Below are positions 1 to 64,000 of a DNA stretch of 64,000 nt, piece by piece. Location: the NCBI RefSeq assembly GCF_015476235.1, contig NZ_CP064338.1, positions 806,001 to 870,000 on the forward strand, in the 5' to 3' direction. The notes beneath the pieces are model-generated. The model made no database searches. It had not been told where the DNA came from and worked only from the letters and a program-made list of their open reading frames with translations. This stretch comes from Caldimonas thermodepolymerans (GTDB lineage: Bacteria; Pseudomonadota; Gammaproteobacteria; Burkholderiales; Burkholderiaceae_C). How positions within the stretch are numbered: position 1 is the first letter of the stretch; every line of letters starts with the position of its first letter. The translations under genes and the position numbers were made by a program.

Positions 1-107
1 TAGGGGAAACAGTGGAGCGACCGCGGGTTCCCACTCGGGTCCAATCCACACGCACAGTCAGGTCCGGTGCCGCGTGCGGCCCCCCTAGCCACACAGGAGT
101 GACATCG

Positions 108-3100
108 ATGGACATGAACCGGAGGCAGTTCTTCCGGGTCAGCGCCGCCGGGCTGGTTGGGTCCAGCCTGGTCGCGATGGGCTTCTCGCCCACCGCAGCG
201 CTGGCCGAGACGCGCAACTTCAAGCTCGCCCGTACCACCGAAAGCCGCAGCATCTGCCCGTACTGCTCGGTCAGCTGCGGGCTGGTCATCTACACGCTGG
301 GCGACAAGGCCAAGAACGTCAAGTCGTCGATCATCCACATCGAAGGCGACCCGGACCACCCCGTCAACCGCGGCACGCTGTGCCCCAAGGGCGCGGGCGT
401 GATGGACATGATCCAGTCGCCGAACCGGGTGCTGTACCCGCAGGTGCGCGAGCCCGGCAGCAACGAATGGAAGCGGATCACCTGGGATGAGGCGCTCACC
501 CGCATCGCGCGCCACATGAAGGACGACCGCGATGCCAACCTGATCCGCACCAACGACAAGGGCGTGACGGTCAACCGCTGGAACTCGGTGGCGTTCCTGA
601 TCTCGTCCGCCTCGTCCAACGAATCAGGCTACCTGAGCGTGAAGGTCGCTCGTGGCCTGGGGATGGTCGCACTCGATACACAGGCACGCATCTGACACGC
701 GCCGACGGTGTCCAGTCTGGGCCCGACTTTCGGTCGCGGAGCGATGACCAACTCGTGGACCGACATCCGCAACACGGATCTGGTCCTGATCATGGGCGGC
801 AACGCCGCCGAGGCACACCCGTGCGGTTTCAAGTGGGTGACCGAGGCGATGCAGCACCGCAAGGCCAAGCTCATCGTGGTCGACCCGCGCTTCACGCGCT
901 CGGCTGCGGTGGCGGACGTCTATGCCCCCATCCGCGTGGGGACCGACATCGCCTTCCTGGGCGGCGTCATCAACTACCTGCTGAGCAACGACAAGATCCA
1001 CCTCGAGTACGCCAAGTTCAACACCGACCTCACGTTCCTGCTGAAGCCGGAGTTCTCGTTCGACAACGGCCTGTTCAGCGGCTACAACGAGGAGCGCCGC
1101 GCCTATGACAAGTCGACCTGGGGCTACCAGATCGGCGAGGACGGCTACGTCAAGGTCGACGAAACCTTGCAGGACCCGCTGTGCGTGTACCAGCAGCTGA
1201 AGAAGCACTACAGCCGCTACACGCCGGAGATGGTCAGCCGCATCTGCGGCACGCCGCAGGACAAGTTCCTGCAGATCTGCGAGATGATCGGGGAGACCTC
1301 GGCGCCGGACAAGGTGATGACCATCATGTACGCGCTCGGCTGGACCCAGCACTCGGTGGGCTCGCAGAACATCCGGACGATGGCCATGATCCAGCTGCTG
1401 CTGGGCAACATGGGCCGTCCGGGCGGCGGGGTCAACGCGCTGCGGGGCCATGCCAACGTGCAGGGCATCACCGACATGAACGCCTACTCGGACGTGCTGT
1501 CGGGCTACATGAGCGCGCCCACCGACGCGGACACCAACCGCGCCGAGTACCTGGCGCGCCGCACGCTCAAGCCGCTGCGGCCGAACCAGATGTCGTTCCC
1601 GCAGAACTTCCCGAAGTGGCACACCAGCCTGATGAAGGCGTACTACGGCGACGCCGCGACGGCGGAGAACGACTACTGCTACGACTGGATCCCGAAGCGT
1701 GATGCAGGCTACGACGTCCTGCACATCTTCGAGCTGATGCACCAGGGCAAGATCAACGGCTTCCTCGTGCAGGGCTTCAACCCGATCGCGGCGGTGCCCA
1801 ACAAGAAGAAGCTGTCGGCGGCGCTGAGCAAGCTGAAGTACCTGGTCATCATGGACCCGCTCGAGACCGAGACCAGCGAGTTCTGGAAGAACTACGGTCC
1901 GCTCAACGACGTGGATCCGGCCACGATCCAGACCGAGGTGTTCCGGCTGCCGACCGCCTGCTTCGCAGAGGAGGCGGGCACGTTCACCAACTCCAGCCGC
2001 GTCATCTCGTGGAAGGAGAAGGCGGTCGACCCGCCGGGCGAGGCCAAGCCCGACTCGGAGATCATCGCGCGCCTGTTCATGAAGCTGCGCCAGCTGTACG
2101 CCAAGGAAGGCGGCACGCTGCCCGAGCCGATTGCGGCGCTGACCTGGCCGTACCTCAACCCGAACGTGCCGTCGCCCGTCGAGCTGCTGCGCGAGATCAA
2201 CGGCCGTGCGCTGCGCGACGTGCTCGCGCCGCCCGATCCGAAGAACCCGGACGCGCCGCGCGCCGTGCTGGTGAAGGCCGGCGAACAGCTGCCGGGCTTC
2301 GCGCTGCTGCAGGACGACGGCTCGACCGCGTGCGGCAACTGGATCTACAGCGGCTGCTTCACGCAGGCGGGCAACATGACCGCGCGGCGCGACACGTCCG
2401 ACCCCAGTGGCCTGGGCGTGTACCCGAACTGGGGCTTCGCGTGGCCGGCCAACCGCCGCATCCTGTACAACCGGGCGTCGGCCGACCCGTCGGGCAAGCC
2501 GTGGGATCCGAGCCGCACCTACCTGTACTGGAACGGCAGGTCCTGGGCCGGTGCGGACGTGCCCGACATGCGGCCCAACGCGAAGCCCGAGGAGGGCGTG
2601 GGCTCGTTCATCATGAACCCCGAGGGCGTGGCGCGCCTGCATGCCGTCGGCATGGCCGACGGGCCGTTCCCCGAGCACTACGAGCCCTTCGAGACGCCGG
2701 TGGGCGTGAACCTGATGTGCCCGGACAACCCGAAGGCCGTCAGCAACCCGGCCGCGCGCGTGTTCAAGGGCGACCTCGAGGCGTTCGGCACCAAGGAGGA
2801 GTTCCCGTACGCGGCGACCACCTATCGCCTGACCGAGCACCACCACTTCTGGACCAAGCACGCGCGCAGCAATGCGGTCGTGCAGCCCGCGCCGTTCGTC
2901 GAGATCGGCGAGGAGCTGGCCCGCGAGAAGGGGATCCGGCAGGGCGACAAGGTGCGCGTGCGCAGCAACCGCGGCGAGGTCATCGCCGCGGCGGTGGTCA
3001 CGCGGCGCATCAAGGGGCTCCATGTCGACGGCAAGGTCATCCACACCGTCGGCATCCCGATCCACTGGGGCTTCAAGGGCGTGACGCAGAACGGCTACCT

Positions 3101-3188
3101 CGCCAACTCGCTGACGCCGTTCGTCGGGGATGCGAACTCGCAGACCCCGGAGTTCAAGGCGTTCCTCGTGAATATCGAGAAGGTGTGA
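108..3188 (+). CDS. fdnG: Formate dehydrogenase-N/O major subunit, selenoprotein
   Basis: Molybdopterin- and selenocysteine-containing catalytic subunit that oxidises formate in the periplasm and passes electrons to the FeS subunit. The frame is open from ATG 108 to 3188 except for one UGA at 693-695, which falls at codon 196, the Sec position of E. coli FdnG/FdoG. It is followed by His and by the family sequence PTFGRGAMTN. Read through, the protein is 1026 aa, the normal family length. A twin-arginine signal (NRRQFF, then a hydrophobic stretch ending TAALA) starts it. The [4Fe-4S] cysteines are C50, C53, C57 and C92. The ATG was chosen for its AGGAG site and because the Tat motif follows at once. 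fdnH starts 11 bp downstream. A standard gene caller would split this gene into 108-695 and 708-3188. Confidence 0.96.
693..722 (+). promoter_or_regulatory. UGA Sec codon with bacterial SECIS-like hairpin
   Basis: The in-frame UGA (693-695) is followed 14 nt later by a small hairpin at 710-722: arms GTCCA and TGGGC with GTC at the tip (one G-U pair in the stem). E. coli fdnG and fdhF carry an apical hairpin with the same GUC-type loop at a similar distance, and SelB binds it there. The assignment rests on this geometry and on selA, selB and selC lying within 12 kb downstream. Confidence 0.88.
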
Positions 3189-3199
3189 GGAGGTAGGGC

Positions 3200-4081
3200 A
3201 TGGCCAGTCTGCAATCGCTCGACGTGGTGGCCCGCTCGGCCACCACCACCCCGACCCCGCAGGTCCGCAACGCGGTCCCGCAGGTCGCCAAGCTGATCGA
3301 CGAGTCCAAGTGCATCGGCTGCAAGGCCTGCCAGGTCGCCTGCATGAACTGGAACGACCTGCGCGACGAGGTCGGGCAGAACATCGGCGTCTACGACAAC
3401 CCGGCGGACCTCACGCCGAGCTCGTGGACGGTGATGCGCTTCTTCGAGGTCGAACCCGAGGAGGGCAAGCTCGAGTGGCTGATCCGCAAGGACGGCTGCA
3501 TGCACTGCGAGGACCCCGGGTGCCTCAAGGCCTGCCCGTCGCCGGGGGCGATCGTCAAGTACGCCAACGGCATCGTCGACTTCATCAGCGAGAACTGCAT
3601 CGGCTGCGGCTACTGCGTCAAGGGCTGCCCGTTCAACGTGCCGCGCATCAGCGCCAAGGACAACAAGGCGTACAAGTGCACCTTGTGTTCCGACCGCGTC
3701 GGTGTGGGGTTGGAGCCGGCCTGCGTGAAGACCTGCCCGACCGGGGCGATCGGCTTCGGCACGAAGCCGGACATGGTCGCCTACGCGCAGAAGCGGGTCG
3801 GCGAGCTCAAGGAGCGCGGCTTCCAGAACGCGGGGCTCTACAACCCCGAAGGCGTGGGCGGCACCCACGTGATGTACGTGCTCAAGCATGCCGACAAGCC
3901 CGAGCTGGAAGGCCTGCCGGCCAACCCGACCATCAGCTCGCTGGTGGCGCTGTGGAAGGGCGTGGCCAAGCCGCTGGCGCTGGCCGGCATGATCGGTGCC
4001 GTGCTGGCCGGGTTCTTCCACTACATGAAGGTCGGGCCGGTCGAGGAGAAGGCCGACAGCGACGAGAAGGCGGACGCCTGA
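3200..4081 (+). CDS. fdnH: Formate dehydrogenase iron-sulfur subunit
   Basis: 293-aa electron-transfer subunit of the membrane formate dehydrogenase. Four [4Fe-4S] cysteine clusters are visible in order: [35 protein letters not shown] and CTLCSDR...CVKTC. A single hydrophobic segment near residues 250-272 would anchor it to the membrane, as in FdnH/FdoH. There is an AGGAGG-like site before ATG 3200. The gene lies 11 bp after fdnG and 9 bp before fdnI, so the three are one transcript. Symbols fdoH or fdhB would be equally correct. Confidence 0.95.
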
Positions 4082-4090
4082 GGAGGCCCC

Positions 4091-4711
4091 ATGAGCAAGC
4101 TGATCCGACGCTACAGCGACGGCGAACGCCTGAACCACTGGGCGCTGGCCATCTTCTTCTTCCTGGCCGGCCTGTCGGGCCTCGCCTTCTTCCACCCGAG
4201 CCTGTTCTTCTTCAGCCACCTGTTCGGCGGCGGGGCCTGGGCGCGCATCCTGCACCCGTTCCTCGGGGTGCTGATGGTGCTCAGCTTCCTGGGCCTGTTC
4301 TTCCGGCTCTGGAAGGACAACCTCTTCGACGAGCGCGACCGGGAATGGCGCCGCAACGCCGGCCGGATGCTGCGTGGCGACAAGGCCGGCATGCCGCCGG
4401 TGGGCAAGTACAACGCCGGGCAGAAGACGGTGTTCTGGCTGATGGTGCTGAGCCTGCTGGTGCTGCTGGTCACGGGCTTCATGTTCTGGCGGCCCTGGTT
4501 CGCCCCGTACTTCACCATCGGCGTGATGCGCGTGGCGGTGCTGCTGCACTCGATTGCCGCGGTGGTGCTGGTGCTGACCGTCATCGTGCACATCTACGCG
4601 GCCATCTGGGTCAAGGGCACGGTGCGCGCGATGACGCGCGGCACGGTGTCCGAGGCCTGGGCGCGGCAGAACCATCCGCTGTGGCATCGCGAAGTGACGC
4701 AGGGCAAGTGA
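4091..4711 (+). CDS. fdnI: Formate dehydrogenase cytochrome b556 subunit
   Basis: 206-aa integral membrane protein with four hydrophobic segments and several histidines in them, as expected of the di-haem b gamma subunit that passes electrons from FdnH to quinone. It opens with RRYSDGERLNHW, typical of FdnI/FdoI. A ribosome site (AGGAGG) precedes ATG 4091. It completes the structural operon fdnGHI. Confidence 0.93.
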   Translation: MSKLIRRYSDGERLNHWALAIFFFLAGLSGLAFFHPSLFFFSHLFGGGAWARILHPFLGVLMVLSFLGLFFRLWKDNLFDERDREWRRNAGRMLRGDKAGMPPVGKYNAGQKTVFWLMVLSLLVLLVTGFMFWRPWFAPYFTIGVMRVAVLLHSIAAVVLVLTVIVHIYAAIWVKGTVRAMTRGTVSEAWARQNHPLWHREVTQGK

Positions 4712-4757
4712 GGCGGGCCATGGGGTGCCGGTTGCACGCAAAGGAGACAATGAACGC

Positions 4758-5774
4758 ATGACAGCCACGGGAACGGTGCGGGTGATGCCCGTCGAGGAGA
4801 TCGTCGCGCGCGGTGGCGGCAACGTGCCGTACCTGGCGCCGCCGGCGCGCGGGACCGTCTTCGCCGAACGGGGCATGCGCCTGCGCCAGCTCGCCGCCTC
4901 GCACGCGATGGGCGATTTCCTGCGCTTCATGGCCGACGTCTCGCTGGCGCAGCAGGAGCTGCTGAACCGCCATCCCGAGGTGCCGCTGCCGGATGCGCAG
5001 GCATTGGACGATGCGGCGCGCTGCGGGGTGCCGCCGCTGTCGGCCACCGACTGGCCGCGCGATGCGGCCTGGCGCCAGGTGCTGCGCGACCTCGTCACCA
5101 AGGTGCGGGTTGCCGCGCCCGAGGCTGCACGGCCCGTGATCGACCGCCTGCTGCAATGGGACGACGTGCAGCTCGAGCGGCAGGCCGACGGCCTGCTGCA
5201 CGGCGTGATGCACGGGCTGGACCTGGCCACCGCACCGCTGGTGGCCGCCGCGCTACAGGTGCACTGGACGCACCTGGTCATTGCCACCCAGGAACGGCAC
5301 CAGGGCGGCGGGTCGGCCTTCGGCCGGCTCGACGACCACGGGCGCTGTCCCTGCTGCGGCAGCCGGCCCACCGCCAGCGTGGTGCGCCCGGCCGGTGATG
5401 CGCCGGGCCAGCGCTACCTGCACTGTTCGCTGTGCTCGATGCAGTGGCACATGGTGCGCGCGCGCTGCACGCACTGCGGCGCCACCGGGCACATTGCCTA
5501 TGAATCCCTGGAGGCGGCCGACGCGCCGGGCGACGAGCCGCCGCGCCTGGCCGCGGTGCAGGCCGAGACCTGCGACGACTGCGGCCATTACCTCAAGATC
5601 GTGCACACCGAGCGCGATCCGTTCGCGGAGCCGGTGGCCGACGACCTGGCGACGCTGACGCTGGACCTGCTGGCCTGCGAAGCGGGCCGGCAACGCTACG
5701 GCGTCAACCTGATGCTGCTGTACGGCGAACCCGAACCACCGGGAGACTCGCCTCCCACGCCGGGAGGTCATTGA
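4758..5774 (+). CDS. fdhE: Formate dehydrogenase accessory protein FdhE
   Basis: 338-aa cytoplasmic protein needed to make active respiratory formate dehydrogenase. The C-terminal half carries the rubredoxin-like cysteine pairs of the family: CPCCGSRP, CSLCSMQW, CTHCG and CDDCG. ATG 4758 was chosen because it follows the AAGGAGA site and matches the usual family length; a GTG at 4725 would only add a few residues. Its TGA overlaps the ATG of selA, so enzyme maturation and selenium insertion are translationally coupled. Confidence 0.93.
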   Translation: MTATGTVRVMPVEEIVARGGGNVPYLAPPARGTVFAERGMRLRQLAASHAMGDFLRFMADVSLAQQELLNRHPEVPLPDAQALDDAARCGVPPLSATDWPRDAAWRQVLRDLVTKVRVAAPEAARPVIDRLLQWDDVQLERQADGLLHGVMHGLDLATAPLVAAALQVHWTHLVIATQERHQGGGSAFGRLDDHGRCPCCGSRPTASVVRPAGDAPGQRYLHCSLCSMQWHMVRARCTHCGATGHIAYESLEAADAPGDEPPRLAAVQAETCDDCGHYLKIVHTERDPFAEPVADDLATLTLDLLACEAGRQRYGVNLMLLYGEPEPPGDSPPTPGGH

Positions 5775-7216
5775 TGGCCCGGCCCAGCGAGTCCGTCGTG
5801 TACGGTTCCCAGGCCAGCCCCAAGGACCTGCCCTCCGTGGACCGTCTGTTGCGCCAGCCCGCCGTGGCGGCGCTCGTCGACACCCATGGCCACACGCTGG
5901 TCGCCGCGGAAGTGCGCGCGATGCTCGACGCGCTGCGCGCCCGCGCGGTGGCGGGCGAGCTGACGCAGGCCGAGGTGGAGCCCGGGGCGCTGGCTGCCCG
6001 GCTGGCCGGACGCGTCGAGGCGCGCCTGGCCCCCCGCATGCGCGCGGTGCTCAACCTGACCGGCACGGTGCTGCACACCAACCTCGGCCGCGCGCTGCTG
6101 GCCGACGAGGCGCTGCAGCACCTGATGGCGATGATGTCCGGGCCGAACAACCTCGAGTACGACCTGGCCTCGGGCGGGCGCGGCGACCGCGACAGCGTGG
6201 TCGAGGAGCTGCTGTGCACGCTCACCGGCGCCGAGGCGGCGACCGTGGTCAACAACAACGCCGGCGCGGTGCTGCTGACCATCGCGGCGCTGGCGCGCGG
6301 GCGCGAGGTGGTTGTCTCGCGCGGCGAGCTGGTCGAGATCGGGGGCGCGTTCCGCATGCCCGACGTGATGGCCAGCGCCGGCGCGCAGATGGTCGAGGTC
6401 GGCACCACCAACCGCACCCACCCGCACGACTACGAGCGTGCGATCAACGAGCGCACCGCGCTGGTGATGAAGGTGCACACCAGCAACTACGCGGTGCAGG
6501 GCTTCACCGCGAGCGTCAGCGAGGCCGAACTGGCCGAAATCTGCCGCGCCCGCGGCGTGCCGCTGGCCACCGACCTGGGCAGCGGCGCACTGGTGAACAT
6601 GGAAGACTACGGCTTGCCGCACGAGCCAACCCCGCAGGAGATGCTCAAGGCCGGCTGCGACGTGGTCACCTTCAGCGGCGACAAGCTGCTCGGCGGCCCG
6701 CAGGCCGGGCTGATCGTCGGCACGCGCGAGGCGGTCGGGCGCATCCGCAAGTTCCCGATGAAGCGGGCCCTGCGCATGAGCAAGCTGCCGCTTGCGGCGC
6801 TGGAGGCGACCCTGCGGCTGTACCTGCGGCCCGAGCGGCTGACCCGCGACCTGCCGACGCTGCGCCTGCTGACCCGCCCGGTGCAGGAGATCGAGGCGCT
6901 GGCGCGTGCGCTGCAGGCCGAGGTGGCCGCGGCGGTGGCGCCGCACTACGCGGTCGAGGTGGTGGCGTTGATGGGGCAGATCGGCTCGGGTTCGCTGCCG
7001 GTCGAGCGCCTGCCCTCGGCGGGGCTGGCGATCGCGCCGCTGCAGCGCCAGGGCATCGGCCGCGCGCTCGACCGGCTGGCCGAGGCCTTGCGCGGGCTGC
7101 CGGTGCCGGTGATCGGCCGCATTGCCGACGACCGCCTGTTGCTGGACCTGCGTTGCCTGGAAAATCCGGACCTTTTCGTGCGCCAGCTTCCAGCGCTGCG
7201 CGAGGTGCTGGCCTGA
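5774..7216 (+). CDS. selA: L-seryl-tRNA(Sec) selenium transferase
   Basis: 480-aa pyridoxal-phosphate enzyme that converts seryl-tRNA(Sec) to selenocysteyl-tRNA(Sec) using selenophosphate. The PLP lysine is K304 in FSGDKLLGGPQAG. The N-terminal tRNA-binding part and LNLTGTVLHTNLGRA are also typical. The ATG overlaps the fdhE stop codon by one base. No selD (selenophosphate synthetase) is in the window, so it must be elsewhere in the genome. Confidence 0.97.
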   Translation: MARPSESVVYGSQASPKDLPSVDRLLRQPAVAALVDTHGHTLVAAEVRAMLDALRARAVAGELTQAEVEPGALAARLAGRVEARLAPRMRAVLNLTGTVLHTNLGRALLADEALQHLMAMMSGPNNLEYDLASGGRGDRDSVVEELLCTLTGAEAATVVNNNAGAVLLTIAALARGREVVVSRGELVEIGGAFRMPDVMASAGAQMVEVGTTNRTHPHDYERAINERTALVMKVHTSNYAVQGFTASVSEAELAEICRARGVPLATDLGSGALVNMEDYGLPHEPTPQEMLKAGCDVVTFSGDKLLGGPQAGLIVGTREAVGRIRKFPMKRALRMSKLPLAALEATLRLYLRPERLTRDLPTLRLLTRPVQEIEALARALQAEVAAAVAPHYAVEVVALMGQIGSGSLPVERLPSAGLAIAPLQRQGIGRALDRLAEALRGLPVPVIGRIADDRLLLDLRCLENPDLFVRQLPALREVLA

Positions 7217-7254
7217 ATCCGTTTTCCGTCACGACAAGCCCACAAGGAGTACAC

Positions 7255-8616
7255 ATGTCGCTTGATCGACGCCACTTCCTCATCGGCGCGGCCGCCGCGT
7301 CCACCGGCTGGCTGTCCGGCTGTGCCAGCCCGGCCGGTTCCTCGTCCCCGGCGGCCACGACGCTGCCGCCCATGATCGGCCTGCCCGGCCAGCAGCTGAT
7401 GCCCAAGGGGCGCGCCCCGCGCGTGGTGGTGGTCGGCGGCGGCTGGGGCGGCCTGACCGTCTCCAAGCAGCTGCGCCTGAAGGCGCCGCAGGCCGAGGTG
7501 GTGATGCTCGAGCGCAACCCGGTGTTCTTCTCCTGCCCGTTGAGCAACAAGTGGCTCAACGACATCGTCGACGACAGCTTCCTCACGCACGACTACCTCA
7601 AGGTGTCGCAGGCGCACGGCTACAAGTACGTGCAATGCGAGGTCACCCATGTCGACCGCGCGGCACGGCGGGTCTACACCAGCCAGGGGCACCTGGACTA
7701 CGACTACCTCGTGCTCGCGCCCGGCATCCGCTACAACTACGAGGCCTGGTTCGGCAACGACCGCGCGGCGGCGGATGCGACGCGCACCCGCTTCCCGGCC
7801 GCCTACATTCCCAACGCCGAGCACTTCACGCTCAAGCGCGCGCTGCAGTCCTTCAAGGGCGGCGACTGGGTCATGACACTGCCGCCGCCGCCGCAGCGCT
7901 GCCCGCCCTCGCCCTACGAGCGGGCCTGCATGATCGCCTACTACTTCAAGAGCCACGGCATCAAGGGCCGGGTCACCATCCTGGACCACAAGCCGCGCAT
8001 CATGCCGATCGGCCCGGGCTTCCGTGCCGCCTTCGAGGAGCTGTACAAGGACTACATCACCTACGTGCCCAATGCGCACGTGCAGGAGGTGGATCCCTTC
8101 AACAAGCGCATCCGCACCTCGGCCGGCGACATGAAGTTCGACCATGCGACGCTGATGGCGCCGCACCAGGCCGGCGACATCGCCTGGAAGGCCGACGCGA
8201 TCGCGCGCGGCCCGGACGGCAAGCCCACCGGCTGGACCGACGTCGACCCGCTGAAGCTGCACCTGCGCGGCGACGACCGCGTCTACGTGATCGGCGACGC
8301 GGTGGGCCGGGTCGCGCCGACCTTCGGCTTCTATCCCAAGAGTGCGCACGTCGCCAACGCGCTGGGCCACATCGTGGCCGGCTACATCGGCGAGCGCCTG
8401 GCCGGCCGCAGCCCGAAGGACGAGTTGCCGGACAACCTCTGCTACATGATGGTCAATGGCAACCCGCGCGAGGCGATCAGCGTGCAGTTCGACTACGTCG
8501 TCAACTCGAAGGGCGAGATCGAGCAGACCCAGATCGACGACAACGAGCGGCGCGAGGAACTCGTCACCGAGAACTTCCGCTGGGCGTCGCTGAAGTTTGA
8601 CGACATGTTCGCATGA
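7255..8616 (+). CDS. Exported FCSD-type FAD-dependent oxidoreductase
   Basis: 453-aa flavoprotein resembling the flavin subunit of flavocytochrome-c sulfide dehydrogenase (FccB/SoxF). The start carries RRHFLIGAAAASTGW...SGCA, a twin-arginine-type signal that could also be a lipoprotein signal. A Rossmann FAD motif (VVVVGGGWGGL) is followed by FFSCPLSNKW and RCPPSPYERAC, the cysteine and proline motifs of this family, and by a second nucleotide site VYVIGDAVGR. FccB normally oxidises sulfide to sulfur. Here it is inserted between selA and selB, with a thioredoxin-like gene overlapping its end by 4 bp. Its substrate (sulfide, selenide or a disulfide) cannot be read from sequence. No cytochrome-c partner is adjacent. 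Confidence 0.85.
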   Translation: MSLDRRHFLIGAAAASTGWLSGCASPAGSSSPAATTLPPMIGLPGQQLMPKGRAPRVVVVGGGWGGLTVSKQLRLKAPQAEVVMLERNPVFFSCPLSNKWLNDIVDDSFLTHDYLKVSQAHGYKYVQCEVTHVDRAARRVYTSQGHLDYDYLVLAPGIRYNYEAWFGNDRAAADATRTRFPAAYIPNAEHFTLKRALQSFKGGDWVMTLPPPPQRCPPSPYERACMIAYYFKSHGIKGRVTILDHKPRIMPIGPGFRAAFEELYKDYITYVPNAHVQEVDPFNKRIRTSAGDMKFDHATLMAPHQAGDIAWKADAIARGPDGKPTGWTDVDPLKLHLRGDDRVYVIGDAVGRVAPTFGFYPKSAHVANALGHIVAGYIGERLAGRSPKDELPDNLCYMMVNGNPREAISVQFDYVVNSKGEIEQTQIDDNERREELVTENFRWASLKFDDMFA

Positions 8617-9236
8617 TGACGAGGGCACGGCGCCTTTCTCGCAGTCCCTCGCCCGACTTGCACGGGCCGGGCGGCATGCCTCCCGGCGGCCTGGGCGGGG
8701 AGGGCGCCGTCGCCTTCGTGCCGGCGCGGCGCCGGCTGGTGGCCGCGCTCGCGCTCGGCCTCGCGCTGCCGGAACTGGCGGCGCAAACCGAGGGCGGGCC
8801 GCTGTACCGGCCCTGGCCCCGGGGCCGCGCGACGCCCGGGCTGGACCTGCCGGCCTGGGAGGGCGGCCGCTGGTCGCTGGCGCACTCGCGCGGGCGCGTC
8901 GTGGTGCTCAACTTCTGGGCCAGCTGGTGCCCGCCGTGCGTCACCGAGCTGCCCTCGCTGGAGCTGCTGGCCGCGCGCCACGAGTCCGACGGGGTCGAGG
9001 TGCTGGCGGTGAACTTCCGCGAGACCGACGCCGCGGTGCGGCGCTTCCTCGAGCGCCAGCCGCTGACGCTGCCGGTGCTGCGCGACGCCGACGGCGCGGC
9101 GGCGAAGGCGTTCGGCGTGCGCGTGTTTCCCACCACGGTGGTCGTCGGCCGCGACGGCCGGGCCGCCTTCACCGTGACCGGCGAGTGCGACTGGGGCGGG
9201 CCGCAGGCCCGCGCCTGGATGGCTGCCGTCGTCTGA
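8613..9236 (+). CDS. TlpA-like thiol-disulfide protein
   Basis: 207-aa thioredoxin-fold protein with the active site WASWCPPC and the cis-proline region VFPTTVVV. A hydrophobic segment (VAALALGLALPELAAQ) after a long basic N terminus is probably a signal or anchor, so it should act in the periplasm. The ATG overlaps the stop of the upstream FAD oxidoreductase (ATGA), which argues for joint expression. It may reduce the cysteine pair of that flavoprotein or of the next gene product; this is inference from position. A later start near residue 22 is possible. Confidence 0.85.
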   Translation: MMTRARRLSRSPSPDLHGPGGMPPGGLGGEGAVAFVPARRRLVAALALGLALPELAAQTEGGPLYRPWPRGRATPGLDLPAWEGGRWSLAHSRGRVVVLNFWASWCPPCVTELPSLELLAARHESDGVEVLAVNFRETDAAVRRFLERQPLTLPVLRDADGAAAKAFGVRVFPTTVVVGRDGRAAFTVTGECDWGGPQARAWMAAVV

Positions 9237-9271
9237 CTTCGTCCTCTCCTTCGCTGCACAAGGAACCTGCC

Positions 9272-10384
9272 ATGACCTGTCGTCTCACCCGCCGTCACCT
9301 GCTGCGCACCGGCGCCGCCGCCGCGACGCTGCCCTGGCTCCCGCGGGTCGCCAGCGCCCAGGAGCGCCGCTTCGCACCACAACCCGACGGCTGGCGCACC
9401 TTCGAGGTGACCACCACCGTCACGGTGGCCGACGTGCAGGGCACCACGCGCCTGTGGCTGCCCATCCCGGACCTCGACACGCCCTGGCAACGCAGCCTGG
9501 ACCACAGCTGGACCGGCAACGCGTCGCGCGTGGCGATCGTGGCGGATGCGCCGCGCGGCGTGCGCATGCTCTACGCCGAGTTCCCGCCGGGGGTCGCCGA
9601 GCCGACCCTCGCGCTGACCAGCCGCGTGCAGACCCGCAACCGCACGGTCGACTGGAACCGCCCGGCCGGCGTGCGCGAGGACCCGGCCGTGCTGCGTGCC
9701 GCGCTGCGGCCGACCGAACTCAAGCCGCTGGATGGCATCGTGCGCAAGACCGCGCTGGAGGCGACCCGCGGCGCGCGTACCGACTTCGACAAGGTGCGCG
9801 CGATCTACGACTGGGTGGTCGCCAACGCGCACCGCGAGCCCAAGGTGCGCGGCTGCGGCACCGGCGACATCGTCACGATGCTGGAGACCGGCAACCTGGG
9901 CGGCAAGTGCGCCGACCTGAACGCGGTGTTCGCCGGCCTGTGCCGTGCGGTGGGCGTGCCGGCGCGCGACGTCTACGGCCTGCGCGTCGCGCCTTCGGCG
10001 TTCGGCTACAAGGAGCTGGGGGCCAACCCGGCCAACCTGACCGGCGCGCAGCACTGCCGCGCCGAGGCGTACATCGCCGGCCACGGCTGGGTCGCGATGG
10101 ACCCGGCCGACGTGCTGAAGGTGATGCGCCAGGAAACCCCCGAGTGGATCCGTGACACGGACCATCCCGTGGTCGCGCCGGTGCGCGCCGGCCTGTTCGG
10201 CAACTGGGAGGGCAACTGGATCGGCTGGAACACCGCCAACGACCTGATGCTGCCCGGCAGCGCGGGCAAGGCCAGCCTGCCGTTCCTGATGTACCCGAAC
10301 GGCGAGAACGACAGCGGCCGCTTCGACGAGCTGTCGCCGGACACCTTCCGCTACCGCATCCAGGGACGCGAGATCACGGCCTGA
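9272..10384 (+). CDS. Exported transglutaminase-like domain protein
   Basis: 370-aa protein with a twin-arginine-like signal (TRRHLLRTG...LPRVASAQ) and a transglutaminase/protease-like core. The catalytic Cys is in [11 protein letters not shown], the His in [11 protein letters not shown] and an Asp follows. Proteins of this family act as peptidases or amide-cleaving enzymes; no substrate is evident here. It is 35 bp downstream of the TlpA-like gene and 3 bp before selB, so it belongs to the same transcript. Confidence 0.85.
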
Positions 10385-10387
10385 CGC

Positions 10388-12319
10388 ATGATCATCGGCA
10401 CCGCAGGACACATCGACCACGGCAAGACGACGCTGGTGCGCGCGCTCACGGGCGTGGACACCGACCGGCTGCCCGAGGAGAAGAAGCGGGGCATCAGCAT
10501 CGAGCTGGGCTACGCCTTCCTCGACGTCCCGCAGAGCACGCAGCGCATCGGCTTCATCGACGTGCCGGGCCACGAGCGGTTGGTGCACACCATGTTGGCC
10601 GGCGCCACCGGCATCGACTTCGGCCTGCTGCTGGTGGCCGCCGACGACGGCGTGATGCCGCAGACGCGGGAGCACCTCGCGGTGCTGTCGCTGCTCGGCG
10701 TGCAGCGCGGGGCGGTGGTGATCACCAAGGCCGACCGCGCCGACGCGGACCGCCTCGCCGCCGTGCGGGCCGATGTCGGGCAGCTGCTGCAGCACAGTTC
10801 GCTGCAGGGCGCGCCGGTGTTCGCGCTGTCGGCGCACACCGGCGAGGGCGTCGAGGCCCTGCGCGAGCACCTGTACGAACAGGCGCGCCAGCTGGGCGAG
10901 CGCGCGCCGGACGGTCGCGCGTTCCGCCTCGCGGTGGACCGTGCCTTCACGCTCGACGGCGTCGGCACCGTCGTGACGGGCACCGTCCATGCCGGCCGCG
11001 TGGCGGTCGGCGACGAGCTGGTGCTCTCGCCGGGCCCCGGCGCCCGGGTGCGCGTGCGCAGCCTGCATGCGCAGAACCGGCCGGTCGAGCAGGCCGCGGC
11101 CGGACAGCGCTGCGCCGTCGGTCTGGCCGGCATCGCCAAGCAGGACATCGAGCGCGGCCAGTGGTTGGTGCATCCGGCCTGCGCGTTGGCCACCGACCGC
11201 ATCGACGCGACGCTCACGCTGTGGCACGAGGAAGCGAAGGCCCTGCGCAGCGGCACGCCGGTGCATGTGCACATCGGCGCCGCGTCGGTGCCCGGTTCGG
11301 TGGCCGTGCTCGACCGCGAGACGCTGCCTCCGGGCGAGACCGCACGCGTGCAGCTGGTGCTGCGCGCGCCGGTCGGCGCCTGGCATGGCGACCGGGTGGT
11401 GCTGCGCGACGCCTCGGCCAGCCGCACGCTGGCCGGCGGCACCGTGCTCGACCCGTTCGCGCCGGTGCGCTACCGCCGCACTGCGCAGCGCCTGGCCGAG
11501 CTCGACGCGCTGGCGCAGCCCGGGCTGGCCGGGCGGGTGGCAGGGCTGCTCGCGGTGGCGCCCTACGGTGTCGACTTGCGGCGGCTGGCGGCTGCGCAGG
11601 GCCTGGAGTCGACGCAGCCGCTGGCCGACGTGCTGCCGGCCGCGGCGCTGCACCTGCACGATGCCCGCGCCGACCTCGCGCTCGGCGAAACCCAGGCCAC
11701 GGCGGTGCGTGCCAGCGTGGTCGAGGCCCTGTCCGCCTACCACCAGCGCCACCCGGACGAACTCGGGCCCGATGCGGCGCGCCTGCGCCGGCTCGCGCAG
11801 CCACGCATGCCCGAAGCCCTGTGGCGGCACCTGCTCGTGCTGCTGCAGGCCGACGGGACGCTCGCGGTGCGCGGCGCCTTCGTGCACCTGCCGGCGCACG
11901 GCGTGCGCCTGTCCGCGGTGGACCAGCGCATCGCGCAGAAGGTGGCACCCCGGCTTGCGGAATCCGGTTTCGAGGGGTGCTGGGCGCGTGACCTGGCGCG
12001 CGACTGCGGCGAGTCCGAACCGCTGATGCGCACGACGCTCGCGCGGCTGGCACAGCGCGGCGAACTCCATCAAGTGGTGAAAGACCTCTACTACTCGGTC
12101 GAGACGATGGCGAAACTGGCGGCCCTGGCGCGACAGCTTGCCGGGCAGAGCGAGCGGCTCGCGGTCACGGCGGCCGCGTTTCGCGACGCGACCGGGCTGG
12201 GCCGCAAGCGCGCGATCCAGATCCTCGAATACTTCGATCGCATCGGCCTGTTGCGCCGGGTCGGTGACGAGCATCGCCTGCGCACCGACAGCACGCTGTT
12301 TGCCGAGGAAGCGGCATGA
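10388..12319 (+). CDS. selB: Selenocysteine-specific translation elongation factor SelB
   Basis: 643-aa GTPase that carries Sec-tRNA(Sec) to the ribosome at SECIS elements. The EF-Tu-like G domain is at the N terminus ([22 protein letters not shown]), followed by beta-barrel domains and the C-terminal winged-helix repeats that bind the SECIS hairpin. The end ([19 protein letters not shown]) is characteristic of the last winged helix. It begins 3 bp after the transglutaminase gene; selC follows 22 bp after its stop. Confidence 0.97.
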
Positions 12320-12341
12320 ATGCCGGTTCCTGCAACTCCGC

Positions 12342-12437
12342 GGAGGGGAGACGATCCTGGTGGGTCGGCCGGGCTTCAAACCCGGTGGGTGACGCCATGC
12401 GTCGCTGGGTGGGTTCGACTCCCATTCCCCTCCGCCA
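12342..12437 (+). tRNA. selC: tRNA-Sec (anticodon TCA), selC
   Basis: 96-nt tRNA with encoded CCA end. The acceptor stem has 8 bp (GGAGGGGA pairs with TCCCCTCC), discriminator G. The anticodon stem is CCGGG/CCCGG around loop CTTCAAA, giving anticodon TCA for UGA. A long variable arm (GGGTGACGCCATGCGTCGCT region) is present, as in tRNA-Sec. General tRNA finders may miss this because of the long acceptor stem. It lies between selB and the LbpA-like gene. Confidence 0.97.
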
Positions 12438-12449
12438 TCCCGTTCACCC

Positions 12450-12884
12450 ATGAACATCTGCGGCTTCGAGTTTCCCGACGAGCTCTGGATCCTGGTCGAG
12501 CACCAGGTGTGGGCACGCCTGCACGAGGACGGCGCCGCCACCGTCGGCATCACCTCGGTGGGGGCGCGCGAGGCGGGCGAGATCTACATGTGCCGGCCCA
12601 AGCCGGTGGGCACGCGGGTCGAGCGCGGCCGCTCGGTCGCGGTGGTGGAGCTGGCCAAGTCCATCGTCTCGGTCAAGTCGCCGGTGGGCGGCGAGGTGGT
12701 CGAGGTCAATCCCCGGCTGGCGCAGGAACCCGAACTGGCCTACAAGGACGTCTATGGCGACGGCTGGCTGGTGCGCCTGCGCGTGTCCGACTTCGAGGCC
12801 GACCGACCTCACCTGCGGCGCGGCGCGGCGCTGCGCGGCGCCGTCGAACACTACCTCTGGCTCAACAAGGTCGAACGTCCATGA
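12450..12884 (+). CDS. Lipoate-binding GcvH/LbpA-like protein
   Basis: 144-aa biotinyl/lipoyl-domain protein. The lipoylation lysine is K70 in VELAKSIVSVKSP, aligned with the ESVKAA motif of glycine-cleavage H protein. The N terminus (FPDELWILVEHQVWARLHEDG) and GRSVAVVE resemble LbpA, the lipoate-binding protein of the sulfur-oxidising sHdr system, more than classical GcvH. A C-terminal tail of about 30 residues is extra. It starts 12 bp after the tRNA-Sec 3' end and overlaps the DsrE-like gene by 4 bp. No gcvT or gcvP is nearby, so a role in glycine cleavage is not supported by context. A sulfur or selenium carrier role is inference. Confidence 0.8.
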   Translation: MNICGFEFPDELWILVEHQVWARLHEDGAATVGITSVGAREAGEIYMCRPKPVGTRVERGRSVAVVELAKSIVSVKSPVGGEVVEVNPRLAQEPELAYKDVYGDGWLVRLRVSDFEADRPHLRRGAALRGAVEHYLWLNKVERP

Positions 12885-13276
12885 GCGATGCCGGTCACGA
12901 AGCCGAAGGCGTGGCGATCCTGCTGTGGGCCACCGACCCCGCGGCGCCGCACCGCCTGGTGACGCCGTTCTTCCATGCCGCGGCCGCCGCGGCGATGGAC
13001 GTGCCGGTCGAGATCTACTTCACCGCGCGCAGCGTGCACCTGCTGGTGCCTGGCGTGGCCGACGCGCTGCGCGCCAGCCCGCACCATCGCAAGACCGTCG
13101 GCGACGCGATGCGCGAAGCGGTCGCGCATGGGGCGAGGCTCTACGCCTGCACCGACGCGCTGCACGCGCAGGGCCTGGACCCGCAGCAACTCATCCCCGA
13201 ATGCGCCGGGCACGGCGGCGCGGTGCAGTTCATGGCACGGGCCTGCGACCTGCGCTGGCGCACGCTCGTGTTCTGA
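12881..13276 (+). CDS. DsrE/TusD-like sulfur-carrier family protein
   Basis: 131-aa single-domain protein of the DsrE fold, with the pattern AAAAAMDVPVEIYFT and a conserved-position cysteine C90 in GARLYACTDAL; a second Cys lies in IPECAG. DsrE-family proteins carry persulfide sulfur on such a cysteine. Translation is coupled to the LbpA-like gene through an ATGA overlap. A GAGCCC/GGGCTC hairpin at 13275-13296 ends the unit, without a clear T tract. The pair LbpA-like plus DsrE-like mirrors part of sHdr gene clusters, but here it sits behind selC. Confidence 0.78.
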   Translation: MSDAGHEAEGVAILLWATDPAAPHRLVTPFFHAAAAAAMDVPVEIYFTARSVHLLVPGVADALRASPHHRKTVGDAMREAVAHGARLYACTDALHAQGLDPQQLIPECAGHGGAVQFMARACDLRWRTLVF

Positions 13277-13542
13277 GCCCCGAACCCGGCGGGCTCCGGC
13301 ACGGCGACCGGATGCTTCCTCGCGGCGTTGGCGTGCCGACTTGCGGCCGGTAACGATCGCTTTCGATTTCCCCGCATCCTGGGTGTGCGGCAGCGGTGTC
13401 AGGCTGTGCGAGACTGCCGCCCGGCTCAAGGCGCGTGCACGAACGACCACAGAAGCGACGCGCGCCTGCAGCGAGGCCCGCACCTGCCGGGATGCGGTCT
13501 CGCGTCGCCAAGAAGAACAAGACGATCGGGGAGGTGATCTGC

Positions 13543-16479
13543 ATGACACACGGGGCCGATGCCACCCTGGAGGCCATGGCGCGCGCGTCGGGCGTGGCCT
13601 TCAGCGCCGAGACCCGCCTGTACGAGCTGGAAGGCCGCGCCGCGGACGGTCTGCTGCTCGAAGCCTACAGCGGCCACGAGGCGCTCAACGAGGTCTTCGA
13701 GTACCGCCTGACGGTGCTCTCGACCGACGCGCACCTCGACCTCGCTGCGCTGCTCGGCCAGCCGCTGCGCCTGCGCATCCGGCTGGCCGACGGCCGCAGC
13801 AGTCACCGCAGCGGCCTCGTGACGCAGGCGGTGGCCTTGCACAGCGACGGGGGCCTGGCGCGCTACGAACTGATCCTGCGGCCCTGGCTCGCGGCGCTGG
13901 ATCTCACGTGGCGCAGCCAGACCTTCCTCGAACAGGACGCGTTGCAGATCGCCGAGCACCTGTTCCGGTCCTGCCAGCCTCTGGCCTCGTGGCGCCTGGC
14001 CGACGAAGTCGCTTCGTTCATCGCCGAAGCCGGCCCGCGGCCGTGCTGCAACCAGTTCCGCGAGACCGACCTGCAGTTCCTCACGCGGCTGTTCGCGGAA
14101 GAAGGCCTGGGGTGGTACGTCGAGGAGGACCCCGAGGCCCCTGCGCAGCACCGCCTCGTCTGTTTTGCCGACAGCACCCGGTTGCCGCGCGATCCCACCG
14201 ACGCTGCCGACGGCGGGCTGCGCCACCACCGCGCCAGCAGCCAGCCCGCGCGCGACACCATCCAGTGGCTCGCGTGCAGCGAGCACCTGCATCCCGGCCT
14301 GGTCACCGTGCTGGCCTGGGACCCGCAGCATCGCCGCAGCCACACTGCCAGCGTCCCCATCCAGGCACAGGGTCCACACGCCACACGGCTTGAGCACTAC
14401 GCCCCCGGCACCGGCCTGGCCGTGCACGGTGCTGTCCCGCACCGGGCGGTGCAACGCCATGCCTGGTTGCAGGCCCAGGCCTTCGAGGCCGCCGCCTGCC
14501 GCTACCAGGGCCGTTCCACCGTGCGCAGCCTGCGTGCGGGCCGGCGCATCACCGTGCACGACGCTCCGCAGGCCGCCGGCGAACCCCTGGAACTGCTGGT
14601 GACCGCGGTGACCAGCGCTGGCATCAACAATCTCCCCAGGGAGCTGATCGAAGCCGTGGCGCGCCGCCTCGGTCCCTGCTCCCTGAGCGGCGAGCTGCCC
14701 GATGCCGTGCGCCGCGAGGCCGCCGTGCACGGCCATGCCAACGTCTTCCAGGCCATCGATGCGCGTCGTCCCTGGCGCCCGCAGCCCGTCACGCGGCCGA
14801 CGGTCTCCGGTCCGCAGAGTGCGCTGGTGGTCGGTCCCGATGGAGAGACCGAAGGCGAGGGCATCCACACCGACCGCTACGGGCGCATCCGCGTGCGCTT
14901 CCACTGGCAGGAGGCCGGTCACCCGGGGGCCAGTGCCCACAGCCTGTGGGTGCGCGTGGCCCAGCCCTGGGCCGGTGCGGGCATGGGCAGCCAGTTCCTG
15001 CCTCGCATCGGACAGGAGGTGCTGGTCGACTTCGAGGAGCGCGACATCGACCGCCCCATCGTGCTGGGCGCGCTCTACAACGGTCGCGGCGAAGCCGGTG
15101 TTCCACCCACACCGGGTGGAGCCACCGCCACGGCGCACACCGAGGTCCTGCACCACAGCACCGACCACCGGCCGAGTGCCCAGGGCAACCTCTGCGACGG
15201 TGGACACGCACCGGCCTGGCATGGCGCGGCGGCGCAGGCCCAGCACAACGCCGCGGCACTGGGCGGCATCAAGAGCTGCGAACTCGAGGGTACGGGGGCC
15301 AACGAACTGCGCTTCGACGACAGCAACGCCCAGCTGGCGCTGCGTGCGGCCACCACCCAGCATGCGAGCTGGTTGCAGCTCGGCCACCTGCTGCACTATG
15401 CCGACAACCACCGTGGCAGCCTGCGCGGGCTGGGGCTGGAGCTGCGCACCGATGCCTACGGGGCCATCCGCGGCGGCCGGGGGCTGATGCTGAGCAGCTA
15501 TCCGGCCCAGCCCGCCACACCCGCAGGGGATGCCACGCCGGCCGTTGCGCTGGCCCGGCAGATGGTCGGGCAGGCCGCGCAGTTCAGCCACGCGGCGCGG
15601 ACCCATGGGAGCGTCCCTCTCGCGGGTCACGAAGGCAGCGATGAACCTGGCAGCAGCCGCCTCCGCGACCAGGCTGCGCCGCTCGAGGCGCTGCAGCAGG
15701 CCTTGCGTGGCACGGTCGACGCACAGGACTTCGCGCGGGCCTGCGACGACGCCGACCGGCGTCACACCCGGGCTGCCGACGACAAGGTGCCGCACGTCAC
15801 CGACCCGCTCGTCGCGATCTGCGCGCGGGCCGGCCTTGCGCTGACTGCGGGGCAGGACGTGCTGCTGGCCGCAGGCGAGGTGCTGCACACGGCGGCGGGC
15901 CGCGACGTGCACCAGGCCGTGGGTGGACAGGCCCGCCTGCACACCGGCCAGGCCATCGGCGTGCTCGCCGGGGCCGTCGGGCCAGGGGAGGGGGCTGCAG
16001 GCACCGGGCTCACGATGGTCGCCGCGCAAGGTCCGGTGGAATGCCAGGCGCAGGACGGTCCGATGCAGCTGGCCGCCCACGGGCTCGTCGACGTGCGCTC
16101 GCGTCATGCGCACATCGACTGGGCGGCCGCCACGCGCGTCGTGCTCGCCACCGCAGGCGGCGCGTGCATCACGATCGACGCACAGGGCATCACCTGCCAG
16201 TGCCCCGGAAAGTTCACAGTGCGTGCGGCGCGCAAGCGGTTCGCCGGGCCCAGCACGGTGGCGGCCGAGCTGAACGCCTGGCCCGGGCCGCTGCCGCTGG
16301 ACGAGGAGTTCAAGCTGGTCTGGCCGTTCGACGAGACCCCGGTCGTCGGCCGCCGGTTCGAGATCACCCGCCAGGACGGCACGACCGTGCGCGGCGTCAC
16401 GGACGCGCACGGGCGCAGCGGCCTGCAGCGCAGCCTGTTGCCCGAGGGGGTGGGATTGCGGATGCTGGACGAGGTCTGA
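13543..16479 (+). CDS. vgrG: Type VI secretion tip protein VgrG
   Basis: 978-aa spike protein. The gp27-like N-terminal part (YSGHEALNEVFEYRLTVLS, VTQAVALH...RYELILRPWLAAL) is followed by the gp5 OB-fold (DRYGRIRVRFHWQ, GSQFLPRIGQEVLVDF, DRPIVLGALYNG), then a DUF2345-type beta-helix extension and a short C-terminal tail ending in the next gene. Start 13543 is placed after a GGGGAGG site; the open frame extends upstream without family similarity. No other T6SS structural gene is in the window, so this is an orphan VgrG island with its cargo directly downstream. Confidence 0.94.
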   Translation: MTHGADATLEAMARASGVAFSAETRLYELEGRAADGLLLEAYSGHEALNEVFEYRLTVLSTDAHLDLAALLGQPLRLRIRLADGRSSHRSGLVTQAVALHSDGGLARYELILRPWLAALDLTWRSQTFLEQDALQIAEHLFRSCQPLASWRLADEVASFIAEAGPRPCCNQFRETDLQFLTRLFAEEGLGWYVEEDPEAPAQHRLVCFADSTRLPRDPTDAADGGLRHHRASSQPARDTIQWLACSEHLHPGLVTVLAWDPQHRRSHTASVPIQAQGPHATRLEHYAPGTGLAVHGAVPHRAVQRHAWLQAQAFEAAACRYQGRSTVRSLRAGRRITVHDAPQAAGEPLELLVTAVTSAGINNLPRELIEAVARRLGPCSLSGELPDAVRREAAVHGHANVFQAIDARRPWRPQPVTRPTVSGPQSALVVGPDGETEGEGIHTDRYGRIRVRFHWQEAGHPGASAHSLWVRVAQPWAGAGMGSQFLPRIGQEVLVDFEERDIDRPIVLGALYNGRGEAGVPPTPGGATATAHTEVLHHSTDHRPSAQGNLCDGGHAPAWHGAAAQAQHNAAALGGIKSCELEGTGANELRFDDSNAQLALRAATTQHASWLQLGHLLHYADNHRGSLRGLGLELRTDAYGAIRGGRGLMLSSYPAQPATPAGDATPAVALARQMVGQAAQFSHAARTHGSVPLAGHEGSDEPGSSRLRDQAAPLEALQQALRGTVDAQDFARACDDADRRHTRAADDKVPHVTDPLVAICARAGLALTAGQDVLLAAGEVLHTAAGRDVHQAVGGQARLHTGQAIGVLAGAVGPGEGAAGTGLTMVAAQGPVECQAQDGPMQLAAHGLVDVRSRHAHIDWAAATRVVLATAGGACITIDAQGITCQCPGKFTVRAARKRFAGPSTVAAELNAWPGPLPLDEEFKLVWPFDETPVVGRRFEITRQDGTTVRGVTDAHGRSGLQRSLLPEGVGLRMLDEV

Positions 16480-16481
16480 CC

Positions 16482-18128
16482 ATGGCCGAAACGCTGGAGC
16501 GCAACGAAACCGTACGACGCATCGAACCCGAGTTCGACGGGCGGGGGCGACCCGTCTGGCACTCGCAGCTCACCCCACCCGACGAGAGCTGCGCACAGTG
16601 CGTGATGGTGCCCGACCGCGTCATCCCGGTGATCTTCGTGCCGGGCGTGATGGGCAGCAACCTGAAACCCAAGGGCGACGACGGGCCCCGCTGGCGGATG
16701 GACGGGGCGCTGTCGGCCCTGGCGTGGATCTTCCGTGGTCCCAAGACACGGAAGAAGTTCCTGCAGCCGGGCGTCATGGAGGTCGACCAGGACGGCAAGG
16801 TTCCCAAAGACATGGCCGTGCCGGCGGAAGAGCTGCGGCGTCGCGGCTGGGGGGAGATCTCCGCGATGAGCTACAGCGGCGCGCTGCGCTGGCTCGAGGA
16901 GCACCTGAACGACTTCTCGCGGGCCCGCGAGGGCCTGAGGGTGCGGCTGATGCAGGAGGCGCTGGGCGCCGAGGTGGGCGAAGCGTGCCTCACCCACGAG
17001 GAGGTCCGGCTCAGCTACCGTTACCGCTTCCCGGTGCATGCGTGCGGCTACAACTGGCTGGCCGACAACGTTGATTCTGCGCACACCCTGGGGGCACGCA
17101 TCGACGAGATCATCGCGCGCTACAACCAGACCGACCGCATGCGCTGCGAGAAGGTGATCCTGGTGACGCACAGCATGGGCGGCCTGGTGGCGCGGTACTG
17201 CTCGGAGGTGCTCGGCTACCGGGACCGGATCCTTGGCATCGTGCACGGGGTGATGCCGGCCATAGGCGCTGCAGCCGTCTACCGGCGGATGAAGGCGGGT
17301 ACCGAGACCAACGGGTCCCTGGCAGGCTGGGCGGCGGCCCAGGTCATCGGCGCGAATGCGGAAGAAATGACCGCCGTGCTGTCGACCGCGCCGGGGCCGC
17401 TGCAGCTGTTGCCCAGCGCCGAGTACGGCGATGGCTGGCTGAAGATCCGCGGAGATGGGCAGGAGGTGGCGCTGCCGCGGAGTGGCAACCCTTATCAAGA
17501 GATTTATTCCGCTCGAGGGGTTTGGTGGGCGCTGTGTGATCCGGCATTGATGAATCCCGTCAACGAGGAGCGCGACCCGGTCAAACGGGCACAGCAGGTT
17601 GAGGATGAATGGAGAGGCTACGAGCGGCTGATCCTCGAACGCGTAAGGGTTTTTCATCGAAGGATCGCTCATCGCTACCACGCACAGACCTATGCGTTCA
17701 TCGGCGACAGCAACCGCCACAAGGCCTATGGAAGCGTTGCATGGGTCATGCAAGCGGGACCGCCGGTCGAGCCGGTGGACCGTTGGTTGGAAGGCGATGC
17801 ACCTCCGGATCAACTGGATAACGGGATCGTCCTGCACCAGAAGAAAGACCGCCGTTCCGTACGACTGAATGGCTCAACCGTGGATCAGGCGGAGTTCGTC
17901 ATTTCGCCACCCGATGCGCCGGGGGACGGGACGGTGCCCAGCCACTCCGGGCTCGCGCCCAAGCCACATTGCCAAGGCTTCATGCGTGTCGAAGTGGAGC
18001 ACGAACCGGCGTTCAATCCGAAGGGCGAGGGGAGTGCCAAAGCATTGCTGTTCACGCTGCGAGCCATCGTCCGGATCGCACAGCGTGTGCGCGAATCCCA
18101 GTTCATGATGTACGAGGACCTTGGATGA
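16482..18128 (+). CDS. Putative T6SS lipase effector (Tle/PGAP1-like hydrolase)
   Basis: 548-aa alpha/beta hydrolase. VIPVIFVPGVMGSNL begins the fold (oxyanion strand), the nucleophile is S231 in THSMGGLVARY, and an Asp (DAPGDGTVP) and a His (VEVEHEPAF) late in the chain complete a likely triad. This arrangement is that of LCAT/PGAP1-like lipases, which include T6SS phospholipase effectors. It starts 2 bp after vgrG and overlaps its putative immunity gene by 4 bp. There is no signal peptide, as expected of VgrG cargo. From about 17480 the base composition becomes visibly less GC-rich than the flanks, suggesting acquired cargo. The exact Tle family is not settled. Confidence 0.84.
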   Translation: MAETLERNETVRRIEPEFDGRGRPVWHSQLTPPDESCAQCVMVPDRVIPVIFVPGVMGSNLKPKGDDGPRWRMDGALSALAWIFRGPKTRKKFLQPGVMEVDQDGKVPKDMAVPAEELRRRGWGEISAMSYSGALRWLEEHLNDFSRAREGLRVRLMQEALGAEVGEACLTHEEVRLSYRYRFPVHACGYNWLADNVDSAHTLGARIDEIIARYNQTDRMRCEKVILVTHSMGGLVARYCSEVLGYRDRILGIVHGVMPAIGAAAVYRRMKAGTETNGSLAGWAAAQVIGANAEEMTAVLSTAPGPLQLLPSAEYGDGWLKIRGDGQEVALPRSGNPYQEIYSARGVWWALCDPALMNPVNEERDPVKRAQQVEDEWRGYERLILERVRVFHRRIAHRYHAQTYAFIGDSNRHKAYGSVAWVMQAGPPVEPVDRWLEGDAPPDQLDNGIVLHQKKDRRSVRLNGSTVDQAEFVISPPDAPGDGTVPSHSGLAPKPHCQGFMRVEVEHEPAFNPKGEGSAKALLFTLRAIVRIAQRVRESQFMMYEDLG

Positions 18129-19255
18129 CGATGCATCGAAGAAACCTGATCAAGTCCGCCTTGGCTTTGCCGCTGTTTCCGTGGTCTTCTGGATGCTCCG
18201 CACGAATTGAAGCCATGTCTGCTGAAGAAGCTCGATTCGTAGAACGACTCACCGCAAGAATGCGGACCCGATGCGTAGGGCGTTACCTCATCGATGTGCC
18301 CGAAGAGTTCGTTCTGAATCCGGTACATCGATTCACTATCGGCAAATCGGAGATTCAGGTGAGCACGCAGCCGATGGATCGGGCTGGGTTCCGGGGATTC
18401 CTGAGAACGCTGCAGCAGCGCTATGAAGCACAGCGACTCGTTGCAACGGACGAGAAGTTTCCCTTCCTGTCCCAGGTGTGGCCGACCGCGGAAGGTCTGA
18501 TCTTCAACATCTCCGAGAGCCCGGCGACGCCAACGCGCGCACGCAGGAATCTGGAGGCAAGATGGTGGGATGGCGGTGTCGCATTCTGTGCGGAGATCAA
18601 GGCGTTTGACGGCACCTACCCGGAACTGCAGGACGACAGCTTCTACCGCAGACAGGGCAGCGACGTCCCGGCGAAGCTGGAGGAGCTGCGCTCGGTGATC
18701 AGCCGCTTGCGTGGGCGGAGCGAGGACGAGATTCCCACCGAACCTGGCGACTGCTTCCCTCATGGGTTCTTCCGCGGCGGGCCGATGCGGGACGTGGACG
18801 TGGTGGCGAACTTCCACCTGCAAGGCACGCCGGACGTCTACCTGTTCTTCAAGCAGACCACCTCCGTGTGGGAGGACGAGACGATGCTGCAACGTTCCGG
18901 CAGCATCATGAAGTGGATGGTGTTCGCCGGCATGAGGACGCTGCGCAAGGGCGAGCGGGTGATCCACGGCCAGCCCTACGAGGAGTGGCTGGTGCGCGAG
19001 CCGGCCGATGTCACTTCGGCGCGTGTTCCCGGTCATGGCCTGCGCCTGCATGGCAACGAGACCTCGCACGATCCGGCTCGCCCGAGCATCGAGCTGTACC
19101 TCTACAACGGCCACTACATCCCTTCTCCGCCCAAGAGCCTGGAGGAGCAGGCAAAGACCCCCTTCTTGAAGCGTGCGACGCTGAGCGAAGCGCAAGTCGT
19201 GGCACTTTGGGATGCGATCACGCCCACCTTGCGGCTGCGTCCCGGTGCGTTCTGA
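18125..19255 (+). CDS. Putative T6SS immunity lipoprotein (Tli4-like)
   Basis: 376-aa protein with a short signal ending FPWSSGCSA, a lipobox, so probably a periplasmic lipoprotein. The motif TRCVGRYLIDVPEEFVLNP near residues 55-73 is typical of Tli4-like immunity proteins, which protect against periplasm-acting phospholipase effectors. ATG 18125 overlaps the effector stop (ATGA), the usual effector-immunity arrangement. The first third shares the lower GC of the effector tail. Function as immunity is inferred from position and motif. Confidence 0.8.
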   Translation: MTMHRRNLIKSALALPLFPWSSGCSARIEAMSAEEARFVERLTARMRTRCVGRYLIDVPEEFVLNPVHRFTIGKSEIQVSTQPMDRAGFRGFLRTLQQRYEAQRLVATDEKFPFLSQVWPTAEGLIFNISESPATPTRARRNLEARWWDGGVAFCAEIKAFDGTYPELQDDSFYRRQGSDVPAKLEELRSVISRLRGRSEDEIPTEPGDCFPHGFFRGGPMRDVDVVANFHLQGTPDVYLFFKQTTSVWEDETMLQRSGSIMKWMVFAGMRTLRKGERVIHGQPYEEWLVREPADVTSARVPGHGLRLHGNETSHDPARPSIELYLYNGHYIPSPPKSLEEQAKTPFLKRATLSEAQVVALWDAITPTLRLRPGAF

Positions 19256-19505
19256 TGGATCGATGGCGATGCAGGCTGGAAAGCGGGGCGGTCAGCTGTT
19301 CGCGACCCTGGGGGCTGGGCCTACCGCCGCAAGCGTGACGGTGCTCCCTACGGACTGATCCGGCAGCTTCGCGGACCTCAGGACATGCTGAACAAGCAGA
19401 TGAGCAAAGCGCAGTGGCGGATGTCGGTCAACCAGATCCGCGTCGAGAAGTCGGCGCTGGACCGCGAGGTCATGGACCGCGAGGAGCTGCGCGAGGAGGC
19501 CGCAG
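19256..19505 (+). pseudogene. Phage portal protein fragment
   Basis: From about 19322 an open stretch reads YRRKRDGAPYGLIRQLRGPQ and continues DMLNKQMSKAQWRM...IRVEKSALDREVMDREEL to the IS end. This resembles the interior of P22-type portal proteins. There is no start codon and the frame runs into the IS terminus at 19506, so both ends are missing. The 66 bp between the immunity gene stop and 19322 show nothing recognisable; the prophage left junction is in there. Confidence 0.6.
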
Positions 19506-19519
19506 CGTAAGCTTCCCCG

Positions 19520-20380
19520 TCAAGCAGGCATTTCAAAAGTAGAACTTCCGGCGACGCGTTGGCGGTACTCGGCCGGGGTCAGATCGCCGAGCGAATCGTG
19601 GGGACGCTCCTCGTTGTACTCGAGCATCCACCAGTACGCGGCCTCGCGCACGTCGTCGAGGCGGGTGAACAGGTGCTGGTCCAGGACCTCCTCGCGGAAG
19701 GTCCGATTGAAGCGTTCGATGTAGGCGTTCTGGTTGGGCTTGCCGGGCTGGATGTACCGGATGGCCATGCCGTTGAGCTTGGCCCACTGCACGAAGGCCT
19801 CGCCCAGGAACTCCGGGCCGTTGTCGGTACGCAGGACCTGCGGCAGGCCGTGGTCGCGCTTGAGCTGCTCGAAGATGCGGACCAGGCGCGTGGACGAGAT
19901 CGAGGTGTCGACCTCGATGTGCAGCGCCTCGCGGTTGAAGTCGTCGACCACGTTGAAGGTCCGGAAGCGGCGGCCACACGCCAGCGCGTCGGCCATGAAA
20001 TCCGCTGACCAGACGGCATCGGGCAGCAGGGGAACGTAGAGCGGTACGCGTTCGCGCTTGGGCAGCCGCTGCTTGGCCTTGCGGCGCAGATCGAGCTTCA
20101 TCGCCTTGTACACTCGGTAGATTCGCTTGTGGTTCCAGTCCGGACGCGCACGGCGCAGGACCTTGCAACACTTCCAGAAGCCGCGGCTCGGGCGATTCTC
20201 GACCACCTCGGCCAGGGCCGCGATGATCTCGGCATCCCGTACCGTCCAGTGCACCGGCGGCTGGTACCACGCTGCCCGCGACAACCCAACGCAATCACAG
20301 GACCGGCTCAGGGGCCGCGTGCGCACCTCGACCAGGTACCGCACGGCCTCGCGCTTCTGCTCCGGCCCTACAGTTTTTTT
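19520..20380 (-). CDS. IS3 transposase OrfB (DDE domain, made by -1 frameshift)
   Basis: Continues OrfA after slippage on the A7 run, entering frame as KKTVGPEQKREAV. Catalytic residues are visible: D in SADFMADAL, D in RTDNGPEFLGEAF and E in NAYIERFNRTFREE (DDE/rve integrase core), preceded by the HTH_21-like region. The frame is intact to its stop at 19520, so the element could still be active. The IS407-like subgroup is a guess from OrfA style. Confidence 0.9.
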   Translation of the reverse strand, partial: KKTVGPEQKREAVRYLVEVRTRPLSRSCDCVGLSRAAWYQPPVHWTVRDAEIIAALAEVVENRPSRGFWKCCKVLRRARPDWNHKRIYRVYKAMKLDLRRKAKQRLPKRERVPLYVPLLPDAVWSADFMADALACGRRFRTFNVVDDFNREALHIEVDTSISSTRLVRIFEQLKRDHGLPQVLRTDNGPEFLGEAFVQWAKLNGMAIRYIQPGKPNQNAYIERFNRTFREEVLDQHLFTRLDDVREAAYWWMLEYNEERPHDSLGDLTPAEYRQRVAGSSTFEMPA

Positions 20381-20634
20381 GCGATCAGATCCTTCATCGC
20401 GGCGTTGTCGAGCGCCAGCTCGGCGTACATCCGCTTGAGCCTGGCGTTCTCCGCTTCCAGGTCCTTGACACGCCGCAGCTCGGAGGCCTCCAGGCCGCCG
20501 TACTTCGACTTCCACTTGTAGTAGGTCGGAACGCTGATGCCGGCCTGCCGGCAGATGTCCTTGACCGGCACGCCGGCGTCGGCCTGCTTGAGGATCGAGA
20601 CGATCTGGGTCTCGGTGAAACGGGACTTCTTCAT
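20368..20634 (-). CDS. IS3 transposase OrfA
   Basis: 88-aa helix-turn-helix protein (SRFTETQIVSILKQADAG, then DICRQAGISVPTYYKWKSKYGG) followed by a leucine-zipper-like coiled coil (VKDLEAENARLKRMYAELAL). It binds the IS ends. The gene ends ...DLIAKKL just after a run of seven A (20374-20380 on the complement), the slip site for making OrfAB. Confidence 0.92.
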   Translation of the reverse strand: MKKSRFTETQIVSILKQADAGVPVKDICRQAGISVPTYYKWKSKYGGLEASELRRVKDLEAENARLKRMYAELALDNAAMKDLIAKKL

Positions 20635-20707
20635 GGAACCTCCTGGCTGGGGAAAACATGCCAGAAAGTTCTACTTATGGGGTGTCTGCGGATCGGGGAA
20701 GCTTACG

Positions 20708-21262
20708 AACAACGCCAAGCTCGCCAACATGGGCAGCGGGACCCTGAAGGGCCGCGCCAGCGCCGGCACCGGTGACCCGGAAGACCTCACGGCCGAGCAG
20801 GTCCGCACCCTGCTGAACGTGGCTGACGGCGCCACGGCCAACGCCTCGGACACCTACCTGCTGAACCGCGCCAACCACAGCGGAACCCAGGCCATCAGCA
20901 CCGTGGCGGGCCTTCAGGACGCGCTCGACAGCAAGGCGCCTGCCGCGCTGGGCGTCAACACGCAGACCGGCGCGAACTACACGCTGCAACTCACCGATCG
21001 CAACAGCGTCGTGAACCGCAACAGCGGCAGTTCCAACACCACCACGGTGCCGCCGAACAGTGCGGTGGCATTCCCCGTCGGGAGCACCGTCGTGATTCAC
21101 CAGCTCGGCACCGGTGCGTCGAGCATCGTCGCGGGCGCGGGTGTGACGATCCGCAAGCGCGCGAACCGCAACCTGACGTTGTCGGGCCAGTACGCCCTGG
21201 CGACGCTGGTGAAGATCGGCACCGACGAGTGGGTCTGCAGCGGCGACCTGGAGGCGGTCTGA
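20708..21262 (+). pseudogene. Prophage tail fibre, 5' end removed by the IS
   Basis: About 184 codons remain. The reading frame enters from the IS and becomes phage-like at once (LTNNAKLANMGSGTLKGR, then GTGDPEDLTAEQVRTLLNV, NHSGTQAISTVAGLQDAL), repeats typical of tail fibre stalks. The C-terminal half (QTGANYTLQLTDRNSVVNRN...) resembles a virion carbohydrate-binding tip. No native start is left. The TGA overlaps the next ATG. Confidence 0.75.
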
Positions 21263-22017
21263 TGATCGGAGCGCTGATCGGGGCCATCGCGGCTGCCGCG
21301 CAGATCGGGCCGGGTGGGGGAGAAGGGCCGACGCCCACGGCACCGGCCATCCTGGGCTACAACCACGGCGAGGTCGCCGATGCGTCGCAGGTGACGACGA
21401 CCATCAACGGCGTCAATGCCGGGGATCTCCTGCTGGTGTTCGGCGCGGTGTACCACTACGAGGGCAGCCCGCCGGGTGCCGTGGTGGTCGACACGATCCT
21501 CGGGGACTACAGCGACTCCAACACGTACACCTCGCGCGCCGGCCCGGTGGATGCCACGCCACCTTCGACAGCCGGCTACCTGCACCTGGAGGCCTGGACG
21601 GCCGTGGCGCAGGCCAGCGGGAACGTGACCTTCAAGCTGACCGGCGGCCGCTGGATGTCGATCGTCGCGCTGCGCATCAGCCCGTTCCATGCCGCGATCC
21701 TCGACGTCTCCCCGGCCACCCTCGACGTCTACCAGGGCAGCGGAGCGGAGCTGCTGATCGACCTCGCCACCACGACCTACTCGCACTGCCTGGTCGTGGG
21801 CTGCTACACGTGGTGGGACAGCTCGCGCATGCCGACGTACAGCGCGGAGTGGCCGCTCATCACGGGCCGCAATGACGGCAACAACGACTACGTGCAGATG
21901 GTGGCGGTGGGCAAGCAGGTCACCGCCGTCGGCAACTGGGATCCGGTCATCATCGCCGACAGCGTGGGCAGCGAGTACGCGGGCATCGGCCTGGTCATCC
22001 GCGGAAAGGACGTCTGA
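21262..22017 (+). CDS. Prophage protein, probable virion/tail component
   Basis: 251-aa protein of unknown exact role. After an alanine/glycine-rich start the rest is beta-rich, with patterns seen in phage tip or appendage proteins (AGDLLLVFGAVYHYEG, YLHLEAWTAVAQASGNVTF). The ATG overlaps the tail fibre stop and its own stop overlaps the next ATG (22017), so it is part of the late operon. I see no enzyme motif. Confidence 0.6.
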   Translation: MIGALIGAIAAAAQIGPGGGEGPTPTAPAILGYNHGEVADASQVTTTINGVNAGDLLLVFGAVYHYEGSPPGAVVVDTILGDYSDSNTYTSRAGPVDATPPSTAGYLHLEAWTAVAQASGNVTFKLTGGRWMSIVALRISPFHAAILDVSPATLDVYQGSGAELLIDLATTTYSHCLVVGCYTWWDSSRMPTYSAEWPLITGRNDGNNDYVQMVAVGKQVTAVGNWDPVIIADSVGSEYAGIGLVIRGKDV

Positions 22018-23477
22018 TGCTGCGCCACCACGTCGCTACCGTCATCGCCTGCAGCCCGATGGCCATGCGCGCGCCGGCGGACGCACCCGCCCCGCCGCCC
22101 CCGCCGCCTCCACCTCCGCCCCCGCCGCCACCGCCGCCCCCACCGCCGCCGGCCAACATCGAGACGACGTTCGACGAGTACTACGATCCGAGCTTCCAGC
22201 TGTCGCAGAGCACGGCGAACCGCACCTACGCCCTGGCCAGCAAGCCGGCGAAGTCCAGCAGCATCGCCACGCCTGGCTACATCGACGCCTTGCACGGCAC
22301 GCGCGTCTACCGCCTCACCGTCGCCGGCAGCGAGGGCAACGGCTCGGCGCGCCTGCGCCACGAGTACAGCCGCCGCAACCCGTTCAACTGCGACAGCACG
22401 CGCTACCTGGTGCAGACCACGAACGGCTACTGGTACGTCTTCGACGCCAACACGTTCCAGCAGATCAACCAGGGCGGGGTGAACGGCTCGATTCCGGGCA
22501 TGGCCGGCGACTGCGAAGCGTTCTGGCATCCGACTGACCCGAACAAGCTCTGGTTCACCGCGCAGAACGGGGGCATGTCGTTCAGTGAGTACGACCTGAC
22601 GACTGGCACCTCGAAGACGCTGTTCAACCTGACCGGCAAGCTGCCTCCGGGATTCGAGGCCACGGGCCGGTGCTCGACGCTGTCGGAGGGCCGGCCGAGC
22701 AACGACGGGCGCTACTGGGCGCTGGCGTGCCGGCAGTCGGTGAGCTTCGCCTACATCGGCACCATCGTCTATGACCGCGAGGAGGATGAAGTCATCGGCT
22801 GGGCGCTGGGAGGCAACTGGCCGAACAACGTCACCATCAGCCCGCGGGGCAACTACGTGGTGTTCGGGGCCGACTTCTCCAACGGCGGCGCATCGTCCGG
22901 CAACTACGTGATGCCGCGTGACGCCAAGAGCAATTCCGGCTACGTGCCGGTAAGCCACAAGGCGTTCAACCAGCCGCAGCACATGGACACGGCGCTCGGG
23001 CCGAACGGCGAGGAGTTGCTGGTCTACCTGGCCTACGACGAGGACGCCGGCTACCTCCGGGCCTACGACATGGCCACGCAGGCGTCGTTCCGCCTGCCGT
23101 TGACGCTGTACCCGACCAGCGGCGAGGCCTGCGGTGCGCACATCAGCGGGATCATCAGCGAGAAGCGGCCGGGCTGGGTCATCGTGTCGACCTACGCCTC
23201 CTACGCCAACTACGGCAGCCAGCGGCCAGCCGCGACCTGCCGGTACATGTACGACCGCGTGATGGCTGTCGAGCTGAAGCCGGCGGGCCGGGTCCTGCAC
23301 ATCGCGGAGCACCACAGCAGCGGGGGACCGTACTTCAACGAGCCGCAGGCCACGTCCAACAGCGATGGCACGCGCATCGTCTGGGCCAGTGCCTTCGACG
23401 GTCGCGCGGGGGCTGGATCCGACAACACCGAGTCCTTCATGGTGGGGCTGCCGAGCTTCGCCATTCCTGACGCCTGA
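22017..23477 (+). CDS. Prophage protein with polyproline run and propeller-like repeats
   Basis: 486-aa protein. Residues about 25-47 are an almost uninterrupted run of some 20 prolines linking a short N terminus to a beta-rich body. The body has blade-like repeats (YWYVFDANTFQQINQ, PNKLWFTAQNGG, GTIVYDREEDEVIGW, TISPRGNYVVFGADF), suggesting a beta-propeller. Its place after the tail fibre suggests a host-recognition or virion appendage protein; this is inference. The proline run would need EF-P for efficient translation. Confidence 0.6.
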   Translation: MLRHHVATVIACSPMAMRAPADAPAPPPPPPPPPPPPPPPPPPPPANIETTFDEYYDPSFQLSQSTANRTYALASKPAKSSSIATPGYIDALHGTRVYRLTVAGSEGNGSARLRHEYSRRNPFNCDSTRYLVQTTNGYWYVFDANTFQQINQGGVNGSIPGMAGDCEAFWHPTDPNKLWFTAQNGGMSFSEYDLTTGTSKTLFNLTGKLPPGFEATGRCSTLSEGRPSNDGRYWALACRQSVSFAYIGTIVYDREEDEVIGWALGGNWPNNVTISPRGNYVVFGADFSNGGASSGNYVMPRDAKSNSGYVPVSHKAFNQPQHMDTALGPNGEELLVYLAYDEDAGYLRAYDMATQASFRLPLTLYPTSGEACGAHISGIISEKRPGWVIVSTYASYANYGSQRPAATCRYMYDRVMAVELKPAGRVLHIAEHHSSGGPYFNEPQATSNSDGTRIVWASAFDGRAGAGSDNTESFMVGLPSFAIPDA

Positions 23478-23492
23478 CGAGAGGGGGATGCC

Positions 23493-23714
23493 GTGAACGA
23501 GCAACATGAGGCAAGGGTGGGGATCATCAAGGTCTTCGTGGCCTGGGCAGCCACGCTCGGCGGCATGAACCTCGCCGAACTGCTGCAGATCCTCGTGCTG
23601 ACGGCGACGCTGCTGTACACGGTGCTGCAGACCTACGTGCTGGTGCGCGACAAGATCGTCAAGCGGCGCCGCGAGCGCCGGCAGGCCGGCGACACCGCAG
23701 CGGGGGGCCTGTGA
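23493..23714 (+). CDS. Small membrane protein, holin-like
   Basis: 73 aa from GTG 23493 after GAGGGGG. One long hydrophobic stretch (LAELLQILVLTATLLYTVLQTYVLV), possibly preceded by a weaker one, then a basic tail KRRRERRQ. Position directly before the endolysin (4-bp overlap) suggests a holin or antiholin. Confidence 0.6.
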   Translation: MNEQHEARVGIIKVFVAWAATLGGMNLAELLQILVLTATLLYTVLQTYVLVRDKIVKRRRERRQAGDTAAGGL

Positions 23715-24325
23715 GCGCGGTCCCCTCGGTCCTGCGCAGCCGATTGCTGGGCGTGATGCTCGTCATCGCGGCCGGTGGTGCCGGCATCGGCACCTACGTC
23801 GCCACCCGCGACGCGCCGTCGCCGGCCGTGCTGCTGGCGATGGAGATCGGCGCGTACTACGAGAGCGGTGGCCGGCACATCGGGACGCCCTACGTCGACA
23901 AGCTGGGCAAGGGGCAACCGTGGACGGTCTGCGCCGGCATCACCGGGCCGGAAGTCGTGCCAGGCCGGTACTACACCGCCGAGGATTGCAGGCGTCTGGA
24001 GCTGCCGCGCTACCTGGAGGCCGAGCGTCAGGCCGCGTCAGCGCTGCGGCACTGGGACTCCTACAACGACTTCGTGAAGGCCAGCTTCATCGACATGGTG
24101 TTCAACCTCGGGCCGGCCGCGCTGCAGGGCACAACGATCCAGCGGCTGGCCAACGCCGGCGACCTCGCCGGTGCATGCGCGCAGATGCCGAGGTGGGTCT
24201 ACGGGACCGTCAACGGGCGCAAGGTCGTCCTGCAGGGCCTGGTGAACCGGCGCGCGACAACCGCCGAGCTCTGTGCGGAGTGGGGGCGGTCGGGGCATTT
24301 CAGCGTCGCGGAGGTGCAGCCATGA
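23711..24325 (+). CDS. Prophage endolysin, GH24 lysozyme, SAR-type
   Basis: 204 aa. The N-terminal weakly hydrophobic, Gly/Ala-rich segment (LLGVMLVIAAGGAGIGTYVA) fits a signal-anchor-release sequence. The phage lysozyme catalytic trio is visible: E51 (YYESGG), D in YVDKLG and T in PWTVCAGITG, with a few residues inserted between D and T compared with typical members. FNLGPAALQGTTI and VNRRATTAELC are also family patterns. GTG start overlaps the preceding stop. Confidence 0.88.
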   Translation: MSAVPSVLRSRLLGVMLVIAAGGAGIGTYVATRDAPSPAVLLAMEIGAYYESGGRHIGTPYVDKLGKGQPWTVCAGITGPEVVPGRYYTAEDCRRLELPRYLEAERQAASALRHWDSYNDFVKASFIDMVFNLGPAALQGTTIQRLANAGDLAGACAQMPRWVYGTVNGRKVVLQGLVNRRATTAELCAEWGRSGHFSVAEVQP

Positions 24326-24525
24326 AGGCGGCTGTCTTGGTGGTCTTCACGACCACGGTGCTGGCATCAGCGGAACCCCAGGAAAGCCACATCGTCATGA
24401 CACCGGACGACGCGCAGCGCTGCGCGGCCGAGGGCGGATGCGGCGTCGTCACCCGCGCGTGGCTTGAGCAGCAGCTGCGCCGGGCCTATGAGGCGGGCGC
24501 GGTCGCTTGCCAGAACTCGATCTGA
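24322..24525 (+). CDS. Small secreted prophage protein
   Basis: 67 aa with an N-terminal signal (MKAAVLVVFTTTVLASAEP) and two cysteines in the mature part (CAAEGGCGV). It overlaps the endolysin gene by 4 bp. Function unknown; it lies inside the lysis cassette. Confidence 0.55.
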   Translation: MKAAVLVVFTTTVLASAEPQESHIVMTPDDAQRCAAEGGCGVVTRAWLEQQLRRAYEAGAVACQNSI

Positions 24526-24537
24526 GAGGATGGACTG

Positions 24538-24738
24538 ATGGAAGCTCTGAACCCGGCCAAGGTATTCGAGAAGAAGGCCATCTTCGCGGCGACGGTCTTC
24601 ATCGTCGCCACCGTCCTGCTGCTGCTCGGCGATCTGTCGCAGGAGCTCTGGGCGGACATCGTGAAGTGGGACCTCGGCCTGTTCCTGGCGGCTGAGGTTG
24701 GCGGGGCGTTCGCCGGCAATCTTGCGGCGCCGAGGTGA
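24538..24738 (+). CDS. Prophage holin-like protein with two membrane segments
   Basis: 66 aa. Hydrophobic stretches FAATVFIVATVLLLLG and LGLFLAAEVGGAFAGNLA flank a charged loop, the class II holin layout. The start follows a GAGGA site; the end overlaps the i-spanin start by 4 bp. Which of this and the protein at 23493 is the true holin is not decidable here. Confidence 0.6.
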   Translation: MEALNPAKVFEKKAIFAATVFIVATVLLLLGDLSQELWADIVKWDLGLFLAAEVGGAFAGNLAAPR

Positions 24739-25082
24739 CCATGCGCACCTTCGGGCTGCAGGGCTTGGCGCTCGGCGCCGTGCTGGGCTTCGCGGCGGGC
24801 GTCGCAGCTGCCTGGTGGCACTACAGCCCCAGGCTCAAGGTCGCAGAGCAACGCGCCGAGCACCTCGGCGACCTCGTGCGCGAGCAGAACCGAGCGGTGG
24901 AGGCGCTCAAGACCGCAACGGACAACCGGATCGCGGCGGCTCGTGCGGCAGCTGAACGCGCACGCGGGGAGGCAGAGGCTCATCGGAAGGCAGCGGACCG
25001 GATCCTGTCGCAGCGGCTGCCGGTGGGCCTCGACGCCTGCGCCGCGAGCTGCATGCTGATCGACGCGGAGGTGCGCCCATGA
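24735..25082 (+). CDS. Rz-like inner-membrane spanin
   Basis: 115 aa: one N-terminal membrane segment (GLALGAVLGFAAGVAAAWW), then a long charged, alanine-rich helix (coiled coil), the layout of i-spanins. GTG 24735 overlaps the holin-like stop; ATG 24741 is an alternative start. It overlaps the o-spanin gene. Confidence 0.7.
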   Translation: MTMRTFGLQGLALGAVLGFAAGVAAAWWHYSPRLKVAEQRAEHLGDLVREQNRAVEALKTATDNRIAAARAAAERARGEAEAHRKAADRILSQRLPVGLDACAASCMLIDAEVRP

Positions 25083-25339
25083 CGCGGCAGATCTGGCTGC
25101 TCGGCGCGGTGGCCCTGCTGGCTGGCTGCGAATCGCTGCGGCCGGTGCGCGTCGAGATCCCGGTGGCTGTGCCGTGCGTGCACGAGAGGCCGCAGCGACC
25201 GGCGCTGGCCACCGACCAGTTGCCGGCAGATGCGACAGTGCATGACAAGGCCCGCGCGCTGCTGGCAGAGCGCCACCAGCTCCGCGGCTACGTCGCCGAG
25301 CTCGAGGCCGTGATCGATGCCTGCGAGGTGGCTCGATAA
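25079..25339 (+). CDS. Rz1-like outer-membrane spanin lipoprotein
   Basis: 86 aa with a lipoprotein signal (WLLGAVALLAGC), a proline-containing middle and a short coiled C terminus. Together with the overlapping Rz-like gene it would span the envelope and fuse the membranes at lysis. This is the last recognisable prophage gene on this side. Confidence 0.72.
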   Translation: MTRQIWLLGAVALLAGCESLRPVRVEIPVAVPCVHERPQRPALATDQLPADATVHDKARALLAERHQLRGYVAELEAVIDACEVAR

Positions 25340-25427
25340 AAAACAGATGTCCTTGTAGTCGTCGAGGCGGCGGAAGCGGGCCGTGCGGACATGCCGGTGC
25401 AGGTCGCCGTCGTAGGCCTCGGTGACC

Positions 25428-25443
25428 CTGTATGGGCATACAG
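25428..25443 (-). promoter_or_regulatory. LexA (SOS) box
   Basis: The 16 bp CTGTATGGGCATACAG match the LexA consensus CTGT-N8-ACAG exactly. It lies upstream of the truncated minus-strand frame. No complete SOS gene is adjacent. Confidence 0.7.
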
Positions 25444-25502
25444 TGTAGTGTGCTACGGTCCCCGACCGGGAGGCATGGCCTTGGAGCTGTTGGGCGAGCC
25501 AA

Positions 25503-25524
25503 ATATCAGACAACTGTCTGATAT
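25503..25524. promoter_or_regulatory. 22-bp near-perfect palindrome, candidate operator
   Basis: ATATCAGACA, two bases, TGTCTGATAT: perfect 10-bp arms. It is 60 bp from the LexA box and unlike it in sequence, so a second repressor may act here. Confidence 0.5.
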
Positions 25525-25543
25525 CCACGGCCCCGAAAATGAA

Positions 25544-25573
25544 AACGGGCTACGCCTTGCGACGTAACCCGTT
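25544..25573 (-). terminator. Intrinsic terminator (minus strand)
   Basis: Arms AACGGGCTACG and CGTAACCCGTT pair with one mismatch; on the minus strand a TTTTCATTTTC tract follows. It lies just downstream of the tRNA-Met 3' fragment, so it is probably the tRNA gene's original terminator, displaced by insertion of the island. Confidence 0.7.
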
Positions 25574-25581
25574 GATTTGTC

Positions 25582-25629
25582 TGGTGGCGCTTCAGGGACT
25601 CGAACCCCGGACCTGCGGATTATGATTCC
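25582..25629 (-). repeat. attachment-site copy: tRNA-Met 3' fragment
   Basis: 48 bp identical, but for one base (25598-25600 region, C for T), to the 3' part of the tRNA-Met gene at 28209-28256, including the CCA end, T arm and anticodon loop. The two copies are direct repeats 2.6 kb apart and bound a small island, as left by a tyrosine-recombinase element. Confidence 0.85.
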
Positions 25630-26179
25630 TCGAAAGCGGCCTACGCCGTAATCATAACGGCTGCGCCGTACTGCTACGCACTACGACGGCGCCGGCCTGC
25701 GGTCTCGGGACAACTCCTACCGATTCCGCCCTCCTGCTACCAAAGACCATAGCATTCCGCTGACACCGCGCCCGGCAAGGCGCCGGTGTAGGTGCACCCC
25801 GCGACGGCGGCAACCGTCCGAGGTGCGTGGTCAACCTTCCTGTCAACGAGGACGGTCAACGTGTCTATTGTCTCTCGGGCGCTCGCGCTCGTCATCTCGT
25901 CGCGCCCATCCGCGCGAGTCTCCGGCGCCTGCATGGCGCCCCTCAACCTCGATCCCTACGCCACCGCCAACGCGGCAGCTGACCACACCTTGCGGTCACT
26001 GCTCGCCGAGGCCACGGCCCGGATTCCCGCCCTACCGGTGTGTCGCCGGCGCAACACTTGCCCGCTTTGGTGCGATGCCAGGACCGCCCAGTTGCAACCA
26101 TTCAACCGTTGTGGTGAAATTCGTCTGCCATATCGGGCTTAACCCGCCACCTCAACCCGCAACCAGCCCGGAGGACTCA
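25630..26179. other. 550-bp stretch without a convincing gene
   Basis: Short open frames on both strands here look like chance. Three copies of GTCAAC (25830, 25842, 25855) spaced 12-13 bp may be a regulatory site for the XRE regulator downstream. A possible promoter TTGCAA-17 bp-TGAAAT lies near 26090-26120. Confidence 0.4.
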
Positions 26180-26548
26180 ATGCTCACTGAATTTGGAAAG
26201 AAGGTACGGAAGGCAAGGATCGACGCAGGAGTGACGATGATGCAGATGGCTGATGCGCTGGGCACGACGCCCTCGTTCCTGAGCGCGATGGAGACCGGCA
26301 GGAAGAAGGTGCCCACGGAGTGGGTCGCCAAGATCGAACACTACTTCGCCGTCCACGGCGTCAACGTCGCCAACCTCGGCGCCGCTGCGGACGCGTCGAA
26401 CCAGTCCGTGTCGTTGGAGGGCCTGTCGCGTGAGCACCAGATGCTCGTCGCCGGCTTCGCCCGCGTCCAGTCGTCGTCCTTGAGCACCGAGGACGTGGAC
26501 GCCTTCAAGCGGCTGCTCCAGGGCCTGCAAGGGGGTAAGAAGAAATGA
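26180..26548 (+). CDS. XRE-family helix-turn-helix regulator
   Basis: 122 aa. An N-terminal Cro/C1-type HTH (KARIDAGVTMMQMADALGTTPSFLSAMETGRKKVP) is followed by an uncharacterised tail. ATG 26180 follows a GGAGGA site. The ATGA overlap with the metallopeptidase gene makes the classic ImmR-ImmA-type pair, in which the protease inactivates the repressor on a signal. Confidence 0.88.
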   Translation: MLTEFGKKVRKARIDAGVTMMQMADALGTTPSFLSAMETGRKKVPTEWVAKIEHYFAVHGVNVANLGAAADASNQSVSLEGLSREHQMLVAGFARVQSSSLSTEDVDAFKRLLQGLQGGKKK

Positions 26549-27099
26549 CGATCGTGGGACATGGCCCCCGCAACGGGTTCAAGGTGGCGGCGCGTAGCAC
26601 GGCCGACATCCGGCTCCACGCGATGCGGCTGCGGCAACTGTTCGGGATCACCGGGCCGCGCTTCAACGCCGAGCGGACGCTGGAGGATCTGACCAAGTAT
26701 GGCGTTACCGTGGATGTCGTCGATGACAACGACCCCGAGTTGCCGCGCGGCGTCGAGGCGTGCTGGGTGCCCGACACCGTCACGCTGACCATCAGGCTCA
26801 GCGTCTACAAGGCGGCATGCCGGGGCGAGCCTCGCGCGCTGTTCACCATCGCGCACGAACTCGGGCACCTCGCACTGGCGCACCGCCGCGCCTTCCACCG
26901 GGACGCCAGTGGGACGTGCAGGATGTTCGAGGACTCGGAGTGGCAGGCCAACACGTTCGCCGCCGAGTTCTTGATGCCCCTCGACCAGATAAAGCATCAG
27001 CGCGTCGCGAGCGCGGTGCACATCGAGCTGATGTTCGGCGTCTCGGCGCAGGCTGCGGAGACGCGGTTCAACAAGCTCAGGGGGAAGGGTGAGATCTGA
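26545..27099 (+). CDS. ImmA/IrrE-family zinc metallopeptidase
   Basis: 184 aa with the zinc motif HELGH at residues 104-108 and a downstream acidic ligand region (WQANTFAAEFLMP), as in DUF955/ImmA proteins. Translation is coupled to the XRE regulator. The pair could control excision or a stress switch, or act as a toxin-antitoxin-like unit; context does not decide. Confidence 0.88.
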   Translation: MTIVGHGPRNGFKVAARSTADIRLHAMRLRQLFGITGPRFNAERTLEDLTKYGVTVDVVDDNDPELPRGVEACWVPDTVTLTIRLSVYKAACRGEPRALFTIAHELGHLALAHRRAFHRDASGTCRMFEDSEWQANTFAAEFLMPLDQIKHQRVASAVHIELMFGVSAQAAETRFNKLRGKGEI

Positions 27100-27272
27100 A
27101 AAGGCGAAACGGCCAAGCGCCAACTTGACCGTTTCTGGGGAAAAGACTTCTGAACAGGCTCCAGAAGTCTCTCGTGTGCTTTGCGGAAAGCTTTGGGATT
27201 CTAAGGCCGCTGGCCTGCGATTTCAAGATCACGAGTTTGGTGTTCGAGCCGTCTCCTATGGAGGCGAGAACC

Positions 27273-27425
27273 ATGTCGCAGCAACAGCAAGACATGTTCG
27301 GCTCCTCGGGCGAAGAGGGCGAGGTTATCTACACAATGACCATCCGCCTCAAGTCCGGGAAGGTGATCCGGCGGCCTAACGGTCGTCCGTTTCGCATCGT
27401 CGTTCGTCGCAAAAGCAAGCAGTAA
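27273..27425 (+). CDS. Small basic protein, unknown
   Basis: 50 aa. The start ATG 27273 is supported by GGAGGCGAG 7 bp upstream; the longer open frame to 27174 has no such site. An acidic/glutamine-rich start (QQQQDMF) precedes a basic C terminus (KVIRRPNGRPFRIVVRRKSK). No family recognised. Confidence 0.55.
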   Translation: MSQQQQDMFGSSGEEGEVIYTMTIRLKSGKVIRRPNGRPFRIVVRRKSKQ

Positions 27426-27493
27426 GCGCGCGTGACGAACAGGCCGGCGCCGCGAGGCGCCGGCATCTCGAACCTTAACTCGTGAGTTCAACA

Positions 27494-27664
27494 ATGGCAT
27501 CGAACAGCAAACTGCCGCCCGGCACCAAAGCGCCCGCATCCGGGCAGTACCGCAACAACACGACCCGCACCGAGGTCACCGTCGTGCGTGGTGAGCCGCT
27601 GCCCCCGACCCCCAAGTCGGGCCAGACGTACACCATCGCCGACAAGACGAAGCACAAGCGTTGA
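27494..27664 (+). CDS. YjzC-like small protein
   Basis: 56 aa; LPPGTKAPASGQYRN, then EVTVVRGEPLPPTPKSGQTY matches the layout of the YjzC-like family (function unknown). There is no strong ribosome site. A GC-rich hairpin follows the stop. Confidence 0.6.
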   Translation: MASNSKLPPGTKAPASGQYRNNTTRTEVTVVRGEPLPPTPKSGQTYTIADKTKHKR

Positions 27665-27670
27665 AGTGGC

Positions 27671-27692
27671 CGGCGGGGCGCAGGCCCCGCCG
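27671..27692 (+). terminator. Hairpin after YjzC-like gene
   Basis: CGGCGGGGC, loop GCAG, GCCCCGCCG: perfect 9-bp stem 6 bp after the stop. No T tract follows, so strength is uncertain. Confidence 0.5.
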
Positions 27693-27713
27693 TGCCCGAT
27701 ACGGCCAACAAAA

Positions 27714-27734
27714 AGCCCGGCGCTCGGCCGGGCT
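27714..27734 (-). terminator. Intrinsic terminator of the minus-strand small gene
   Basis: Arms AGCCCGGC and GCCGGGCT, then TTTTT on the minus strand; it ends the gene at 27756-27965. Confidence 0.75.
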
Positions 27735-27755
27735 GCTGGTGCTTGTTGAACAGGT

Positions 27756-27965
27756 TCAGGCCGCGTGCTGCTCCTGGCTCGGCAGCCGCGCGGCGCGCCA
27801 GCGGTAGAACGCGATGCCGGCGCTGGTGCGGTTCAGGCCCTCGGCCTCGGCGAGCGCCTGCGCGAAGTTCAGCGGCAGGGCTTCGACGCCAACCTGATCG
27901 AACAGTGACCACAGGCGCTCGGTCACGTTGGGCTGCTTAGCGGGCTGGGTGGCGTCCTTCGACAT
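27756..27965 (-). CDS. Small protein, unknown
   Basis: 69 aa (MSKDATQPAKQPNVTERL..., with NRTSAGIAFYRWRAARLPSQ). A GGAG site lies 8 bp before the ATG on the minus strand and a clear terminator follows, so the gene is probably real. No family recognised. It is convergent with the YjzC-like gene. Confidence 0.55.
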   Translation of the reverse strand: MSKDATQPAKQPNVTERLWSLFDQVGVEALPLNFAQALAEAEGLNRTSAGIAFYRWRAARLPSQEQHAA

Positions 27966-28157
27966 GGCGGCTCCGATGAAGTGTGGCTACGGGACCGCCA
28001 GTGTGTTTTCGTCGATGAGGCGAGGTCTACGAACGTCACACGAGCGCAGAGGGACTCTGCCGCAGCAGGGCGGCCGGCCAGTGCGGCGAGGCGGGCAGGG
28101 TGCAGGCGCCGTGCGCTGCGGCTGACGCCAGCGCTGACACGGCGCCTGCAAAGCAAA

Positions 28158-28190
28158 AGGCACCTAGCGGACGATGCGCGCTAAGTGCCT
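28158..28190 (-). terminator. Hairpin downstream of tRNA-Met
   Basis: AGGCACCTAGCG pairs with CGCTAAGTGCCT (one mismatch) and TTTTGC follows on the minus strand. It now terminates the tRNA transcript and was probably brought in by the island. Confidence 0.65.
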
Positions 28191-28208
28191 GCTGCGTAGG
28201 AGAAAATT

Positions 28209-28285
<77 letters not shown>

Positions 28286-28402
28286 AAGAGCCCGCGATTA
28301 TAGCGTGGTTTGTCCGGTCCTTGGCAAGCCCCCTGCCGGCGCTCCTGTGGGCGGGGGCGGTGCCACATGCGGTTTTCAACCAACCTAAGGCGAAATCGTT
28401 CG

Positions 28403-28431
28403 TTCGCGGCGGCGTCGCGTCCCTCTATCGT
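28403..28431 (+). promoter_or_regulatory. Probable CysB-type promoter of the ssu operon
   Basis: -35-like TTCGCG (28403-28408) and -10-like TATCGT (28426-28431) with 17 bp between, preceded by G. The same GTTC-N20-TANCNT arrangement occurs before both sulfate-binding protein genes. Weak -35 boxes fit activator dependence. Confidence 0.5.
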
Positions 28432-28474
28432 TCGCTCCTGTCATCACGGTATGGACCAGCCACAGGGAGCTTCA

Positions 28475-28603
28475 ATGAACGTCGTCGGCTTGCTCGCCCG
28501 TCCGTCATTCCCGTCCCCCCAGGTGCCGGGGCACTCGCTGCCCGACGTCCTGGGCCTGGCATCTCGCGCGGCGTCCTGCATGCCGGCCGGCCGATGTTCC
28601 TGA
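28475..28603 (+). CDS. Candidate leader peptide with two late Cys codons
   Basis: 42 codons from ATG 28475 (GGGAG 7 bp before it); an in-frame ATG also lies at 28451. The peptide ends ASCMPAGRCS, with cysteine codons at positions 36 and 41. It lies in the ssu 5' leader, 50 bp before an intrinsic terminator, so it may sense cysteine supply by attenuation. No conservation data are available here. Confidence 0.35.
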   Translation: MNVVGLLARPSFPSPQVPGHSLPDVLGLASRAASCMPAGRCS

Positions 28604-28655
28604 TGCCCTGATACCCGTCACCGGGTTGTCTCCTCGGCGCCTCGCGCGCCGTTCC

Positions 28656-28718
28656 GCTCCCTCGCTGCACAGACCGATTCCGGGGTTCGCCACGCGTGGC
28701 GAGGGAGCTTCTTTTTTC
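28656..28718 (+). terminator. Intrinsic terminator/attenuator before ssuA
   Basis: GCTCCCTCGC (28656-28665) pairs perfectly with GCGAGGGAGC (28699-28708), followed by TTCTTTTTTC. A smaller palindrome TCGCCACGCGTGGCGA lies in the loop side. It ends 25 bp before the ssuA ATG and downstream of the likely promoter, which suggests regulated readthrough. Confidence 0.65.
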
Positions 28719-28742
28719 TCATACGGCAGGGAGGAAAGCATC

Positions 28743-29750
28743 ATGGATCGATCGAACGCCACGACGCCGCCGGAAGCGGCTTCGCGCCGCCGCTGGCTGC
28801 ACAACGTGGCCGCGGTGCTGTCGGTCACGATCGCCGCGTTCGCGTCGGGTGCCGCCGTGGCGCAGCCGGCTGCGCAGCTGCGCATCGGCTACCAGAAGTC
28901 GGCCAGCCTGCTGGTGCTGCTGAAGTCGCGCCAGACGCTGGAGCAACGGCTCGCGCCGCTGGGGTTGAAGGTCCGGTGGGTGGAGTTCCCCGCCGGGCCG
29001 CAGCTGCTCGAAGGGCTGAACGTCGGTTCGGTGGACCTGGGCTACGTGGGCGAGGCGCCGCCCATCTTCGCGCAGGCCGCGGGCGCGGACTTCGTCTATG
29101 TCGGCCATGACCCGGCCGCACCTCAGGCCGAGGCCATCCTGGTGCCGAAGGACTCGCCGCTGCGCACGGTGGCCGACCTGAAGGGCAAGAAGATCGCGCT
29201 CAACAAGGGCTCCAACGTGCACTACCTGCTGGTGCGCCTGCTGGAGGAGCACGGGCTGACCTACCGCGACGTGCAGCCGGTGTTCCTCGCGCCGGCCGAT
29301 GCGCGGGCGGCCTTCGAGCGCGGCAGCGTCGATGCCTGGGCGATCTGGGATCCTTTCCTCGCGGCTGCGGAAAAGCAGGTCGACGCCCGCGTGCTGGCCG
29401 ACGGTACCGGGGTGGTGAAGAACTACGCCTACTACCTCGCCGCGCGGCGCTTTGCCGAGCAGCACCAGGAGGCGATTGCCGTGCTGTTCGAGGAGCTGGT
29501 GGCGCAGGGCCGCTGGCTCAAGGCCCACCCGAAGGAGGCCGCGCAGCTGATCGCGCCGCTGCAGGGGCTGGACCCGGAGGTGGTCGAGCGCAGCCTGTCC
29601 CGCTACAGCTTCGGCGTGGTGCCGGTGTCGCCCGAGGTGGCGGCCGAGCAGCAGCGCATCGCCGACGTGTTCCTGGACCTGAAGCTGATCCCCCGGCCGA
29701 TCCGCATCGTCGACGCGCTGCCGCGCACCGCGACGGCGTCGGCGCGCTGA
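28743..29750 (+). CDS. ssuA: Sulfonate ABC transporter substrate-binding protein
   Basis: 335-aa periplasmic protein of the SsuA/NMT1 type: [43 protein letters not shown] and [13 protein letters not shown] are family patterns. A signal peptide follows a long N terminus ([19 protein letters not shown]). AGGAAAG precedes ATG 28743. It is the first gene of the operon ssuA-ssuA2-ssuD-VOC-ssuC-ssuB and is clearly homologous to the next gene. Confidence 0.92.
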
Positions 29751-29773
29751 ACCGCACGGCAAGGAGATCCACC

Positions 29774-30760
29774 ATGGACGATCGCCATACGTTCACGCGC
29801 CGCCGGCTGCTGGCCGGCACCGCCGCCTCGCTTGCACTCGTCGCCACGGGCGTGCGCGCCGCAGCGGCTCCGAAGGAGCTGCGCATCGGCTTCCAGAAAG
29901 GTTCGCTGAACCTGCTGCTGCTCAAGCAGCGCGGCCTGCTGGAACAACGCCTGCCCGACACGCGGGTGTCGTGGACCGAGTTCCCCGCCGGGCCGCAGCT
30001 GCTCGAGGGGCTCGCGGTGGGCAGCATCGACTTCGGCGCCACCGGCGATTCGCCGCCGGTGTTCGCGCAGGCGGCCGGCAAGGACCTGCTGTACGTCGGC
30101 GCCGAGCCGCCCAAGCCGGACAGCTCGGCCCTGCTGGTGCGCCAGGACTCGGGCCTGAACGCGCTGGCCGACCTGAAGGGCCGCAAGATCGCCTTGCAGA
30201 AGGGCTCGAGCGCGCACTACCTGCTGGTGCAGATCGTGCGCAAGGCCGGGCTGCAGTGGTCCGACATCACGCCGGTCTACCTGGCACCGGCCGACGCGCG
30301 CGCGGCCTTCGAGCGCGGCAGCGTCGACGGCTGGGTGATCTGGGACCCGTACTACGCGGCCGCCGAGGTGGGTGGCGGCGTGCGCGTGCTGGTCACGAGC
30401 CGCGGGCTGACCGGCAACCACACCTTCTACCTCGCCGCGCGCGGCTTCGCGAGCCGGCATCCCGGGACGCTGACCGTGCTGTTCGACGGCCTGACCGAGG
30501 CCGACGCCTACGCGCAGGCGCACCGCCAGGAAACCGCGCAGCTGTACGCGCAGGTCACCGGCCTGCCGGTGGACACGGTGCTGCGCGTGCTGGCGCGGCG
30601 CAACCCCTCGCCGGTCGCACCGCTGACGCCCGAGCTGGTGGCCGAGCAGCAGCGCGTGGCCGATGCCTTCCGCGAGCTGGGACTGATCCCGCGCCGCATC
30701 GAGGTGGCGCAGGCCGTCTGGCAGCCCGCCGGCAACCCGGCGGCGCATCGCGCCGGTTGA
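29774..30760 (+). CDS. ssuA2: Second sulfonate substrate-binding protein
   Basis: 328 aa, about half identical by eye to the preceding SsuA, with the same motifs ([30 protein letters not shown]). The signal [20 protein letters not shown] looks twin-arginine-like, unlike the first copy. Two binding proteins for one permease suggest different sulfonate preferences. Confidence 0.9.
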
Positions 30761-30798
30761 TCCGTTCATCGAACGTTGCAGGAGGAGGACGTGACGCC

Positions 30799-31986
30799 AT
30801 GAAAGTCTTCTGGTTCATCCCCACGCACGGCGATTCGCGCTACCTGGGCACGGCCCGGGGCGCGCGCGCCGCGACCTACGACTACTTCAAGCAGGTGGCC
30901 GTCGCGGCCGACAGCCTGGGCTATGAAGGCGTGCTGATTCCCACCGGGCGGTCCTGCGAGGACTCCTGGGTGCTCGCGTCGAGCCTGATCGGCGCGACGC
31001 GCCGGCTCAAGTTCCTGGTGGCGCTGCGCCCGGGCCTGATGCAGCCGGCCCAGACGGCGCGCATGGCCGCGACGCTGGACCGCCTCAGCGGCGGGCGACT
31101 GCTGGTGAACCTCGTCACCGGCGGCGATCCCGAGGAGCTCGAGGGCGACGGCCTGTTCCTCGACCATGCCGAACGCTACGAGCTGTCGCGCGAGTTCCTG
31201 ACGATCTGGCGCGAGATCCTGGCGCGCAGCCACGACGGGCAGGACTTCGACTTCGAAGGCAAGTACCTGCAGGTCAAGGGCGCCAAGGCGCTGTTCCCGC
31301 CGGTCAGCCGCCCGTACCCGCCGCTGTTCTTCGGCGGCTCGTCGGAGGCGGCGCACGAGCTGGCCGCGCAGCAGCTCGACACCTACCTCACCTGGGGCGA
31401 GCCGCCTGCGGCGGTGGCCGGGAAGATCGCCGACGTCAAGCAGCGCGCCGCGCGCTACGGGCGCACGCTGCAGTACGGCATCCGCCTGCACGTGATCGTG
31501 CGCGAGACCGAGGAGGCGGCGTGGCAGGCAGCGGCCGAGCTGGTGTCGCACCTCGACGACCGCGTGATCGCCGCAGCGCAGGAGAAGTTCGCCCGCATGG
31601 ACTCGGTCGGCCAGCGCCGGATGGCCGAGCTGCACCGCGGGCGCTTCAACCGCGACAACGTGCGCGAAGGGCTGGAGATCTCCCCCAACCTGTGGGCCGG
31701 GGTCGGCCTGGTGCGCGGCGGGGCCGGCACGGCGCTGGTGGGCAACCCGCAGCAGGTCGCCGAGCGCCTGAAGGAATACGCCGACCTGGGGCTGTCGCAC
31801 TTCATCCTCTCCGGCTACCCGCACCTGGAGGAGGCGTACCGCTTTGCCGAGCTGGTGTTTCCGCTGCTGCCGTTGCAGCATGGCGACGGGCAGGCGCCGC
31901 AGCGCGTGCTGACCGGGCCGTTCGGCGAGATCGTCGCCAACAGCATCGTGCCGGGCCAGGCCGCCCCGCAGGTCAGCGCGAGCTGA
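30799..31986 (+). CDS. ssuD: FMNH2-dependent alkanesulfonate monooxygenase
   Basis: 395-aa luciferase-like flavin monooxygenase that releases sulfite from alkanesulfonates. Start [44 protein letters not shown] and YLTWGEPP are diagnostic of SsuD. No ssuE reductase is in the operon, so FMNH2 must come from elsewhere. Confidence 0.95.
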
Positions 31987-32004
31987 GTCATCGCAGGAGT
32001 CGTC

Positions 32005-32421
32005 ATGACCGAAGCCATCCGCAGCCTGGACCACATCCAGTTGCCCATCCCGCCGCGCACCGCGCCGGTCGCGCGCGCCTTCTACGAAGGCCTGCTGGGC
32101 CTGAAGGAGGTGCGCGACCCGGGGCTGGACTACCCCGGGGTGCTGCGCTATTCGCTCGGCTGGCAGCGCCTGGACCTCAGCGAGGGCTACTACACCGGCG
32201 TCGCGCCGCAGGCGCACCTGGCGCTGCGCGTGGTCGACGTCGCGCGCCTGGCCGACGCGCTGGAAGCGGCCGGCCACCGCGTCGACCGCTCGGCCTTCAC
32301 CGACGGCCGCGTCTACGTGGAAGACCCGTTCGGCAACCGGCTCGAGCTGGTCGAGCCGCCCTCAACCTCGATCGACACTCCGGTCCGCGCCCATGTCCAA
32401 GACCTCCTCATCGCCGTCTGA
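32005..32421 (+). CDS. VOC (glyoxalase/bleomycin-resistance fold) protein
   Basis: 138 aa; two-half vicinal-oxygen-chelate layout beginning LDHIQLPIPPRTAPVARAFYEGLLGL and ending VEDPFGNRLELVEPP. Metal ligands would be the His, an internal residue and the final Glu. It overlaps ssuC by 29 bp, unusual in a ssu operon. It may process a particular sulfonate; not proven. Confidence 0.85.
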   Translation: MTEAIRSLDHIQLPIPPRTAPVARAFYEGLLGLKEVRDPGLDYPGVLRYSLGWQRLDLSEGYYTGVAPQAHLALRVVDVARLADALEAAGHRVDRSAFTDGRVYVEDPFGNRLELVEPPSTSIDTPVRAHVQDLLIAV

Positions 32422-33202
32422 CGCGGCCTGGCGCGCCCGCCTGCACCGCGGGCTTGCCTGGCTGGTGCCCGTGCTGGTCCTCGTCGCCTGGGAGCTCTCG
32501 GCACGTGCCGGCTGGCTGTCCAGCCGCGTGCTGCCCGAGCCGTGGGCGGTGATCACCGCCTTCTGGGCGCTCGCCACCTCGGGTGAACTGTGGACGCACG
32601 TCTCGGTCAGCACCGGCCGCGCCTTCGCGGGGCTGGCGATCGGCGGCGGACTGGGCCTGGCGCTGGGCCTGCTGACCGGCACCTTCCGCATCGCCGAGAC
32701 GCTGCTCGACTCGACGCTGCAGATGGTGCGCAACATCCCCGCGCTGGCACTGATCCCGCTGGTCATCCTGTGGTTCGGCATCGACGAGGCGGCCAAGCTG
32801 TTCCTCGTCGCGGTGGGGGTGTTCTTCCCGGTCTACCTCAACACCTTCCACGGCATCCGCTCGGTGGACCGCGGCCTGATCGAGATGGCGCGCAGCTACG
32901 GGCTCAAGGGCTGGTCGCTGTACCGCGAGGTGATCCTGCCCGGCGCGCTGCCGTCCATCCTGGTGGGGCTGCGCTTCTCGCTGGGGCTGATGTGGGTGCT
33001 GCTGATCGTGGCCGAGACCATCTCGGCTCAGGAGGGGATCGGCTACATGACGATGAACGCGCGCGAGTTCCTGCAGACCGACGTGGTGGTCGTGGGCATC
33101 CTGCTCTACGCCCTGCTCGGCAAGCTGGCCGACGTGCTGGCCAAGGCGCTGGAGCGCTGGTGGTTGCGCTGGCATCCTGGCTACCGCAGCGCCGCGGCAT
33201 GA
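32393..33202 (+). CDS. ssuC: Sulfonate ABC transporter permease
   Basis: 269 aa, six or so membrane segments, with the EAA-type loop ([28 protein letters not shown]) that contacts the ATPase. [17 protein letters not shown] is typical of SsuC/TauC. Start ATG 32393 lies within the VOC gene end. Confidence 0.93.
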
Positions 33203-33212
33203 GGAGAGGGCG

Positions 33213-34100
33213 ATGCATGTGACCAACGAACTGGAGCTGCCGGTGTTCCTGGACCGCACCGCCGCCGACCCTGTCGCCGCGGCCCGCGTCCCGATCGCGC
33301 GCAGCGGCGCGGCACGCGGCACCGAGGTGTGGGCGCAGGGGCTGTCCAAGTCCTATGGTGGGCGGCAGGTGCTGGACCGCATCGACCTGCGCATCGCGCC
33401 GGGCGAGTTCGTCGCCATCGTGGGCCGCAGCGGCTGCGGCAAGAGCACCCTGCTGCGCCTGGTCGCTGGCCTGGAGCGGGGCGACGACGGGACGGTGAGG
33501 CTCGACGGCGTGCCGCAGGGCGAAGCCGGTGCGGATGGCACGCGCATCATGTTCCAGGACGCGCGCCTGCTGCCATGGAAGCGCGTGCTGGACAACATCT
33601 CGCTGGGCCTGTCCGGGCCCGATGCGCGCGAGCGTGCCCGCGAGGCGCTGGCCCAGGTGGGCCTGGCCGAGCGCGCCCAGGAGTGGCCGGCGGTGCTGTC
33701 CGGCGGGCAGCGCCAGCGGGTGGCGCTGGCGCGCGCGCTGGTGCACCGGCCGCGCCTGCTGCTGCTCGACGAGCCGCTGGGCGCCCTGGATGCGCTCACG
33801 CGCATCGAGATGCAGCAGCTGATCGAGCGGCTGTGGCGCGAGCACGGCTTCACCGCGCTGTTGGTCACGCACGACGTGGCCGAAGCCGTGGCGCTGGCCG
33901 ACCGCATCGTGCTGATCGAGGAGCATCGCGTCGCCTTCGACGAGCGCGTCGCGCTGCCGCGCCCGCGTGCGCGTGGCGCGAGCGGCTTCGCGGACATCGA
34001 GGCGCGCATCCTGGAGCGGGTGCTGCGGCAGCCCGCGGCGCAGGAGGCCGCCCCGCCGCAGCCGCTGCCGCAGGCCCCGCTGTGGCGCTTCGCGATCTGA
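33213..34100 (+). CDS. ssuB: Sulfonate ABC transporter ATP-binding protein
   Basis: 295 aa. Walker [13 protein letters not shown] signature [15 protein letters not shown], Walker [13 protein letters not shown] and switch His ([10 protein letters not shown]). A 35-residue N-terminal extension and an Ala/Pro-rich C terminus are outside the core. Last gene of the ssu operon. Confidence 0.93.
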
Positions 34101-34188
34101 GCGGCCGGTCCGGTGCCGGGGCGCCCGCCCCCCGGGGCCGGAAGCGTCTATATTTGCGGCCTCGTCAGTCAACCGAGGACGCACCGCG

Positions 34189-34626
34189 ATGGGCGAGGCC
34201 AAACGCAAGAACGCACAACTGAAGCAGAAGCAGGACACGCTGCAGCGCCGCCTCGCCGCGGGCGAGTTCGGCCCGGACGGCGCGCGCTACTGCATCGTGC
34301 TCGACAAGTCCGAGGCCGGCCGTGGCGTGCTGCTCGCGGTGCGCGCGCTGGCACCGCGTTTTCCGGGCCTGGCCGAGCTGCTCGCGGCCGAGCCGGTGCA
34401 GGTCTGGGAGGCGTCCTCGCTGTTCCGCTTCGTCGCGCTGGTCGGCGGGCCAGGCAAGGCGGAGGAACGCAGCTTCCTCGGCGCCGACCTCGACCGGCTG
34501 CTGGGCGACACCCTGCCGCGCGCGCTGCGCCGCGCGGCGCGCGAGGGCGGCTCGGTCGGCATGGTGCTCGGCGTCGACGGCGACGCCGAAGCGGCCATCC
34601 AGGCTGCGATCGCGGCCGCGCGCTGA
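34189..34626 (+). CDS. Conserved hypothetical protein
   Basis: 145 aa; begins MGEAKRKNAQLKQKQDTLQRR, a basic helix also found at the start of various proteobacterial hypothetical proteins, then a compact alpha/beta part. ATG 34189 follows TATATTT and a GAGGA site, suggesting its own promoter. Function unknown. Confidence 0.7.
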   Translation: MGEAKRKNAQLKQKQDTLQRRLAAGEFGPDGARYCIVLDKSEAGRGVLLAVRALAPRFPGLAELLAAEPVQVWEASSLFRFVALVGGPGKAEERSFLGADLDRLLGDTLPRALRRAAREGGSVGMVLGVDGDAEAAIQAAIAAAR

Positions 34627-34806
34627 CCCCGCGCTTCCCGGGCCTGGCGGCGTGCCCCTGCGCCGGGGGCACGGGCAGGCCTCCTGCATCTGCGCCGTGC
34701 GCATGAGCTGCCTCGGAAATCTTCCTTCCTGAGCGGCGGCAGGCCGGCTACCTTGTGCTGACGCCGCGCATCCGCGCGGCATCCCCATCGCGCAAGAGGA
34801 GCCTGC

Positions 34807-35025
34807 ATGAGCATTTCCGCCATCAACGTCCGCAACCAGTTCCGCGGCAAGGTCAAGGAGATCATCGAGGGACCGGTGGTCTCGGAAATCGACGTCGAAA
34901 CCCCGAGTGGCCTGGTCGTCACCTCGGTGATCACCACGCGCTCCGTCAAGGAGCTCGGGCTGGTGGTCGGCAAGGAGGTCATCGCGCTGGTGAAGTCGAC
35001 CGAAGTGTCGATCGCCGCGCTGTGA
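34807..35025 (+). CDS. Molbindin (Mop/TOBE) molybdate-binding protein
   Basis: 72 aa; [20 protein letters not shown] and [13 protein letters not shown] are the Mop-domain signature that binds molybdate oxyanion. It may buffer molybdate for the Mo enzymes, such as the formate dehydrogenase at the window start, or respond to oxyanions next to the sulfate transporter. Start supported by GAGGA. Confidence 0.9.
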
Positions 35026-35042
35026 CGCGGGGAGGCGCGTCC

Positions 35043-35642
35043 ATGGCTTACCAAGGCAGCAAGGTGCGGCTGCTGGTCGTCCCCGGCCTCGGCAACAGCG
35101 GCCCGGGCCACTGGCAGACCTGGTTGCAGCAGCGCTGGCGGCACAGCGTGCGCGTCGAGCAGGACCACTGGGACACGCCCGACCTGGACCGCTGGGCCGA
35201 CCGCATCGGCGAGACCCTGCAGGCGCACCCCGGGCACACCTGGGTGGCCGCGGCGCACAGCTTCGGCTGCCTGGCCCTGGCGCGCTACCTCTGCCGCTTC
35301 TCCTGGAACGACAGCCCGGTGCGCGCGGCGCTGCTCGCCGCGACCGCCGACCCGGACAAGTTCGGCGTGGCCGCGCTGCTGCCGCAGCGGCCGCTCGGCC
35401 TGCCCAGCTACCTGGTCGCGAGCGACACCGACCCGTGGATGAGCGCCACCAAGGCGCGCGACTGGGCGCACCGCTGGCGCAGCCACTTCATCAACCTGGG
35501 CGACGTCGGCCACATCAACGTGGAGGCCGGCTTCGGGCCGTGGCCGCAGGCGCACAGGCTGGTGCAGCTGCTGCGCCAGCAGGTGCATCGCACGCAGCGC
35601 TGGCACTGGGCGCACCCGCTGGAGCTGTCGTTCGCCGTCTGA
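35043..35642 (+). CDS. RBBP9/YdeN-type alpha/beta hydrolase
   Basis: 199 aa; [19 protein letters not shown], nucleophile Ser in [10 protein letters not shown], Asp in ASDTDPW, His in [11 protein letters not shown]. Serine hydrolase of unknown substrate. Starts 17 bp after the molbindin stop. Confidence 0.88.
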
Positions 35643-35692
35643 CCGCAGGGCCGCTTTCTCGTTTTGCGCATAAGCATCGGCGCATCCATTCG

Positions 35693-35721
35693 TTCCTTGT
35701 CCGGGGCGGCCTCCCTAGCAT
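35693..35721 (+). promoter_or_regulatory. Probable CysB-type promoter of the first sulfate-binding gene
   Basis: -35-like TTCCTT (35693) and -10-like TAGCAT (35716) with 17 bp between; the sequence after the -10 (CCCTGCAT) is shared with the promoter at 36891. Confidence 0.55.
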
Positions 35722-35755
35722 CCCTGCATCGCATCACCGCAACTGGATCCGCACC

Positions 35756-36769
35756 ATGACCCTACGCCGCAGTTTCATCCGCAGCCTGGCTGCTGCCGTG
35801 GCCCTGGCGGCCGCCGTGCCGGCCGCGCTCGCCAAGGACGTGACCCTGCTCAACGTCTCGTACGACCCGACCCGCGAGCTGTACGTCGAGTTCAACAAGG
35901 CCTTCTCGGCCCACTGGAAGGCCAAGACCGGCGACAACGTGACCATCAAGCAGTCGCACGGCGGTTCGGGCAAGCAGGCCCGCTCGGTCATCGACGGCCT
36001 GGAAGCCGACGTCGTGACCCTGGCGCTGGCCTACGACATCGACGCGCTGCACGAGAAGGCCAAGCTGCTGCCGGCCGACTGGCAGAAGCGCCTGCCGCGC
36101 AACAGCACGCCGTACACCTCGACCATCGTGTTCCTGGTGCGCAAGGGCAACCCCAAGGGCGTCAAGGACTGGGACGACCTGGTCAAGCCGGGCATCGCCG
36201 TGATCACGCCCAACCCCAAGACCTCCGGTGGCGCGCAATGGAACTACCTGGCCGCCTGGGAATACGCCAAGCGCAAGTACGGCGGTGACGACAAGGCCAA
36301 GGACTTCGTGGCCCGCCTCTACCGGAACGTGCCGGTGCTCGACTCCGGTGCGCGCGGCGCCACCACCACCTTCGTCGAGCGCGGCATCGGCGACGTGTTC
36401 ATCGCCTGGGAGAACGAAGCCTTGCTGGCGCTGAAGGAACTGGGCCCGGGCAAGTTCGAGATCGTGGTACCGTCGCTCAGCATCCTGGCCGAGCCGCCGG
36501 TGGCCGTGGTCGACAAGGTGGTCGACAAGCGTGGCACCCGCGAGGTGGCCCAGGCCTACCTCGAGTACCTGTACACGCCCGAAGGCCAGGACATCGCCGC
36601 GCGCAACTTCTATCGCCCGACCGACCCGACCGTGGCCGCCAAGTACGAGAAGCAGTTCCCGAAGCTGACGCTGTTCACGATCGACGAGGCGTTCGGCGGC
36701 TGGCAGAAGGCCTCCAAGACCCACTTCCAGGACGGCGGTACCTTCGACCAGATCTACGTCAGCAAGTAA
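35756..36769 (+). CDS. sbp: Sulfate/thiosulfate ABC substrate-binding protein
   Basis: 337 aa with signal ([20 protein letters not shown]). Family patterns: [53 protein letters not shown] and [12 protein letters not shown]. Binds sulfate in the periplasm for CysTWA. A strong terminator (36825) and a new promoter separate it from the second copy. Confidence 0.94.
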
Positions 36770-36824
36770 GCGGGCACTCCGGACCGGCGCGGCAGGTGCC
36801 GGTCCACCTGCCCTGGCACCTGCG

Positions 36825-36852
36825 AGCCCGCCCGGGCAGCTCCGGGTGGGCT
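36825..36852 (+). terminator. Intrinsic terminator after sbp
   Basis: AGCCC-G-CCCGG and CCGGG-T-GGGCT pair around a 6-base loop, followed by TTATTTGTTTTT. Confidence 0.85.
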
Positions 36853-36890
36853 TTATTTGTTTTTCTCATTTGGATCAAAAGAAGTATTTG

Positions 36891-36919
36891 TTCTTTTTAG
36901 AAGCGCGGGGGCCTAGCAT
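36891..36919 (+). promoter_or_regulatory. Probable CysB-type promoter of sbp2-cysTWA
   Basis: -35-like TTCTTT (36891), 17 bp, -10-like TAGCAT (36914). The upstream 50 bp are strikingly AT-rich for this genome (TTTTTCTCATTTGGATCAAA), fitting a CysB binding region. Confidence 0.55.
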
Positions 36920-36945
36920 CCCCGCATTGACTCAATGGGCTGTAC

Positions 36946-37977
36946 ATGACTGACTTCCGCGCTTCCCTGATCCGCCGCCGCCTGCTGGCCTCGCTGGCCG
37001 CCGCGGCGCTGGCCGCTCCGCTGACTGCCGCCGTGGCCGCCGGCCCGACGCTGCTCAACGTCAGCTACGACGTCTCGCGCGAGTTCTACAAGGACTACAA
37101 CGCCGCCTTCCAGCGCTACTGGAAGCAGACCGCCGGCGAAGACATCACGATCAACCAGTCGCACGGCGGCTCCAGCAAGCAGGCGCGCAGCGTCGCCGAC
37201 GGCCTGCAGGCCGACGTGCTGACGATGAACCAGGCCAACGACGTCGACATCCTGCACCTGCGCGGCAACCTGATCCCGGCCGACTGGGCCAAGCGCCTGC
37301 CGGACAACAGCGCGCCGACCACCTCGACCTCGGTGATCCTGGTGCGCAAGGGCAATCCCAAGGGCATCAAGGGCTGGGAAGACCTGGCGCGCCCGGGCGT
37401 CTCGGTCGTGATCCCCAACCCGAAGGTGTCGGGCAACGGCCGCTACACCTACCTGGCCGCCTGGGGCTCGGTGATCAAGACCGGTGGTGATGCCGCCAAG
37501 GCCAAGGAGCTGGTGCGCCGCATCTTCGCCAACGTGCCGGTGTTCGACGGCGGCGGTCGCGCGGCGACCACCACCTTCGCGCAGCGCGACATCGGCGACG
37601 CGCTGGCCACCTTCGAAAGCGAGGTGCCGCTGATCATCCGCGAGTTCGGCGACAAGTTCGACGTGGTCTACCCGTCCTGGAGCATCCTGGCCGAGAACCC
37701 GGTGACCGTGGTCGACAAGGTCGTCGACAAGAAGGGCACGCGCCGCCAGGCCGAGGCCTACCTGAAGTACCTGTGGTCCGACGAAGGCCAGGAGATCGCC
37801 GCCAAGCACCACCTGCGCCCGCGTTCCGAGAAGGTCCTGGCCAAGTACGCCAGCGTCTTCCCGAAGATCAACTTCTTCACGGTCGACGAGGTGTTCGGTG
37901 GCTGGACGCGCGCCCAGAAGGAGCACTTCGACGACGGCGGCGTCTACGACCAGATCCTCTCCGCGGCCAAGCGCTGA
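36946..37977 (+). CDS. sbp2: Second sulfate ABC substrate-binding protein
   Basis: 343 aa, same family as 35756-36769 (LLNVSYDVSREFYKDYN, QSHGGSSKQARSVADGLQAD, NPKVSGNGRYTYLAAW). Signal peptide is basic (IRRRLLASLAAAALAAPLTAAVAA). It leads the operon with cysT 19 bp behind. The two copies may differ in preference for sulfate and thiosulfate. Confidence 0.94.
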   Translation: MTDFRASLIRRRLLASLAAAALAAPLTAAVAAGPTLLNVSYDVSREFYKDYNAAFQRYWKQTAGEDITINQSHGGSSKQARSVADGLQADVLTMNQANDVDILHLRGNLIPADWAKRLPDNSAPTTSTSVILVRKGNPKGIKGWEDLARPGVSVVIPNPKVSGNGRYTYLAAWGSVIKTGGDAAKAKELVRRIFANVPVFDGGGRAATTTFAQRDIGDALATFESEVPLIIREFGDKFDVVYPSWSILAENPVTVVDKVVDKKGTRRQAEAYLKYLWSDEGQEIAAKHHLRPRSEKVLAKYASVFPKINFFTVDEVFGGWTRAQKEHFDDGGVYDQILSAAKR

Positions 37978-37996
37978 ACCCCGACAGGCGTCGTCC

Positions 37997-38830
37997 ATGA
38001 TCCTCTCGCGCACCCTGCTGCGGCGGCACAGCGTGCTGCCGGGCTTCGACATTGCCCTCGGGTTCACGCTGCTGTACATCAGCCTGATCGTGCTGATCCC
38101 GCTGTCGGCGGCGTTCCTGAAGTCGTTCACGCTGACCTGGCCGCAGTTCTGGGAAGCGGTCAGCTCGCCGCGCGTGGTGGCCTCGTACCGGCTCACCTTC
38201 GGCGCCTCGTTCGGCGCGGCCCTGATCAACGCGGTGTTCGGCCTGCTGGTGGCCTGGGTGCTGGTGCGCTACTCGTTTCCCGGGCGGCGCTTGGTCGACG
38301 CACTGGTCGACCTGCCGTTCGCGCTGCCGACCGCGGTGGCCGGCATCGCGCTGACGGCCATCTACGCGCACAACGGCTGGATCGGCCAGTGGCTGCCGTT
38401 CAAGGTCAGCTTCACGCCGCTGGGCGTGTTCGTCGCGCTGACCTTCATCGGCCTGCCGTTCGTCGTGCGCACCGTGCAGCCGGTGCTCGAGGACCTGCAC
38501 AAGGAACTCGAGGAAGCGGCCGCGACGCTGGGTGCTTCGCGCTGGCAGACCTTCAGCCGCGTGATCCTGCCGATCCTGATGCCGGCGCTGCTGACCGGCT
38601 TCGCGCTGGCCTTCGCCCGCGCGCTCGGCGAGTACGGCTCGGTGATCTTCATCGCGGGCAACATGCCGATGGTCTCGGAGATCACGCCGCTGTTGATCAT
38701 CACCAAGCTGGAGCAGTACGACTACGCCGGTGCCACGGCCATCGCGGTGGTCATGCTGGTGATGTCCTTCGTGATGCTGCTGTGCATCAACCTCCTGCAG
38801 GCCTGGACCCGCAAGCGCCAGGGCAAATGA
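37997..38830 (+). CDS. cysT: Sulfate ABC transporter permease CysT
   Basis: 277 aa (also called cysU), six membrane segments, with the EAA loop [23 protein letters not shown] and [12 protein letters not shown], typical of CysT. Works with CysW in the membrane channel. Confidence 0.95.
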
Positions 38831-38831
38831 G

Positions 38832-39730
38832 ATGAGTTCCGCGACCTTGCCTTTGAATTCCCGCACCGACGCGGCCGTGCCGCCGCCCGACGCGCGCTCG
38901 GCGACGCAGGAAGCGCGCTGGGTGCAGTGGACGCTGATCGGCGTGGCGCTGCTGTTCCTCACGCTGTTCCTGTTCGTGCCGCTGGTCACGGTGTTCGTCG
39001 AGGCCTTCAAGAAGGGCGTCGACGTGTACCTCGCGGCGATCACCGACGACGACGCGGTCTCGGCGATCAAGCTGACGCTGCTGGCCGCCGGCATCTCGGT
39101 GCCGCTGAACCTGGTGTTCGGCATCGCCGCGGCCTGGGCGATCGCGAAGTTCGACTTCCGCGGCAAGAACCTGCTGCTGACGCTGATCGACCTGCCGTTC
39201 TCCGTCAGTCCGGTGATCGCCGGCCTGATCTACGTGCTGGTGTTCGGCCTGCAGGGCTGGTTCGGTGAATGGCTGCGTGACCACGACCTGAAGATCATCT
39301 TCGCGGTGCCGGGCATCGTGCTGGCCACCGTGTTCGTCACCTTCCCGTTCATCGCCCGCGAGCTGATCCCGCTGATGCAGGCACAGGGCCAGGAGCAGGA
39401 GGAGGCCGCCCGCGTGCTGGGCGCCTCGGGCTGGCAGATCTTCTGGCGCGTGACGCTGCCCAACGTGAAGTGGGCGCTGCTGTACGGCGTGATCCTGTGC
39501 AACGCGCGCGCGATGGGCGAGTTCGGCGCGGTGTCGGTGGTCTCGGGCCACATCCGCGGCGAGACCAACACCATGCCGCTGCACATCGAGATCCTCTACA
39601 ACGAGTACCAGTTCGCGGCCGCCTTCGCCGTGGCGTCGCTGCTCGCCGGCCTGGCCCTGGTGACCCTGGTCCTGAAATTCATCGTCGAGCAGCGCATGAA
39701 GCGCGACATCCAGCTCGCAGGAGAAAGCGC

Positions 39731-39734
<4 letters not shown>
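38832..39734 (+). CDS. cysW: Sulfate ABC transporter permease CysW
   Basis: 300 aa, about six membrane segments; [20 protein letters not shown] loop and [20 protein letters not shown] are CysW hallmarks. It starts next to the cysT stop and overlaps cysA by 4 bp. Confidence 0.95.
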
Positions 39735-40758
<1,024 letters not shown>

Positions 40759-40762
<4 letters not shown>

Positions 40763-40776
40763 GCGCCGTCGCTCAG
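40759..40776. terminator. Hairpin between convergent genes
   Basis: CTGAGCG-CCGT-CGCTCAG covers the cysA stop and the stop of the convergent DUF72 gene. There is no T tract, so it may only slow polymerase. Confidence 0.4.
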
Positions 40777-41579
40777 CGCACCAGGCGTTCGATCAGCCCG
40801 CGCGCCGCGGCCGGCGCGCGTTCCTTCGCGCCGTCGATGAAGAAGACGTAGACGTCGCGCGCCTGCACGGGCGCCGGCGTCGCGCTCACGCAAGGCAGCC
40901 CTTCGGGGCGGGCGCCCGCGCTCCAGGCCCGGGCCCGGTCGGCCCAGCGGTCGAGTGCCTCGTCCGGATAGCCGGATGCCAGGTCCGGGCGCGCGTTCAT
41001 CAGGCGCGCGTAGACGAAGGGGCCGGTGATGTCGGCCAGGTTCGGGTACCTCGGGGAATCGGTGCAGACGGTTGCCACGCCGTGGGCACGCGCCAGTGCG
41101 ACGTAGGCCTCGCACAGGAAACTCTCGTGCCGCACCTCCAGCACGTGCCGCAGCGGCCGCCCGCCGGCTTCGGCCGGCAGCGCGTCGAGGAAGGGGCCGA
41201 GCACGCCGGCATTGAAGGTCCGGGTCGGCGGCAGCTGCCACAGCAGCGGGCCGAGCCGGTCCTCCAAGTGCAGCGCGCCGTCGATGAAGCGCCGGGCGGC
41301 TTCGCCCGCCTCCGCCAGCTGCTTGCGGTGGGTCACGTGGCGCGGTGCCTTGACGGAGAACACGAAGCCCTCCGGCGTGTCGGCGCGCCACTTCCGGTAC
41401 GTCCCCGGTGCGGGCGCACGGTAGAAGGTGCTGTTGATCTCGATGGCGGTCAGCTGGCGGCTGGCGTGGTGCAGTGCGAGCCGTTGCGGCAGCCCCGGCG
41501 GATAGAAGGTCTCCCGCCAGGGTTCGTACGCCCAGCCACCGATGCCGACGCGGATGGCGCCCGTGCGTTGCCTGCCCAT
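40773..41579 (-). CDS. DUF72 (YecE-like) protein
   Basis: 268 aa from ATG 41579; IRVGIGGWAYEPWRETFYPPGLPQ, FYRAPAPGTYRKW, FVFSVKAPRHVTH and FVYARLMN identify the DUF72 TIM-barrel family, function unknown. An upstream in-frame start at 41621 would add 14 residues without support. Confidence 0.88.
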   Translation of the reverse strand: MGRQRTGAIRVGIGGWAYEPWRETFYPPGLPQRLALHHASRQLTAIEINSTFYRAPAPGTYRKWRADTPEGFVFSVKAPRHVTHRKQLAEAGEAARRFIDGALHLEDRLGPLLWQLPPTRTFNAGVLGPFLDALPAEAGGRPLRHVLEVRHESFLCEAYVALARAHGVATVCTDSPRYPNLADITGPFVYARLMNARPDLASGYPDEALDRWADRARAWSAGARPEGLPCVSATPAPVQARDVYVFFIDGAKERAPAAARGLIERLVR

Positions 41580-41625
41580 GCGTGGTCTCCCCGGTCGGGC
41601 AGACTCTACGCCAACAGGCAATGCC

Positions 41626-42570
41626 TCAGATCTCGAAGCTGGTACCCGGGTCGGCTGCCAGTGCGCGGTCGACCACGGCGCGCGTCAGCGGCGGGGCGAA
41701 GCACTCGATGAAGGCGTAGACGTAGGTGCGCAGGTAGGTGCCGCGCCGGATCGCCAGCCGCGTCATGTTGACCGCGAACAGGTGGCGCGCATCGAGCGCG
41801 CGCAGGTGGCGGTCGCGCTCCTCGTCGTAGGCGATCGAGGCGACGATGCCCAGGCCCATGCCGAGCTCGACATAGGTCTTGATCACGTCGGCGTCCATCG
41901 CCGTCAGCACGATGTCGGGCTTGATGCCGGCGCGGTTGAACGCGTCATCGATGTGCGCGCGGCCGGTGTAGCCCTCGTCGTAGGTGATGACGGGGTGCTG
42001 GGCGATGCGCTCCAGGGTCAGCGGCCGGCCGTCGAGCAGCTCGTGCCCGGGCGGGACCAGCACGCAGTGGGTCCAGCGGTAGCAGGGCAGGGCGATCAGG
42101 TCGTCGTAGCGCGACAGCGCCTCGGTCGCGATGCCGATGTCGGCCTCGCCGGTCAGCAGCATCTCGGCGACCTGCTTGGGCGAGCCCTGGTGCAGGTTGA
42201 GCGTCACCTCGGGGAACTGGCGGCGGAACTCGCTGACCGCCGGCGGCAGCGCGTAGCGCGCCTGCGAGTGGGTGGTCGCGATCGACAGCTTGCCGCGCGA
42301 CTGCTGTGCGTAGTCCTCGCCGGCGCGCTTGAGGTTCTCGGCGTCCAGCAGCATGCGCTCGATGATGGGCAGCACCTGCGCGCCAGGCGGGGTCAGGCCG
42401 GTGAGCCGCTTGCCGGCGCGGACGAACAGCTCGATGCCGAGCTCGTCCTCCAGCTCGCGGATCTGGCGACTGACGCCCGGCTGCGAGGTGTGCAGCACGT
42501 TGGCGACTTCGGTCAGGTTGAAGCCACGGCGCGCGGTCTCGCGCACCGAGCGCAGCTGCTGGAAGTTCAT
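41626..42570 (-). CDS. cysB: CysB-type LysR regulator of sulfur assimilation
   Basis: 314 aa. N-terminal winged HTH (FNLTEVANVLHTSQPGVSRQIRELEDELG) and the CysB/Cbl effector domain (IATTHSQARYALP, HQGSPKQVAEML, DEGYTGRAHIDDAF). Likely activator of the sulfate and sulfonate operons next to it. Translation is coupled to the peroxiredoxin gene. Cbl is an alternative name. Confidence 0.92.
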   Translation of the reverse strand: MNFQQLRSVRETARRGFNLTEVANVLHTSQPGVSRQIRELEDELGIELFVRAGKRLTGLTPPGAQVLPIIERMLLDAENLKRAGEDYAQQSRGKLSIATTHSQARYALPPAVSEFRRQFPEVTLNLHQGSPKQVAEMLLTGEADIGIATEALSRYDDLIALPCYRWTHCVLVPPGHELLDGRPLTLERIAQHPVITYDEGYTGRAHIDDAFNRAGIKPDIVLTAMDADVIKTYVELGMGLGIVASIAYDEERDRHLRALDARHLFAVNMTRLAIRRGTYLRTYVYAFIECFAPPLTRAVVDRALAADPGTSFEI

Positions 42571-43214
42571 TGCGGCTTGTTCGGTTGCGGCGTCAGGCGC
42601 AGGTATGGCGTGACCGCCTTGTAGCCCTGCGGGAACTTCTGCTTGATCACCTCGGGGTCCTGCAGCGACGGCACGATCACCACGTCGTCGCCCGGCTTCC
42701 AGTTGCCCGGCGTGGCCACGCTGTGGTGGTCGGTCAGCTGCAGCGAGTCGATCACGCGCAGGATCTCGTCGAAGTTGCGGCCGGTGCTGGCAGGGTAGGT
42801 GATGATCAGGCGCACCTTCTTCTGCGGGTCGATCACGAACAGCGAACGCACGGTCAGCGTGGCGTTGGCGTTCGGGTGGATCATGTCGTAGAGCGTGGCC
42901 ACCTTGCGGTCCGCGTCGGCGATGATCGGGAAGTTGACCGTGCAGCCTTGGGTGCGGTTGATGTCCTCGATCCACTTGTGGTGCGAGTCGACCGGGTCCA
43001 CCGACAGTGCGATCGCCTTGACGTTGCGCTTGGTGAACTCGTCCTTCAGCTTGGCGGTCAGGCCCAGCTCGGTGGTGCACACCGGGGTGAAGTCCGCGGG
43101 GTGGGAAAACAGCACGCCCCAGCTGTCGCCCAGCCACTCATGGAAACGGATCCGGCCTTCCGTCGAGTCCTGCTCGAAATCGGGGGCGATGTCGCCCAGA
43201 CGCAGACTGGCCAT
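42567..43214 (-). CDS. Peroxiredoxin (AhpC/TSA, Prx6-like)
   Basis: 215 aa; peroxidatic cysteine in SHPADFTPVCTTELG, then PVDSHHKWIEDIN and the Prx6-type C-terminal extension (GWKPGD-like GNWKPGDDVVIVP). Detoxifies peroxides in the cytosol. ATG 43214 follows an AGGAAG site. The cysB-type gene overlaps its end by 4 bp, tying oxidative and sulfur regulation. Confidence 0.93.
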   Translation of the reverse strand: MASLRLGDIAPDFEQDSTEGRIRFHEWLGDSWGVLFSHPADFTPVCTTELGLTAKLKDEFTKRNVKAIALSVDPVDSHHKWIEDINRTQGCTVNFPIIADADRKVATLYDMIHPNANATLTVRSLFVIDPQKKVRLIITYPASTGRNFDEILRVIDSLQLTDHHSVATPGNWKPGDDVVIVPSLQDPEVIKQKFPQGYKAVTPYLRLTPQPNKPQ

Positions 43215-43248
43215 GGCACTTCCTTTCGACGCAAGTAGGGGAGTGGCC

Positions 43249-43277
43249 ATGATGCGAGCGGTCTTCCATAAAAACAA
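43249..43277 (-). promoter_or_regulatory. Possible promoter of prx-cysB
   Basis: On the minus strand -35-like TTGTTT and -10-like CATCAT with 17 bp between, inside an AT-rich stretch (ATTCGTTGTTTTTAT) similar to the region upstream of the sulfate-binding genes. Confidence 0.35.
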
Positions 43278-43373
43278 CGAATAAAAAGTTGTTTCTTACA
43301 GCGCTGAGTGCATAAAGAAGGCGCCCGGGACATCCCTAGGCGCGTCGGACGAGGCGATTTGTATGATGACCTG

Positions 43374-44150
43374 ATGACTCGCGAGGCCGCTGCCGAACCG
43401 CTGCTGACGCCCCACCGGCTGTCCGACCGGCTGGCGGAGTGGCTGCGCCAGCGCATCGAGCAGGGGGCCCTGCGCCCCGGCGAGCGCCTGCCGACCGAGC
43501 AGGAACTGGCCGAGCAGCATGGCGTCTCGCGCACCGTGGTGCGCGAGGCGGTCAGCCGGCTGCGGTCCATGGGGCTGCTGGTGTCGCGCCAGGGCTCGGG
43601 CGTCTATGTCGCGCCGCTGTCGGCGGCCCGGCCGCTGGCCTTCGATCCTGCCGTGCTGAACTCGCTGGAGGCGGTGCTGCAGGTGGTCGAGGTGCGCCGC
43701 GCGCTCGAAGGCGAGGTCGCCGCGCTGGCGGCGCAGCGCGCCACGCCCGAGGACCTGCAGCGCATCCGCGCGGCGCTGGCCGCGATCGACGAGGCCAGTG
43801 CCGCCGGACGCGACGGCGTGGAGGAAGACCTGCGCTTCCACCGCGCGATCGCCGAGGCCACCGGCAACCCGCAGTTCCGCCTGCTGCTGGGCTTCCTCGA
43901 GCAGTACCAGCGCGACGCGATGAAGGTCACGCGCGCCAACGAGGCCACCAGCGAGCTGCTGATGGACGAGGCGCGCCGCGAGCACCACGAGCTGGCCGAG
44001 GCCATCCTGCGCCGCGATGCGGCGGCCGCGCGCGAGGCGGCGATCCGCCACATGGTCAACGCGGCGCGGCGCATCGAGGAGGCCGACGCCGACGTGCGCG
44101 CGGCCCTGCGCGCGGCGCTGCAGGCGCACCACCAGGGGCAGGTCCGATGA
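43374..44150 (+). CDS. GntR/FadR-family transcriptional regulator
   Basis: 258 aa: winged HTH (LRPGERLPTEQELAEQHGVSRTVVREAVSRL) and an FCD effector domain with metal-binding His pattern. ATG 43374 lies 3 bp after GACCTG; a GTATGATGAC sequence just upstream could be its own operator. It overlaps the kinase gene (ATGA), so it controls the operon it leads. Confidence 0.9.
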   Translation: MTREAAAEPLLTPHRLSDRLAEWLRQRIEQGALRPGERLPTEQELAEQHGVSRTVVREAVSRLRSMGLLVSRQGSGVYVAPLSAARPLAFDPAVLNSLEAVLQVVEVRRALEGEVAALAAQRATPEDLQRIRAALAAIDEASAAGRDGVEEDLRFHRAIAEATGNPQFRLLLGFLEQYQRDAMKVTRANEATSELLMDEARREHHELAEAILRRDAAAAREAAIRHMVNAARRIEEADADVRAALRAALQAHHQGQVR

Positions 44151-45421
44151 GCGCGTCGCGCCTGGTGCTCGGCGTGGTCGCCGACGACTTCACCGGCGCG
44201 ACCGACGTCGCCAGCATGCTGGTGCGCGCCGGCATGCGCACCGTGCAGGCCATCGGCGTGCCGCAGGGCCCGGTGCCGGACGATGCCGACGCGGTGGTGG
44301 TGGCGCTCAAGTCGCGCACCGCGCCGGTGGAGCAGGCCGTGCGCGAGTCGCTGGCCGCGCTGCGCTGGCTGCAGGCGGGCGGGGCGCGCCAGTTCTACTT
44401 CAAGTACTGCTCGACCTTCGATTCCACCCCGGCGGGCAACATCGGGCCGGTGGCCGAGGCGCTGCTGGAGGCGCTGGACAGCGACTTCACGATTGCGTGC
44501 CCGGCGTTCCCGGAGAACGGCCGCACGGTCTATCGCGGGCACCTGTTCGTCGGCGACCGGCTGCTGTCGGAGTCCGGCATGCAGCACCACCCGCTGACGC
44601 CGATGACCGATGCCAACCTCGTGCGCGTGCTGCAGGCGCAGTCGCGCGCTCGGGTCGGGCTGGTGCGCCGCGACACGGTCGCGCAGGGGGCGCAGGCGTT
44701 GCGCGCGGCCTTCGAGGCCCTGCGCCGCGACGGCGTGCGGCTCGCGGTGGTCGACGCGATCGAGGACGACGACCTGCGCCACATTGCACAGGCCTGCGAC
44801 GGGCTGCCGCTGGTCACCGCGGGCTCGGGCGTCGCGCTGGGCCTGCCCGCGGTGTATGCCGCGCGCGGCTGGCTGCAGCCGGACGCGCAGGCGGCGGCGT
44901 GGCCGCCGGCCGGCGGCGCGGCGGCGGTGCTGTCGGGTTCGTGCTCGGAGGCGACGCACGCTCAGGTGGCGCACTGGATCGAGGCCGGGCGGCCGGCGTG
45001 GCGCATCGACGTGCGCCAGCTCGCTGCCGGTGCGCCGGTGGCGGCGCAGGCGCTGGCCTGGGCGCGCGAGCGGATGGCGCAGCAGCCGGTGCTGGTCTAT
45101 GCGACCGCGCAGCCGGAGGTGGTGCGGGCGGTGCAGGCCGAGCTCGGCGCGCAGCGCGCCGGCGCACTGGTGGAGCAGGCCCTGGCCGCGATCGCGCAGG
45201 GGCTGGCGGAGGCCGGCGTGCAGCGCCTCGTCGTGGCCGGTGGCGAGACCTCCGGCGCGGTGGTGCAGGCGTTGGGCATCGCGCGGCTGCGCATCGGCGC
45301 GACCATCGCGCCGGGCGTGCCCTGGACGCGGGCCGAAGGCCGTCCGCTGTGGCTGGCGCTGAAGTCTGGCAACTTCGGCGCGCCGGCGTTCTTCAGCCAG
45401 GCCTTGCAGGAGGCGCCCTGA
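44147..45421 (+). CDS. otnK: Four-carbon acid sugar kinase OtnK
   Basis: 424-aa DUF1537-type kinase: [18 protein letters not shown] and [20 protein letters not shown] at the N terminus, [15 protein letters not shown] and [15 protein letters not shown] at the ATP-binding C domain. It phosphorylates 3-oxo-tetronates in erythronate/threonate breakdown. Confidence 0.92.
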
Positions 45422-46083
45422 TGGACGTCACGAGCCTGCGCCTGGAGATCTGCCGCGTCGGCCGCTCGCTGTTCGAGCGCGGCTACGTGCACGGCACGAC
45501 CGGCAACATCAGCGCGCGCGTCGACGAGGCCGACGGCGGCGGGTTCCTGATCACGCCCACCGACGCCTGCCTGGGGACGCTGCATCCGCAGCGCCTGGCC
45601 TGGGTGGACGCGCACGGCGAGCAGCGCAGCGGCGACCGCGCCAGCAAGACGCTCGCCCTGCACCGTGCCATCTACGAGGCCGAGCCGGAGGCGCGCTGCA
45701 TCATCCACACGCATTCCACGCACCTGGTCGCGCTGACGCTGCAGGGCGTCTGGCGCGAGGACGACATCGTCCCGCCGATCACGCCGTACTACGTGATGAA
45801 GGTCGGCCACGTGCCGCTGGTGCGCTACCACCGGCCCGGCGACCCGGCGGTGGCGCAGCAGGTCGCGCAGCGCCTGCGCGAGGCGCGCCAGCGCGGGTTG
45901 CCGCTGCGCGCGGTGATGCTGGAGCGCCTGGGCCCCAATGTCTGGCACGAGAGCCCGTCCGCCGCGATGGCCGTGCTGGAAGAACTGGAAGAGACCGCGC
46001 GGCTGTGGCTGACGACCCGCGCCGCGCCCCTGGACGACACGCAGATCGAAGAACTGCGCCGCCACTTCGGCGCGCGCTGGTGA
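45421..46083 (+). CDS. otnC: Class II aldolase OtnC (3-oxo-tetronate-4-phosphate decarboxylase)
   Basis: 220 aa; [17 protein letters not shown] and the Zn-ligand histidines of the class II aldolase/adducin family. OtnC decarboxylates the kinase product to dihydroxyacetone phosphate. ATG 45421 overlaps the kinase stop by one base. Confidence 0.92.
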
Positions 46084-46088
46084 ATGCC

Positions 46089-46877
46089 ATGCCCCGTTTT
46101 GCTGCCAACCTTTCGCTGATGTACACCGAGCTGCCCTTCCTGGAGCGGTTCGCCGCGGCCGCGGCGGACGGCTTCGAGGCGGTGGAGTTCCTGTTCCCCT
46201 ACGAGCATGACCCGCAGGAGCTGGCGCTGCGGCTGCGCGTGCACGGCCTGCGCCAGGCGCTGTTCAACCTGCCGCCGGGCGACTGGGCCGCGGGCGAGCG
46301 CGGCATGGCCGCCATCCCCGGGCGCGAGGCGGAGTTCGATGCCTCGGTGCAGCTGGCGCTGCGCTACGCGCAGGCGCTGGGCTGCCCGCGGCTGCACGTG
46401 ATGGCGGGCATCATGCCCGCCGAGGCCGACCGGGCCGCATGGCACCGCACCTACGTGGACAACCTGCGCCGCGCGGCGGCCGCCGTCGCACCGCACGGCA
46501 TCACGCTGCTGATCGAGCCGATCAACACGCGCGACATGCCGGGCTACTTCCTGAACTACCAGCAGCAGGCGCACGACATCGTCGCCGAGGTGGGCGCGCC
46601 CAACCTGAAGGTGCAGATGGACCTGTACCACTGCCAGATCATGGAGGGCGACCTCGCCATGCGGCTGCGGCGCTACCTGCCGCAGGTCGGCCACGTGCAG
46701 ATCGCGGGCGTCCCCGAGCGCCACGAGCCGGACGTCGGCGAGGTCCATTACCCGTACCTGTTCCGCCTGATGGACGAGCTGGGCTACGAGGGCGACGTGG
46801 GCTGCGAGTACCGTCCGCGCGCCGGCACCTCGGCCGGGCTGGGATGGTTCCGCGCGGCGCGCAAGGAGGGCTCATGA
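46089..46877 (+). CDS. otnI: Hydroxypyruvate/2-oxo-tetronate isomerase OtnI
   Basis: 262-aa TIM-barrel isomerase: [34 protein letters not shown] and [16 protein letters not shown]. Metal ligands are the Glu, Asp and His of those strands. Translation is coupled to DenD-like gene (ATGA). Confidence 0.92.
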
Positions 46878-47887
46878 GGGTGCTGATCACCGGCGGCGCC
46901 GGGTTCCTGGGCACGCGCCTGGCGCGCACGCTGCTGCAGCGCGGCCAGCTGTGCGGGGCGCCGCTGGCCCGGCTGGTGCTGGCCGACCTCGGCCGCCCGG
47001 CCGACGACCTGTGTGCCGACGCGCGCGTGCAGGTGCGCACCGGCGACCTGCTGGCGCAGCTGGATGCGCTGATGGCCGAGCCGTACGACGTGGTATTCCA
47101 CCTCGCCGCGGCGGTGTCGGGCGAATGCGAGGCCGACTTCGACCTCGGCCTGCGCGCCAACCTGGACACCACGCGCGCGCTGCTGGAGGCCTGCCGCCGC
47201 CAGGCGGCCCGCGGGCGCGTGGCGCGCTTCGTGTTCTCGAGCTCGGTGGCGGTGTTCGGTGCCGACCCGGCGCTGCCGCTGCCCGAGGTGGTGGACGACC
47301 GCACGCTGCCCACGCCCCAGTCCAGCTACGGCATCCAGAAGTTCATCTGCGAGCAGCTGGTCGCCGACTACACCCGCAAGGGCTACGTCGACGGGCGCGC
47401 CGCGCGGCTGATGACCGTCTCGGTGCGGCCGGGCCGGCCCAACGGCGCGGCCTCCGGCTTCCTCTCGGGCATCGTGCGCGAGCCGCTGGCCGGGCTGCTG
47501 GCGGTCTGCCCGGTGCCGCCCGAGACCCGGGTCGCGCTGGCTTCGCCCGCCACCACGATCGCCGGGCTGCTGGCGGTGGCCGAGGCCAGCCGCGAGGACT
47601 TCGGCGGGCGCACCGCGCTGAACCTGCCGGCGCTCACCGTCACCGTGCAGCAGATGCTCGACGCCCTGCACGCGGTGGGCGGCGACGAGGCGCGGTCGCT
47701 GGTGCGCTTCGAGCGCGATCCGCACATCGAACGCATCGTCGGCGGCTGGCCGGCGCGTTTTTCCAGCGCGCGGGCGGCCCACCTGCGGCTCATCCCGGAT
47801 GGCGATTTCCGCGAGGTCGTGTTGCAGTACGTGCGTGACCACCCGCAGGCCGTCACCAACCGCCAGGCACTGCGCCTGGCCGGCTGA
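46874..47887 (+). CDS. denD: D-erythronate dehydrogenase-like NAD epimerase family protein
   Basis: 337-aa extended SDR: NAD motif [21 protein letters not shown], active Tyr/Lys in [13 protein letters not shown], and the family C terminus ([15 protein letters not shown]). With OtnK, OtnC and OtnI it forms the known D-erythronate pathway, oxidising the sugar acid first. Confidence 0.9.
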
Positions 47888-47938
47888 CAGAAACCTGAAA
47901 AACCGTTCCGTTCGACAAACCCAACAGGAGACAAGACC

Positions 47939-48910
47939 ATGAAGTTGAACCGCAGCCTCGCCCTCGTGCTTGCCGGCCTCGGTCTGGCGGCTGGCGTGCA
48001 CGCACAGACCGTGCTGAAGATCGGCTATGCCACGTCCAAGGAATCGCACTACGGCGTCGGTTCGACGGTGTTCTGCGACGAGATCGAGAAGGGCACGCAG
48101 GGGCGCTACAAGTGCCAGCACTTCCCGAACTCGGCCCTGGGCGGCGAGCGCGAGCAGATCGAGGCGGTGCAGCTGGGCACGCAGGACCTGGTCAACACCT
48201 CGACCGGGCCGCTGGGCAACTTCGTGCCCGAGGTCAAGATCGTCGACATCCCCTTCCTGTTCCGTGACTACGACCACGCCCGCAAGGTGATGGACGGCCC
48301 GATCGGCGAGGAGCTGCGCAGGAAGATGGCCGAGAAGGGCCTGATCAACCTGGCCTGGACCGAGAACGGCTTCCGCCACATGACCAACTCGCGCCGCGCC
48401 ATCGTCAAGGCCGAGGACGCCGCCGGCCTGAAGATGCGCACGATGGAGAACAAGGTCCACATGGACGGCTACAAGACCTTCGGCATCCTGCCCACGCCGA
48501 TGCCGTTCCCCGAGCTGTTCACCGCGCTGCAGCAGGGCACGGTGGACGGCCAGGAGAACCCGATCCCCGTGATCCTGGCGGCCAAGTTCTCGCAGGTGCA
48601 GAAGCACCTGTCGCTGACCGGCCACGTCTATTCGCCCGCCGCGCTGATCCTGTCGCCCGCGGTGTGGAACAAGCTGTCCGACGCCGACAAGCAGGTGTTC
48701 CTCGCGGCCGGCAAGAAGGCCGCCGAGGCGCAGCGCCGCAAGGTCAACGAGGACGAGGCCAACGGCATCGCGCAGCTCAAGCGAGAAGGCATGCAGGTGG
48801 TCGAGAAGGTCGACGGCGACAGCTTCCGCAAGGCGATCGCGCCGGCCTACCAGGCCTATGCGCGCGAGTTCGGGGCGGATCGCATCGCCGCGATCCAGGC
48901 CGTGAAGTGA
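47939..48910 (+). CDS. TRAP transporter substrate-binding protein DctP
   Basis: 323 aa with signal (LALVLAGLGLAAGVHAQ). KIGYATSKESHYGVGST, FPNSALGGEREQIEAVQLG and KMRTMENKVHMDGYKTFGILPTP are DctP patterns; the Arg in MRTMEN would bind a carboxylate, fitting a sugar acid. Confidence 0.93.
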   Translation: MKLNRSLALVLAGLGLAAGVHAQTVLKIGYATSKESHYGVGSTVFCDEIEKGTQGRYKCQHFPNSALGGEREQIEAVQLGTQDLVNTSTGPLGNFVPEVKIVDIPFLFRDYDHARKVMDGPIGEELRRKMAEKGLINLAWTENGFRHMTNSRRAIVKAEDAAGLKMRTMENKVHMDGYKTFGILPTPMPFPELFTALQQGTVDGQENPIPVILAAKFSQVQKHLSLTGHVYSPAALILSPAVWNKLSDADKQVFLAAGKKAAEAQRRKVNEDEANGIAQLKREGMQVVEKVDGDSFRKAIAPAYQAYAREFGADRIAAIQAVK

Positions 48911-49464
48911 GCGCCGTGCCGTCCTCGTCCGGCTCCACGCCGTCGGCGGGACGGCCGGGTGTCCTGCAGGGCGCCCGTGCCGTCCTGCTGGCGGTCGACC
49001 GGGTGCTGACCGGGACCGCGATGTCGCTGGCCTGCGCGCTGCTCGCGGTGATCGCCTGCCTGGGCCTGTGGCAGGTGATCGCGCGCTTCATCCTGTCGCA
49101 GCCGTCCACCTGGACCGAGGAGTCGATGCGCCGCCTGCTGATCTGGATGGTGATGCTCGGCACGGTGGTGGCGTTCCGCCGCGGCGCGCTGGTCTCGGTG
49201 GACCTGATGCTGCGGCTGTCGCGCGGCGCCTGGCGGCGCTTCGTGCGCACCTTCATCACCGTGGCCAGCGTGGCCTTCCTTGCGACTTTGGTCTGGTACG
49301 GCATCGACCTCGTCTGGCGCGTGCGCTTCCAGACCTTCGCCAGCCTGGACCTGTCCATGTCCTGGGGCTATGCCGCGCTGCCGGTCGGTGCGGCGCTGGC
49401 CATCGTCGCGGTGCTGGCGCACCACGTCGACCCGCTCAACGAAGAGCTCGAGAACGCGCACTAG
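48907..49464 (+). CDS. TRAP transporter small permease DctQ
   Basis: 185 aa, four membrane segments (SLACALLAVIACLGLWQV, RRLLIWMVMLGTVVAF and others) with WTEESMRRLLIW typical. GTG 48907 overlaps the DctP stop; GTG 48916 is an alternative. Confidence 0.9.
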   Translation: MSAVPSSSGSTPSAGRPGVLQGARAVLLAVDRVLTGTAMSLACALLAVIACLGLWQVIARFILSQPSTWTEESMRRLLIWMVMLGTVVAFRRGALVSVDLMLRLSRGAWRRFVRTFITVASVAFLATLVWYGIDLVWRVRFQTFASLDLSMSWGYAALPVGAALAIVAVLAHHVDPLNEELENAH

Positions 49465-49485
49465 CGCTGCGAAACCCCTTCCATC

Positions 49486-50796
49486 ATGCCCTTCACCCTG
49501 TTGTTCACGATGCTGGTGGGCTTCGCCCTCAGCGTCTCGATCGCGGTGTCCATCGGCGGCGCGGCCGTGCTCGGCATGGCGCTGTTCGAGCCGAGGCAGC
49601 TGATCCTCGCGCCCAAGGAGATGTTCACCGCGATCGACAAGTTCCCGCTCGCGGCCATCCCGTTCTTCATCCTCGCCGGCAACCTGATGGAGACCGGCGG
49701 CATCTCGCGCCGCCTGGTCGAGTTCGCCAAGTCCATCGTCGGCGGAGTGCAGGGCGGCCTGCCGATGACCTGCGTGCTGACCTGCATGATCTTCGCGGCG
49801 GTCTCCGGCTCGTCGGTGGCCACCACCTTCGCGATCGGCGCGATCCTGATCCCGGCGCTGGTGCAGCACGGCTATCCGAGGACCTATGCCGCGGCCCTGC
49901 AGGCGACCTCGGCCGAGCTGGGGGTGGTGATCCCGCCGTCCATCCCCATGATCCTGTTCGGCGTCTCGGCCGAGGTGTCCATCGGCGAGCTGTTCATCGC
50001 CGGCGTGCTGCCCGGCATCCTGATCGGCTCGGTGCTGATGCTGTTCGTGCACCTGTACTGCCGCTGGAAGGGCTGGGGCAAGAACGACGGCGAGGGCCGC
50101 AGCCCGGTGCTCAAGGCCGCGGCGAACGCCGGCTGGGCGCTGCTGATGCCGGTGATCATCCTCGGCGGCATCTATGGCGGCGTGTTCACGCCCACCGAGG
50201 CCTCGGTGGTGGCGGTGTTCTACGCGCTGCTCGTCGGCTGCTTGATCCACCGCGAGCTCGGCTGGCGGGACCTGCTGCCGGTGCTGCGCAAGTCGGTGAT
50301 CTCCAGCGCGGTGATCATGTTCATCATCGCCAACGCCGGGCTGTTCGCGTTCCTGATCACGCGCGCGGGCATCCCCGAGGCGATCGGCCAGTGGCTGACC
50401 GAGGTGCTGCAGTCGCCGGGCTGGTTCCTGCTCGGCGTCAACGCGGCGCTGTTCGTGATCGGCATGTTCATCGAGACCTCGGCCGCCATCATCGTGCTCG
50501 CGCCCATCCTGGTGCCGGTGGCCGCCCACTTCGGCATCGACCCGGTGCACTTCGGCATCATCATGGTGGTCAACCTCGCCATGGGCATGATCACGCCGCC
50601 CTTCGGCGTCAACCTGTTCGCCGCCTGCACCGTGGCGCGCGTCTCGCTCGACCAGATCATCCGGCACCTGGTGCCGTTCGTGCTGGTCGTGCTGTCCTGC
50701 CTGATGGTGATCACCTACGTGCCCTGGCTGAGCCTGTGGCTGCGCGACCTGGTGTTCGCCGCCCCGGCCATCGGCCCGGTGATCGGGCCGCAGTGA
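49486..50796 (+). CDS. TRAP transporter large permease DctM
   Basis: 436 aa, about 12 membrane segments. FFILAGNLMETGGISRRLVEFA, SGSSVATTFAIGAI and GVVIPPSIPMILFG are DctM signatures. With DctP and DctQ it imports the substrate by sodium symport. Confidence 0.93.
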   Translation: MPFTLLFTMLVGFALSVSIAVSIGGAAVLGMALFEPRQLILAPKEMFTAIDKFPLAAIPFFILAGNLMETGGISRRLVEFAKSIVGGVQGGLPMTCVLTCMIFAAVSGSSVATTFAIGAILIPALVQHGYPRTYAAALQATSAELGVVIPPSIPMILFGVSAEVSIGELFIAGVLPGILIGSVLMLFVHLYCRWKGWGKNDGEGRSPVLKAAANAGWALLMPVIILGGIYGGVFTPTEASVVAVFYALLVGCLIHRELGWRDLLPVLRKSVISSAVIMFIIANAGLFAFLITRAGIPEAIGQWLTEVLQSPGWFLLGVNAALFVIGMFIETSAAIIVLAPILVPVAAHFGIDPVHFGIIMVVNLAMGMITPPFGVNLFAACTVARVSLDQIIRHLVPFVLVVLSCLMVITYVPWLSLWLRDLVFAAPAIGPVIGPQ

Positions 50797-50807
50797 AGGA
50801 GTCCGTG

Positions 50808-52259
50808 ATGAGTACGCTGCCCGTCCACCTGCATTTCATCGGCCACCGCAGGCTGCCTTCGGCCAGTGGCGAGACCATTCCCGTGATCGACCCGTCCGAC
50901 GGCCAGCCGTATGCCGCCATCGCGCGCGGCACCGCGGCGGAGGTCGACCTGGCCGTGCAGGCCGCGCGCCGCGCCTTCGACGAAGGCGCCTGGGGCCGCA
51001 TGCCGGCCGTCGAGCGCGGGCGCGTCCTGGCGCGCGCCTGCGCGCTGGTGCAGGAGCATGCCGACGAGCTGGCGCAGATCGAGTCGCGCGACTGCGGCAA
51101 GCCGCTGACCCAGGCGCGCAACGACGTGACGGCGATCGCGCGCTACTTCGAGTTCTACGCCGGCGCGGCGGACAAGGTGGGCGGCCAGGTGCTGCCCTAC
51201 CTGCCCGGCTACGCGGTGCTGGCCGACCGCGAGCCGCACGGCGTGACCGGCCACATCATTCCCTGGAACTACCCGCTGCAGATCTTCGGCCGCTCGGTCG
51301 GCGCGGCGCTGGCCGCGGGCAATGCCTGCGTGGTCAAGCCGGCCGAGGACGCCTGCCTGTCGTTGCTGCGCGTGGCCGAGCTGCTGGCCGAGGCGGGGCT
51401 GCCGGAAGGGGCGCTCAACATCGTCACCGGGCTGGGCAGCGAGGCCGGCGCGGCGCTGGCGGCCCACCCGGGGCTGGACCACATCTCGTTCACCGGCTCG
51501 CCCGCCACGGGCACGCGCGTCGCGCAGGCCGCCGCCGAGCACCATGTGCCGGTGACGCTGGAGCTGGGCGGCAAGTCGCCGCAGGTCGTGTTCGACGACG
51601 CCGACCTCGACGCCGCCGTGCCGGTGATCGTCAACGCCGTCGTGCAGAACGCCGGCCAGACCTGCTCGGCCGGCAGCCGCCTGCTGGTGCAGCGCGGCGT
51701 GCACGACGCATTGATGGAGCGGCTCGCGGCGGCGTTCGCCGCGCTGCGCGTCGGGCCGGCCGGGGCCGACCTTGCCTGCGGGCCGCTGATCCGCGCCTCG
51801 CAGCTCGCGCGCGTGCGGCAGATGGTGCAGGAAGCGCGCGAGGCGGGCATCGCGGTCGCGGCCGAAGGCCGCATCGAGCCCGACGCGCCGGCCGGCGGCT
51901 ACTACTTCGCGCCGACGCTGTTGCGCGACGTGCCGCCCGGGCACCGCATCGCCCAGGAGGAGGTGTTCGGCCCGGTGCTGGCGGCCATGCCGTTTGCCGA
52001 CGAGGCCGAGGCCGTGGCGCTGGCCAACGGCACGCGCTTCGGCCTGGTGGCCGGCGTGTGGACGCGCGACGGCTCGCGGGCGCTGCGCGTGGCGCGGCGC
52101 ATGCGCTGCGGCCAGGTGTTCGTCAACAACTACGGGGCGGCAGGCGGGGTCGAGCTGCCGTTCGGCGGCGTGAAATCCAGCGGCCACGGGCGCGAGAAGG
52201 GCATCGAGGGGCTGCTGTCGTTCACCCGCATCAAGACCATCGCGATCAAGCACGACTGA
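50808..52259 (+). CDS. NAD(P)-dependent aldehyde dehydrogenase
   Basis: 483 aa. Active Cys in NAGQTCSAGSRLL and Glu in VTLELGGKSPQVV; SFTGSPATGTRV binds the cofactor. Likely oxidises a sugar aldehyde in this operon; substrate not shown. ATG 50808 follows AAGGAG; an in-frame GTG lies one codon upstream. Confidence 0.92.
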   Translation: MSTLPVHLHFIGHRRLPSASGETIPVIDPSDGQPYAAIARGTAAEVDLAVQAARRAFDEGAWGRMPAVERGRVLARACALVQEHADELAQIESRDCGKPLTQARNDVTAIARYFEFYAGAADKVGGQVLPYLPGYAVLADREPHGVTGHIIPWNYPLQIFGRSVGAALAAGNACVVKPAEDACLSLLRVAELLAEAGLPEGALNIVTGLGSEAGAALAAHPGLDHISFTGSPATGTRVAQAAAEHHVPVTLELGGKSPQVVFDDADLDAAVPVIVNAVVQNAGQTCSAGSRLLVQRGVHDALMERLAAAFAALRVGPAGADLACGPLIRASQLARVRQMVQEAREAGIAVAAEGRIEPDAPAGGYYFAPTLLRDVPPGHRIAQEEVFGPVLAAMPFADEAEAVALANGTRFGLVAGVWTRDGSRALRVARRMRCGQVFVNNYGAAGGVELPFGGVKSSGHGREKGIEGLLSFTRIKTIAIKHD

Positions 52260-52282
52260 CAGACCGACATCCAGGAGACCGC

Positions 52283-53038
52283 ATGAGACTTGCCGACAGG
52301 ATCGCCATCGTGACCGGGGCCGGCTCGGGCTTCGGCGAGGGCATCGCCAAGCGTTTTGCCGAGGAAGGCTGCAAGGTGATCGTCAACGACCTCAACGCCG
52401 CCGGCGGCGAGCGCGTGGTGGCCGAGATCCGCGCCGCGGGCGGGCAGGCCAGCTTCGTGCAGGCCGACGTGTCCAAGGACGCCGACGTGGAGCGCCTGGT
52501 GCGCAGCGCGCTGGACACCTACGGCGGGCTGGACATCATCGTCAACAACGCCGGCACCACGCACCGCAACCGGCCGATGCTGGAGGTCACCGAGGAGGAG
52601 TTCGACCGCATCTACGCGGTCAACGTCAAGAGCCTGTTCCTCACTGCCCGCCATGCAGTGCCGCACTTCCGCCGGCAGCGCCGCGGCTGCTTCATCACGA
52701 TCGCCTCGACCGCCGGCGTGCGCCCGCGCCCGGGGCTGACCTGGTACAACGGCAGCAAGGGCGCGGCCATCACCACCAGCCGCTCGATGGCCGCCGAGCT
52801 CGGCCCGGACGGCATCCGCGTCAACGTGATCAACCCGGTGGCCGGCGAGACCGGGCTGCTGGCGCAGTTCATGGGCGAGGACACGCCCGAGCGGCGCGCG
52901 CAGTTCATCGCGACCATCCCGCTGGGGCGCCTGTCGCGCCCGCTGGACGTGGCCAACGCGGCGCTTTATCTCGCCTCGGACGAGGCCGAGTTCATCACCG
53001 GGGCCTGCCTGGAAGTCGACGGCGGCCGTTGCGTCTGA
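52283..53038 (+). CDS. Short-chain dehydrogenase/reductase
   Basis: 251-aa classical SDR: TGAGSGFGEGIA cofactor motif, NNAG, catalytic Ser in ITIASTAG, YNGSK. FabG-like by style, but the operon suggests a sugar-acid or polyol dehydrogenase. AGGAGA precedes the ATG. Confidence 0.92.
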   Translation: MRLADRIAIVTGAGSGFGEGIAKRFAEEGCKVIVNDLNAAGGERVVAEIRAAGGQASFVQADVSKDADVERLVRSALDTYGGLDIIVNNAGTTHRNRPMLEVTEEEFDRIYAVNVKSLFLTARHAVPHFRRQRRGCFITIASTAGVRPRPGLTWYNGSKGAAITTSRSMAAELGPDGIRVNVINPVAGETGLLAQFMGEDTPERRAQFIATIPLGRLSRPLDVANAALYLASDEAEFITGACLEVDGGRCV

Positions 53039-53056
53039 GCCGGTGGCGTGCCGCCG

Positions 53057-53614
53057 TCAGCCGTGCAGGCGGCTGGTGCGCGGCACGCTGGCGAGCAGGA
53101 ACTCCATCTGGTCGGCCAGGATGCGCCGGCCGCGCAGGATCATGTCCTCGTGCAGGCTGGGCACGTAGGGCAGGTACAGCAGCGTCATGTGCGCTTCCTC
53201 GGGCAGGCGGTTGCCCTTGCGTCCGTTGCAGCTGCGGCAGGCGGTGATGCAGTTCATCCAGGTGTCCTCGCCGCCGCGCGAGGTCGGCACGATGTGCTCG
53301 CGGGTGAGGTCCTCGACGTGGAACTGCTGGCCGCAGTAGGCGCACAGGTAGCGGTCGCGCGCGAACAGCTTCAGGTTGGTCAGTGCCGGCACCTGGCGCC
53401 AGGCACGGCTGGGGATGGCTCCCCGCACGGCGACGATGGGATGCAGATCGATGCGCGATTGCCGGCCGCTGGCGCGCTGGATGCCCCCCCGGAAGGTGAT
53501 GAAGGGGTTCCCCAACGTCCACGCGATGCCGTCGGTGGCGTACAGGATGGCCGCTTCCTTCGGCGAGATCCACGCCTGCGGGCGGCCGGACACGTCGAGC
53601 TGCAAGATCTCCAT
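53057..53614 (-). CDS. HNH endonuclease family protein
   Basis: 185 aa. The HNH motif is CAYCGQQFHVEDLTREHIVP, then SRGGEDTWMNCITACRSCNGRKG, with two CxxC zinc pairs. This short betaproteobacterial type is widespread, and its role is unknown. An earlier ATG at 53638 adds 8 residues; neither start has a strong ribosome site. Confidence 0.85.
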   Translation of the reverse strand: MEILQLDVSGRPQAWISPKEAAILYATDGIAWTLGNPFITFRGGIQRASGRQSRIDLHPIVAVRGAIPSRAWRQVPALTNLKLFARDRYLCAYCGQQFHVEDLTREHIVPTSRGGEDTWMNCITACRSCNGRKGNRLPEEAHMTLLYLPYVPSLHEDMILRGRRILADQMEFLLASVPRTSRLHG

Positions 53615-53644
53615 GGCGTCGCCAGAGTTGCCTGTCATTGAGCC

Positions 53645-53912
53645 TGTGGCGAAATCGCACGCGCTCCGCATCGCGATTTCGTCACAACCCGTCTGCGGCA
53701 ACGCCGGCTACGGCGCAGCGACGATCCGTGCAGCATATTGCAAATCACGTGCCCCGCTCAAGACGTCCGTGTCGCAGACGCACAGGAACCGCCACTCGGA
53801 CAGCGGTCTGCCGGGCAGGGCGCCCACCGGGCCGGCGGCAGGCGGGGAAGGCGGTCGGCTCCTCGGGTGCAGCGCACCGCTGGCCGGCCGCCCGCAAGGC
53901 GTCCTCGGCGCC
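53645..53912. other. Intergenic region without gene
   Basis: Between two minus-strand genes. I see GC-rich sequence, a GGGCGCCCACC run and no convincing ORF, RNA or terminator. Confidence 0.4.
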
Positions 53913-54152
53913 TCAGAGCTTGAGGATCTTCAGCGCCTTGGCCAGCGTGTCGACCGACTCCTGGTGCTTGCCTTCCTTGTGCAGCCGCTCGCCATCGGCG
54001 CGCAGGCGCAGCACCTCGGCCTTCTGTGTGTCGTCGAGCTGGGCGGTCGGCAGGGCCTCGTCGATCTTCTTCATGTCGGCCGGGCAGTGGAAGGCCCAGG
54101 CGGGCAGGCCGACGAAGGCCAGGGCGGTCAGGAGCGTGCGCATCGTCTTCAT
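53913..54152 (-). CDS. Small exported protein
   Basis: 79 aa with a clear signal peptide (LLTALAFVGLPAWAFHC) and a helical, charged mature part (DDTQKAEVLRLRADGERLHKEGKHQES). AAGGAGA lies 7 bp before the ATG. Resembles small periplasmic proteins of unknown function. Confidence 0.7.
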   Translation of the reverse strand: MKTMRTLLTALAFVGLPAWAFHCPADMKKIDEALPTAQLDDTQKAEVLRLRADGERLHKEGKHQESVDTLAKALKILKL

Positions 54153-54307
54153 GACGGTCTCCTTGCAGGCGGCAGACGAGCGGCGTCGCGCAACCGCGTG
54201 CGCGGCGCTGCGGGACTGACGATTCTGCGCCTGTGCACCCGGTTTGAACAGGCGCCCGGGGCGTCCCGCCGATGCCCCGTCGGGATGCGCCGCGCCGCCT
54301 TCCTACA

Positions 54308-55708
54308 ATGGCCCGCATGAGCGTCGACCTTTCGTGCCTGCGTGCACCGGATCGCCGGCCGCACCGCTGGTGGGGCCTGCTGGCGTGGCTGCCGCTGGCC
54401 GCCGCGCTGGCGCAGCCTGCGCCGGTGCCGCCCGCGGCGTCCGAAGCCGGTGCCGCACCGGTGCCCATGCAGCCGGCACCGCCGGTGTCGGCCTCGGCGC
54501 AGCGGCTCTACGAACGCACCCGCGCACAGCTGGTGCAGGTGCGCACGCTGCTCAAGGGCCAGGCGAGCCAGTCCACCGTGGGTTCGGCCTTCCTCGTGAG
54601 CGGCGGCGGGCACCTGATCACCAACTACCACGTCGTCAGCCAGGTGGCGCTGCAGCCGCAGCGCTACCGGCTGGTCTACACCACCGCCGACGGGCAGGAA
54701 GGTCCGCTGGAACTGCTGGCCTTCGATGCGATCCACGACCTGGCGCTGGTGCGCGCGGCCGACGGCGGGCTGGCGGGCCGCAAGCCGCTCGCTTTCCGGC
54801 CGGCCAGCCAGGGGCTGGCCAAGGGCGAGCGCATCTATTCGCTCGGCAATCCGCTCGACGTGGGCTTCGCGGTGCTGGAGGGCAACTACAACGGCCTGGT
54901 CGAGCGCAGCTTCTATCCGAACATCTTCTTCGCCGGCGCGCTCAACCCCGGCATGAGCGGCGGGCCGGCGCTGGACGAGGACGGGCGCGTGATCGGCGTC
55001 AACGTGGCGACGCGGCGCGACGGCCAGCAGGTCAGCTTCCTGGTGCCGGCCGAGTTCGCGCAGCAGCTGCTCGAGCGCAGCCGCGACGCCACGCCGCTGA
55101 CCCAGCCGGTCTATCCGCAGCTGACCGAACAGCTGCTGCGCCACCAGCAGCTGCTGGTCGAGCGCTTCCTGCAGCAGCCGTGGCGGCCGGCGGGCCATCC
55201 GCGCTACGCGATCCCGGTGCCGCAGGAGAGCTTCATGCGCTGCTGGGGCACGACCACGCCGGCCGACACCAAGGGACTGGAGTTCGAGCGCTCGGACTGC
55301 CAGATGGACACCCACATCTTCATCACCGACTGGCTGCACACCGGTGGCATCGCGGTGCGCCACGAGGCCTACGACGGGCGCAAGCTGGGACGCTGGCGCT
55401 TCGCGTCGATGTACTCGCGCAGCTTCGCCAACGAATCGTTTCCCGAGCGCACCACGCGCCACCGCACCGCGGCGCAGTGCCGCGAGCGCTTCGTCGACCG
55501 CGACGGGCTGCCGCTGCGCGCGGTGGTCTGCATCTCGGCCTACCGCAAGCTGCGCGGGCTGTACGACCTGAGCGTGCTGGTCGCCACGCTGGACCATCCG
55601 ACCATGGGCGTGCAGGGCCGCTTCGACGCGCGCGGCGTCGACTATGCCAACGCACTGAAGCTCACCGAACACTATCTCGCGGGGTACGCATGGACAGGAT
55701 CGCACTGA
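54308..55708 (+). CDS. Exported trypsin-like serine protease
   Basis: 466 aa. After a signal (WWGLLAWLPLAAALAQP) comes a S1C-type protease domain with His in ITNYHVVSQ, Asp in IHDLALVRA and Ser in NPGMSGGPAL. No PDZ domain follows; instead a roughly 200-residue tail with three cysteines (MRCWGTTT, SDCQMDTH, AQCRERF) is of unknown function. ATG 54308 was chosen over 54317 on spacing only. The last 19 bp overlap the FHA gene. Confidence 0.85.
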   Translation: MARMSVDLSCLRAPDRRPHRWWGLLAWLPLAAALAQPAPVPPAASEAGAAPVPMQPAPPVSASAQRLYERTRAQLVQVRTLLKGQASQSTVGSAFLVSGGGHLITNYHVVSQVALQPQRYRLVYTTADGQEGPLELLAFDAIHDLALVRAADGGLAGRKPLAFRPASQGLAKGERIYSLGNPLDVGFAVLEGNYNGLVERSFYPNIFFAGALNPGMSGGPALDEDGRVIGVNVATRRDGQQVSFLVPAEFAQQLLERSRDATPLTQPVYPQLTEQLLRHQQLLVERFLQQPWRPAGHPRYAIPVPQESFMRCWGTTTPADTKGLEFERSDCQMDTHIFITDWLHTGGIAVRHEAYDGRKLGRWRFASMYSRSFANESFPERTTRHRTAAQCRERFVDRDGLPLRAVVCISAYRKLRGLYDLSVLVATLDHPTMGVQGRFDARGVDYANALKLTEHYLAGYAWTGSH

Positions 55709-56676
55709 TCGAGGTGTTCGGGCGGGACGGTGCGGTCTGCCAGGTCGTGCCGGTGCGGCAGTGGCCGGTGCGCGTGGGCCGCGCGCTGGACTGCGACGTG
55801 GTGCTCGACGACCCGCACGTGGCGCCGCACCACCTGAGCATCGGCGCGGAGGACGGTCGGCTGCACGTGATGGTGGGTGACACCGTCAACGGCCTGCGCT
55901 GCGGCGGCCAGCACCTGCCGGCCGGCAGCGCGGCGGTGCGCCCTGCCGGCGAGGACTGGATGGTCGGGCGCACCCGCCTGTGCGTGCGCCTGCCCGGCGA
56001 ACAGCTGGCGCCCGAGCAGCCGCTGCCGCTGCAGGGCGGGCGGCTGGTGCCGCTGGCCCTGGCGCTGGCCGGGCTGTTCGCATGGACGGCATGGTCGCAC
56101 TACCTCGACACCGAGCCCGGCGAGTTCCTGACCAGCTTCGCGGCGCTGCTGATCACCGTCTCGGCGTTGCTGGCGGGCTGGAGCTTCGCGTGGGCGCTGG
56201 GCTCCAAGCTGTTCCAGCACCGCTTCGACTACTGGACCCACGTGCGCATCGCCGCCACCGGGCTGCTGGCCTCTGGCGTGCTCGGCGCGACGCTGGGCGT
56301 GCTGGCCTTCGCGACCTCCTGGGTGCTGCTCAGCCGCGTGCGCGATGCCGCCGAGACGCTGGTGCTGGCCGGCGCGGTCTATGCCCACCTGGGAGCGGTG
56401 CTGCCGCAGCGCCGCAAGGTGTTCGCCTGGGTGGTCGGCTCGGCGGCGGTCGCGGGGCTGGTGACGATGAGCGCCTTCCAGTACCAGCGCACCGGGCGCC
56501 TGAGCTCCGAGCTCTACCTCACCACGCTGCCGCCGCCTGCGTTGCGGCTCGCGCCGGCGGTGCCGCCGCAGGCCTTCCTCGAGGAGATCGCCGCGATGCA
56601 GGCCTCGCTCGACGCCAAGGCGCGGGAAAGCGACGAGGACGCGGTGCTCGAGGAAGAAGAGGAGTTCCTCGACTGA
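55690..56676 (+). CDS. FHA-domain membrane protein
   Basis: 328 aa. The N terminus is an FHA domain (VRVGRALDCDVVLDDPHVAPHHLSI, then VNGLRCGGQ), which binds phosphothreonine peptides. About five membrane segments follow from residue 120 and a glutamate-rich tail (EDAVLEEEEEFLD) ends it. It overlaps the protease, so the two probably act together in envelope stress sensing; this is inference. Confidence 0.85.
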   Translation: MDRIALIEVFGRDGAVCQVVPVRQWPVRVGRALDCDVVLDDPHVAPHHLSIGAEDGRLHVMVGDTVNGLRCGGQHLPAGSAAVRPAGEDWMVGRTRLCVRLPGEQLAPEQPLPLQGGRLVPLALALAGLFAWTAWSHYLDTEPGEFLTSFAALLITVSALLAGWSFAWALGSKLFQHRFDYWTHVRIAATGLLASGVLGATLGVLAFATSWVLLSRVRDAAETLVLAGAVYAHLGAVLPQRRKVFAWVVGSAAVAGLVTMSAFQYQRTGRLSSELYLTTLPPPALRLAPAVPPQAFLEEIAAMQASLDAKARESDEDAVLEEEEEFLD

Positions 56677-56881
56677 CGCCTCCGGCCCGGCCGGGCTCGG
56701 GCCGGGTCTCACCTCTTGCCAGGGGGCGCGGCGGGCGCCAGACTCGCGGACGCGGCGGCTTTCCTGCCGCAAGACCTAGGGAAAACCCTCGATTTCGCGG
56801 CCTTCTGTCGTTTTCCCGTCACGGGAACTCCCTATGGTTTCCCCCTACTGTTGGCGGGAGGGCGGATTCCTGCAAAATAGC

Positions 56882-56893
56882 ACGACCGTTCGT
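56882..56893 (+). promoter_or_regulatory. Candidate TetR operator
   Basis: ACGACCGTTCGT: ACGA-N4-TCGT dyad 18 bp before the GTG start of the TetR-family gene, followed by an AT-rich stretch. Consistent with autoregulation. Confidence 0.45.
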
Positions 56894-56910
56894 TTTATTT
56901 CGGGGGTTTC

Positions 56911-57609
56911 GTGAGCGCGAACACTGCCGCGATCAAGCCGGCGCGCGAATCCGCACGCACGCTGCAGAAAGGCCAGCAGACCCGGGCCGCCATCCTCGAT
57001 GCCGCATTGCGGCTGGCGTCCCAGGTGGGGCTGGAAGGGTTGTCGATCGGGGCATTGGCCGAGGTCACCCGCATGAGCAAGTCGGGCGTGTTCGCCCACT
57101 TCGGCTCGCGCGAGGAGCTGCAGATCTCGGTGATCCGCGAATACCACAACCGCTTCGAGGAGGAAGTGTTCTTCCCGGCGCTGGTCGAGCCGCGCGGCCT
57201 GCCGCGCCTGCGTGCACTGTTCGAGCGCTGGGTGCGGCGCGTCTCGGTCGAGATCGATTCGGGCTGCATCTACATCAGCGGCGCGGTCGAGTTCGACGAC
57301 CGGCCCGGCCCGGTGCGCGACGCGCTGGCCGCGATGGTGCGTGCCTGGCACCAGGCGCTGGGCCGCGCGATCGCCATCGCGATCGAGGAAGGGCATCTGA
57401 AGCCGGACACCGATCCCGCGCAGATGCTGTTCGAGATCCATGGCCTCATTCTTGCCCTGCACCACGATGCCCGCTTCCTGCGCTCGCCCGGCTCGATCGA
57501 CCGGGCCCGTCGCGGCTTCGAGTTCATCGTGAGCCACTACGCGACCGACCCGTCGCTGGCGCGAGCCGACGGCGCCCCCGCCCGCAAGACGACCCGATCC
57601 ACCCGTTGA
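56911..57609 (+). CDS. TetR-family regulator of fatty-acid degradation
   Basis: 232 aa; HTH in LEGLSIGALAEVTRMSKSGVFAHFGSREELQ and a TetR C-terminal domain (WHQALGRAIAIAIEEGH, MLFEIHGLILALHHDARFL). GTG 56911 is favoured because no ATG is near. It lies 34 bp before the acyl-CoA dehydrogenase operon. Confidence 0.88.
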   Translation: MSANTAAIKPARESARTLQKGQQTRAAILDAALRLASQVGLEGLSIGALAEVTRMSKSGVFAHFGSREELQISVIREYHNRFEEEVFFPALVEPRGLPRLRALFERWVRRVSVEIDSGCIYISGAVEFDDRPGPVRDALAAMVRAWHQALGRAIAIAIEEGHLKPDTDPAQMLFEIHGLILALHHDARFLRSPGSIDRARRGFEFIVSHYATDPSLARADGAPARKTTRSTR

Positions 57610-57643
57610 TCCGCGATATCCATATCCCTCAAGGAGACCACTG

Positions 57644-59434
<1,791 letters not shown>

Positions 59435-59514
59435 TGGCCCTGAGCTGCCCCGTCCCGGTGGGGCCGGACGTCGCTGCCGGCCCCGGCCTGTCACCCCCGA
59501 CCAAGGAGACCCGG

Positions 59515-59955
59515 ATGAAATCGCTGCTGGCCATCGTCGCACTGCTTGTCGCCGGCGCCGCCTGGGCCCAGCCCACCCCGGTGGGCCTGTGGAAGACCAT
59601 CGACGACGAGACCAGGAAGGAGAAGTCGCTGGTGCGCATCACCGAGGCCGACGGCGTGATCGCCGGCCGCATCGAGCAGCTGCTCGATCCGGCCACCCGG
59701 CCCGACGCGGTCTGCGAGAAGTGCAGCGACGAGCGCAAGGGCCAGCCGCTGGTGGGCCTGGAGGTCATCCGCAACGTGCGCAGGAACGCCACCGACCCGC
59801 AGCTGTGGGACGGCGGCACGATCCTCGATCCGAACAACGGCAAGGAGTATCGCGTGCGCCTGAAGCCGGTCGAGGAGGGAAAGAAACTGGAAGTGCGCGG
59901 CTACATCGGGGCGCCGCTGCTGGGCCGCACGCAGGTCTGGCAGCGCGTCGAATGA
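59515..59955 (+). CDS. DUF2147 exported protein
   Basis: 146 aa; signal LLAIVALLVAGAAWAQP, then GLWKTIDDETRKEKSLVRI, CSDERKGQPLVGLEVIRN and ILDPNNGKEYRVRLKP, which define DUF2147. Function unknown; it is commonly found with fatty-acid genes in betaproteobacteria. Confidence 0.9.
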   Translation: MKSLLAIVALLVAGAAWAQPTPVGLWKTIDDETRKEKSLVRITEADGVIAGRIEQLLDPATRPDAVCEKCSDERKGQPLVGLEVIRNVRRNATDPQLWDGGTILDPNNGKEYRVRLKPVEEGKKLEVRGYIGAPLLGRTQVWQRVE

Positions 59956-60013
59956 AACACCCCTGCTGGCGTGCCGGGCACCCGGCGCAAGCATCCTTCT
60001 GAGGAGAACGTTC

Positions 60014-62398
60014 GTGAGTCGATTCCAAGTTCGCAAAGTCGCCGTGCTCGGTGCCGGCGTGATGGGCGCGCAGATCGCCGCCCATCTGGTCAACGTGAAG
60101 GTGCCGGTCGTGCTGTTCGACCTGCCGGCCAAGGAAGGCCCGAAGAACGGCATCGTCACCAAGGCGGTGGAGGGGCTCAAGAAGCTCAAGCCCGCGCCGC
60201 TGGGCGTGGCCGAGGACGCCGCGCTGATCCAGCAGGCCAACTACGAGGAGCACCTGGAGCTGCTCAAGGAGTGCGACCTGGTGATCGAGGCGATCGCCGA
60301 GCGCATGGACTGGAAGCTCGACCTCTACAGGAAGGTCGCGCCCCACGTCGCGCCGCACGCGATCGTCGCATCCAACACCTCGGGCCTGTCGATCACGAAG
60401 CTGTCCGAGGCGCTGCCCGAGGAGATCAAGCCGCGCTTCTGCGGCATCCACTTCTTCAACCCGCCGCGCTACATGTACCTGGTGGAGCTGATTCCCACCC
60501 CCACCACGCGCGCGGACATCCTCGACCAGCTCGAGACCTTCATCACCACCAGCGTCGGCAAGGGCGTGGTGCGTGCCAAGGACACGCCCAACTTCATCGC
60601 CAACCGCGTCGGCATCGCCGGCATGCTGTCGACGATGAAGGAGGCCGAGAACTACGGCCTGACCTATGACGTGGTCGACGACCTGACCGGCAAGAAGCTG
60701 GGCCGCGCCAGCTCGGGCACCTTCCGCACCGCGGACGTGGTGGGCCTGGACACGATGGCGCACGTCATCAAGACCATGCAGGACAACCTGGCCGACGACC
60801 CGTTCTATCCCAGCTACGCCACGCCGCCGGTGCTGGCCCGGCTGATCGAGCAGGGCGCACTGGGCCAGAAGAGCGGCGCCGGCTTCTACAGGAAGGTCGG
60901 CAAGGACATCCTGCGCTTCGACCCGGCCAAGGGCGACTACGTGCCCGCCGGCGCCAAGGCCGACGAGATCGTCAGCCGCATGCTGAAGAAGGCCCCGGCC
61001 GAGCGCCTGAAGCTGCTGCGCGAGTCGAGCAACCCGCAGGCGCAGTTCCTGTGGGCCATCCTGCGCAATGCGTTCCACTATGCCGCGGTGCACCTGGGCG
61101 AGATCGCCGACTCGGCGCGCGAGGTGGATCTGGCGATGCGCTGGGGCTTCGGCATGAGCCAGGGACCGTTCGAGCTGTGGCAGCAGGCCGGCTGGAAGCA
61201 GGTCGCCGAGTGGGTGAAGGCCGACATCGAGGCCGGCAAGGCGCTCTGCAGCGCGCCGCTGCCCGACTGGGTGTTCGACGGCCGTGACGGCGTGCACACG
61301 CCCGAAGGCTCGTGGAGCGCCTCGCAGGGCAAGTACCTGCCGCGCAGCACGCTGCCGGTCTACCAACGCCAGCACTTCCCCGAGTCGGTGTACGGCTCCG
61401 GCGCGGCCGACCCGCTCAAGGCAGGCACCGAGGAGTTCCGCAACGACGAGATCCGCGTCTGGACGCTGGACGGCGAGGTGCTGATCGCCACGATCACCGC
61501 CAAGCTGCACCTGATCAGCCCGACCGTGACCGAAGGCCTGATGAAGGCGGTGGAGCTGGCCGAGGCCAAGTACAAGGGCCTGGTGATCTGGTCGCCCGAC
61601 GACGTGTTCTCCGCTGGCGCCAACCTGGAAGCGCTGATGCCGGTGTTCATGGCCAAGGGCTCCAAGGGCATCGCGCCGGAGGAGAAGAAGCTGCAGGACG
61701 CGATGCTGCGCATCCGCTATGCCCAGGTGCCGGTGGTCTCGGCGATCCGCGGCATGGCGCTGGGCGGCGGCTGCGAGCTGGCGATCCACTCGGCGCGCCG
61801 CGTGGCCGCGATGGAAAGCTACATCGGCCTGGTGGAAGTGGGCGTGGGCCTGATCCCGGGGGCGGGCGGCCTGACCTACATCGCGCGCCGCGCCGCCGAG
61901 ATGGCGCAGGCCGGCAACGCCGGTGCGGACATCCTGGCCTTCCTGAAGGACGGCTTCACCAGCGCCGCGATGGCCAAGGTCGGCACCAGCGCGCTGGAGT
62001 CGCGCAAGCTGGGCTACCTGCTCGACAGCGACGTGATCGTGCCGAACAAGGACGAGCTGCTGCACGTGGCGCTCACGCAGGCCAAGGCGATGTACGACAG
62101 CGGCTATCGGCCGCCGCACAAGGCCGTCTTCCCGGTGGCCGGCCGCTCGGCCAAGGCGACCATCGTCGGCCAGCTGGTGAACATGCGCGACGGCGGCTTC
62201 ATCAGCCAGCATGACTTCCACCTGGCCAGCCTGATCGCCGACGTGGTCTGCGGCGGCGACGTCGAGGCCGGCTCGCTGGTGAACGAGGAATACCTGATGG
62301 GCCTGGAGCGCAAGCACTTCTGCGCGCTGCTGGACCACCCCAAGACCCAAGAACGCATCATGGGCATGCTGCAGACCGGCAAGCCCGTGCGCAACTGA
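60014..62398 (+). CDS. fadN: 3-hydroxyacyl-CoA dehydrogenase/enoyl-CoA hydratase fusion
   Basis: 794 aa in FadN order: NAD-binding 3-hydroxyacyl-CoA dehydrogenase first (AVLGAGVMGAQIAAH; HFFNPPRYMYLVELIPTP), crotonase domain last (GMALGGGCELAIHSA, GVGLIPGAGGLTY). Carries out the second and third beta-oxidation steps. Starts at GTG 60014 after GAGGAGAA. Confidence 0.94.
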   Translation: MSRFQVRKVAVLGAGVMGAQIAAHLVNVKVPVVLFDLPAKEGPKNGIVTKAVEGLKKLKPAPLGVAEDAALIQQANYEEHLELLKECDLVIEAIAERMDWKLDLYRKVAPHVAPHAIVASNTSGLSITKLSEALPEEIKPRFCGIHFFNPPRYMYLVELIPTPTTRADILDQLETFITTSVGKGVVRAKDTPNFIANRVGIAGMLSTMKEAENYGLTYDVVDDLTGKKLGRASSGTFRTADVVGLDTMAHVIKTMQDNLADDPFYPSYATPPVLARLIEQGALGQKSGAGFYRKVGKDILRFDPAKGDYVPAGAKADEIVSRMLKKAPAERLKLLRESSNPQAQFLWAILRNAFHYAAVHLGEIADSAREVDLAMRWGFGMSQGPFELWQQAGWKQVAEWVKADIEAGKALCSAPLPDWVFDGRDGVHTPEGSWSASQGKYLPRSTLPVYQRQHFPESVYGSGAADPLKAGTEEFRNDEIRVWTLDGEVLIATITAKLHLISPTVTEGLMKAVELAEAKYKGLVIWSPDDVFSAGANLEALMPVFMAKGSKGIAPEEKKLQDAMLRIRYAQVPVVSAIRGMALGGGCELAIHSARRVAAMESYIGLVEVGVGLIPGAGGLTYIARRAAEMAQAGNAGADILAFLKDGFTSAAMAKVGTSALESRKLGYLLDSDVIVPNKDELLHVALTQAKAMYDSGYRPPHKAVFPVAGRSAKATIVGQLVNMRDGGFISQHDFHLASLIADVVCGGDVEAGSLVNEEYLMGLERKHFCALLDHPKTQERIMGMLQTGKPVRN

Positions 62399-62413
62399 TC
62401 GGAGTCAATCGAC

Positions 62414-63613
62414 ATGAGCAAGCAAGTTCAAGAGGCCTACATCGTTGCCGCCACGCGCACTCCGATCGGCAAGGCCGGGCGCGGCTACTTCAAGAACACC
62501 CGCCCGGACGACCTGCTGGTCAAGGCCATCCAGGGCGCGCTGGCCCAGGTGCCCAACCTGGATCCGCAGGCGATCGAGGACGCCATCATCGGCTGCGCCA
62601 TGCCCGAGGCCGAACAGGGCATGAACGTGGCGCGCATCGCCGCGCTGCTGGCCGGCCTGCCGAACACGGTGGGCGGCGTGACGATCAACCGCTTCTGCGC
62701 CTCGGGCCTGACCGCGGTGCAGATGGCTGCCGACCGCATCCGCGTCGGCGAGGCCGACGTGATGATCGCCGGCGGCACCGAGTCGATGAGCATGGTGCCG
62801 ATGGGCGGCATCAAGCCCTCGTTCAACCCGGCCGTGTTCGCCCGTGACGAGAACGTCGGCATCGCCTACGGCATGGGCCTGACGGCCGAGAAGGTGGCCG
62901 AGCGCTGGAAGGTCTCGCGCGAGGCGCAGGACGAGTTCTCGCTGCAGTCGCACCAGAAGGCGCTCAAGGCGATCCAGTCCGGCGAGTTCAAGGACGAGAT
63001 CACCCCGGTGGAAATCGTCGAGCGCTTCCCCGACCTGGCCACCGGCGAGGTCGTCACGCGCACCCGCACGGTCGACGTCGACGAGGGCCCGCGTCCCGAC
63101 ACCTCGCTGGACAGCCTGGCCAAGCTCAAGCCGGTGTTCGCCGCCAAGGGCAGCGTCACGGCGGGCAACAGCTCGCAGACCTCCGACGGCGCCGGCTGCC
63201 TGATCCTGGCCAGCGAAGCCGCGGTCAAGCGCTTCAACCTGCAGCCGCTGGCGCGCTTCGTCAGCTTCGCGATCAAGGGCGTGCCGCCCGAGATCATGGG
63301 CATCGGCCCGATCGAGGCCATCCCGGCGGCGCTGAAGTACGCCGGCCTGACCAAGGACCAGCTGGACTGGATCGAGCTGAACGAGGCCTTCGCGGCGCAG
63401 TCGCTGGCGGTGCTGAACACGCTGGAGATCGACCGCAGCAAGGTCAACCCGATGGGCGGCGCGATCGCGCTGGGCCACCCGCTGGGCGCGACCGGCGCGA
63501 TCCGCTCGGCCACGGTGGTGCACGCGCTGCGCCGCCACAACCTGAAGTACGGCATGGTGACGATGTGCGTCGGCACCGGCCAGGGCGCGGCGGGCATCTT
63601 CGAACGGGTGTGA
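62414..63613 (+). CDS. Acetyl-CoA acyltransferase (thiolase)
   Basis: 399 aa. Catalytic Cys in NRFCASGLTAVQM, His in GGAIALGHPLGATGA and Cys in MCVGTGQGAAG; NEAFAAQSLAVL is typical. Together with the FadN-like protein, 15 bp upstream, it completes the cycle. FadA/FadI-type. Confidence 0.95.
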   Translation: MSKQVQEAYIVAATRTPIGKAGRGYFKNTRPDDLLVKAIQGALAQVPNLDPQAIEDAIIGCAMPEAEQGMNVARIAALLAGLPNTVGGVTINRFCASGLTAVQMAADRIRVGEADVMIAGGTESMSMVPMGGIKPSFNPAVFARDENVGIAYGMGLTAEKVAERWKVSREAQDEFSLQSHQKALKAIQSGEFKDEITPVEIVERFPDLATGEVVTRTRTVDVDEGPRPDTSLDSLAKLKPVFAAKGSVTAGNSSQTSDGAGCLILASEAAVKRFNLQPLARFVSFAIKGVPPEIMGIGPIEAIPAALKYAGLTKDQLDWIELNEAFAAQSLAVLNTLEIDRSKVNPMGGAIALGHPLGATGAIRSATVVHALRRHNLKYGMVTMCVGTGQGAAGIFERV

Positions 63614-63633
63614 TGCCGACCCGGTGAGCGCGC

Positions 63634-63663
63634 AAGGGCCGCCATCCGCAAGGGGCGGCCCTT
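63634..63663 (+). terminator. Hairpin after thiolase
   Basis: AAGGGCCGC pairs with GCGGCCCTT, followed by GTCGTTT; weak T tract. Confidence 0.5.
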
Positions 63664-63743
63664 GTCGTTTGGGGGACATGCAGCCGGTGCGGTCCTGCCG
63701 CAGCATGTCCGACAATGTCCACCCCCATCCCTCAGGAGACAGC

Positions 63744-64000
63744 ATGAGCATCAAGACTGCCGTCCTCAACGGCGTGCAGACCATCGAGATGGCGCGGCCG
63801 GAGAAGAAGAACGCACTGACCATCGCGATGTACCAGGCCATGGCCGACGCGCTGAAGGCGGCGCAGGCCGACGCCGCGGTGCGCGCGGTGCTGATCACCG
63901 GCCAGCCGGGCATCTTCACCTCGGGCAACGACCTGGAGGACTTCATGCAGCGCCCGCCGCAGGGCGCCGACTCGCCGGTCTTCCAGTTCATGGAGGCGCT
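63744..64000 (+). CDS. Enoyl-CoA hydratase/isomerase (partial, cut by window end)
   Basis: Start of a crotonase-family protein: VQTIEMARPEKKNALTIAMY and VLITGQPGIFTSGNDLEDF, the oxyanion-hole region. AGGAGA precedes ATG 63744. Continues past the window. Confidence 0.85.
   Translation, partial: MSIKTAVLNGVQTIEMARPEKKNALTIAMYQAMADALKAAQADAAVRAVLITGQPGIFTSGNDLEDFMQRPPQGADSPVFQFMEA

Follow-up and report, generated by a model that had tools for sequence, protein, structure and literature searches.

Why should the gene for a selenocysteine tRNA be followed almost immediately by genes for a predicted lipoyl-carrier protein and a predicted sulfur carrier? This question is raised by the window, a stretch of 64,000 nt that corresponds to positions 806001-870000 of the one-contig, 3.86 Mb genome of Caldimonas thermodepolymerans. 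Its first 13.3 kb constitute a selenocysteine (Sec) formate dehydrogenase (FDH) cluster, and the gene pair lies at the end of this cluster. According to the original prediction, an LbpA-like protein, here called LBP, and a DsrE-like protein might hand over selenium or sulfur and thereby feed selenophosphate synthesis. We have examined this proposal by comparing the pair with its relatives and with the gene content of related bacteria.

Organization of the locus

The genes of the cluster are arranged in the order FDH alpha-beta-gamma, fdhE, selA, a flavoprotein gene, a ResA/TlpA-like gene, a transglutaminase-type gene, selB, selC, LBP, and DsrE (Table 1). Coupling of the last two genes, and their start directly behind tRNA-Sec, had been proposed and is confirmed by the ATGA through which the LBP stop overlaps the DsrE start and by the predicted 3′ end of selC, which precedes the LBP start by 12 nt. 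Likewise, the earlier statement that no Hdr subunit is encoded here is borne out across the fdh-sel cluster as read.

Table 1. Features of the Sec-FDH cluster and the adjoining gene pair, in window coordinates
Feature	Position	Strand	Evidence or remarks
FDH alpha subunit	1..3188	+	5′ end outside window; Sec TGA in frame at 693-695, with open codons on both sides (302 before, 830 after)
SECIS element	690..748	+	RF01989 SECIS_3, 69.2 bits
FDH iron-sulfur beta subunit	3200..4081	+	Fer4_11, Form-deh_trans
FDH cytochrome b-like gamma subunit (presumed)	4091..4711	+	named by position; conserved in relatives' loci
fdhE	4725..5774	+	TIGR01562, 249 bits
selA	5771..7216	+	TIGR00474, 587 bits
selB	10388..12319	+	TIGR00475, 471 bits
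selC, tRNA-Sec	12342..12437	+	ARAGORN; Rfam RF01852, 80 bits
LBP, GcvH/LbpA-like lipoyl-carrier protein	12450..12884	+	144 aa; K70
DsrE-like sulfur carrier (predicted)	12881..13276	+	131 aa; C90; overlaps LBP by ATGA

No ribosome-binding site is evident by eye in the gap between selC and LBP (12437-12450), which measures 5 nt in one relative (G438), and processing of the tRNA 3′ end would yield a nearly leaderless LBP message. A scan of positions 12200-13600 for promoters and terminators found nothing. The possibility that selC had served as an island insertion site was considered, and none of the ORFs read next to the pair was noted as an integrase. A T6SS VgrG gene (13396-16479) lies directly behind it.

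Between selA and selB, the flavoprotein (7255-8616) matches the central domain of flavocytochrome c sulfide dehydrogenase (PF21706, 84 bits) and has a Tat-like start by eye; its position is kept in some relatives, not all. The ResA/TlpA-like and transglutaminase-type genes (8613-10384) recur between selA and selB in several relatives, and similar genes are found beyond selD instead in G237.

A third lineage of predicted lipoyl-carrier proteins and its DsrE-like partner

The two proteins belong to the families that had been named for them. LBP has the H-protein fold and matches the Pfam model GCV_H (PF01597; 2.7e-29, 102 bits, cut-off 22.2). As in the LbpA proteins of sHdr sulfur oxidation, a GcvH-type single lipoyl domain with a conserved lysine is present: K70, in the motif ELAKSIVSVK, occupies the position of the lipoyl lysine when aligned with GcvH proteins of solved structure, lies in a turn between two strands of the predicted structure (pLDDT 96.5), and is invariant in all 40 of the relatives aligned (alignment A3, which left out two of the 42 LBPs). 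As expected of the DsrE superfamily, the partner protein passes the Pfam cut-off (PF02635; 6.6e-8, 33.2 bits, cut-off 22.7), adopts the DsrE fold, and carries a conserved cysteine, C90, which is invariant in 42 of 42 aligned relatives. It has an ACTDAL-type motif and matches DsrE only, with no match to SirA, and neither member of the pair matches FdhD-NarQ. Among plasmid records, 152 match LBP, all at less than 60% identity, and none match the DsrE-like protein.

An ordinary GcvH was ruled out as the identity of LBP, which scores below both NCBIfam cut-offs for this protein (TIGR00527, 76.1 versus 115.85; NF002270, 93.9 versus 117), falls outside the GcvH clade, and is not encoded with gcvT or gcvP. 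In the same respects it differs from the Streptococcus GcvH-L protein (5a35). The gcvT-gcvH-gcvP genes of this genome, named by reading, are located elsewhere. When the proposed comparison with GcvH and LbpA was made, in an unrooted tree of 86 proteins, a branch with support of 100/99 separated 23 GcvH rows from 21 LbpA and 42 LBP-type rows. Most of the LBP-type proteins (39 of 42) form a clade of their own beside LbpA (96/91), and the long-branched G188, G398, and G484 proteins are placed uncertainly beside it. The tree program warned of long branches and of unsettled bootstrap values, and only the G093 locus among the LbpA rows was read as an sHdr cluster, the others being labeled by locus or motif.

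LBP is also not a plain LbpA. The available part of PMC6067878 describes two strictly conserved cysteines of LbpA, one near each terminus, and both of these signature residues are missing here: the GC that precedes xP is GF in LBP, the C-terminal cysteine is absent, and C4 is not at the LbpA position. Both copies from family f47 keep only the N-terminal signature cysteine. Given the tree branches and the absent signature cysteines, LBP-type proteins are, on the criteria of sequence, a third lineage beside GcvH and sHdr LbpA.

The same two protein families adjoin in the LbpA1-DsrE-LbpA2 arrangement of sHdr-type loci, although only LBP followed by DsrE is present in the order here, and the DsrE proteins of the two settings are 30-38% identical. 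Furthermore, the LBP lysine motif contrasts with ESGKWVGP of sHdr LbpA. The sHdr LbpA genes lie in or beside the shdr cluster, whereas LBP lies in an FDH-Sec cluster in which no sHdr gene was recognized; unlike sHdr LbpA, it has no recognizable slpl or lipS gene beside it. The C. thermodepolymerans genome contains only two matches to LBP, namely the protein itself and GcvH, and two to the DsrE family, namely the pair member and one more, which speaks against an sHdr system in this genome. The idea that the pair is an sHdr remnant was rejected because there is no second LbpA-like match and just this one further DsrE-family match. Most likely, LBP-DsrE is a module shared with sulfur oxidation. 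The LbpA proteins of sHdr systems are lipoylated by sLpl(AB) together with LipS1/S2. A search of the C. thermodepolymerans genome with PF03099, a model that need not cover all lipoate ligases, found one protein, which we take to be a biotin ligase.

Distribution of the pair

Genomes were sampled evenly at three levels, rather than as all species: 399 from the family of C. thermodepolymerans (f1), 399 at the level of the order, and 369 at the level of the class. Within f1, the DsrE protein of the pair (at least 145 bits) is present in 34 of 399 genomes, which represent 17 genera. All 34 are among the 104 genomes in which SelB exceeds its cut-off (Fisher p ~1e-22, not a true probability because the genomes are kin), and no intact DsrE gene of the pair type was found in the 295 genomes below that cut-off. 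Therefore, far from occurring mainly in genomes without sel genes, the LbpA-like and DsrE-like proteins of the pair are indeed encoded in selenocysteine loci, and the link to selenium genes holds as linkage. The next DsrE matches, in G155 (62 bits) and more weakly in G319 and G385, are from genomes below the SelB cut-off. These are C-terminal remnants of 43, 22, and 21 residues with 82-86% identity (L364 2813-2941, L365 3807-3869, and L366 8763-8828), and they suggest that the pair decays after loss of the Sec-FDH cluster.

Measured between start coordinates, the DsrE gene of the 34 f1 genomes lies no more than 3.6 kb from selB in 29, no more than 30 kb away in four, and on another contig in one. 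The order selB-selC-LBP-DsrE on a single strand is observed in 26; the pair is inverted just behind selC in three, and in the remainder it lies 16-30 kb off (four) or on the other contig (one). FDH genes lie upstream in 31 of the 34 loci. The contigs of G207 and G349 end at selA, and no FDH gene was found in the 115-190.9 kb part of the 205 kb contig of G403 that bears selB and the pair. Recurrence with the same neighbors in 17 genera of the family argues that the association is not due to chance.

At the level of the order, the pair is also located behind selB in families f13, f23, f31, f37, and f39. A transglutaminase-type gene lies between selC and the pair in f31, and no FDH was seen within the 20 kb locus read for G484 (f39). 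The two f47 loci have a different arrangement. In G742 the order is fdhABC-fdhE-LBP-DsrE, with the pair directly behind fdhE and no sel gene between, and in G659 the pair follows fdhE with one ORF between. An ABC permease gene (NF038017; the next model, TupB, gives 172 bits, below its cut-off) comes after the G742 pair, and moeA (588 bits) is divergent. Most other order-level DsrE loci that were read carry DsrE alone, without LBP. A separate group of lone DsrE proteins from other Burkholderiales families (L233, L235-L247, L249-L255) scores 137-156 bits against the model; many have an ACGGA motif, and no LBP is present in the short loci read.

Among the 369 class-level genomes, 29 loci were read besides the one studied here. 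All are LbpA-like, 28 have the ESGKW motif, and no FDH or SelB match occurs in their 1.5 kb flanks. In the sampled genomes, the pair was not found next to an FDH of the cysteine type, nor in any genome negative for SelB.

Whether or not the pair is present, SelD exceeds its cut-off in nearly every SelB genome tested (59 of 60). A preference of the pair for the vicinity of SelD was considered and rejected, as SelD lies within 25 kb of SelB in only one of the 34 pair genomes (G403); among the pair-lacking genomes tested, it lies within about 12 kb of SelB in 11 of 26. A gene that replaces the pair behind selC in pair-lacking genomes was also sought, but no single gene occurs in most of the 20 loci read, selD being present in five. 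In the C. thermodepolymerans genome, selD is within about 4 kb of a gene for a tungstate-binding-protein-like product (TupA, 242.8 bits, cut-off 400; L222 1709-7652).

FdhD is undetected in many pair-bearing genomes

The sulfur that FdhD delivers to the FDH cofactor comes from IscS, and in the absence of FdhD the FdhF enzyme retains both metal centers but is inactive, as reported in the portion of PMC10609526 available. We tallied this protein in 100 of the 104 SelB genomes, of which 34 carry the pair and 66 lack it. With TIGR00129, 12 of the pair genomes exceed the cut-off, nine have a match below it, and 13 have nothing, whereas all 26 pair-lacking genomes searched with this model pass. The PF02634 model, which scores the FdhD protein of C. 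thermodepolymerans (below the TIGR00129 cut-off) at 243 bits, gave no match in these 13 either and detected FdhD in 39 of 40 further pair-lacking genomes. Overall, no FdhD was detected in 13 of the 34 genomes with the pair, as against one of the 66 SelB genomes that lack it (Fisher p 1.4e-6, with rows that are kin). The contig of the single exception, G399, ends 197 bp behind selC, which leaves the usual pair site mostly unread; no trace of DsrE is present in these 197 bp, and its congener G272 carries the pair.

Ten of the 13 FdhD-less pair genomes encode an uninterrupted Sec-FDH alpha subunit on both sides of the TGA. The remaining three are G200, which is cut off, G349, which ends in selA, and G403, in which no FDH was seen nearby. 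The Sec-FDH enzymes of FdhD-less genomes would be expected to need sulfuration. An FdhD-family protein is retained in the other 21 pair genomes, including that of C. thermodepolymerans, which means that the pair does not simply substitute for FdhD. Outside f1, FdhD was found in seven of seven pair genomes tested, and therefore the pair and FdhD can coexist.

The FdhD proteins themselves (a tree of 52) sort in part with the pair. Clade B (19 rows, with a modest SH-aLRT of 85) is represented in 19 of the 26 genomes that lack the pair but in none of the 34 that bear it. Its genes lie within about 15 kb of selB in 13 of 19 cases, and the representative in G194 is beside FDH-N, that in G243 elsewhere. 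Clade A and its unresolved neighbors (21 rows) are mixed; clade-A genes adjoin an NAD-type FDH alpha gene in G159 and a YdeP-type gene in G123. Members of clade X have lost the second cysteine, and 11 of its 12 rows are from pair genomes. This altered FdhD is located beside FDH-N, together with the pair, in g14 and g37 (G274 and G044 were read), and near a second FDH-like alpha subunit in G386 and C. thermodepolymerans. The latter subunit has a cysteine at the Sec position (RICHSTTVAG; L262 6015-11967). Loss of the cysteine proves little, because the CxxC cysteines of FdhD/FdsC are not strictly required (PMC6239281, excerpt).

Kinship limits how far these counts can be taken. A SelB tree of 57 genomes offers five independent contrasts, in which FdhD absence accompanies the pair in 2.3 on average and never the opposite, a result that is not significant by sign test. 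On this tree, FdhD absence corresponds to six changes and the pair label to five. Sec and FDH-N are confounded in f1. The G243 genome offers a telling contrast: its neighbors on the tree bear the pair and are FdhD-less (SH-aLRT 94), whereas G243 itself has no pair and carries a clade-B FdhD.

A proposed sulfur relay and competing explanations

Our preferred reading, which we put forward tentatively, is that the pair is a sulfur relay that matures the upstream respiratory Sec-FDH and is able to replace FdhD. A cytoplasmic sulfur donor, namely a cysteine desulfurase acting directly or via a carrier, would place a persulfide on C90 of the DsrE-like protein. The lipoyl dithiol on K70 of LBP would then take up this sulfur or release it reductively, and LBP would pass it to the catalytic subunit, where it would give the Mo/W-bisMGD the sulfido ligand that FDH needs. 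Such a relay would act in place of FdhD, and genomes that bear the pair could consequently lose fdhD. A DsrE persulfide and a lipoyl dithiol would bring sulfur and reductant together, and FDH can be sulfurated in vitro by sulfide under reducing conditions (PMC12140954, in part). DsrE3C and LbpA handle sulfur in the sHdr system (excerpts of PMC11582611 and PMC6067878), where sulfur is thought to move from rhodanese to DsrE3C and then to sHdr-LbpA (PMC11582611).

The proposed job is that of FdhD/FdsC, the FDH accessory sulfurtransferase that delivers sulfur to bis-MGD, from which the pair is partly exclusive in gene content. However, there is no sequence relation between the two, and the pair consists of two small proteins with no known binding of bis-MGD or GDP. 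More doubtful is the bolder version of this proposal, in which the Mo/W center receives its sulfur directly from the lipoyl group and the pair alone, without FdhD, sulfurates the Sec-FDH bis-MGD of some Burkholderiales by reuse of a sulfur-oxidation module. A literature search that covered titles and the openings of abstracts revealed no paper on these bacteria that connects FDH or selC with a lone DsrE or an LbpA/GcvH-like protein.

The main rival is the feeding of selenium, as originally predicted, which we now consider unlikely. C90 would carry a selenopersulfide from which the lipoyl dithiol releases selenide for SelD, in support of selenophosphate and Sec synthesis. The presence of SelB in all 34 pair genomes of f1, the lack of intact DsrE genes below the SelB cut-off, and the position of most copies immediately behind selC are what this explanation would lead one to find, as is G403, which has the pair with selB and selD and no FDH seen nearby. 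There is also a precedent in YedF (FdhU), a SirA-DsrE protein with ties to SelD that in Campylobacter has been connected with the biogenesis of FDH (PMC5322559, excerpt). Thus, a DsrE-like domain is associated with selenium genes and FDH in both cases, but YedF combines a SirA-like domain with a DsrE domain bearing CGxC (same excerpt), whereas here DsrE stands alone and has no CGxC.

Yet the pair is absent from 66 named SelB genomes, and SelD was found in nearly all of those tested whether or not the pair is present. Moreover, the G742 pair adjoins fdhE rather than sel genes, and the inverse pattern is with fdhD, which a role in selenium supply does not predict. The location of the G742 pair and the tendency of FdhD absence to go with the pair favor FDH over selenophosphate, and sulfuration of the FDH cofactor accounts for the pattern more fully than a supply of selenophosphate does. 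Hand-over of a chalcogen is plausible, but its use to feed selenophosphate synthesis is not supported.

Less probable still is a repair function, with the pair working alongside FdhD either to put back the sulfido ligand of FDH, which is oxygen-labile, or to hold it in the reduced state. FDH-N acts in the periplasm, yet no export signal is evident by eye in either pair protein, and repair leaves the 13 FdhD-less genomes unexplained. Its appeal comes from the 21 pair genomes that keep an FdhD-family protein and from the report that the sulfido ligand is quickly lost with O2 and can be restored with sulfide under reducing conditions (PMC12140954, in part).

The H-protein fold of LBP and the formate gene context could also indicate that LBP, partnered by DsrE, has a redox or one-carbon function around formate that depends on the lipoyl group and has no link to cofactor sulfur. 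We regard this as improbable given the branch that separates GcvH from LbpA and LBP-type proteins, the DsrE-fold partner with its invariant cysteine, and the genuine gcvT-gcvH-gcvP genes elsewhere. Equally improbable is a passenger that landed behind selC by chance and was inherited with the FDH-Sec cluster, since the shared ancestry of pair and cluster and the few changes of the pair label on the SelB tree fit such a history, but both K70 and C90 are retained across seven families, even where the pair is inverted (three genomes), 16-30 kb off (four), or behind fdhE (G742).

Implications

With the sulfur relay as the preferred reading, the LBP-DsrE pair offers, for a single bacterial group, a concrete candidate for a system that matures FDH, and it gives lipoate a possible further kind of job. 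The findings suggest that a module of sulfur oxidation has been reused for the maturation of a metal cofactor.
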